Source: a virus
DNA length: 28,681 nucleotides
Direction: 5' to 3' (one strand)
Virus record (IMG/VR): IMGVR_UViG_3300044953_000652
Location: 1 to 28,681 of that record
The notes below the pieces were generated by a model. It searched no databases. It saw only the letters and a list, made by a program, of their open reading frames with translations, and was not told where the DNA came from. The position numbers were made by a program, and so were the translations under genes. This document shows positions 1-28,681 of the stretch, piece after piece (positions within the stretch are counted from its first letter, which is position 1; each line of letters begins with the position of its first letter).

Positions 1-56
1 CTCTCTAATAGCTTCTTGAGGTCGTTCAACAGAGTGAAATGGTCCAGCCTAGTCAT
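1..56 (-). CDS. 5' end of a gene cut by the window edge
   Basis: An open frame starts at an ATG on the minus strand at position 56 and runs off the left edge. It reads MTRLDHFTLLNDLKKLLER, with a leucine/lysine-rich, helix-prone composition. The ATG overlaps the TAG stop of the upstream 53-aa gene by 8 nt (ATGACTAG), the same translational-coupling geometry used elsewhere in this window. Only 18 complete codons are visible, so no function can be given. Confidence 0.45.
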   Translation of the reverse strand, partial: MTRLDHFTLLNDLKKLLE

Positions 57-210
57 TGTCCTCCCTGTGATTTCGTAGATTGGACGCAAAATGCCTGCCG
101 AAGGCCTTGGTGTCTCGCACACCCGGAAGGGTGCCTTTCTGGCGGCCACCTATGTTGCGGTGTATCCTGCGTGGTCTCTTGTTGGTGGTGTTCTTCCTGA
201 AGTTCTTCAT
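49..210 (-). CDS. 53-aa highly basic protein, unknown
   Basis: Small Arg/Lys/His-rich protein (MKNFRKNTTNKRPRR...). I start it at the ATG at 210, which overlaps the TGA of the upstream membrane protein as ATGA. A longer reading back to 381 lies inside that upstream gene and is not needed. The central part (about residues 20-38) is rich in Gly, Arg and Lys, as in nucleic-acid-binding tails, but no fold is recognised. It lies between a two-TM protein and another small gene, probably in one operon. Confidence 0.5.
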   Translation of the reverse strand: MKNFRKNTTNKRPRRIHRNIGGRQKGTLPGVRDTKAFGRHFASNLRNHREDND

Positions 211-494
211 TCGTGCTCTCCCCCCTTCCCCCTGCCGTTGTAGCCGTCGATCCTCTGGTCCAATTTCTTCCTCGTGAAGATTATGCCGCCTATGATCAGG
301 GCGTGGGCGATGACGCTGGTGGTCACATTGACTCCGAAGGCTATGAACTCCGCCGTGATGAGTGCGAATATGAAAGCCCACATGGTGGCGAGGATCATCA
401 GTATCTGGAACCTGGTAATCTTGGGCAATCCGCCCGTGAAGGCCTGGTCCTCATCAAACAGTTCCGGCAACATGTATTTTATTACTTTGTACAT
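207..494 (-). CDS. 95-aa two-helix membrane protein
   Basis: The protein has a short acidic N-terminal part (residues 9-20), then hydrophobic helices at about 30-52 and 57-73, and a basic, Gly-rich tail (74-95). This suggests a small inner-membrane protein with both ends on the same side. An AGAGG-type ribosome binding site lies just upstream of the ATG. The stop overlaps the next start (ATGA). Size and topology would fit a holin-like or envelope-modifying phage protein, but no family motif is visible, and a better holin candidate lies at 13262-13666. Confidence 0.65.
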   Translation of the reverse strand: MYKVIKYMLPELFDEDQAFTGGLPKITRFQILMILATMWAFIFALITAEFIAFGVNVTTSVIAHALIIGGIIFTRKKLDQRIDGYNGRGKGGEHE

Positions 495-502
495 ATTTTC
501 CT

Positions 503-691
503 CTATTTAAACCATCGTTTAAATTTATCTATGCTGTTTTGCAAAGGAGCATAGACTTTTTCTATGAATTCAATGTGTTGCGTCAGTCTCGCATCCAAGG
601 CATCTAATTTTTGATTGATCAGTTGCATTTCTTTGAGTAATAATTTTCTGTTTTCGGACATTTCTTTTTTGATCATTTCAAGTTCACTCAC
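503..691 (-). CDS. 62-aa coiled-coil protein
   Basis: The protein is almost entirely amphipathic helix, with heptad-like spacing of Leu, Ile and Met through about residue 45 and a basic, aromatic C-terminus (KFKRWFK). It has no cysteine and no signal peptide. The ATG overlaps the stop of the DNA ligase gene by 4 nt (ATGA), so it is probably translated by coupling to ligase. An oligomerisation or adaptor role is possible but cannot be shown. Confidence 0.6.
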   Translation of the reverse strand: MSELEMIKKEMSENRKLLLKEMQLINQKLDALDARLTQHIEFIEKVYAPLQNSIDKFKRWFK

Positions 692-2022
692 AGTTTTTCT
701 CCCTTTGTGAATCCTCTAAACTTCATAAATCTTGGAAAACGCAGTGAATATTCATTCACAGCATCTTGATTCTGTGTGATAGCGTCTGCTCTCACTTCAA
801 TCACTTGTCCGATCAATGAGTCCTTGTCCTTCCAAAACTCATCTCTTTCCTCATCAGTCAGTCCCGAACCTACATTAGATTTGATCAGTTTGTTGTCATC
901 CATGCCTTCCACAATGAATGCTCCCAATTTGCCCGCATTCTTGCCTGTGCCTTCTTCCACAGACTTCACAGTCAAACTCACTTCAATGAATGGTTTCAGT
1001 TTCAACCAAGCATGACTTCTTTTGCATTCATATGGAGCATCCACATCTTTGATCATGATGCCTTCATATCCACCTTCTACTGCCCTCTTATTAACCTCTG
1101 AGTAAGTTTTCTGACCTTCTGCTGTGTCCAAGTCCACGATTTCATGTGCCAGCACTGTGACGGCGTTTAAATTGGTTTTGTGCTGGTCATACCAAGCCTT
1201 TACCATTGCAGTTCTGTCCGACTGCTTCTTGTCCCAATGACCTTCCATAAAATTAGATAATGGTAAAAAATCAAATAAATGCAACACAGCATCCAAAGCA
1301 CCTGCGGACTCTTTACGATGCACCTGTTTCATTAGATCTTGAAAGTTTTCACTCATCACTTCACCATCCAATACCAATGGATAAGGCGGAGGTGCTTTTT
1401 TAACCACTTGTGATATCTGTTCTGAGATGTGTCCAAAGTTGGTAAACTCCTTGCCATTACGACTAAACATGTCCACTTTGCCATCTGGATACACAATCGT
1501 GATCACTCTCACGCCATCCAATTTGACTTCCAGCATTTTCTTACCCACCAGCTTCCTCTCGTGATTGGCGCTGTCATGTGCCAATTGGCAAGTAAACACT
1601 GGCACCTCATATTGCTTGAATTTGTTCTTGGTGGCCACGCTGTTCACGGTCTTTTCACTCACTCCACATCTTAGATCTTTGATCAGTATTCTTCTGTAAA
1701 AACCATTCCATTGTTCTGCTGTGGCTGAACTCATCACAAGATTAATAGCATCACGAGCCGCGTGACCTGTGAGTTCTCTACGATGCAGTTGTTCTGCCAA
1801 TTGTTTGAATATTTTCCATTCACAGCCTTGACCTGGTATAACAGTGTCTTTTTCAGGCACTTGCTTCACGCCAAATGTGTACAGTTTGTCCAAACACATA
1901 CGCACACCTTCAAAGAATTCATCTAGGCCTTCTTTCATGGCTGACAACAGAATGGCCTCTTTGGCCAATCTGCTGTTGGTTGCTTCCAATTTATCGATTA
2001 CTTCCTGTGGTTGAGTTCTCAT
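688..2022 (-). CDS. ATP-dependent DNA ligase (T4 gp30-like)
   Basis: Seals nicks in duplex DNA with ATP, joining Okazaki fragments and repairing phage DNA. The nucleotidyltransferase motifs are in order. Motif I is KLDGVR with the adenylated lysine K167 (residues 167-172). Motif III is around SRNGKEFTNFG (187-197). Motif IIIa is LVLDGEV (216-222). Motif IV is EGIMIKD (320-326). Motif V is WLKLKP (339-344). A C-terminal OB domain (about 346-444) ends near SLRFPRFMKFR. The 444-aa length is a little below that of T4 gp30. A GGAGG site precedes the ATG. The gene follows the AAA+ ATPase by 10 nt and is probably cotranscribed from the promoter at 3074-3102. Confidence 0.95.
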   Translation of the reverse strand: MRTQPQEVIDKLEATNSRLAKEAILLSAMKEGLDEFFEGVRMCLDKLYTFGVKQVPEKDTVIPGQGCEWKIFKQLAEQLHRRELTGHAARDAINLVMSSATAEQWNGFYRRILIKDLRCGVSEKTVNSVATKNKFKQYEVPVFTCQLAHDSANHERKLVGKKMLEVKLDGVRVITIVYPDGKVDMFSRNGKEFTNFGHISEQISQVVKKAPPPYPLVLDGEVMSENFQDLMKQVHRKESAGALDAVLHLFDFLPLSNFMEGHWDKKQSDRTAMVKAWYDQHKTNLNAVTVLAHEIVDLDTAEGQKTYSEVNKRAVEGGYEGIMIKDVDAPYECKRSHAWLKLKPFIEVSLTVKSVEEGTGKNAGKLGAFIVEGMDDNKLIKSNVGSGLTDEERDEFWKDKDSLIGQVIEVRADAITQNQDAVNEYSLRFPRFMKFRGFTKGEKL

Positions 2023-2032
2023 CTTGCCTCCA

Positions 2033-3037
2033 TTATCTAGGTTTCAGTATGGTATGGATGGCGATCTCCTCCCATTTGTCCGGAAATGCCTTGGCCAGAT
2101 CTGCCACCTTTAGCACAGTTCTAAGACTGATCTCTCTCAATCTGCGTTGATGCTCCACCACAAACTCCACTATCTGATCCTCAGTTCCAGGAGTCAGCTC
2201 ATATTCTTTCAACATGCCATCTGTGACGATCTGTCTGATCCTCAATATCTTTTCTCTGATGGTGTCTATCGTTAGATCGATGTAGTGGCTTCTGGATTCC
2301 AATGCCTGCAAATGATCTCTCAACTTCTTGCTCTTGACACTGTCGAATTTGATGTTGGTGATGAATATGGCCGAACCTTTGAATTCAAAACTGTTGGGCA
2401 CACCTTCATCTACCAGTCTATATGCCTCTGTGTTCCAGCAGATCCTTCTGGTCCTTTTGGAATCCAATGCTGCCTTCAATATGTTCAGTGATAGATCTTC
2501 CAACAGTACGCTGTCGCAATCGTCAAACACCAACACATTGTCCTTCTCTTTGAAATGATACAATTTACAATACAGCCCTAGAGCACTCATAGCACCTTTC
2601 ACCACTTCATACTTGGGTTTGGTATCTCCCAGTGTGGCCAAGATGTCATGTTTCTGTAGCACTGCTTCTACACCAAATGATTTGCCCACGCCTGGAGGTC
2701 CTGACACAATCATTGCCCTCACGTCACCTCTCTTGCAGGCCTTGGTCATGTCGCTCAATATGTCGAATCTTCTTCTTAATCTATCCACCACTTGCTCATC
2801 TGACTCTTCTTTGGGAGCCTCTGGCGCTTTGTCTCTCAATTGAGACTCGGAATCCAACGACACTCTGATCTCTCTATTTGTGGCTCCTGGAAATTCTTTG
2901 ATGTCTTCCACCTTGACTGTGACGAAGCCACCTTCTTTGTGTGGATATGGATGATATGGTTTCACAAGTTCAAACACCTGATTTTCAATTTTTTTATTTC
3001 TGTAACTGCCTTCTAGAACGTATATCTGCCTTTTCAT
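2033..3037 (-). CDS. AAA+ ATPase
   Basis: A 334-aa P-loop ATPase. Walker A is GPPGVGKS (113-120). Walker B is VLVFDDCD (168-175). A sensor-1-like AIFITN (223-228) is followed by an Arg near 249 (LESRSHY) that could be the arginine finger. A helical lid-like C-terminal part follows (about 260-334). The N-terminal 80 residues form a separate domain with an acidic linker. AAA proteins of this kind occur near replication genes in marine T4-like phages, and its place directly upstream of DNA ligase supports a DNA-metabolism role. Whether it acts as a clamp-loader, helicase-loader or remodelling factor cannot be decided from the sequence. Confidence 0.85.
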   Translation of the reverse strand: MKRQIYVLEGSYRNKKIENQVFELVKPYHPYPHKEGGFVTVKVEDIKEFPGATNREIRVSLDSESQLRDKAPEAPKEESDEQVVDRLRRRFDILSDMTKACKRGDVRAMIVSGPPGVGKSFGVEAVLQKHDILATLGDTKPKYEVVKGAMSALGLYCKLYHFKEKDNVLVFDDCDSVLLEDLSLNILKAALDSKRTRRICWNTEAYRLVDEGVPNSFEFKGSAIFITNIKFDSVKSKKLRDHLQALESRSHYIDLTIDTIREKILRIRQIVTDGMLKEYELTPGTEDQIVEFVVEHQRRLREISLRTVLKVADLAKAFPDKWEEIAIHTILKPR

Positions 3038-3073
3038 ATGTTTTGCCTATAGTTTATTTTGCCTAATATGTAT

Positions 3074-3102
3074 ATATTAACTTCATTGAAGCAAAAAGTC
3101 AA
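3074..3102 (-). promoter_or_regulatory. sigma70-type promoter for AAA ATPase-ligase operon
   Basis: On the minus strand, TTGACT (3097-3102), a 17-nt spacer and TAATAT (3074-3079). The predicted transcription start is near 3067, giving a leader of about 30 nt before the ATG at 3037. It shares the TTGACT hexamer and 17-nt spacing with several other promoters in this window. Confidence 0.7.
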
Positions 3103-3172
3103 AATATATTGTTGCCCTAAATTCATCATAAAAGTCATATAAATCAATGACCTATTGATGATGTCTTAAAAT

Positions 3173-3200
3173 AAAAAAGGGCGACTCCGAAGAGCCACCC
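3173..3200 (-). terminator. Rho-independent terminator, UUCG loop
   Basis: On the minus strand, GGGTGGCTC-TTCG-GAGTCGCCC forms a 9-bp stem with a very stable UUCG tetraloop, followed by six T (complement of 3173-3178). Two pairs are G-U wobbles on the minus strand but A/C mismatches on the plus strand, so it works only for minus-strand transcripts. It ends the transcript of the gene at 3226-3600. Confidence 0.85.
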
Positions 3201-3225
3201 TTTTTAAAACTAACAGAAGTAGAAA

Positions 3226-3600
3226 TTAGTCTACTTGGATTAAGCCTTTAGCAATGGCCTGATAACCAGCACCGATCACTTTTCTTGGGGCTTTGCCAGT
3301 TCTGTAAACTTTAGTACCAGTTCTCTTATTTGTGTTTAAGAACACTGGGAAGCCTCTGAATCTAAGGCTTTGGATCACAGCACCTGGATTTGCGGCACCG
3401 AATCTATTTTTGATCGCTGACGCTGTAAGAGCTTCACCAGCTTCTAAAGCGGCTTCCACTCTATCTTGGATACTAGTAGTTTTTCTCATTGAGATAACTC
3501 CTTCTTTTTTTCTAGTTGTTGCATTATTAGAAGCGAAGCTTCCAAATAATCTATGTAATATATTACTGGATTTTTTGGCTCTAGTCAATATTTTTTTCAT
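3226..3600 (-). CDS. Small basic protein with predicted winged-helix-like domain; two possible starts
   Basis: The 124-aa reading starts at 3600 behind a good GGAGG site. An internal in-frame ATG at 3489 (residue 38) has an equally good AAGGAG site 8 nt upstream and would give an 87-aa protein, so two forms may be made. Residues 40-110 alternate short helices with basic turns (SIQDRVEAALEAGE, SAIKNRFGA, VIQSLRFRGFPVF), consistent with a compact DNA-binding fold. The first 37 residues are strongly basic (KKSS, HRLFGS, RKK). The gene follows clpP closely and is followed by a strong terminator. The DNA-binding role is inferred. Confidence 0.7.
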   Translation of the reverse strand: MKKILTRAKKSSNILHRLFGSFASNNATTRKKEGVISMRKTTSIQDRVEAALEAGEALTASAIKNRFGAANPGAVIQSLRFRGFPVFLNTNKRTGTKVYRTGKAPRKVIGAGYQAIAKGLIQVD

Positions 3601-3615
3601 TGTTTTCCTCCGTTT

Positions 3616-4206
3616 TTAGTCTTTTTTGGATAGAATTCTATCTATCAATCCATACTCAAGTGATTCTTGAGCGTTCATAAATTTATCTCTCTCCATGTCA
3701 GCGCTCAACTGCTCAAAGGTTTTTCCTTTGGAATTGTGATTAACATAGATCTGAGTGAGTTCCTTTTTGAGTTTAAGGATCTCTTGAGCATGAATCTGTA
3801 TGTCCGTGGCCTGTCCCTGGGTGCCACCCGATGGTTGATGTATCATGTGTCTGGCATGTTTCAGCATGTATCTGTGTCCCGCTTCGCCCGATTGAGCCAG
3901 TAGGCTGCCCATAGAGCAGGCCTGACCAATCACATAGGTGTACACAGGTGATTTGAGATATTGCATGGTGTCGTAGATTCCTAAACCTGCAGTGACCAAT
4001 CCTCCAGGAGAATTGATATAGAAATGTATGGGTTTGATGGATTCGCCCTCCAAGAATAAAAGCTGGCTGACTATGAGACTAGAGGACACCGGAGTGACCT
4101 CTGTGTCCAACATCACCAATCTGTCCTTGAGCAGTCGACTGTAAATATCATAGGACCGCTCGCCTCTGGCTTCCTGTTCTATAACTATGGGCACTAGTGC
4201 TGGCAT
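3616..4206 (-). CDS. clpP: ClpP-like ATP-dependent protease subunit
   Basis: A 196-aa serine peptidase of the Clp family (S14). The catalytic triad can be read as S98 (GQACSMGS), H123 (MIHQPSGG) and D174 (ERDKF). Oxyanion-strand residues INSPGG (64-69) and the handle-helix motif GQATDIQIHAQEIL (131-144) are present. Length matches mature bacterial ClpP, and no propeptide is seen. The protein should form tetradecameric barrels, possibly mixed with host subunits, and needs a host ClpX or ClpA unfoldase, as none is encoded here. It follows the 70-aa gene with no gap, so the pair is likely driven by the promoter at 4426-4454. The phage also encodes ClpS and a tmRNA whose tag resembles a Clp degron. 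Confidence 0.95.
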   Translation of the reverse strand: MPALVPIVIEQEARGERSYDIYSRLLKDRLVMLDTEVTPVSSSLIVSQLLFLEGESIKPIHFYINSPGGLVTAGLGIYDTMQYLKSPVYTYVIGQACSMGSLLAQSGEAGHRYMLKHARHMIHQPSGGTQGQATDIQIHAQEILKLKKELTQIYVNHNSKGKTFEQLSADMERDKFMNAQESLEYGLIDRILSKKD

Positions 4207-4419
4207 CTACTTGGGTCCTTTCGAGGTGAATTCTAATTTGGCCATGTTGCCCACATACTGATCATGTTTGGCATCATATTTCATGGTAAGCCTGATGGAT
4301 CTCTCCACGGCCACGTTTAAAAATTTTCTAGGGTTGAATTCTAATATCTCCGCCATCACTGTTTTGTCAGTGTCGGAGCAGTACACGGGAATTTTATCTG
4401 AACTAGTTGACTGAATCAT
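4207..4419 (-). CDS. 70-aa protein cotranscribed with clpP, unknown
   Basis: I start it at the ATG at 4419, not at the upstream in-frame ATG at 4434, because the -10 box of its promoter (4426-4431) would lie inside the longer reading. The ATG then falls 7 nt beyond the -10 box, at the predicted transcription start. The protein is a mixed alpha/beta-type sequence with a single Cys (C14) and an alternating hydrophobic stretch (residues 32-47). Its position directly before clpP suggests a linked role, for example an adaptor or a regulator, but no family is recognised. Confidence 0.65.
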   Translation of the reverse strand: MIQSTSSDKIPVYCSDTDKTVMAEILEFNPRKFLNVAVERSIRLTMKYDAKHDQYVGNMAKLEFTSKGPK

Positions 4420-4425
4420 ATGTGT

Positions 4426-4454
4426 ATTATACACTCTTAATCTTCGTTTGTAAA
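4426..4454 (-). promoter_or_regulatory. sigma70-type promoter, leaderless clpP operon
   Basis: Minus-strand TTTACA (4449-4454), 17 nt, TATAAT (4426-4431), then exactly 6 nt to the ATG at 4419. The same geometry occurs at 6357, 14323 and 24689. The promoter overlaps the 3' end of the upstream membrane-protein gene. Confidence 0.75.
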
Positions 4455-4634
4455 GTTTAATTTTTCAAAAAGGATATAGTAAAGCACATCAAAAATTATA
4501 AAGTTATTGAAAAAAACATAGCTGGTCAAATCTCTATCCAAAAAAAATATGGGCACGAACACCGTGACTATGATCATTAATATGCCATAGTGTATCACCA
4601 GATGTTCTGGCACTCGATATAACAAATAATTCAT
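4437..4634 (-). CDS. 65-aa membrane protein
   Basis: The ATG at 4634 lies 9 nt past the bS21 stop. A longer reading from 4682 would overlap bS21 by 40 nt. The protein has two hydrophobic helices, about residues 14-30 (GILMIIVTVFVPIFF) and 37-56 (VFFNNFIIFDVLYYILF), joined by a short charged loop (LDRD). Aromatic content is high. No known family is recognised. It follows bS21 and precedes the clpP promoter, probably in the bS21 transcript. No clear ribosome binding site is seen, so the start is uncertain. Confidence 0.55.
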   Translation of the reverse strand: MNYLLYRVPEHLVIHYGILMIIVTVFVPIFFLDRDLTSYVFFNNFIIFDVLYYILFEKLNFTNED

Positions 4635-4642
4635 TTGACAGA

Positions 4643-4840
4643 TTATCTGTTCTGTTCTCTCAATCTTTGAGCCCGTTTCCAATTTGCAATATTCTTCTTG
4701 CGTTCTTCACGTTTTTTGGCACTGGGCTTCATATAGAACTCTTTGGCTTTCAATAATTGGAAGAAACCATCACGCTTCTGTTTTTTCTTAAGGATACGCA
4801 ATGCCTTCTCAACATTGTTGTGTCTTACTTCAATTTTCAT
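4643..4840 (-). CDS. rpsU: Ribosomal protein bS21
   Basis: A 65-aa basic protein with the bS21 pattern: an N-terminal strand (MKIEVRHNNVEKALRILKKK), then a long lysine/arginine-rich helix ending KRAQRLREQNR. In bacteria bS21 sits on the 30S platform near the anti-Shine-Dalgarno region and affects initiation. Phage-encoded bS21 is known from marine phages and is thought to join or replace the host protein during infection. It is the first gene behind its own sigma70-type promoter (4874-4902), which suggests early expression. The leader has no clear Shine-Dalgarno sequence. Confidence 0.92.
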   Translation of the reverse strand: MKIEVRHNNVEKALRILKKKQKRDGFFQLLKAKEFYMKPSAKKREERKKNIANWKRAQRLREQNR

Positions 4841-4873
4841 TCAGTTTTTTTTATTTTGTGTTAAATATCTTAA

Positions 4874-4902
4874 AATATAGCACTATTTGGTGCCTAAGTC
4901 AA
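4874..4902 (-). promoter_or_regulatory. sigma70-type promoter for bS21
   Basis: Minus-strand TTGACT (4897-4902), 17-nt spacer, TATATT (4874-4879). The predicted start near 4867 leaves a 27-nt leader before the bS21 ATG. Confidence 0.75.
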
Positions 4903-4920
4903 CCTTAAGATAAGTAATAC

Positions 4921-5100
4921 ATGTCCAAAAAGAGTTTAAGACAGATCAGGAGAATAGAAGCCAAGGCGGACAAGGAAATGTCTTATAAATCTTGGACCAG
5001 AAGCAAGTCTTTTGCGAAGAAAACGCCAGAGTCAGAAATTTTGCCAAAAGATGAAATAATCACCCTAGAACACCTGACAAATCCAAATCTTGATAAATAA
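4921..5100 (+). CDS. 59-aa basic protein on the plus strand
   Basis: An open frame of 60 codons from ATG (4921) to TAA (5100). The product begins MSKKSLRQIRRIEAKADKEM and is basic in its first 40 residues and acidic at the end. It is the only plus-strand gene in the first 12 kb. It lies between the divergent bS21 promoter and the convergent metallopeptidase gene, filling the gap exactly. No clear Shine-Dalgarno sequence is seen. Function unknown. Coding status rests on the gap-filling fit and the plausible composition. Confidence 0.55.
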   Translation: MSKKSLRQIRRIEAKADKEMSYKSWTRSKSFAKKTPESEILPKDEIITLEHLTNPNLDK

Positions 5101-5103
5101 GGT

Positions 5104-5565
5104 TTATCTACTTAAATTTAATCCAAATTTTTTGAATTGGTTCTTCCAAGCATAGAAACTGTCATTGTGATTGGCTGTGGGGTCATTGATCACCGTCATT
5201 TGATATAGATGTATCATTTCATGAGCCAATGTTTCTATGTAATCTTGCCAAGTGTCAAACTTGTGATGCATTTCTATGATATATTTTATGGTGGGGTTGT
5301 GATAGGGTATCTTCTTTTGATTCCATTCGCCCTTGCGACCCACGATCCTGCTGTCCCATCGGGCCACACATTGCCCCATCACCTCCTTCTTTTGACTCAC
5401 ACTTATTGGAGGTCTTTGCAATTTAGATTCAAAAATTTCTTTGTTGATTATTCTAAACCAGTATATGGTCTGATTCAATGTGGGTCGAAAATCTTTTATG
5501 TGATGATTGCGCAAACATGCACGTTTGATCCTGTTGACGTGAGCCAGAGCGCTGGATTTTTTCAT
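5104..5565 (-). CDS. SprT-like zinc metallopeptidase
   Basis: A 153-aa protein with the zinc-binding helix HEMIH at residues 115-119 (LAHEMIHLYQ) and a likely third ligand, H133 (NHND), downstream. This spacing fits the SprT/Spartan-type HExxH fold. The N-terminal half is basic (NRIKRACLRNHHIKDFRP), consistent with DNA association. SprT-like proteins cleave DNA-bound proteins in other systems. A role here in removing DNA-bound host proteins is inference. A second HExxH protein with the same HEMIHL core lies at 5678-6172. The upstream 35-aa gene ends 24 nt before this start. Confidence 0.8.
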   Translation of the reverse strand: MKKSSALAHVNRIKRACLRNHHIKDFRPTLNQTIYWFRIINKEIFESKLQRPPISVSQKKEVMGQCVARWDSRIVGRKGEWNQKKIPYHNPTIKYIIEMHHKFDTWQDYIETLAHEMIHLYQMTVINDPTANHNDSFYAWKNQFKKFGLNLSR

Positions 5566-5589
5566 AGTAGCACACCAAGTGTTTAAACA

Positions 5590-5697
5590 TTATTTAAGTA
5601 TTGCCCATAGACAAAGCACCATTAACGTCAGCATTATTGTTAATACTGAGTAAAAAAACTTGTTTAAACTGGGAGTTTTATCCTGTGTATTGTGCAT
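5590..5697 (-). CDS. 35-aa membrane peptide
   Basis: A short open frame that starts inside the end of the metallopeptidase gene at 5678-6172 (20-nt overlap) behind an AGGAG site 4 nt from the ATG. Residues 1-13 are polar, and residues 14-34 form a single hydrophobic helix (FFYSVLTIMLTLMVLCLWAIL) ending at TAA. It fits exactly between two metallopeptidase genes. Single-pass phage micropeptides often act on membranes or as anchors, but the role here is unknown. Confidence 0.55.
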   Translation of the reverse strand: MHNTQDKTPSLNKFFYSVLTIMLTLMVLCLWAILK

Positions 5698-6172
5698 ATT
5701 GCTCCTGTGTCCAAGATTCTTTACTGTGATCGTGATGTTCAGCCCATCTAATGAATAAACCTAACTCTTTGCCATGTGCCTCTATCTCCCATGGTCGATC
5801 CCAATATTTCCATTGACGTAGATCTATATGCAATCCTTTCCATTTGACCACTTCAACACTATCTGTGTCTTGCATTTCGCCAGTAGCATATTGTTTGAGA
5901 TGTATCATCTCATGGGCAATGGATTCCATAATGCGTCTCATGGGCACTGTGTTGTCCACAGTGATGGTGAATTCTCTAGGTTTTTTAATTCGATCATCAA
6001 AGTCTATCTCAGCCAGCATGCCATCGTCTTTGTACAAAGTCCTACTGAACTCCAGATCCACCGTTAATTTTCTAATTAGTTTTTTGTCCATCAGCAGATC
6101 AGCAGCAAACCTGATCATGCTTTCTGCCATATTTTTCAGTCTAGGCTTTCCGCCTGTGATGGAAATAATCAT
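5678..6172 (-). CDS. Second HExxH metallopeptidase
   Basis: A 164-aa protein with the zinc motif HEMIH at residues 87-91 (IAHEMIHLKQY). About 40 residues later PWEIEAHG (128-134) offers a glutamate third ligand, a gluzincin-like arrangement that differs from the His-type neighbour at 5104-5565. The N-terminal part (1-80) is strand-rich. The start overlaps the stop of the upstream 62-aa gene (ATGA), so both are transcribed from the promoter at 6364-6392. Substrate unknown. The tandem arrangement with a related peptidase suggests duplication followed by divergence. Confidence 0.78.
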   Translation of the reverse strand: MIISITGGKPRLKNMAESMIRFAADLLMDKKLIRKLTVDLEFSRTLYKDDGMLAEIDFDDRIKKPREFTITVDNTVPMRRIMESIAHEMIHLKQYATGEMQDTDSVEVVKWKGLHIDLRQWKYWDRPWEIEAHGKELGLFIRWAEHHDHSKESWTQEQYAQYTG

Positions 6173-6357
6173 TTTTGTATGAGATTGTAGGTATTGGCCA
6201 CTTCTCTTGACAGGGACTGTATGTCGTTGATAAGATAATGCAATTCATCTTCGGTCACTGTGCAGTGCACTTGATCGATAATCTGTTGTAATTCCAAAGA
6301 CTTTTCGTAAATCACTTTGACTTTTTTGATAACCTCTTGATAAATGTTGGAAATCAT
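6169..6357 (-). CDS. 62-aa helical protein, leaderless start
   Basis: A helix-rich protein with heptad-like hydrophobics (VIKKVKVIYEKSLELQQII) and no cysteine. I start it at the ATG at 6357. The longer in-frame reading to 6396 would contain the whole of a consensus promoter. The ATG coincides with the predicted transcription start. It is the first gene of an operon with the metallopeptidase(s) downstream and the 35-aa membrane peptide. No family recognised. Confidence 0.65.
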   Translation of the reverse strand: MISNIYQEVIKKVKVIYEKSLELQQIIDQVHCTVTEDELHYLINDIQSLSREVANTYNLIQK

Positions 6358-6363
6358 ACTCAC

Positions 6364-6392
6364 ATTATAACAACATTTGAACAGTCTGTCAA
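6364..6392 (-). promoter_or_regulatory. Consensus sigma70 promoter, ATG at +1
   Basis: Minus-strand TTGACA (6387-6392), 17-nt spacer, TATAAT (6364-6369): a full match to the sigma70 consensus in both hexamers. The ATG at 6357 follows the -10 box by 6 nt, so the mRNA should be leaderless. Confidence 0.85.
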
Positions 6393-6442
6393 ACACAGCT
6401 ACGCCAAAAAAAAGCCAAGTTTTGTGTATTTTTCAATCAGTT

Positions 6443-7138
6443 TTATCGTATTTTTGGAAATAATGCGTCAGTGCAGAACAATTCCACGTCTGCTTCTGCC
6501 AAGCCCAAACTTTTCATCACTCTGGGTGTGTGCGGATTCTGTTGTTGGTTGTGGCAGTAATAATTCTGTGCTTCTATGGTGTCTGCTTCCTTGGCAGTGT
6601 GAGCATATTGTCCTATGCTGTCAAAATACACTTTTAAGTTGTTAACTGCAAGATTCACTATGGCTGTGGCTTCCTCATCGGTTTGCACATTGCCTGCGGC
6701 AATCATGCTGCCAGAAAATATGTTCAGTGCCCATTCAGGCAATTTTCTTCTCTTAGTGGGCACGAAATCTGCCACTGCCTGCTGATACCATTCTATCAGA
6801 GGATGTTTTTCTCCACCCGAACTGCGTGAAAAGTCATGAAATGCGCCGGTCATTTTGTGTTCTCCCGCGATCACATCAAATCCATAGATAGGACCATTGT
6901 TGTGCAGATGCGGAAATACACACACATGCATCATCCAGAGTCCTTTGGATTGTCTAGCATCCACCACATCTATATGACAACGACGACAGTGTTCGGTCTG
7001 CCACACTCTGTTGATCCAACCATTTTCAGGTTGATTGAATCTGCTCATGCCAGGTTCTTCAATCTCTTTGCCTCTTGAATTGAATTCAGTGATGATATTA
7101 TCCTTGCATTCTATAAGGATGTTCCAGATATTGCTCAT
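6443..7138 (-). CDS. pcyX: Ferredoxin-dependent bilin reductase, PcyX-like
   Basis: A 231-aa protein of the FDBR family (PcyA/PebS/PcyX). The core reads HVCVFP (71-76), then GPIYGFDVIAGE (82-93) and AFHDFS (99-104). H71 and D88 are 17 residues apart, the same spacing as the catalytic His88/Asp105 pair of PcyA, so I assign them by that match. PcyX, described from uncultured oceanic virus sequences, reduces biliverdin IX-alpha to phycoerythrobilin with reduced ferredoxin. The neighbour heme oxygenase (7315-7845) would make the biliverdin. No ferredoxin is seen here, so electrons would come from the host. PcyX rather than PebS is favoured by the non-cyanobacterial context, but only a phylogeny could settle it. 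Confidence 0.85.
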   Translation of the reverse strand: MSNIWNILIECKDNIITEFNSRGKEIEEPGMSRFNQPENGWINRVWQTEHCRRCHIDVVDARQSKGLWMMHVCVFPHLHNNGPIYGFDVIAGEHKMTGAFHDFSRSSGGEKHPLIEWYQQAVADFVPTKRRKLPEWALNIFSGSMIAAGNVQTDEEATAIVNLAVNNLKVYFDSIGQYAHTAKEADTIEAQNYYCHNQQQNPHTPRVMKSLGLAEADVELFCTDALFPKIR

Positions 7139-7139
7139 G

Positions 7140-7322
7140 CTAGTGTTCTTCTGGTAGACCTTTTAATTCTCTCACTCTATCTTTGAGTGTGTCTATGGTA
7201 GTGTAGATGTGACCTGTGTCGTGTTCTTGAATTTGAGTCTTGAAATAATCTATTTCGTCCTCCAACACTTTTATCTTGATAAGATTACCAGGAAAGTCCT
7301 TAAATTTTTTCTTCTTAGTCAT
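7140..7322 (-). CDS. 60-aa charged helical protein between heme oxygenase and bilin reductase
   Basis: The protein starts with a lysine-rich stretch (MTKKKKFKDFPGN) followed by two amphipathic helices (about residues 16-34 and 41-55). The start overlaps the heme oxygenase stop by 8 nt, and the stop is one base before the bilin reductase start, so the three genes are tightly coupled. No cysteines, so it is not a ferredoxin. A docking or chaperone role for bilin transfer is conceivable but unsupported. Confidence 0.6.
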   Translation of the reverse strand: MTKKKKFKDFPGNLIKIKVLEDEIDYFKTQIQEHDTGHIYTTIDTLKDRVRELKGLPEEH

Positions 7323-7845
7323 TGATCATTTCTTTAAATAAGGCAGTTGCAAAATCAAAACATTTTTTTGCTTCATCTGCCATGGAATCATTGATCTTGG
7401 ATCTGATAACTTCTTTGGCTGCGTTTATATCCGCAAAGTCAAACATTTTGCCCATGCCTGGCACTTTCTTGCGAATCATTTGCCCTCCAGACAGATCTCC
7501 CATGTGTCGCACATAGATATGTGCCATCAGTGCTTCTTTGTTGTCTTTGATGTTTTTTAAATGTGCTATGTATTGTTTTATGCTGGGTTTGACTTCTGGA
7601 GTAATCTTGTCCTGCCACAACTCCTTGAAATCTTCATAAATCTTAGGAGCTCTTCTCACATCAGGCATGTCGTTGAACAGTCCATGTGACATGGCCATAG
7701 CTTCCAACAGATCGTATGCTTGATGTTGATTGAATAAAAATTCTGCGTACAGCTTGGGTTCAATGCTGCCTGAAAACATCACCTTGACAAACTTCTGACG
7801 CTCGGCGTTTTTATGATGTTGCCAGGTGAGATCTTTGAGGCTCAT
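7315..7845 (-). CDS. hemO: Heme oxygenase
   Basis: A 176-aa, all-helical heme oxygenase. It opens heme to biliverdin IX-alpha, CO and Fe2+ with electrons from ferredoxin. The proximal heme ligand is H11 in the HxxAE context (HHKNAE). The distal helix carries GDLSGGQ (116-122), the flexible Gly-rich motif over the heme. Length is shorter than cyanobacterial HO1 and close to short phage and bacterial forms. It lies 2 nt after clpS and overlaps the 60-aa gene by 8 nt, forming an operon clpS-hemO-60 aa-pcyX. The released iron might also feed phage iron enzymes (RNR, 2OG oxygenase), which is inference. Confidence 0.92.
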   Translation of the reverse strand: MSLKDLTWQHHKNAERQKFVKVMFSGSIEPKLYAEFLFNQHQAYDLLEAMAMSHGLFNDMPDVRRAPKIYEDFKELWQDKITPEVKPSIKQYIAHLKNIKDNKEALMAHIYVRHMGDLSGGQMIRKKVPGMGKMFDFADINAAKEVIRSKINDSMADEAKKCFDFATALFKEMIND

Positions 7846-7847
7846 CT

Positions 7848-8150
7848 TTATTCCATTCTTACTTGAAGGGGGTATCCTCTGCTTCTGGATTCTTCTATGG
7901 CTTCTTTGGTTTTTTGTTCAGCCACTTCGAAACTGTATGATCCCACCACGCTGCTACCCTCGTTGTGTATCTTGAGTGTGATCTCCTTGGCTGACTCGTG
8001 TGAGTGTTTGAATATCTTTATCAATAGTTCTACCACAAAATCCACTGGTGTGATATCATCATTCAGCATTATGACCTTGACCGGCTGTGGTTCCAACACT
8101 ATCTGTTGAACTTTTTCATCAATTACCACATCTGTTTTGGATTTGCTCAT
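7848..8150 (-). CDS. clpS: ClpS adaptor (N-end rule)
   Basis: A 100-aa ClpS. The core runs from VKVIMLNDDITP (about 24-35), the substrate-pocket strand with the Asp pair, through ESAKEITLKIHNEG and VAEQKTKEAI to the C-terminal strand. ClpS binds the N-domain of ClpA, delivers N-degron substrates to ClpAP and, in E. coli, blocks ssrA-tagged substrate uptake by ClpAP. Here it accompanies a phage ClpP and a phage tmRNA. The ATG lies 9 nt after a GATAAATA late-type motif, so the leader would be only about 3 nt. It heads the bilin operon. Confidence 0.93.
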   Translation of the reverse strand: MSKSKTDVVIDEKVQQIVLEPQPVKVIMLNDDITPVDFVVELLIKIFKHSHESAKEITLKIHNEGSSVVGSYSFEVAEQKTKEAIEESRSRGYPLQVRME

Positions 8151-8158
8151 ATATTTTA

Positions 8159-8166
8159 TATTTATC
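8159..8166 (-). promoter_or_regulatory. T4-late-like promoter for clpS-bilin operon
   Basis: Minus-strand GATAAATA, 8 nt upstream of the clpS ATG. The predicted start (about 6 nt beyond the motif) falls at about 8153. The motif begins right after the hsp20 3' hairpin and shares its last G. Confidence 0.55.
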
Positions 8167-8189
8167 TAGGGCGTGTTGCCACGCCCTAG
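8166..8189 (-). terminator. Hairpin after hsp20
   Basis: Perfect 10-bp inverted repeat CTAGGGCGTG-loop-CACGCCCTAG, with a GCAA tetraloop on the minus strand, 9 nt past the hsp20 stop. No U-tract follows (ATAAATAT instead), so it could be a weak terminator or a 3'-end stabiliser. Confidence 0.55.
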
Positions 8190-8197
8190 AAATAATA

Positions 8198-8644
8198 TTA
8201 ACGGATTTCGATGGTTCTAAGTTTTTTAGATTCAGGCACTATTTTTTCCAGTGATATGGTCAAAAGACCATCCTTAAGCTCGGCGCCTTTGATCTCAATA
8301 TCATCAGCGATGGCAAACGATCTTTCAAAATATCTGCTGGCTATGCCTTTGTGTAGTATCTCACCATTGTCGTCTTTTGATTCTGTGGTCTCCAATCTTT
8401 TGGATTTCACAGTCAATTGACCTTCTTCCACAGTCACTTCAATGTCTTTCTTGTTGTAACCTGCAAGCGCCAATTCAATATTGAACTGATTTCTGCCAGT
8501 TTTTACTATATTGTATGGCGGATAGTTCACAGCAGGAGCCATTATATCTCCTTCAAACATTCTTTCAAAATGATCGAAGAAGTTATCAAAGCCCACTGTA
8601 ACGGGTCTCAGTTGATTAAAGATACTTAGTGCTCTATTATTCAT
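8198..8644 (-). CDS. Small heat-shock protein Hsp20 (IbpA-like)
   Basis: A 148-aa protein with an alpha-crystallin domain from about residue 43 to 135, including YNIVKTGRNQFNIELALAGY, the DIEVTVEEGQLTV strand pair and the conserved GLLTISLEKIVPE end. An IbpA-like N-terminal segment (NQLRPVTVGFDNFFDHFERMF) is present. Hsp20 holds unfolding proteins for refolding. Hsp20 genes are common in T4-like marine phages. It has an AAGGAG site, a 75-nt leader with two hairpins and a strong sigma70-type promoter, so it is probably transcribed alone and early. Confidence 0.95.
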   Translation of the reverse strand: MNNRALSIFNQLRPVTVGFDNFFDHFERMFEGDIMAPAVNYPPYNIVKTGRNQFNIELALAGYNKKDIEVTVEEGQLTVKSKRLETTESKDDNGEILHKGIASRYFERSFAIADDIEIKGAELKDGLLTISLEKIVPESKKLRTIEIR

Positions 8645-8670
8645 AGTTTTCTCCTTTTAAGCGAGTTGAG

Positions 8671-8718
8671 TATGAATCCCATATGGCAATTCATACAGTT
8701 GGGTCACACTATTGTGAC
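8671..8718 (-). promoter_or_regulatory. Two inverted repeats in the hsp20 leader
   Basis: GTCACA-N4-TGTGAC (8703-8718) lies immediately after the predicted transcription start (about 8719), so the mRNA would begin with a 6-bp hairpin. Alternatively the DNA palindrome is an operator. A second repeat, TATGAAT/ATTCATA (8671-8695), encloses CCATATGG. Both lie upstream of the AAGGAG site, which stays unpaired. Confidence 0.6.
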
Positions 8719-8725
8719 AAATATT

Positions 8726-8754
8726 AATATAGTGTTGATTGTGGCAAAAGTCAA
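8726..8754 (-). promoter_or_regulatory. sigma70-type promoter for hsp20
   Basis: Minus-strand TTGACT (8749-8754), 17-nt spacer, TATATT (8726-8731). The predicted start is at about 8719, giving a 75-nt leader. Confidence 0.8.
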
Positions 8755-8767
8755 GAGATTTTGGCAA

Positions 8768-9361
8768 TTATTTTTGTAAATTAAATTCCGTATTAAAACT
8801 CATAGATATGCGTGGCTGTTCGGATTGGTTGCTGTGCACAAAATGTTTCAGCCAGCTGGGAAATATCAGCAGCATGCCTGAGACCGGATGGTAGGTGGCC
8901 TTGTGGCTGGTGAATTGAGTGTATCGATCTAGATTGTTTGGTATGTAATACTGTGCTTCATCGCTCCTGTGAAATTCAATACTGCCCATGTTCTCATCTG
9001 GTATGTCTATGTAGTACACACCACTCAGCACACTGTGCTGATGGTTGTGCAGTGTGTTGTAGGATCCCTTGGGGTTCACGTTGAACCAAAAATTACAGAT
9101 GCGCAGTGGTGGAAGACTGCCTTGACGAGCACAGTCATTAACCATGGTGTTCAATGTCCTAATCAGATGCTCAACTTGTATGGGCCTGCTGGTGTCCAGC
9201 AAATAATCTTCGCTCTGCCAACCCAGTTGATTGGTGGCTGTTTTGCCTTTGTGTTTTTCTTTGGTCTCCAATATGTGTGCTCTAATGGCAGCATTGTCCA
9301 CTGAAGTCAGTGTGTCCTTCCAGACAATCTGTGGAAACCACAGGTCAGCTCTCATGGGCAT
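8768..9361 (-). CDS. 2OG-Fe(II) oxygenase family protein
   Basis: A 197-aa double-stranded beta-helix dioxygenase. The key strand reads LHNHQHSVLSGVYYID (104-119), with candidate iron ligands H105, H107 or H109. A second block, LLIFPSWLKHFVHSN (164-178), gives the distal ligand H173. RISMSFN (184-190) supplies R184 for 2-oxoglutarate. This matches the putative 2OG-Fe(II) oxygenase family found in many T4-like marine phages. Substrate unknown, with protein or nucleotide hydroxylation possible. An AAGGA site precedes the ATG, 3 nt after the upstream stop. Confidence 0.85.
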   Translation of the reverse strand: MPMRADLWFPQIVWKDTLTSVDNAAIRAHILETKEKHKGKTATNQLGWQSEDYLLDTSRPIQVEHLIRTLNTMVNDCARQGSLPPLRICNFWFNVNPKGSYNTLHNHQHSVLSGVYYIDIPDENMGSIEFHRSDEAQYYIPNNLDRYTQFTSHKATYHPVSGMLLIFPSWLKHFVHSNQSEQPRISMSFNTEFNLQK

Positions 9362-9364
9362 GGG

Positions 9365-9742
9365 TCAGTCCTTTTTGTTAATTTTTTCCATCAGTGAAGT
9401 TAGATCATATATCCTATTGGTATTCAACAAATGATAAGGCGCGGGATCATGCACACTGATGTAATGAGTGTTAGGCTTGCTTAAAATATATCCCAACAAC
9501 CAAAAATCTTTGCCCGTGTGACCGATGTCCAACAGTATGTGATGCACTGTGTTGCTCACTGTGATCAACCATTCATCGTTGTTAATAGAATTTTCATACA
9601 AATAAAGATTGATATCTTTTTTTAAATTCAACACTGCCTTGTTGAAATCTGATTTCACTGCATCACTGGGATTTATTAAAAGAACACTCACATTGGCATT
9701 GTGCAGTCTGTCAGGAGCTGTGATCAGATTAATTCTATTCAT
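9365..9742 (-). CDS. 125-aa hypothetical protein
   Basis: I prefer the ATG at 9742 to the TTG one codon earlier. The sequence has alternating strands and helices (VSVLLINPSD, INLYLYENSINNDEWLITVSN, HHILLDIGHT, FWLLGYILSK, THYISVHD). The order suggests a Rossmann-like alpha/beta fold, but no nucleotide-binding glycine motif is visible. It ends 3 nt before the 2OG oxygenase start and follows the large membrane protein, suggesting cotranscription. Function unknown. Confidence 0.65.
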   Translation of the reverse strand: MNRINLITAPDRLHNANVSVLLINPSDAVKSDFNKAVLNLKKDINLYLYENSINNDEWLITVSNTVHHILLDIGHTGKDFWLLGYILSKPNTHYISVHDPAPYHLLNTNRIYDLTSLMEKINKKD

Positions 9743-9759
9743 CAACAGTAGTTATGGAT

Positions 9760-11346
9760 TTATTTTTTTATGCGACTCCAGATTGATTCATCTGTCTGTT
9801 CTTCATTCTGAATGTAATCTTGGTTTATCGTTTTTCTTACTTGTTTCTGATCTTCCTTAATAATATAGCTTTTGGATTTATTTTCTTTGTCTTGCTCCAA
9901 TGCCTTTTCTGCCTCTTCCAACATTTGATTCCACTGTTCTACGGGCATGGGTGGCGCGATTGTCTCTTCTACCTCCCAAGGGAGACGATCAATGGCTCCT
10001 GACACATAGTTGAATCTCAATCTTTTGATGGTGTTTCTAGCATTGGTCTGAACACTTTTCCAAGCCTTGACTTTGTCTTTCTGCGCATTAAAATGCTGCA
10101 GTCTAGTTTTGTGTGCTTCTGTAACTATCTCCAATGTATCACCGTCTTCTGTGTCTATGATTTCGGGCGAGGTCGGTTGGATCAACTCTTCTGATTTTGT
10201 TCCCAATAATTTTGGCACGTTGGACAACGATAATTTGCTCAATTTTATTTCACCGCTCTTTTCTGGTTCCACAGGAGTGCTCTCTGTTGATGGCAATCGG
10301 ATCACCTTAGGGGTGGTTACTAATGTGCTCAGTTTATTGGAGTTAGAGTTTTTTTTTTTGAAAGAAAAGTTTTTAAACTTTTCTAATAATCTGCTTATGA
10401 TCGGAGTAGGATCGACGATGGGCGGTGTGTTGTTTCCACCACCTTGGTTGCCTCCGCCGGAATAACGTTGTGTGATACTCTGTTGGCCTGCTATCAACAG
10501 CAATACCGCCAATGGATCAAACACAATGATGATCAACACAATCACCCAACGCACTGCAATGTCGGTGTTGACCTTGTCCACCATGCCAAGATCCACAAAT
10601 AATTCCCCGATGTATTTGATCGGACCTATCTCGGCGTCCAGCTTGATTTGTGTGGTTTGCAAAGGTGCTCGCTGATTGATCAGCTGCTGGATCCTCTGCT
10701 GGCTGCGGGCTATCTGTGCCTCCGCCGCGGAGTTGTTGCCCTGGTTGGCAGTGGTCAACTGCCTGATCTCCCTATCTATGGCATCACGCTCGGCCTTCTG
10801 TTGGTTCTTCAATTCTATGCCCTTGGCCACCTTGTCGTTGAAGAAGGTGCTGGTGGCGCCCTGTGATGTGTAGGCCTCCACTTCTCGATCCAGTTGTTTG
10901 ATCTTGTCTCGCAGTTGGGCGATACGCTCACCCGCCCCACCGCCGCCGCCGGAGTTGCGTTTGATGATCTCCTGCTGGCGCTCGATCACGTCCTGCTCGG
11001 CCTTGATCTGGCTGTTGATGATCTGTATTTGTTGTGTGTTGCTGCTGGATACGGCACCTTGTTGTAGATGAGATTTAGATAAGAACCCAAACACTCCCAT
11101 GCTGGTGATCACCATCAGAATGAATATGGCTATGCTCATGTACCAGCGCATGTATCTGGCAGCATGATTCCAGTTTCGATACAACCAACTGGCCGTGACC
11201 AGTTTGGCAATCTCCAGAGTGACTCCCATAAATATGATGGGCACTGCGGCTCCCGAAAATATGGCCACTAGGCCTACCACCGAGAAATAGATTGCGGCTG
11301 AACTCAATGCAAATGCTGTCAATAAGGTGACTATGCCCAATAACAT
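9760..11346 (-). CDS. 528-aa membrane protein with coiled coil
   Basis: TM helices at about residues 3-24, 26-48, 68-90 and 266-286. Between TM3 and TM4 a long Gln/Lys/Glu-rich coiled coil (about 104-240) is broken by a Gly tract (133-138). The last 240 residues are soluble and hydrophilic, with a Gly/Asn/Pro linker (294-315). Membrane/coiled-coil proteins of this type recur in marine T4-like phages without a known role. The length of the hydrophilic C-terminus suggests a cytoplasmic binding partner. A GATAAATA promoter and an AAGGAT site lie just upstream, so expression is probably late. GC is visibly higher over the coiled coil than in the flanking genes. Confidence 0.8.
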   Translation of the reverse strand: MLLGIVTLLTAFALSSAAIYFSVVGLVAIFSGAAVPIIFMGVTLEIAKLVTASWLYRNWNHAARYMRWYMSIAIFILMVITSMGVFGFLSKSHLQQGAVSSSNTQQIQIINSQIKAEQDVIERQQEIIKRNSGGGGGAGERIAQLRDKIKQLDREVEAYTSQGATSTFFNDKVAKGIELKNQQKAERDAIDREIRQLTTANQGNNSAAEAQIARSQQRIQQLINQRAPLQTTQIKLDAEIGPIKYIGELFVDLGMVDKVNTDIAVRWVIVLIIIVFDPLAVLLLIAGQQSITQRYSGGGNQGGGNNTPPIVDPTPIISRLLEKFKNFSFKKKNSNSNKLSTLVTTPKVIRLPSTESTPVEPEKSGEIKLSKLSLSNVPKLLGTKSEELIQPTSPEIIDTEDGDTLEIVTEAHKTRLQHFNAQKDKVKAWKSVQTNARNTIKRLRFNYVSGAIDRLPWEVEETIAPPMPVEQWNQMLEEAEKALEQDKENKSKSYIIKEDQKQVRKTINQDYIQNEEQTDESIWSRIKK

Positions 11347-11367
11347 TTTTATATCCTTGTTAGGGTA

Positions 11368-11375
11368 TATTTATC
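11368..11375 (-). promoter_or_regulatory. T4-late-like promoter
   Basis: Minus-strand GATAAATA, 22 nt before the ATG at 11346. The predicted start at about 11362 leaves a 16-nt leader carrying AAGGAT. Confidence 0.65.
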
Positions 11376-11379
11376 TAAT

Positions 11380-11832
11380 TTATCTAATGAAACGCCAACC
11401 AGGATGTCCAACGTCCACACAGGCAGTCTCACTGAAACTGCGTTCTTTGCCTTTGTAAACTATTTGACTGAAAATCACTCTGCAATAGCCTGCGCCTTGG
11501 GGATAACTGCTGACTATTTTAACGTGACCCTGTGCTTGTGAATCTTTGCTGTACCAACTGGTCACCACGTCATGATCCAGATTATTCAATGCGAAATATA
11601 TGGCAGTTTTTTGTTTTTCTTTGTCCTCATCATTCAACATGTAATAATTGTATTTGAAAAAATTAACCAGGTAATTGGCACTGCTCATGTTCTTGCTGTA
11701 CACAGTCTCCACACTCTTGTAGGTGCTTTGGCTGTCCACTGCCACAGTGTGTGAAGCACACTGATTCAGCAGCAATAAACTAATTGCCAGAGTTAACGAT
11801 TTCCCAGCTGCCATCAAATTTTTGACAAACAT
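11380..11832 (-). CDS. Lipoprotein with C-terminal Cys motif
   Basis: I start it at the ATG at 11832, preceded by AGAGG. A hydrophobic signal (TLAISLLLLNQC) ends in a lipobox with C25, so it should be a lipid-anchored envelope protein. The C-terminal part has GYCRVIFSQIVYKG...ETACVD...GWRFIR. This C-R...G...A-C...W pattern resembles the end of 17-kDa surface-antigen-like proteins and is shared with the next gene. The 5' end overlaps that gene by 53 nt. It is last in a three-gene envelope operon. The role may be to alter the host surface, as many phage lipoproteins block superinfection, but this is inference. Confidence 0.75.
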   Translation of the reverse strand: MFVKNLMAAGKSLTLAISLLLLNQCASHTVAVDSQSTYKSVETVYSKNMSSANYLVNFFKYNYYMLNDEDKEKQKTAIYFALNNLDHDVVTSWYSKDSQAQGHVKIVSSYPQGAGYCRVIFSQIVYKGKERSFSETACVDVGHPGWRFIR

Positions 11833-12121
11833 AACCCCTCTTGTTGACCCACGATCCATTCAAATTAATTTCATACCAGAATTCTCTGCAGCTCTTGGCT
11901 ATACCGCTGTATTGAAGAAAGTCTTTGCGACCGTCATCACACACCAGTTTTTCCACCGAATCCTCTTTGAGGATATTGCCATTGACATCTTTCACAATCA
12001 CTGTTTCTGTTTTGAGATTACAGTATTGATTGCTCCATGGACCACCAGCTATTGCTGTGGCACACCATATCAACCCTAAGAACAAGGCTGTGGCTGCCAG
12101 TAGATATTCAAAACGGATCAT
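11780..12121 (-). CDS. Secreted 113-aa protein with CR...C...W motif
   Basis: The signal peptide (FEYLLAATALFLGLIWCATAIA) has a probable cleavage after residue 25. The mature part carries four cysteines (C34, C61, C78, C98), and its end reads CREFWYEINLNGSW...GYVCQKFDGSWEIV. This is the same C-R...G...C...W layout as the lipoprotein at 11380-11832 and as surface-antigen C-termini. It is probably periplasmic, with disulfides. The start is 1 nt after the stop of the upstream LPP20-like lipoprotein, so translation is coupled. Function unknown. Confidence 0.75.
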   Translation of the reverse strand: MIRFEYLLAATALFLGLIWCATAIAGGPWSNQYCNLKTETVIVKDVNGNILKEDSVEKLVCDDGRKDFLQYSGIAKSCREFWYEINLNGSWVNKRGYVCQKFDGSWEIVNSGN

Positions 12122-12122
12122 G

Positions 12123-12719
12123 TTATCTCGTTTTGTTTAATAACTTGTCGCTGGACTTTTCCAAATCACTGGTTTTGTTAAAACCAGAAAATAATTTGTT
12201 TTGTTTGTCCTGCTCGTATTTTTTTAAGATAGCATCCACATCTGCTTTGGAGATCTTAACCAGTATAAAACTTCTGTAATTGTTGATTTCAGGGTTGAAC
12301 ACAGTTAATTTCTTTTCCACAGCATAGGTTCTTAAAGATGTGTCTGATATGATGTTCACTATGAGATCTTGAGCTTCCACTCTTCCCACTGTTCTTTCAG
12401 CATTACCAGTTTCATCCAATTTATAAGTGGTTTTGTTGTTGACTTCTCCCACCACTCTATCCACTATCTTTGCTTTGGCTTTGATCAAGGCCTTTTTGTA
12501 AGACATTTCCATATCTGGTGACACATCTGATCCCACAGCATAGAACATACCTTCTTTGTTCCATAACCATCCTTCTGATCCCGTGTCAGCATGATTCAAA
12601 TACCAAGCTGGAACTTGTTTAGCATCTGTGCTTTCCACAGGCAGCTTTACCATCCTGTTTGCACAGGCACTCAGTAAACCAGCCAGCAGAATCACGATGG
12701 CTACTTTTGAGCCTATCAT
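12123..12719 (-). CDS. LPP20-like lipoprotein
   Basis: A 198-aa protein starting at the ATG at 12719 behind a strong AGGAGG. A longer reading to 12944 would contain the promoter. The signal VAIVILLAGLLSAC has lipobox LLSAC with C19. The body has GMFYAVGSDV...YKKALIKAKAKIVDRVVGEV and a repeating strand/helix layout typical of LPP20-type lipoproteins. It is first in the three-gene envelope operon with a near-consensus sigma70 promoter, so it should be expressed early. Candidate roles are superinfection exclusion or envelope stabilisation, neither proven. Confidence 0.8.
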   Translation of the reverse strand: MIGSKVAIVILLAGLLSACANRMVKLPVESTDAKQVPAWYLNHADTGSEGWLWNKEGMFYAVGSDVSPDMEMSYKKALIKAKAKIVDRVVGEVNNKTTYKLDETGNAERTVGRVEAQDLIVNIISDTSLRTYAVEKKLTVFNPEINNYRSFILVKISKADVDAILKKYEQDKQNKLFSGFNKTSDLEKSSDKLLNKTR

Positions 12720-12761
12720 TTTGCCTCCTTTGTGTGTTGACGCATTTTTGCTCATGTGTTC

Positions 12762-12790
12762 ATTATATGCGAAATGACAACATAAGTCAA
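12762..12790 (-). promoter_or_regulatory. sigma70 promoter for the envelope operon
   Basis: Minus-strand TTGACT (12785-12790), 17 nt, TATAAT (12762-12767). The predicted start is at about 12755, with a 36-nt leader containing AGGAGG. One of the strongest promoters in the window. Confidence 0.85.
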
Positions 12791-12822
12791 TCACTGTTGC
12801 CAAAAAATTAACCGCACAATTG

Positions 12823-12851
12823 TTGACTTTTGCTGACAATGTAACCAAAAT
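12823..12851 (+). promoter_or_regulatory. Possible divergent sigma70-type promoter
   Basis: Plus-strand TTGACT (12823-12828), 17 nt, CAAAAT (12846-12851). It lies back to back with the envelope promoter and could serve the plus-strand gene at 12915 with a leader of about 57 nt. The -10 box is weak. Confidence 0.45.
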
Positions 12852-12914
12852 TTTTTTTGGCGCAAAATAGCAACACTTTATCATGGTCATCGCAACTTTA
12901 AATAATTTGAGCAA

Positions 12915-13205
12915 ATGGCTAGAAAAAAAGGAATACCCAAGCATGAATCAGTGTGGAGATCAGTGCGAAGACGAGCACCCAAGGTGCCTGACATCACCTG
13001 TCCTGCCATAGAAGATGTGATCAAAAGATTGGACACACTCAGCAACACCACCAAACGACTGACCACGGCCCAAAACAAAATATTGACGGGCAAATTGGAA
13101 AAACTACGCAGGGCCAACGAACAGTTGCGTGCAAGCGGCCAATATTGGCACGATGCCTGTCAATCTGTGATTGAAAAACACATCAGAAAAAAAACCAATA
13201 AGTGA
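12915..13205 (+). CDS. 96-aa basic coiled-coil protein
   Basis: The protein has a basic N-terminus (MARKKGIPKHESVWRSVRRRAP), a short CPAIEDVI segment and then a long amphipathic helix (about residues 32-72) rich in Lys, Leu and Asn. It is the first gene of the plus-strand island that also holds the holin, so a lysis-related or regulatory role is possible. Coding is supported by the 291-nt open frame and protein-like composition. No strong Shine-Dalgarno is seen, and no family is recognised. Confidence 0.6.
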   Translation: MARKKGIPKHESVWRSVRRRAPKVPDITCPAIEDVIKRLDTLSNTTKRLTTAQNKILTGKLEKLRRANEQLRASGQYWHDACQSVIEKHIRKKTNK

Positions 13206-13227
13206 TAGTTTAATTCCTAACATTTTG

Positions 13228-13235
13228 GATAAATA
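13228..13235 (+). promoter_or_regulatory. T4-late-like promoter for holin
   Basis: Plus-strand GATAAATA, 26 nt before the ATG at 13262. The predicted start is at about 13241. Late timing suits lysis genes. Confidence 0.65.
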
Positions 13236-13261
13236 TATTGGTACATAACTAAACTATTACT

Positions 13262-13666
13262 ATGCACAACACAGACAGCATTAGGACAGAAACTTCCGGA
13301 AAAAATTTTGAGATGAGCACATCAAGTGCAATCACCAAAGAAGACTGGATGCTCAAAAAATGGCGGCCCATGATGGGATGGGTCTACATAGGCACCTGTA
13401 GTTTTGATTTTGTGATCGCTCCCATCATGTGGTCCATACTGCAGGCCTATTCGGGAGGTGCGGTGACCACCCAATGGATGCCGCTGACCCTACAGGGTGC
13501 GGGACTGTATCACGTGGCCATGGGTGCAGTGTTGGGGGTGACTGCGTTTGGAAGAACACAAGAAAAGATAGCAGGAGCTACTAATGTGCCTGCCATCCAA
13601 AGCCGACCATTGTCCACAATGTCCTCACCATCTAGACCAGCTAGAATGGACGACCCAGCGTTATAA
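13262..13666 (+). CDS. Holin, GTA_holin_3TM-like
   Basis: A 134-aa protein. The core KKWRPMMGWVYIGTCSFDFV, then APIMWSILQAY, a middle amphipathic segment and LYHVAMGAVLGVTAFGRTQEKI match the '3TM holin' family: an RP motif before the first helix, a last helix GAVLGVTAFGR followed by T-x-EK. It would permeabilise the inner membrane at the end of infection. A second in-frame ATG at 13313 (residue 18) could give a shorter form, as in dual-start holins. The probable endolysin is at 14561-15244 on the opposite strand. The C-terminal tail is Pro/Ser/Arg-rich. Confidence 0.82.
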   Translation: MHNTDSIRTETSGKNFEMSTSSAITKEDWMLKKWRPMMGWVYIGTCSFDFVIAPIMWSILQAYSGGAVTTQWMPLTLQGAGLYHVAMGAVLGVTAFGRTQEKIAGATNVPAIQSRPLSTMSSPSRPARMDDPAL

Positions 13667-13721
13667 GCAACACAGGTTTGCAGAAATCATTAAATCGCCA
13701 CAAAACTGTATCAAAATACAA

Positions 13722-13729
13722 GTTAAATA
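13722..13729 (+). promoter_or_regulatory. Possible T4-late-like motif, ATG at +1
   Basis: Plus-strand GTTAAATA, with the ATG at 13735 exactly at the predicted start 6 nt beyond the motif. No Shine-Dalgarno sequence is present. Confidence 0.4.
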
Positions 13730-13734
13730 TTTTC

Positions 13735-13977
13735 ATGAAATTTTTCTTGGTGGTGGTAATTTGCATGTGGGGGCAATGTGAAAATTACCTTGTGACTTAT
13801 CCTTCATTTACACACAGAGAAGAATGTAGAAAATATTCTGAAACTGTGGTGAAGAAAATAAGAGAAAATCTTCCTGACAGTTCTGGCATCACCTATTGCT
13901 TTGATGAAAAAGAAGTGCAGGAGATAACCAACAATCTGTTGAAACAAGAAAAAGAAAAATTCAATCCAAATATCTAG
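13735..13977 (+). CDS. 80-aa secreted small protein
   Basis: I start it at the ATG at 13735. A TTG-initiated reading from 13678 adds a polar segment before the signal. A hydrophobic N-terminus (MKFFLVVVICMWGQC) looks like a signal peptide. The mature part has two cysteines (C33 and C60, counted from this start), which may pair, and ends in a Lys/Glu-rich helix. It follows the holin by 68 nt. Small secreted proteins beside holins can be spanin-like, and the two cysteines would allow dimers, but a lipobox is not convincing. Function unknown. Confidence 0.6.
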   Translation: MKFFLVVVICMWGQCENYLVTYPSFTHREECRKYSETVVKKIRENLPDSSGITYCFDEKEVQEITNNLLKQEKEKFNPNI

Positions 13978-13978
13978 A

Positions 13979-14323
13979 TTAATTTCTCCTCATTTTGGAG
14001 ATGTCTATGGCATCCTGTGCATCAAACACTGGCACAAGGTTGCTCTTATGCAACAAGCCGATGCCCAACAATTTTCGCTCGCCTGAATAGTGCTGTGGTT
14101 CCGCGCGGCCACTCACTCGATGTATCTTGTCTGATGTGCGTGGCATTTTTCTTTTGGGTGTGTAATCGGGAATATCGTATCCAAAATTCTTGTCTTTTTT
14201 GATATTGTCCAGGCCTTGGCTTTTCAACCACTTGCGATGTTCTTCCCTCGCCTGGGCTAACTTTTTGGTTTTGGCTAATTTCTTTTTGATTCTTTTTCTC
14301 AAACCCATCACAATAAAACTCAT
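13979..14323 (-). CDS. 114-aa basic protein, conserved-looking C-terminus
   Basis: The ATG at 14323 is exactly at the predicted start of a strong promoter. The next in-frame ATG at 14308 (MGLRKRIKK) is the alternative. The first 30 residues are very basic (GLRKRIKKKLAKTKKLAQ). The C-terminal half reads RAEPQHYSGERKLLG...HKSNLVPVFDAQDAID, a segment with the look of a conserved phage domain, though I cannot name it. It converges on the plus-strand secreted protein with 1 nt between the stops. Possible RNA or ribosome binding by composition only. Confidence 0.65.
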   Translation of the reverse strand: MSFIVMGLRKRIKKKLAKTKKLAQAREEHRKWLKSQGLDNIKKDKNFGYDIPDYTPKRKMPRTSDKIHRVSGRAEPQHYSGERKLLGIGLLHKSNLVPVFDAQDAIDISKMRRN

Positions 14324-14329
14324 CCTCTT

Positions 14330-14358
14330 ATTATAGCATAACATAACTGCACAGTCAA
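14330..14358 (-). promoter_or_regulatory. sigma70 promoter, ATG at +1
   Basis: Minus-strand TTGACT (14353-14358), 17 nt, TATAAT (14330-14335), 6 nt, then the ATG at 14323. Same geometry as at 4419, 6357 and 24689. Confidence 0.8.
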
Positions 14359-14371
14359 TCACAGATATGTG

Positions 14372-14379
14372 GCTAAATA
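14372..14379 (+). promoter_or_regulatory. T4-late-like motif for 31-aa peptide
   Basis: Plus-strand GCTAAATA, with a predicted start at about 14385, ahead of GGAG and the ATG at 14405. Confidence 0.45.
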
Positions 14380-14404
14380 CTTATACAAAACAATGGAGAC
14401 AATT

Positions 14405-14500
14405 ATGATCACAATAATTATCAGCTTAGCGGTTGGTTTTGCCTTAGGTTACTTTGGCAAAGATCTAATCAACTCTATCATAGCCAAGTTTAAAAAGTAA
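14405..14500 (+). CDS. 31-aa membrane peptide
   Basis: A very short open frame with a GGAG site 6-8 nt before the ATG. The product starts MITIIISLAVGFALGYFG, a single hydrophobic helix with glycine motifs, and ends in a basic tail (IIAKFKK). Promoter-like motif, ribosome site and the following hairpin all fit, so I consider it a real gene. Its place in the lysis region suggests a membrane-active or regulatory peptide (antiholin or holin helper), which is inference. Confidence 0.6.
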   Translation: MITIIISLAVGFALGYFGKDLINSIIAKFKK

Positions 14501-14532
14501 TATATTTGGTTTAAGGCGACGAGAGCAAATCA

Positions 14533-14559
14533 GTGTGCTGGCATTTTGTGCTGGCACAC
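14533..14559 (+). terminator. Hairpin terminator for plus-strand transcript
   Basis: Plus-strand GTGTGCTGGCA-TTTTG-TGCTGGCACAC gives an 11-bp stem whose two inner U-G pairs exist only in plus-strand RNA. It is followed by TCTAATCTTT, a weak U-tract. It sits between the 31-aa gene and the convergent endolysin. Confidence 0.6.
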
Positions 14560-14560
14560 T

Positions 14561-15244
14561 CTAATCTTTGAAATCTTTTAAATTATCTTCAATAATTTGT
14601 TTGATACCTTCGCGGTAGTTGGGGTTAGTGGCCCACTTGTCCAGCTTGTCCACTATCTTATTCACATTAGGCTCCTTATTGCTCATCTGACGATGTCTTT
14701 CAAATCTAAATTGCTTGTGCACCTCTTTGGTGTTGAGAATGTTCATCATGTCCTGCACCGAGGCACATTTGGTTCTGTATTTTTTAAGTCCCCATTTGGC
14801 ATTCAATTGGTAGTATGCTTTCATCTGAGGTTCATTAGGATCCCAAGTTCTAATACCAAACAGATTGTTGCCTTCTATGGCAAATCTACTGCTGCCATTG
14901 TCACTCTCCATCATTGCCATGGAAATAATGATAACTTTGGGTATGTGCTGATCTTTGGGCAGTCCAAATTCCACATAGTCTATGCACTTGCTCACTGCAG
15001 CAATGAATGTGGTTTGATTGTAATAGTTCATGCTGGGTTCGGCCAAACCCAAGCTCTTGGCCGTCTTGCGTAGTTCTTCTATGGGGCCTGTGGTGATTTG
15101 TTTCTGAACATTATCATTTGGATACCAAGTGCCTATATAGAAGCTTATCAGCATCAGAACTGCGATGAACATTTCTTTTCTGAACCATTTACACCATCGC
15201 CAAAACATGTGTAACCAATTTTTGACTCTTGTTCTAAAAATCAT
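14561..15244 (-). CDS. Membrane-anchored glucosaminidase endolysin (Bax/FlgJ-like)
   Basis: A 227-aa protein. A basic, Trp-rich N-terminus is followed by one TM helix (about 26-42, FIAVLMLISFYIGTW), an N-in anchor or signal-arrest type. The catalytic domain (about 75-220) has the glucosaminidase pattern with catalytic-type E113 (MAMMESDNGSSRFA) and GNNLFGIR (125-132), as in Bax and FlgJ-type N-acetylglucosaminidases. It should cleave peptidoglycan glycan strands at lysis. It is unusual in being read opposite to the holin and from a sigma70-type promoter rather than a late motif. The ATG is 8 nt after the -10 box, nearly leaderless. Confidence 0.85.
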   Translation of the reverse strand: MIFRTRVKNWLHMFWRWCKWFRKEMFIAVLMLISFYIGTWYPNDNVQKQITTGPIEELRKTAKSLGLAEPSMNYYNQTTFIAAVSKCIDYVEFGLPKDQHIPKVIIISMAMMESDNGSSRFAIEGNNLFGIRTWDPNEPQMKAYYQLNAKWGLKKYRTKCASVQDMMNILNTKEVHKQFRFERHRQMSNKEPNVNKIVDKLDKWATNPNYREGIKQIIEDNLKDFKD

Positions 15245-15252
15245 AAAATTTA

Positions 15253-15281
15253 ATATTAAACTATTAGTTATCTGTTGTCAA
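15253..15281 (-). promoter_or_regulatory. sigma70-type promoter for endolysin
   Basis: Minus-strand TTGACA (15276-15281), 17 nt, TAATAT (15253-15258), 8 nt to the ATG at 15244. Confidence 0.7.
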
Positions 15282-15324
15282 GACTCAAAGAATTGTTATT
15301 TTGTGCGGATTTAGAATTGAATTT

Positions 15325-15350
15325 AGTGGTGGGAGTCGCCTCCCACCACT
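15325..15350 (-). terminator. Strong hairpin at 3' end of tmRNA gene
   Basis: A perfect 11-bp stem, AGTGGTGGGAG-GCGA-CTCCCACCACT, with a GNRA loop on the minus strand. It is followed by AAATTCAATTC, not a clean U-tract. It may end transcription or mark the 3' boundary of the precursor for trimming. Confidence 0.6.
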
Positions 15351-15649
15351 GATCACGTTCTGTTGCCAAGTGTGATCACTCTCCGAAGTAGCAGGTTTTT
15401 AGGCTGCCACCAATTCCGAGCCAACTAAAAAGTTAGCAGGAATTGTCACTTCTGATACGAAACGCTTGTTAGCATTTGTATTGTTGAGCCTTTACAGAGC
15501 CCTCACTGGTAAACTCCACGTTTCTTTACGCAATCGTCGATTCTATTTCCACCCCTCATATTTTATTGATTAGATAGAATAAGAATGGTGGAGTGGCAGG
15601 GTACCGCCCCCTGGTCCGCATTGTTTATTTCAAACGTATCATCGCCTAC
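15351..15649 (-). ncRNA. ssrA: Circularly permuted (two-piece) tmRNA
   Basis: Order on the minus strand: acceptor piece, intervening loop, coding piece. The acceptor piece (about 15649-15586) ends in the T-arm (stem CAGGG/CCCTG, 15597-15601 with 15609-15613), then CCACTCC and encoded ACCA. A 30-nt AU-rich spacer (15585-15556) follows, and then the coding piece starts GGGGTGG at 15555. GGGGTGG pairs with CCACTCC over 7 bp with G3-U70, the alanine identity element. The GAATCGACG segment and CGGAC before the T-arm match tmRNA consensus. The tag frame (15473-15399) starts at GCT and reads ANKRFVSEV...GSELVAA, 24 codons, then TAA. It rescues stalled ribosomes and tags their products. The T-loop (GGCGGTA) is atypical. 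No phage SmpB is seen in this window. Confidence 0.9.
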
Positions 15650-15655
15650 ATCAGT

Positions 15656-15684
15656 ATTTAAACACATTCTGTGGTGATTGTCAA
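15656..15684 (-). promoter_or_regulatory. sigma70-type promoter for tmRNA
   Basis: Minus-strand TTGACA (15679-15684), 17 nt, TTAAAT (15656-15661). The predicted start at about 15649 fits the 5' end of the acceptor piece. Confidence 0.65.
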
Positions 15685-15731
15685 CAGATGATTAAATTGT
15701 GCCACAGATGGATTTTGGATCTATGTCGGGA

Positions 15732-15935
15732 TTATATCAGTCTGAGATTGCCAGCTGCGGTTCTACCACGAGATTCAATCAATTCATAGCTGATTGCTTG
15801 ACCTTCCGTGATGGTCTCCAACTGGGCACTTCTTAGAGCAGATGCGTGTACGAACACATCCTTGTTGCCATCGTCTGGAGTAATAAAACCGTAACCTTTA
15901 GCGGCGTTGTACCACTTAACTTTACCTTGATTCAT
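15732..15935 (-). CDS. Cold-shock protein (CspA-like)
   Basis: A 67-aa single cold-shock domain. RNP1 is KGYGFITP (13-20) and RNP2 is VFVHAS (27-32), with the usual GKVKWYN start and the G-x-A-x-NLRLI end. It binds single-stranded RNA or DNA and melts RNA structure. It sits between the 58-aa gene and the tmRNA gene. A CATAAATA late-type motif (15967-15974) gives a 26-nt leader. Together with bS21 and the tmRNA it suggests phage control of translation. It could instead assist phage DNA or RNA handling. Confidence 0.95.
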   Translation of the reverse strand: MNQGKVKWYNAAKGYGFITPDDGNKDVFVHASALRSAQLETITEGQAISYELIESRGRTAAGNLRLI

Positions 15936-15966
15936 TCTTACGTTTGTTCTATTGTTGTTATGTGCT

Positions 15967-15974
15967 TATTTATG
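15967..15974 (-). promoter_or_regulatory. T4-late-like promoter for cold-shock gene
   Basis: Minus-strand CATAAATA, 31 nt before the ATG at 15935. Predicted start at about 15961. Confidence 0.6.
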
Positions 15975-16006
15975 TAAAATTCTATATAACTGGGTGGAAA
16001 CTGCGT

Positions 16007-16033
16007 GATAGGGCTCTTTTTGGGAGCCCTATC
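16007..16033 (-). terminator. Hairpin between 58-aa gene and csp
   Basis: A perfect 10-bp inverted repeat, GATAGGGCTC/GAGCCCTATC, with a 7-nt loop, 8 nt past the stop of the 58-aa gene. There is no U-tract on either side, so it may act as a weak terminator or as an mRNA end stabiliser. Confidence 0.5.
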
Positions 16034-16041
16034 CTTTGGAA

Positions 16042-16218
16042 TTACATCGCGTTCTTTTTTTCTTGGATTTCTTTTCTTCTCAATTTAGAAGCTTTGGAAA
16101 GAATCCCTAGAGCTTTTCTAGCTCTTGCAGCCGCAGCCTTGATGCCCTTGGTTTCAAAAGCTTCAGACTCTACTTTGTACGATTCAAATGCTTGTACTAT
16201 TTCATCGTGTGTAGGCAT
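16042..16218 (-). CDS. 58-aa basic helical protein
   Basis: A short gene with an AAGGAG site before the ATG at 16218. The product starts MPTHDEIVQAFESYKVESEAFE and then becomes Ala/Lys/Arg-rich (GIKAAAARARKALGIL...KLRRKEIQEKK), like a small histone-H1-like or nucleoid-associated peptide. It has its own promoter, a hairpin at the mRNA 5' end and a hairpin after the stop, so it is probably a monocistronic, well-expressed transcript. The DNA-binding role is inferred from composition. Confidence 0.75.
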   Translation of the reverse strand: MPTHDEIVQAFESYKVESEAFETKGIKAAAARARKALGILSKASKLRRKEIQEKKNAM

Positions 16219-16235
16219 TACGTTTCTCCTTTTTG

Positions 16236-16265
16236 TTATGATATCATAATGAGTTCGTTGAACTC
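16236..16265 (-). promoter_or_regulatory. 5'-end hairpin and palindrome in leader of 58-aa gene
   Basis: GAGTTC-AAC-GAACTC (16251-16265) begins at the predicted transcription start (about 16265), so the mRNA would start with a hairpin, as in hsp20. Next to it is a 14-bp perfect palindrome, TTATGATATCATAA (16236-16249), a possible operator. Confidence 0.55.
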
Positions 16266-16271
16266 CCCATT

Positions 16272-16300
16272 AGTATATCGGTTCATTTGATTCAAATCAA
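16272..16300 (-). promoter_or_regulatory. sigma70-type promoter for 58-aa gene
   Basis: Minus-strand TTGATT (16295-16300), 17 nt, TATACT (16272-16277). Confidence 0.65.
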
Positions 16301-16319
16301 TTAGATGGTTTGCCAAATA

Positions 16320-16898
16320 TTAGTTTTGGTAAGTGGAAATAAATTGGTATATGTCTTTCCACGTGTCACATCTGGCAACATCCTTGTGTTTGAAATCTTT
16401 GTTGTGTGGTTGGGTGTACAGAATGGGTATCATGCCGGCCTCCCAGCCTGCCAGTGCATTCACTGGCTTGTCCTCTATCCAGAAACTGCCAGCGGGTTGT
16501 TGTGCAAGTGCCTGGTCCTTGGGTTTGCCTGTGTCAAGGAATATTATATTTTCAAATATCTTTCCGAACCTCTCCTCTAGATTGTCTTGTCTTGCCCTGT
16601 TGGCCGTGGTGTCTAGGGTCTGGCTGGTGATCAGTATGATCTTGTGACCAGACTCAATAAGCATTTTGCAGTAATGACTGGCTCCATCAATGGGGTGCAG
16701 ATATCGCATGGCAGCGCTCTCATTGAAAATCTGTATCAGCAGGGCACAGACATCTTTGTCCAGACCATAGTGTTCGCCCACATCGTATTTGTTTTCCGCG
16801 CTTTTCTGATAACCCTGACGTTTCATCCATTCATCAAAGCCCTGCTCCCAATGCAACAGCACTCCATCCACATCACACAGTATCAATTTCTTGTTCAT
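16320..16898 (-). CDS. HAD-family phosphatase, probable 5'(3')-nucleotidase
   Basis: A 192-aa protein starting at the ATG at 16898, which overlaps the upstream TGA as ATGA. HAD motif I is CDVDGVLL (8-15) with nucleophile D9 and acid/base D11. Motif II is around LITSQT. Motif III/IV lies near GKPKDQAL and FWIEDKP. The small helical cap before motif II and the position in a cluster with glutaredoxin and RNR suggest a deoxynucleotidase of the NT5C type acting on nucleotide pools, but other HAD substrates remain possible. A long upstream N-terminal extension in the same frame is the shadow of the next gene and is rejected. Confidence 0.82.
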   Translation of the reverse strand: MNKKLILCDVDGVLLHWEQGFDEWMKRQGYQKSAENKYDVGEHYGLDKDVCALLIQIFNESAAMRYLHPIDGASHYCKMLIESGHKIILITSQTLDTTANRARQDNLEERFGKIFENIIFLDTGKPKDQALAQQPAGSFWIEDKPVNALAGWEAGMIPILYTQPHNKDFKHKDVARCDTWKDIYQFISTYQN

Positions 16899-17182
16899 AT
16901 CTTCAGTCCGGTGATGCTCTGGATATAACTGCTGCCCACTTCCCTGCTGGTGGGCGATATGGTCAATATGTGTTGGGTGCCTATCCAATGCTCGTGCAGG
17001 GCTGCCGTGATTGCCCAGGGCATCATGCCCACTCCGCTCTGCGTCTGTATCATGCACATGGGTTTCCGCACGCAAATTTCTGTGTCGTTGAACTCTATGA
17101 TCCTAGCGATGAGTTCTTCATTGCTGATCAATTTTATAGTGAACACATCAGTGGTGTTCAGATCTTTCATGAAACTATTCAT
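16895..17182 (-). CDS. 95-aa LSm/Sm-like protein
   Basis: It starts at the ATG at 17182, overlapping the glutaredoxin stop by 8 nt. Residues 10-30 read TDVFTIKLISNEELIARIIEF, a match to the Sm1 pattern (strand-turn with EEL/GEE, then a bent strand), followed by CVRKPMCMIQ like the 'L-x-NP' strand. A Met/Trp-rich middle part and a strand-rich C-terminus follow. Sm-like proteins bind RNA as rings. The fold call is by pattern only. Coupled between glutaredoxin and the nucleotidase. Confidence 0.6.
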   Translation of the reverse strand: MNSFMKDLNTTDVFTIKLISNEELIARIIEFNDTEICVRKPMCMIQTQSGVGMMPWAITAALHEHWIGTQHILTISPTSREVGSSYIQSITGLKI

Positions 17183-17420
17183 TTTTGCCTTTGTTGAAAT
17201 GTGCCTTGAGTTGATCATGTCCGCCAATGTACTTGCCATTCAATATGATTTGTGGCATCGTCCTCGCCTGTGGTATCTCTTCCAAAAGTTGTTCTCTGGA
17301 CCAATTCACACCTATGATTCTTTCTTCAAACACAATTTCTTTGGATTTGAGCAAAGATTTGGCCATGTCACAATTAGGACATTGAATCTTGCTCCACACT
17401 ATGGTTTTGTTTGATTGCAT
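17175..17420 (-). CDS. Glutaredoxin (NrdC-like)
   Basis: An 81-aa thioredoxin-fold protein with redox site CPNC (14-17), cis-proline TMPQI (54-58) and the glutathione-binding GGHD (66-69). It should reduce the RNR alpha C-terminal cysteines, and nrdB and nrdA lie just upstream on the same strand. I start it at the ATG at 17420, because an in-frame ATG at 17441 would place codons over the promoter -10 box. The leader is about 6 nt, nearly leaderless. Confidence 0.9.
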   Translation of the reverse strand: MQSNKTIVWSKIQCPNCDMAKSLLKSKEIVFEERIIGVNWSREQLLEEIPQARTMPQIILNGKYIGGHDQLKAHFNKGKNE

Positions 17421-17432
17421 TGATATGTTTGT

Positions 17433-17461
17433 ATTATGCACTATTTATGGTGTGATGTCAA
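17433..17461 (-). promoter_or_regulatory. sigma70-type promoter for glutaredoxin operon
   Basis: Minus-strand TTGACA (17456-17461), 17 nt, CATAAT (17433-17438). A late-like CATAAATA (17442-17449) lies within the spacer, so either early or late use is possible. Confidence 0.7.
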
Positions 17462-17473
17462 TGACTTTCAAAA

Positions 17474-17890
17474 TTAGATAGATACTTGTTCTAAAATCAA
17501 GGTATCATCTTTGTGTAAAGTAATACCATCAAAATAAACAGAGGTATGTAATTGATCAGTACCCCATATAAAAACATTTTTGGTTCTTTCATCATAGATA
17601 GGAGTCACGTCAATTAACTCATTATCTTTCTTCCATACACTATGTTTGATAGCTGTCCATTTGTTTGATGATTCACTCACTGCTATGTAGTAGCCTTGAA
17701 TCTTTTCACCTCCATACCATTGCACTTGTCTTTCAACATTGGCATGACACTTGTTTGGTTTAGCATGAGGTTTGGGAGTGATGTCTAATGATACAGCATT
17801 TAAACAACCTAATATTGATTGAATATTTTTAAATTCCAAATTATTAATATCTGGAAGACAAGCATCTGTTATTTTTGTGATATTTTCCAT
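17474..17890 (-). CDS. 138-aa protein with Cys-His-Asp pattern, unknown
   Basis: The protein carries NKCHANVERQVQWYGGEKIQG (46-66), then KHSVWKKDNELIDVTP (82-97). The order C48, H83, D94 with strand-like spacing resembles the catalytic triads of papain/transglutaminase-like folds, so a peptidase or amidase-type activity is possible but unproven. The coding sequence is visibly more AT-rich than its neighbours, and it lies between nrdB and glutaredoxin with its own TATAAT (17908-17913). Both points suggest a later insertion into the RNR cluster. Confidence 0.65.
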   Translation of the reverse strand: MENITKITDACLPDINNLEFKNIQSILGCLNAVSLDITPKPHAKPNKCHANVERQVQWYGGEKIQGYYIAVSESSNKWTAIKHSVWKKDNELIDVTPIYDERTKNVFIWGTDQLHTSVYFDGITLHKDDTLILEQVSI

Positions 17891-17986
17891 CCTGATCTCA
17901 TTGGTCTATTATACATATGGCTTGCATATATTGTAGCAAAACTTATACCAAGTTCTACACATTTACCTCTTAACTCGTGTACTATC

Positions 17987-19087
17987 TTATAATTTAAACT
18001 TAGAAAACGTCTCTTTTTTGATATCTTGTTTAATACCACCCACTATATAGCTTGTTATTTGCGTCTGCTGGGGAGCAATTTGTTCACCTTTGGAGCTCAA
18101 CCAATGTGACGTCCAGGGCAGAGGATTTTGATTGGCCGGAGTGTCAAATTCAGCATCATATCCCAAGGCCTTCAATCTCTTGTTGGCAATGTGTTCCACA
18201 TATTGTCCCAGCAATCTCTCATTCAAACCAATGATGCTGCCATCTCGGAACAAGTGTCTTGCCCATGCCTTCTCTTCTTCCACGCACTTTTTGAACATCT
18301 CTATCACAGTCTTGTCCTCCTGTTTGATTATTTTTAGAATATCCTTGTCGTCGCCCTTCTGCCAGGCCTTGATCACATGAGTGGTCAGGTTCAAATGTGT
18401 GGCCTCGTCACGGGCGATCAATGAAAGTATCTTGGCGGAACCTTCCATCAGTTTCAATTCTCCAAATGCGAAAGTGCAGGCGAACGATACATAGAATCTC
18501 AGGCCTTCCAACAGATTCACATTCACCATGGCCAGATACAATTGTCTTTTCAATTCTTCCACTGTACCCTTGCGGTTCACTGTGAATTGCAGTGCCAGAT
18601 CACCAAACTTGTCATAGTTCTCAGTGACGCTCACCGCCCTCCTGGTGATCTCCTTGTCGTTCAATATGGTGTCGAACACCTCGGATGGATCTGAATAAAC
18701 ATTCTTCATGATATGCGTGTAGGCCCTGGAGTGTATGGTCTCGAAGAAATCCCAGGTCACGATGCAACCTTCCAACTCTGGATTGCTGCAGTAGGGCAAG
18801 AAATTCAAACTGGGTCCTCGGCCCTGCACCGAATCCAGCAGTGTCTGATATTTTAAATTAGAGGTGAATATGTGTTTCTGTTCAGGGCGGAAGTTGGCAT
18901 AGTCCGAGCGATCCTTCTGCAGGCTCACTTCCTCGGGCCTCCAGAAATAACCTAGCATGGTCTGGTTCAGCTTGTCGAACTGTGCATATTTGAATACATC
19001 GTATCTCTGCACAGATAGATCTTCTCCGAAGAACATGGGTTCCTTGCTCCAGTCCACTTCATTCCTATTAAATATCGTTTTGCTCAT
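17987..19087 (-). CDS. nrdB: Ribonucleotide reductase class Ia, beta subunit
   Basis: A 366-aa radical-generating subunit. Di-iron ligands D85, E116, H119, E194, E228 and H231 lie in the canonical contexts (WDFFETIHSRAYTHI, LLEGLRFYVSFA, LIARDEATHL). The radical tyrosine is Y123. The C-terminal tail (ETFSKFKL) should dock on NrdA. With NrdA it makes dNDPs from NDPs. The gap to nrdA is 15 nt and contains ACTAAATA (19094-19101), so nrdB may also be transcribed on its own. Confidence 0.97.
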   Translation of the reverse strand: MSKTIFNRNEVDWSKEPMFFGEDLSVQRYDVFKYAQFDKLNQTMLGYFWRPEEVSLQKDRSDYANFRPEQKHIFTSNLKYQTLLDSVQGRGPSLNFLPYCSNPELEGCIVTWDFFETIHSRAYTHIMKNVYSDPSEVFDTILNDKEITRRAVSVTENYDKFGDLALQFTVNRKGTVEELKRQLYLAMVNVNLLEGLRFYVSFACTFAFGELKLMEGSAKILSLIARDEATHLNLTTHVIKAWQKGDDKDILKIIKQEDKTVIEMFKKCVEEEKAWARHLFRDGSIIGLNERLLGQYVEHIANKRLKALGYDAEFDTPANQNPLPWTSHWLSSKGEQIAPQQTQITSYIVGGIKQDIKKETFSKFKL

Positions 19088-19093
19088 TGGCTT

Positions 19094-19101
19094 TATTTAG
19101 T
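19094..19101 (-). promoter_or_regulatory. Possible T4-late-like motif before nrdB
   Basis: Minus-strand ACTAAATA in the short nrdA-nrdB gap. The ATG at 19087 is within 1 nt of the predicted start. It might be chance in an AT-rich gap. Confidence 0.35.
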
Positions 19102-19102
19102 T

Positions 19103-21448
19103 TCAGATTGCACAGGCATCACAGTCGATAGTATCGTTGGATACGATCCTTATTTTAGCATCTGTGTCGGACAATGTCAAGTCCTCCGATCCATCTTTGT
19201 TATCAATGGGATATATGCCGGAGGGCTGTAGATCTTCCTCATCTCCCTTGAAGTCGTAGGTGTTCTGATAGTATGAGGTCTTCCAACCATATTTGTAGGC
19301 ATTCAACATGTCGCCCGCCATCACACTCAGCGGCACTTCATTGTTGTCATAATTCAATGGATTGTAACTCCAGTTGCCTGATATGGCCTGATCAAAATAT
19401 TTCTGCATCACGGCCACGATCTTGATGTATCCATCATTGTTGGGCATGTCCCAAAGCAATGTGTATGCATTTTTTAATTTTGGAAATCCTGGTATCACCT
19501 GTTTGAGTGGACCCTTTTTGCTTTTCTTTATGCTGAGCAGTGCTCGGGGTGGCTCTATGCCGTTGGTAGCATTAGAAACCACTGAAGAACTTTCGCTTGG
19601 CATCTGTGCTGACAGTGTGCTGTGTCGCAATCCATGCTGTTTGATGTCCTTCCTCAAAGTTTCCCAGGCCATTCTGGCTTTGTGCGGCACGATCTCATCC
19701 ACTTCTTTCTTGTAGGTGTCTATGGGCAACAGTCCATCTGCGTATTTGGTCCGATTGAATGCTGCACAGGCACCTCGTTCCTGAGCCAATTGACAGCTGG
19801 CTTTCAATAGATAGAATTGAAATGCTTCGGTGAGCTTGTCCACCATTTCCCAGGCTGCTTTGTGATGATATTTGACATCCATGCGTGCGAGATAGTGTGC
19901 CAGTCCAATATAGCCTATGCCCAATGAGCGTCTACCCTTGGTGGATAACTCTGCGGCCTTCACAGGATACTGTTGATAGTCTATGATTTCTTCCAATGCT
20001 CTCACTGCTAGATCACACAGTGGTTCCAATTCATCCAAATCATTGATTATGCCCACGTTGATGGCACTTAATATGCACAAGGCTATTTCGCCCTTGTCAT
20101 CATCGATGTGTTGTATGGGAGTGGTGGGCAGTGTGATCTCTTGACACAGATTGCTCATGGAGACCTTGTCTTTGAACGATGAATGACTGTTCACGTGATC
20201 TATGTTCATTATGTAGATCCTGCCGGTCTCGGCTCGTTCTTTCAATAGATCAAAAAATAATTCTTGAGCACCAACAGTTTTTTTAGGAATCTTCTTGTCT
20301 GCTTCATATTTAAGATAGAGATCATCAAATGCGTCCGTGCCAAATGCATTATACAGTCCAGGTACTTCATGCGGAGAAAACAGGGTGATGTGTTCGTCGT
20401 TGATGAATCTCTCATAGAACAGTTTGGATATCTGTATGGAGTAATCCATCCTCCTCACTCGATTGTCTTCGGTGCCCTTGTTATTTTTTAGAACCAAAAT
20501 GTCTTCGATCTCGGAATGCCATACGGGGAAATGCACGGTGGCATTGCCGCCTCTAACACCATTCTGCGTGCAGCATCTCACTGTGCTCTCGAACTTCTTG
20601 AGGAATGGAATCACTCCGGTGTGTTGTACCTCACCTCCTCTAATCTTTGAATTGATGCCCCTAATGCGACCAGCGTTGATGCCAATGCCCGCGCGCCTAG
20701 CCACATAGTAGCCGATGGCCATGTCGCTGCTGAATATGGAAGTAAGCGTATCGTCGGAATCCACCAGCACACAGCTGGCAAACTGACGTATGGGAGTTCG
20801 CACACCAGCCATCACCGGAGTGGGGATATTGATCTTGTGTGTGGAGATAGCGTCGTAATATCTTTTCACATAGCCCATCCTTTTCTTTTCGGGATAATTC
20901 ATGAACAGCGTGGCCGCTATCATCATGTACATGTCCTGCGGAGTCTCGTACAGTGTGCCAGATGATCGATCCTGCACCAGATATTTGTCCACGATCTGTC
21001 TCAGTCCCGCATAGGTGAATTCCAGATCCCTGTCACGGCGTATCCAGGTATTGAGTTTCTTGATTTCTGTCTTGTTGTATTTGTTCAATATGGTCTTGTC
21101 ATACACTCCCAGACGCACGTTCCTTACGATCAGTTTTTGCAGATGCAGATATTCATAATCGCCGTGGGCCTGTTTGCGCAGATCATATAGCAGCAATCTC
21201 GCCGCCGCGTATTGGTAGTTGGGATTTTCCAATGTGATCAGGTCGTTGGCAGATTTTATCAAGACATTCTGTATGTCTCTGCTGCTGATGCCGTCATAGA
21301 ACTGTATGTTGGCTTTCATTTCTATCTGTGACGCCGACACACCAGATAGACCTTCGCAGGCCTCCTCGACCACGAAGTGCATCTTGTTGATATCCAGAGG
21401 TTCCAATCCTCCTGTGCGCTTCCTTACCTTTATGTTGGATGAATTCAT
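19103..21448 (-). CDS. nrdA: Ribonucleotide reductase class Ia, alpha subunit
   Basis: A 781-aa catalytic subunit. An ATP-cone domain (about 5-95) gives overall activity control. Active-site residues: C226 (FASC), C435 and E437 (NLCQE), C458 (ALCILSAINVG). The radical-transfer tyrosine pair is in GWKTSYYQNTY near the C-terminus, and the C-terminal redox pair is CDAC (776-779), reduced by the nearby glutaredoxin. All residues needed for activity are present. The late-like GATAAATA at 21486-21493 gives a leader of about 30 nt. Confidence 0.97.
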   Translation of the reverse strand: MNSSNIKVRKRTGGLEPLDINKMHFVVEEACEGLSGVSASQIEMKANIQFYDGISSRDIQNVLIKSANDLITLENPNYQYAAARLLLYDLRKQAHGDYEYLHLQKLIVRNVRLGVYDKTILNKYNKTEIKKLNTWIRRDRDLEFTYAGLRQIVDKYLVQDRSSGTLYETPQDMYMMIAATLFMNYPEKKRMGYVKRYYDAISTHKINIPTPVMAGVRTPIRQFASCVLVDSDDTLTSIFSSDMAIGYYVARRAGIGINAGRIRGINSKIRGGEVQHTGVIPFLKKFESTVRCCTQNGVRGGNATVHFPVWHSEIEDILVLKNNKGTEDNRVRRMDYSIQISKLFYERFINDEHITLFSPHEVPGLYNAFGTDAFDDLYLKYEADKKIPKKTVGAQELFFDLLKERAETGRIYIMNIDHVNSHSSFKDKVSMSNLCQEITLPTTPIQHIDDDKGEIALCILSAINVGIINDLDELEPLCDLAVRALEEIIDYQQYPVKAAELSTKGRRSLGIGYIGLAHYLARMDVKYHHKAAWEMVDKLTEAFQFYLLKASCQLAQERGACAAFNRTKYADGLLPIDTYKKEVDEIVPHKARMAWETLRKDIKQHGLRHSTLSAQMPSESSSVVSNATNGIEPPRALLSIKKSKKGPLKQVIPGFPKLKNAYTLLWDMPNNDGYIKIVAVMQKYFDQAISGNWSYNPLNYDNNEVPLSVMAGDMLNAYKYGWKTSYYQNTYDFKGDEEDLQPSGIYPIDNKDGSEDLTLSDTDAKIRIVSNDTIDCDACAI

Positions 21449-21485
21449 GCGAGCGTGTTCGAATAATTAATTGTGTTTAAATATA

Positions 21486-21493
21486 TATTTATC
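21486..21493 (-). promoter_or_regulatory. T4-late-like promoter for nrdA
   Basis: Minus-strand GATAAATA, 37 nt before the nrdA ATG. Predicted start at about 21480. Confidence 0.55.
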
Positions 21494-21497
21494 AATT

Positions 21498-21980
21498 TTA
21501 CAAATTAAAGTAAGTATATTGCGAAATGTATTGATTGTCAAACTCTTTCTGAGATAAAATGGTAAAATTTTCCAAATCGCAAAACTGGTGATCCACAGCC
21601 AATGCAACGCTGAATTGTTTTTTGTTTGTGTGATTTGAATTTTTTTCCACGCAGTGTAATAAATCAATGTTGCTACGTGCAAATCTATCGGTCAATCTCA
21701 GAGTGTACCACATGCCCAGCAGTCTATCCACACTGTTGTAATCATTTTTCTCTATGAGATTCCAAGCCTGGGGCCAAGTGGATTTATCAAAAAAATTTGT
21801 TTTGGTGTGGGTGAGTGGACAAAGTTTGTACAGTTGGGTGATGTCCATCAGAGGCGTGTTGGAATTTTCCAAACGATCTCTGAACTGTCTCCAAAAAATC
21901 AAACGCTCAGTGTAATTACCAAAGAAAATTTCGGGCCTATGATTGAGTCTTGATCTGGAATAGTATGGTGGCTTGATCAT
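21498..21980 (-). CDS. 160-aa hypothetical protein after the tail appendage
   Basis: The start overlaps the end of the tail-appendage gene by 44 nt. The protein is rich in Tyr, Trp, Arg and Asn, with segments such as PEIFFGNYTERLIFWRQF and SVDRLLGMWYTLRLTDRF. It has no signal or TM. Its place directly downstream of a tail fibre-type gene suggests a virion or fibre-assembly role. No family recognised. Confidence 0.65.
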   Translation of the reverse strand: MIKPPYYSRSRLNHRPEIFFGNYTERLIFWRQFRDRLENSNTPLMDITQLYKLCPLTHTKTNFFDKSTWPQAWNLIEKNDYNSVDRLLGMWYTLRLTDRFARSNIDLLHCVEKNSNHTNKKQFSVALAVDHQFCDLENFTILSQKEFDNQYISQYTYFNL

Positions 21981-23553
21981 TCAGTATGCTATCCCTGGTT
22001 TGAACCAACACTGTGTCCACATTGGTGTCGGCATCAATGTCCGATAATATCACTTTGAAATCCAATGATGTGGTGTATGAAGGATCACCCACATAATCAT
22101 AAGTGTCTGTCAAACTGGTGGTGTCGTTGTTCCTGTTCACTGTGATTTCCAACTGTCCATGTCTCACAGCATTTACGTAGGTGCTCTTGTAAATGTAATA
22201 CACAATGTAGCTCTTGGTGGCGTCAGCGGGCAGTCTGAAAGAATTAGTGAATGACGCTGTGTAGCTCACATTGACCAGCAGCGAATATGTGTTGGTGTTG
22301 TCCACGAATCCTTCTATTTCTGGAGCGTAGGCAGCTGTCAATAGAAAAGCAGACTCAGTGGATAATTTTTTAGTTCTGTCAAAATAATCATTGTGTGAGG
22401 CATTCTCCATTGACTCGAATTTGATCACGCTGAAAACAGCATTTGATTCCGTGCCTCCATTATTGCCCACGCTGTAGAATGAGTTGCTGATGCTCTTGTT
22501 ACCTCGACCAACTCTGATCCAGATGCCCTGACGATTGATGTCTAGGAACTGGCATTTGCTGATCGTGTTGTTGATGGGCGCTGTGTTTTGTCCTGGTGAA
22601 CCCAGCGTTGTGTTCTCACCGAACACCACACCATATTCACAATTTTGAAACACGCAATTCTCCAGATGATTCTCTGACACGTCATAGTCTGAATGCACCG
22701 CTTGTTGGAATTGGTTGATCTTGATGCTTCTAAAATTATTGTTGGTTGACGCGACGGCGGTGCTGAGGGACAGTAAGCTGATGGCATAATTGTCTGTGTA
22801 GCCTGCGCTGTTGTCCCAATCCCCCACGATCTTGATATCTTCGAAATCGCTGTTCACACAGTTGTCCACCAATATGGCTGTGTTGTTGCCTGTGATGTTC
22901 AATGTCATGCCATTGACTGCTATGTGGCGTGCCTGATTCAATGTGGTTGTGGCTGCTCTATTGCCGGCCACGCCCGGGGTTCTCAATCCGTTCACTGTCT
23001 CGAACACAGGAAAATTGCCTGTCTGGGTGATCACTGTCTTGTCGCTGCCTGCTCCGATCAGTGTGGTGAATGGTGGCAGTTTTAAACTGTTGCTGATTAC
23101 ATACGCGCCTGCTGGCAAGTGTAATTGTCTTCTGCTGCTGACACTGCCCACTGTGGCCGGATTCACAAATAATTGGTCTATGGCTCTCTGCAGCTTCACA
23201 GTTTCATCAGCCAGTCCATCACCAATTACACCAAACGCTCTGACGCTGACCGCGTCGTCCAATCTCTCTTTGAGTGTTCTTTGCACTGGCGCACCTGGTG
23301 TGGCTCCCGTTTGCACCAAGTTCTCGTCGCCGTAGATGTAGGTGCTGCTGAGCTCGAATAGATTGTCGTGTTCTGTTAGAATTTTTGTGTTGCCAACCGC
23401 TGGAGCACCTTCGGACACAGAACCATTGCCGATGTACAGCGCCTGGGTGTCCACTGCCCAACCAAACTCTCCACCAGCCAATTGAGGTATGCCCGAGCCC
23501 GCGCCGGCTTGCCCCCTGCGTACTTGGATTCTACTGATTGATACAATTGCCAC
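21937..23553 (-). CDS. Tail appendage with pectate-lyase-like fold
   Basis: A 538-aa protein with a GTG start at 23553 behind AAGGGG. The N-terminal 60 residues carry the phage-attachment pattern QVRRGQAG...PQLAGGEFGWAVDT...LYIGNG. Then SVRAFGVIGDGLADETVKLQRAID (about 103-126) marks the start of a pectate-lyase-3-type right-handed beta helix, with many Asn/Thr/Ser-rich rungs to about 370. A beta-rich C-terminal domain follows. It probably binds or cleaves a surface polysaccharide as a tail fibre or spike. A GATAAATA promoter lies 35 nt upstream. Confidence 0.85.
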   Translation of the reverse strand: MAIVSISRIQVRRGQAGAGSGIPQLAGGEFGWAVDTQALYIGNGSVSEGAPAVGNTKILTEHDNLFELSSTYIYGDENLVQTGATPGAPVQRTLKERLDDAVSVRAFGVIGDGLADETVKLQRAIDQLFVNPATVGSVSSRRQLHLPAGAYVISNSLKLPPFTTLIGAGSDKTVITQTGNFPVFETVNGLRTPGVAGNRAATTTLNQARHIAVNGMTLNITGNNTAILVDNCVNSDFEDIKIVGDWDNSAGYTDNYAISLLSLSTAVASTNNNFRSIKINQFQQAVHSDYDVSENHLENCVFQNCEYGVVFGENTTLGSPGQNTAPINNTISKCQFLDINRQGIWIRVGRGNKSISNSFYSVGNNGGTESNAVFSVIKFESMENASHNDYFDRTKKLSTESAFLLTAAYAPEIEGFVDNTNTYSLLVNVSYTASFTNSFRLPADATKSYIVYYIYKSTYVNAVRHGQLEITVNRNNDTTSLTDTYDYVGDPSYTTSLDFKVILSDIDADTNVDTVLVQTRDSILNDQATILFQIKTQS

Positions 23554-23588
23554 GTGCGTCCCCTTAAATTTCCTGATTGTTGCAAGTG

Positions 23589-23596
23589 TATTTATC
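23589..23596 (-). promoter_or_regulatory. T4-late-like promoter for tail appendage
   Basis: Minus-strand GATAAATA. The predicted start at about 23583 gives a 30-nt leader with AAGGGG. Confidence 0.65.
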
Positions 23597-23610
23597 GACT
23601 GAGAAGTGTA

Positions 23611-24306
23611 TTATGCGGTGTGGTTAGCCTGTTTCTTGAAGTATTGTTCCACACGATCCCACCACTGATCTGCATATTTGGAATATTCCGCAGCGGTGAT
23701 GTCAAATTGCTGGTATGTCATGTCGCGGCTGCACATGAACACATGGCCTTCCTTGATGTGAGTGCCATAGACCTTGTTGTGTGCCTCGGCGTAGGCAGCC
23801 AGCTGCAGAAAGTAATCATTGATCCATTCTTTTTTCTTGGGTTTGTTGCTCTGCTTGAAATCTATGATGCAGGGCGCACCCTTATATATGCCCACACAAT
23901 CAGTGGTGCCCGCATAGACCTGAGGATAGTATAGACTGACTTCCGAACCCCATATTTCGTCCACATGGATCAAGGCGTTCCTGCCCACGATCTGGGCCAT
24001 CTCGTGTGCTTGTTGTGAAAATGGATTTGAACCGGGTGTGCCCCAGCTGCCATGTTCAATGTATTCTTCCAAATATTTGTGCATGCGAGTGCCAATGCCG
24101 CTGGCTTCACGGGTGATGATGTTGGCCTGTTCTTCGCCAACCTTGCGGCGCCACTCCATCAGATGTGATTTGTCCTTGGTGCTGTCCAGTATGGTGGTGA
24201 CTGATGGCAGGGATTCGCCATTGGGACAACTGTATAATCTTTTGCCGTCAATCAACACTCTCTTTAAATTCTCGTATTGATATCGTGGTTTCAGCAGTGC
24301 CATCAT
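23611..24306 (-). CDS. PD-(D/E)XK nuclease
   Basis: A 231-aa protein with RecB/Cas4-like nuclease motifs: GTRMHKYLEEYI (72-83, with H76), E122, D136 in the GTTDCVGI strand, DFK (149-151) and Q168 in YFLQLAAYA. These give the metal-binding D136-D149-K151 core and the RecB-type QLxxY helix. A role in DNA recombination or processing of phage or host DNA is expected. The start is ATGATG (24306 or 24303), 5 nt after the NfuA-like stop, so it is cotranscribed with it. No Fe-S cysteine cluster is seen, so the link to the Fe-S gene is not explained by the nuclease itself. Confidence 0.85.
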   Translation of the reverse strand: MMALLKPRYQYENLKRVLIDGKRLYSCPNGESLPSVTTILDSTKDKSHLMEWRRKVGEEQANIITREASGIGTRMHKYLEEYIEHGSWGTPGSNPFSQQAHEMAQIVGRNALIHVDEIWGSEVSLYYPQVYAGTTDCVGIYKGAPCIIDFKQSNKPKKKEWINDYFLQLAAYAEAHNKVYGTHIKEGHVFMCSRDMTYQQFDITAAEYSKYADQWWDRVEQYFKKQANHTA

Positions 24307-24311
24307 AAATT

Positions 24312-24689
24312 TTATTCTTTTTTGTCCTGCTCTGTGCCCACAAATTTACTGAGATGGTTGAGTTCGTCCAGCATCTCGTTGGCACTGGGATAATTTATGG
24401 GATGTCTGAAGTAAGGATCCACTGTGCTGTGTTGATCATCCTCTGCTTGAATTTTTTTTACCTCAGGCACATAATGAAACAAAATTTTTTCCACTCCGTG
24501 CTGCAGGGTCATCTTGCTGCCGGCACAGCCCGAACATGCTCCGCCCATCTGCAGTGTGAGCGTGCCCGTGGATTCATCGAAATCCATCACCCTCACAGCT
24601 CCACCGTGACTGCCCACTCCCGGCAGCACATACTTCTCTATCACTGTGTGAATGTCGGACATGATGTCCAGTTTGGTCCTTTGGCTCAT
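24312..24689 (-). CDS. NifU/NfuA-type Fe-S scaffold protein
   Basis: A 125-aa protein. Residues 5-75 are a NifU C-terminal domain: VLPGVGSHGGAVRV, then TLTLQMGGACSGCAGSKMTL with the cluster-binding CSGC (52-55). It should carry and deliver an Fe-S cluster as a dimer. The C-terminal 50 residues (HPINYPSANEMLDELNHLSKF) are extra and unassigned. NfuA-like genes are known from marine phages as auxiliary genes. It heads a transcript with the nuclease. The ATG lies at the predicted start of a strong promoter, so its mRNA should be leaderless. Confidence 0.9.
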   Translation of the reverse strand: MSQRTKLDIMSDIHTVIEKYVLPGVGSHGGAVRVMDFDESTGTLTLQMGGACSGCAGSKMTLQHGVEKILFHYVPEVKKIQAEDDQHSTVDPYFRHPINYPSANEMLDELNHLSKFVGTEQDKKE

Positions 24690-24695
24690 TGCGTA

Positions 24696-24724
24696 AGTAT
24701 ATTATTTGTGCGGTGAATTGTCAA
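24696..24724 (-). promoter_or_regulatory. sigma70 promoter, ATG at +1
   Basis: Minus-strand TTGACA (24719-24724), 17 nt, TATACT (24696-24701), 6 nt, ATG at 24689. Confidence 0.8.
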
Positions 24725-24729
24725 TCTTT

Positions 24730-25080
24730 TTATTTGGACCGTTTTTTTAGTGCCTGCTGTGCCAATCGATCCACTGCATTCTTTTTTGGTGCCTGAGGCA
24801 TGGTGCCTGGTTTGGTGACATCTGTTTTGAGTGTGATGCCTTCGCGGTCAAAGTTTTTGATAAGGCTTTTGAATTCTGCATCTGTGTCGTAGGCCTGCTT
24901 CACAGCATCAAAACTGTATTGATCACCCTGCACGTTCTGCATGATTCGATTCAATGCCACGTAATTGATGTAAGCAGGTTGCTGCTGACTGTTGGCAGTG
25001 GCAATTAAATTTCTTAGTACCTGTGTGATGCGACTGTGATCAGCCTCGACGACTAACTCTTTTTTTTTCCAATGAACCAA
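24730..25080 (-). CDS. Probable -1 frameshift extension of the 411-aa protein
   Basis: An open frame of about 116 codons with no ATG near its beginning (only TTG at 25080, inside the upstream gene). It runs in the -1 frame relative to the 411-aa gene, and the two meet at a run of nine A containing A-AAA-AAG. I therefore read it as the C-terminal part of a fusion made by -1 frameshifting, or as one gene split by a homopolymer error. The segment is helix-rich (RITQVLRNLIATANSQQQ, SFDAVKQAYDTDAEFKSLIKNF) and ends basic (RLAQQALKKRSK). Its role is probably structural, with its parent. Confidence 0.7.
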   Translation of the reverse strand: MVHWKKKELVVEADHSRITQVLRNLIATANSQQQPAYINYVALNRIMQNVQGDQYSFDAVKQAYDTDAEFKSLIKNFDREGITLKTDVTKPGTMPQAPKKNAVDRLAQQALKKRSK

Positions 25081-26288
25081 GGCCTAGATAGCATCTCTGC
25101 CAGTTTTGGACTGTTTCTTATGATGGATTCTCTTTTCTTCCTGTCTGCAGGTTCTTCACCGCCTGTGGCTGGTTCGCTGGCAGCGAAGTCATCTGCTGTG
25201 TCTGGCGTAACTTCTGGTTCTACTTCTGTTTCAAGATCTTCGATGTCATTTGTTGGAGCATCCGCGCCCAAGGTTGCCGGCGCTTCTTCGCCTGTCAGGA
25301 CGGCTACGCCTCCTGTGAATGTTTTTCTTATATTTTCTAATTGGCTGTATAATTGTTCTATTGCTGGTTTCATGGCCGCAATGAATTCTTCTGCTTTTTC
25401 GGAACCCATTTCGTTTCTGATCTCATCGCCTAGATCAAGATTGACCTCAGTCTGCATTTTTGCTGTGTCTTCCAACCAACCAGTGATCTTGTCCACCATA
25501 CTGTTGGCGGCCATCACTATCTTGGCAGTGTCTTCTGCGCCTTCTTTGATGTCTTTTTGCTTCTTGTCTTTTTCTTTGTCTTGAATGGCTTTCTTCATGG
25601 GTTCTTTCTTGTCACCGTCTTTGTCCATGTCTAAAAAATCTGGTTTGGCTTGCGCCACCGCTTCCGCTGGTGCCTTGGTTGAGCTCAATGCTGTGTCCAT
25701 GTGATCATCTGTCTTTTCTTGATGTGCGCCGGACGCCACCATGAATCTTGCATGGTCGAATCTTGGGTTGCTCTGAGACAATACCCCCGCCACCATTTTG
25801 GCAGTATCCCGTCTCTTGGCGGGATCTTCGATCTGCTTTATTACGTCAGCGAACAATTCAAAATGTTGACGTGTCATTGTAACCTCATCCAGCTCGCCCT
25901 CGTTCTTTTCGATACTTTTGGCAATGTCGTGTGCTTTCTTGATGGTGGATTTTTTAAGTGGTGGAGTGTCTCCTGTGCTTTTCATGGCCTGTGCCATGCC
26001 GATCGCATAGGGACTTTTTGCCTTCTCATCTGTTTGTGATAATTCCGCGATCCTTTGTTCGATCACTTTCAGGAACAATCTATTTTTTTGATAGGATTCG
26101 CTCGAATGTATGGCATCAAAGTTGGCTTGATTTTCAATCACTTGCAATTGATTGGCCAATTTGTCACGGGCCGCAGTCAACTGTTCAGGGGTGAATGCAT
26201 CCAGTTTGATTTTGGACCCAAACATCTTGGCCACTCTATCATTGAGATTTTCTGCTGTGGGAGTGCTTTTCAGCTGTGTAAATTTCAT
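25053..26288 (-). CDS. 411-aa acidic helical protein, probable virion or scaffold component
   Basis: Charged, mostly helical protein. A segment TRQHFELFADVIKQIEDP, then MVAGVLSQSNPRFDHARFMVASG (about 141-190), has the look of a conserved phage motif. Then comes a Lys/Asp tract (DMDKDGDKKEPMKKAIQDKEKDKK), a helical block and an acidic, Pro/Ala/Thr-rich linker (about 330-385) before the conserved-looking tail SPKLAEMLSRPWFIGKKKS. Composition suits an internal or scaffolding protein. The ACTAAATA late motif and GGAAAG site support late expression. The end carries an A9 run with a -1 slippery heptamer leading into the next frame. Confidence 0.7.
   Translation of the reverse strand: MKFTQLKSTPTAENLNDRVAKMFGSKIKLDAFTPEQLTAARDKLANQLQVIENQANFDAIHSSESYQKNRLFLKVIEQRIAELSQTDEKAKSPYAIGMAQAMKSTGDTPPLKKSTIKKAHDIAKSIEKNEGELDEVTMTRQHFELFADVIKQIEDPAKRRDTAKMVAGVLSQSNPRFDHARFMVASGAHQEKTDDHMDTALSSTKAPAEAVAQAKPDFLDMDKDGDKKEPMKKAIQDKEKDKKQKDIKEGAEDTAKIVMAANSMVDKITGWLEDTAKMQTEVNLDLGDEIRNEMGSEKAEEFIAAMKPAIEQLYSQLENIRKTFTGGVAVLTGEEAPATLGADAPTNDIEDLETEVEPEVTPDTADDFAASEPATGGEEPADRKKRESIIRNSPKLAEMLSRPWFIGKKKS
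25059..25065 (-). other. Candidate -1 ribosomal slippery site A-AAA-AAG
   Basis: In the zero frame of the 411-aa gene the codons read GGA AAA AAA AAG AGT TAG, so the heptamer A-AAA-AAG is correctly phased and the zero-frame stop follows one codon later. A weak 6-bp hairpin, TTAGTC/GGCTGA, starts 2 nt downstream. Confidence 0.6.
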
Positions 26289-26308
26289 TAAACTTTCCTA
26301 TATGAATT

Positions 26309-26316
26309 TATTTAGT
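26309..26316 (-). promoter_or_regulatory. T4-late-like promoter
   Basis: Minus-strand ACTAAATA, with a predicted start at about 26303, 15 nt before the ATG at 26288. The leader carries AGGAAAG. Confidence 0.5.
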
Positions 26317-26737
26317 CAAATATATAATGATCCAGTTCACTTCTCAGCGTGATCACATCATCCCAAGCCACTTCATAGCGTATTTCTGCTGCGTATTTGC
26401 GATCTTCATCCTCGCTCAAATACATGGTGTGTTTGAAATGCACACAGTCATTGTATTTCTGCTGTATCTGATCGTCAATTCTCAGTATCTGTGTGGTCTG
26501 ATCCACCATGTCCCTGGCATGGTTTTTGGCAATGGCCACTGCGGCAGTTTTGCTGAACGTGTGGGCCACCTTTTCATTGGTTACTGCATTGGTCACCGAG
26601 AACCCATGATCGCTTTCACGCACTACCATGTGTTTGATGCTGACACTGTTGCCCTGCTGTATGGGCACACACAGCTTGTCTGTTTCTTTGTCTATGAGTT
26701 TGAGTATTTCTTTAGCGACTGTCTTGCGGTCTTTCAT
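26312..26737 (-). CDS. 141-aa hypothetical protein, virion gene block
   Basis: The start overlaps the upstream 72-aa gene by 26 nt. The protein is an alpha/beta mix, with residues 31-60 strand-rich (SVSIKHMVVRESDHGFSVTNAV) and 61-80 helical (FSKTAAVAIAKNHARDM). The C-terminal half is a charged helix. Neither signal nor TM is present. It lies in a run of late, coupled genes and is probably a structural or assembly protein. No family recognised. Confidence 0.65.
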   Translation of the reverse strand: MKDRKTVAKEILKLIDKETDKLCVPIQQGNSVSIKHMVVRESDHGFSVTNAVTNEKVAHTFSKTAAVAIAKNHARDMVDQTTQILRIDDQIQQKYNDCVHFKHTMYLSEDEDRKYAAEIRYEVAWDDVITLRSELDHYIFD

Positions 26738-26930
26738 TGCTCACCACCAGGATTTGATTATTTTTGACTATCTTGGTCACGACGCTCTTGCGGATCATGT
26801 TCTCTATGATGAACTGTTCTCGCTCCGTGAAGCTCTCCATGGGTTGAATATTCTGCATGCGGCGCAGCAGTGCAGACTCTTCGTTGCTGACGTATATTTC
26901 AAAATCTGATATCAATTCGTTAATTTTCAT
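26712..26930 (-). CDS. 72-aa hypothetical protein, MKI-start
   Basis: I choose the ATG at 26930, which has an AGAGGAAC site and overlaps the upstream TAA by 11 nt, over the longer reading to 26960. It begins MKINELISDFEIYVSNEE, sharing an MKI-x-E-(I/L) start with the two genes upstream. The rest is helical (LRRMQNIQ, FTEREQFIIENMIRK), with a short beta end (ILVVSNERP). Unknown function. Confidence 0.65.
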   Translation of the reverse strand: MKINELISDFEIYVSNEESALLRRMQNIQPMESFTEREQFIIENMIRKSVVTKIVKNNQILVVSNERPQDSR

Positions 26931-27303
26931 TTTTTGTTCCTCTGGATCTCTGCAGCACATTGCTGATCACAGGGTCCAACTCTTTCTTGGTCACTGTGAA
27001 TTCGCCAGGTGCTTTGGGATCCTTGCTTTTCATTTTAACATCTTTGGCTCCCACTGACACGATTTCCATGTCCTGTTCTTTGCCAGGCTTGATGGGTATG
27101 GGTAGACTGCCACCAGGTTTCAATAAATTTTTGTCCACTGTGGTGTTGACTTTGCCCACTGTGTTTTTTACCGTGGCCTTGCTTTTGATGGGACCCTTGG
27201 GCAACACATTTGGTGGCAAGGGAGCCCCGGTTCTCATGGTCACACCCAATTTTTTGCTGATTTTATCTAGATAGCTGTCAGGTGCTATTTCTCGGATCTT
27301 CAT
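26920..27303 (-). CDS. 127-aa Lys/Pro-rich protein, MKI-start
   Basis: It begins MKIREIAPDSYLDKISKKLG and then is low-complexity and basic, rich in Pro, Lys, Gly and Thr (PLPPNVLPKGPIKSK, LKPGGSLPIPIKPGK). It is probably disordered, ending in a more ordered part (APGEFTVTKKELDPVISNVLQ). The start overlaps the stop of the upstream basic protein (ATGA). It is possibly a packaged internal or core protein, by composition and N-terminus. Confidence 0.65.
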   Translation of the reverse strand: MKIREIAPDSYLDKISKKLGVTMRTGAPLPPNVLPKGPIKSKATVKNTVGKVNTTVDKNLLKPGGSLPIPIKPGKEQDMEIVSVGAKDVKMKSKDPKAPGEFTVTKKELDPVISNVLQRSRGTKNEN

Positions 27304-27611
27304 TTTCTTATGGGCTTTCGCTTGGTTGATTTAGTTTTGCTAGGTTTTATATTGAGTTTTTTTATTTTCTTACTGATAGTCGTTCTTTTGACTTTAGCTG
27401 CCTTGATGGCAATTTGAGATCCTCTCTTGGTCAACGTTCTTCTGAAACTCAATGATTTTTGAATATTTTTGGGTTTGGTGCAGGTGGCCGGATTGCCCAC
27501 TATCCTGCCTTTGCGAATGCCTGCTGTGCAGCGATAGCGTCTGGCCACGCGGCCTCCTTTGCGACCCCAGATGGGCGTGACTGCTTCTGTGATGATTTCA
27601 GCTATCTTCAT
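27300..27611 (-). CDS. 103-aa highly basic protein, candidate packaged internal protein
   Basis: The N-terminus MKIAEIITEA resembles the T4 capsid-targeting sequence (MKTYQEFIAEA-like), including an I-x-E|A site like that cut by the T4 prohead protease. The remainder is Lys/Arg-rich (GRKGGRVARRYRC, KKIKKLNIKPSKTKSTKRKPIRK), with two cysteines (C28, C44) in a YRCTAGIRKG...NPATC arrangement. The combination suggests a DNA-binding protein packaged in the head. Its ACTAAATA late motif gives an 18-nt leader. The targeting role is inference. Confidence 0.7.
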   Translation of the reverse strand: MKIAEIITEAVTPIWGRKGGRVARRYRCTAGIRKGRIVGNPATCTKPKNIQKSLSFRRTLTKRGSQIAIKAAKVKRTTISKKIKKLNIKPSKTKSTKRKPIRK

Positions 27612-27634
27612 ACTTAACCAACGTTGTTGTGCTG

Positions 27635-27642
27635 TATTTAGT
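27635..27642 (-). promoter_or_regulatory. T4-late-like promoter
   Basis: Minus-strand ACTAAATA, 23 nt before the ATG at 27611. Predicted start at about 27629. Confidence 0.5.
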
Positions 27643-27654
27643 GGTGTTGTGGGT

Positions 27655-27885
27655 TTAACTAGGGAATTTCATCAGCAGCGTTACTATGGTGCTGAGCAAG
27701 CCTGTGACTATGGCGCCTGTGGCCACTACGATGGTCTTGGTCATGCCTGAATTGCCCTTGAGAATTTCCTCATGCAACACGGCCACTTTTTCTTCGATGG
27801 CTGTGAGGCGTGCCTCCAAGGCCTTGTAGCGCTCGGCACAGAGATCCACGTGTGCTTCTAAATTTTCTCTCTCTAATTCGCTCAT
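27655..27885 (-). CDS. 76-aa coiled-coil/TM protein (XhlA-like layout)
   Basis: I start at the ATG at 27885. The upstream in-frame ATG at 27906 would include the GATAAATA motif. Residues 1-45 are a coiled coil (ENLEAHVDLCAERYKALEARLTAIEEKV), and residues 48-73 a single TM helix with glycines (TIVVATGAIVTGLLSTIVTLLM). This is the layout of haemolysin XhlA-type and other small late phage membrane proteins. The predicted start coincides with the ATG, so its mRNA could be leaderless. Lysis or envelope role possible. Confidence 0.7.
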   Translation of the reverse strand: MSELERENLEAHVDLCAERYKALEARLTAIEEKVAVLHEEILKGNSGMTKTIVVATGAIVTGLLSTIVTLLMKFPS

Positions 27886-27890
27886 GCAAA

Positions 27891-27898
27891 TATTTATC
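27891..27898 (-). promoter_or_regulatory. T4-late-like promoter, ATG at +1
   Basis: Minus-strand GATAAATA, 5 nt before the ATG at 27885. The predicted start falls on the A of the ATG. Confidence 0.55.
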
Positions 27899-27912
27899 TT
27901 CTGCAATATTTT

Positions 27913-28314
27913 TTAAAGTGTGCTGTTTTTATAAAACACTATGTTAGTGTTCTGCGGATCCTTGGTGATGAAAATATTATTGTTGATGTTGATGCTTTCT
28001 TTGAGATTGGATATCATGGGCACCATGTTGAAATCCTCCTGCAGTTGTGCCACGGTGACATAGTCTGACTGCTCTGTGTCAAATTCCAAGAACCAGATCT
28101 GATGCTGGCCCTGATATCTGCTGCCGAAACCAAATTCCTTCACATCCTTGAGCATGACCATGGGCCGACTGTGCAGTATCACGTTGCTCCTCAGCATGAG
28201 GCACTGTTCAAACACACTGTAGTTGGATTGTTGATCCACGGCCTGGCGATCCTGACTCCTGTGGCGATGCTGATCAGTTTTGGTGATGTCTATGAGCGAA
28301 TAAACTTGGTACAT
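27913..28314 (-). CDS. 133-aa conserved-type virion protein
   Basis: It begins MYQVYSLIDITKTDQHRHRSQDRQAVDQQSNY, with a strand followed by a polar linker, then beta-rich segments (SNVILHSRPMVMLKDV, GQHQIWFLEFDTEQ). The MY-x-VYS-x-IDIT start is of the type seen in T4-like marine phage structural-region proteins, but I cannot name it. It ends just before the XhlA-like gene. A GTTAAATA motif (28326-28333) would give a 6-nt leader. Confidence 0.65.
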   Translation of the reverse strand: MYQVYSLIDITKTDQHRHRSQDRQAVDQQSNYSVFEQCLMLRSNVILHSRPMVMLKDVKEFGFGSRYQGQHQIWFLEFDTEQSDYVTVAQLQEDFNMVPMISNLKESININNNIFITKDPQNTNIVFYKNSTL

Positions 28315-28325
28315 GTTACAGCGGG

Positions 28326-28333
28326 TATTTAAC
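28326..28333 (-). promoter_or_regulatory. Possible T4-late-like motif
   Basis: Minus-strand GTTAAATA between the terminator at 28341-28372 and the ATG at 28314. Predicted start at about 28320. Confidence 0.4.
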
Positions 28334-28340
28334 AGCCATT

Positions 28341-28372
28341 AAAAAAGGGCGTCCAGTTTCCTGAACGCCCTT
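28341..28372 (-). terminator. Rho-independent terminator, GAAA loop
   Basis: Minus-strand stem GGGCGTTCAG/CTGGACGCCC with a GAAA tetraloop, followed by six T. One pair is a U-G wobble in minus-strand RNA but a C-A mismatch on the plus strand, which fixes the direction. It ends the transcript of the gene at the right edge. Confidence 0.9.
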
Positions 28373-28398
28373 GATTGTGTTTCCTCTAGTGAGCTAGA

Positions 28399-28681
28399 TT
28401 ATGCCACTAATGGGAAACCAGTGATCAGTGTCACAGTAGCAGATGACAAGTTGACTGATCCCGCACCAACTGATGTGAATGCTTGGATTTCGTCTTCGAT
28501 GTGTTGTGCTAATGTTTCTGAGTTAGTACCATCGTACTTGTCGGTGTCGAACTTGCCTTCCAAGTACACGTCAAATACTTGGCCAGCATTACCACCACCA
28601 TCTGCTCTAAGAGCAGAGTATCCTACTATGGTATTGATTCTCATGATTGCTTCCAACACTTTTTGCACTGCTCCTGACGGA
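28399..28681 (-). CDS. C-terminal part of a gene cut by the window edge
   Basis: The frame stays open to the right edge (first full codon at 28680), so I treat it as 5'-truncated rather than starting at the internal GTG (28668) or ATG (28644). Visible residues include EAIMRINTIVGYSALRADGGG, GQVFDVYLEGKFD and SVNLSSATVTLITGFPLVA, a beta-rich, Gly/Ser/Thr-rich, low-Lys sequence like a structural protein. The strong terminator right after it suggests high expression. Function not assigned. Confidence 0.6.
   Translation of the reverse strand, partial: PSGAVQKVLEAIMRINTIVGYSALRADGGGNAGQVFDVYLEGKFDTDKYDGTNSETLAQHIEDEIQAFTSVGAGSVNLSSATVTLITGFPLVA

Follow-up and report, generated by a model that had tools for sequence, protein, structure and literature searches.

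The window, a 28.7-kb viral contig of 28,681 bases analysed at its full length, carries a complete, phage-encoded gene for a tmRNA that is circularly permuted (two-piece) and belongs to the alphaproteobacterial type. Scanning the whole window, ARAGORN identified one permuted tmRNA (tmRNA*) at 15308–15681 on the minus strand. Two Rfam covariance models were matched over their full length and above their curated cut-offs, namely alpha_tmRNA (RF01849) at 15348–15700 (106.1 bits, E = 2.7e-28, model positions 1–355, cut-off 50) and tmRNA_permuted (RF04321) at 15399–15646 (96.3 bits, E = 9e-18, model positions 1–213, cut-off 47). A first-pass annotation had described a phage-encoded, circularly permuted tmRNA that seemed complete, and had proposed permuted-mode ARAGORN and covariance-model searches as checks; the ARAGORN call and both models bear it out, the full-length matches speak for completeness, and the strand, on which that annotation was silent, is minus. 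Besides the permuted tmRNA, ARAGORN and Rfam revealed no further tRNA, tmRNA or Rfam family in the window. The covariance-model scores, together with covariation in relatives, exclude a chance origin.

The gene is housed in the gap between a cold-shock protein gene and an endolysin gene (15245–15731), which measures 487 nt and agrees with the earlier estimate of about 480 nt free of protein genes. Its parts and neighbours, in the direction of transcription, are the following:

15732–15935, minus strand: cold-shock protein gene, 67 aa, upstream neighbour (PHROG 729, E = 6.8e-20)
15656–15684, minus strand: promoter-like TTGACA-N17-TTAAAT (zero-mismatch pattern match and presence in relatives)
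15586–15649, minus strand: acceptor piece (Rfam alignments, pairing and covariation; 5′ end estimated from pairing)
15556–15585, minus strand: 30-nt intervening segment between the pieces (Rfam alignment and family alignment)
15351–15555, minus strand: coding piece (Rfam alpha_tmRNA and family alignment; 3′ end provisional)
15399–15473, minus strand: tag frame, 24 codons plus TAA, encoding ANKRFVSEVTIPANFLVGSELVAA and stop (ARAGORN)
15325–15350, minus strand: strong hairpin, 11 pairs with a 4-nt loop and no U-run (fold and alignment)
15281–15253, minus strand: promoter-like site of the endolysin gene (standard promoter scan)
14561–15244, minus strand: endolysin gene, downstream neighbour (PHROGs 3513 and 18032)

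The acceptor piece comprises the 5′ strand of the long helix, the T-arm, the 3′ strand of the acceptor stem and the encoded CCA (15588–15586). It is followed by the intervening segment and then, from 15555, by the coding piece, which holds the 5′ strand of the acceptor stem, the 3′ strand of the long helix, a PK1-like region, the tag frame and the conserved GGCAACAGAA motif. This is the order of the permuted type, and the rechecked coordinates are as the first-pass annotation had described them, from the two-piece layout with CCA and 30-nt spacer to the tag frame of 24 codons and TAA (15473–15399). The same applies to the 7-bp acceptor stem, formed by 15596–15590 and 15555–15549, with G3 at 15553 and U70 at 15592. 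The folding energy of the tmRNA stretch lies 4.3 standard deviations below that of 100 shuffles. Where pseudoknots would be expected beside the tag, only nested helices were predicted, and in the PK1 region a single sequence of the 10 has a change on both sides of one pair. The hairpin at 15325–15350 is nearly invariant and has no U-run behind it in the 14 family members; a terminator scan reported no terminator there, and the structure could possibly mark the transcript end or protect the 3′ end.

The tmRNA had also been credited with its own promoter. The sequence at 15684–15656 is one of three zero-mismatch matches in the window to TTGACA-N17-TWWAAT, a pattern of our own choosing, and the same hexamers and spacing are found in all 14 family members. 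Against a promoter, the site is absent from the list of the standard promoter scan, which accepts only second hexamers whose second letter is A, and TTAAAT shares only four of six letters with TATAAT. Across the members the hexamers are conserved while the intervening 17 nt vary, which supports, but does not prove, a role as the tmRNA’s own promoter.

A tblastn search with the endolysin protein identified 12 related viral contigs, and a degenerate tag pattern searched in viral contigs identified 13, the same 12 and L028. Together with the window, these 13 relatives form a family of 14 members. All 13 relatives have the tmRNA gene at the equivalent position, with the cold-shock gene on its upstream side, as in the window, and the endolysin on its downstream side (endolysin: 12 by tblastn; L028, where it is a cut N-terminus, by BLASTP, 56% over 57 aa). 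Both Rfam models pass in all ten relatives scanned (L008, L013 and L028 fell outside the scan), with RF01849 scores of 61–71 bits in relatives with another T-arm. ARAGORN detects a tmRNA in 5 of 12 relatives, and its seven misses are probably due to their different T-arm. The viral location of the gene is apparent from the phage genes that flank it, including those for the endolysin, ribonucleotide reductase and head maturation protease. A search of annotated-phage DNA returned no tmRNA relative, and four records matched only part of the far end of the query, over the cold-shock gene. The 3′ motif is carried by 73 viral stretches, 12 of them family members otherwise examined; among 60 of the remaining 61 (L086 left out), ARAGORN called a permuted tmRNA in 7 and was negative on L028, a family member, so some genes are missed. 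L028 is itself a mosaic (1–900, minus strand): its tmRNA belongs to the L060 type, but from there as far as the beginning of the endolysin the sequence follows the L034 type, which suggests recombination between these phages directly after the tmRNA.

Covariation was scored on an alignment of the 10 distinct sequences among the 14 members (A1), which leaves out L042, L064 and L076, identical to L034, and L084, a cut copy of the L034 type. The scored structure has 30 pairs, comprising the long helix in three parts, the T-stem and the acceptor stem. Across the 10 sequences 97.3% of cells are paired, a measure that is favoured because the structure was itself obtained by consensus folding of A1, and both-side changes occur in 18 of 30 pairs, against a shuffled mean of 4.6. 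None of 500 shuffles reaches any of five measures, although for related sequences such counts are not probabilities, and pairing falls to 34–50% when partners are slid by 1–3 columns. By element, both-side changes affect 13 of 19 pairs in the long helix, 3 of 4 in the T-stem and 2 of 7 in the acceptor stem. Compensatory changes in the acceptor stem in related phages, whose absence the first-pass annotation had named as a refutation, are present; five of the seven pairs are invariant and the two that change do so only in the window’s row, compared with the nine others. By itself, the acceptor stem is modest evidence, and the long helix and T-stem carry the weight. All seven acceptor pairs are formed in 10 of 10 sequences, with G-U at the third pair (G3-U70) in every one. 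This strong covariation in the tRNA-like domain indicates lasting selection.

The T-arm differs from that of the window in eight of the nine other aligned rows. In seven relatives (L027, L028, L039, L060, L065, L071 and L082) both the T-arm and the long helix are quite unlike those of the window and L034 in sequence, yet they form the same helices, and the coding part is nearly invariant; either module replacement or fast divergence may account for this. L079 (4486–4823) has yet another tRNA-like domain, the third version, whose long helix and T-arm differ once more. The window-type domain has matches in 153 of 385 alphaproteobacterial genomes, and the L060-type domain in 0 of the 385 in a search run without a positive control.

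The tag frame has 24 codons in all 14 members, with four distinct peptides encoded by six distinct DNAs. Every tag begins with Ala and ends in VAA, MAA or LAA before the stop, that of the window ending in ValAlaAla. The changed share of sites is higher for synonymous than for non-synonymous sites in 15 of 15 pairwise comparisons (0.11–0.34 versus 0–0.12; 0.33 versus 0.09 for the window and L027), which are non-independent comparisons among six DNAs with few independent changes. In raw counts against L034, non-synonymous changes outnumber synonymous ones (6.5 versus 4.5 for the window and L034). These substitution patterns suggest that selection acts to some extent on the peptide that the frame encodes. 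Among bacterial genes, tags of 9–15 aa were found in 60 of 71 distinct genes and tags of 23–30 aa in 11 of 71, in a non-random sample in which 79 of 89 loci gave an ARAGORN tmRNA. The degenerate tag pattern was present in 0 of 385 alphaproteobacterial genomes, among which there was no positive control. At its start the tag DNA shows no variation among the 14 members, and a hairpin forms there around the resume codon (z = −4.07). We dropped this hairpin as a special feature, as 42-nt fold energies there are unexceptional among 90 tmRNA loci: the window gives −8.1 and L034 −7.1 kcal/mol, and the 12 lowest printed energies (≤ −8.3 kcal/mol, some repeats of one gene) are all bacterial.

To place the gene among other tmRNAs, we built a midpoint-rooted tree of 87 sequences with local supports, including 7 of the 14 family members. 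These seven make up a single clade with a long branch (local support 1.0), within a group of 22 (support 0.98) whose other sequences come from records titled Pelagibacteraceae, Fonsibacter or only alphaproteobacterium. This grouping with SAR11-type tmRNAs, apart from the nine other phage tmRNAs sampled, is to be read with the length of the family branch and with a bias in the bacterial sample, partly chosen by exact match to the window’s T-arm. Five sequences with Fonsibacter-like tmRNAs are adjacent to the family at a support of only 0.58. Genes that point to a host disagree, the tmRNA pointing to the SAR11-type group and other genes elsewhere. The endolysin points to pelagiphages; NrdA is nearest to that of Pelagibacter phage Mosig (70.7%) and also resembles those of cyanophages. 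For the T4 nrdC.10-like protein the nearest relatives are in PA5oct-type Pseudomonas phages (47.8% over 76%). The exonuclease is nearest to that of phage DSL-LC04 (46.8%) and also points to PA5oct-type phages, and the ligase resembles those of Lysinibacillus phages and other phages of Gram-positive bacteria (30–33%).

From established tmRNA biology, we infer how the gene would function and benefit the phage during infection. The RNA would be transcribed from its own promoter, and host tRNA-processing enzymes would excise the 30-nt segment. Of the two resulting pieces, the acceptor piece would end in CCA, and the acceptor stem and the long helix would hold it to the coding piece. Host alanyl-tRNA synthetase would charge it through G3-U70 and, with host SmpB, it would rescue ribosomes stalled on broken messages, which are expected to be plentiful in lytic infection. 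The phage-specific tag of 24 residues, with its VAA, MAA or LAA end, should then be recognised by host proteases of the ClpXP type. A phage RNA working with host SmpB, host alanyl-tRNA synthetase and host proteases is the likely arrangement. SmpB (PF01668) was found in none of 8 phage records, consisting of six contigs that may be fragments and two complete phages, in a search that detected it in 10 of 14 control genomes; because of this absence, the gene does not fall into the class of self-contained trans-translation systems and SmpB is presumed to come from the host. That the gene has remained intact over long divergence, as seen in its covariation and kept tag frame, suggests that these phages gain from a ribosome-rescue RNA of their own.

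The absence of SmpB from the phage records would also suit a decoy, that is, a phage RNA that consumes SmpB or alanine charging and so inhibits host trans-translation, with no rescue of ribosomes. The tmRNA of mycobacteriophage DS6A, which is domain-only, has been suggested to act in this way, and two articles relate that a molecule resembling its tRNA-like domain strongly inhibits tmRNA, perhaps by titrating SmpB (PMC4131195, PMC11915505). A decoy, however, has no need of the complete tag frame, stop and protease-type C-terminus that all 14 members keep, and we consider it improbable here. Still less credible is a gene without phage function, whether a captured host tmRNA, a copy that an integration event left at its attachment site, or an error of assembly. 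This reading would draw on the frequent use of tmRNA genes as sites by integrating elements, noted in PMC9004378 and PMC11915505, and on a 22-nt identity between the T-arm DNA of the window and 56 bacterial stretches, 47 of them permuted tmRNAs according to ARAGORN. Against it stand the completeness of the gene, its constant place in the relatives, the single, fully supported clade that the seven members in the tree form on its long branch, the lasting selection indicated by covariation, and the lack of any integrase family match among the 30 window proteins scanned (E 0.001).

A working tmRNA might instead serve mainly in the early phase of infection, by tagging host proteins for destruction or by recycling amino acids. 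In PMC9004378 this is proposed for OM43 phage Melnitz from an early promoter, and a sigma-70-like site precedes the window gene too; tagging, however, needs stalled ribosomes, and selectivity for host proteins would be left unexplained, so that this use is unlikely, if less so than a decoy. A complete tmRNA that rescues ribosomes is the reading we retain as by far the most likely. We give a comparably low chance to an extension of it, in which the rewritten tag would confer a phage-specific fate on its products and the tRNA-like domain would have been repeatedly remodelled. If this were true, a 24-residue tag without the host-like AND/ANE start could evade host adaptors or alter the speed of degradation, and the remodelling would perhaps adapt the domain to hosts that differ in SmpB or synthetase.

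One-piece tmRNA genes are carried by the Bxz1 group of mycobacteriophages, by Wildcat and by Bacillus phage G. Phage-encoded tmRNA is described for these and for DS6A in PMC4131195; according to that article, DS6A has little beyond the tRNA-like domain, unlike the complete gene of the window. According to PMC11915505, the tmRNA database has 79 unique sequences from bacteriophages, all forms included. A two-piece tmRNA has been described in phage Melnitz, and in the same work 402 of 18,146 phage genomes yielded 133 unique tmRNA structures, 53 of them two-piece, of which 50 came from marine or aquatic samples (PMC9004378). With 53 two-piece forms among 133, the first-pass annotation had overstated the rarity of such genes in viruses. 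Phages with a two-piece tmRNA are thus already published and the window is a further member, which adds one more lineage of uncultured phages to those with a permuted tmRNA. Among the matches listed, which mostly did not cover subscription journals, no publication was found that treats this lineage or describes long tags in phages.

Compared with bacterial permuted tmRNAs of Alphaproteobacteria, the window gene is alike in its order, acceptor stem with G3-U70, CCA, T-arm, long helix and GGCAACAGAA motif, and differs in being carried by a phage, in its 24-codon tag and, relative to the models of that type, in the stem that encloses its 3′ motif. With Melnitz, Mosig and HTVC008M it shares a permuted tmRNA gene in large phages of aquatic bacteria, Melnitz being compared by its published description only. 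In Pelagibacter phage Mosig the gene is annotated as SsrA and passes both Rfam models; in Pelagibacter phage HTVC008M we located a permuted tmRNA at 8933–9274 of L144. Their tags (GEDNFALAA and ANFNEYALAA, respectively) are short, in contrast to the 24 codons of the window family, and both lie on a separate branch of the tree. The Mosig gene also adjoins a late-transcription accessory gene, whereas the neighbours in the window family are different. In the stretch of KC465899.1 that we fetched, the HTVC008M tmRNA is unannotated and annotated hypothetical proteins overlap both its ends.

A parallel in tag length is found in Holosporales-type bacterial tmRNAs, which are likewise permuted and have tags of 23–30 aa, three of them of 24 aa; these tags are mostly rich in Arg, Lys and Asn, unlike the phage tag, and the two groups are far apart in the tree. 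Six of the 11 long-tag genes (L091, L093, L096, L097, L100, L104, L109, L117, L118, L124 and L136) are from records titled Holosporales, the rest from records titled only alphaproteobacterium or proteobacterium. What the lineage adds is a tag that is long, conserved and phage-specific, together with a tRNA-like domain that diverges fast. With a long tag whose pattern occurs in 0 of 385 alphaproteobacterial genomes, it becomes testable whether phages alter the fate of tagged proteins.

Elsewhere in the window, mosaic relationships are seen at 2033–3037, 19103–21448 and 23611–24306 (the nrdC.10-like, NrdA and exonuclease genes). Members of the ferredoxin-oxidoreductase-like, Hsp20 and 2OG-Fe(II) oxygenase families are encoded at 6443–7138, 8198–8644 and 8768–9361, and are possible auxiliary genes.
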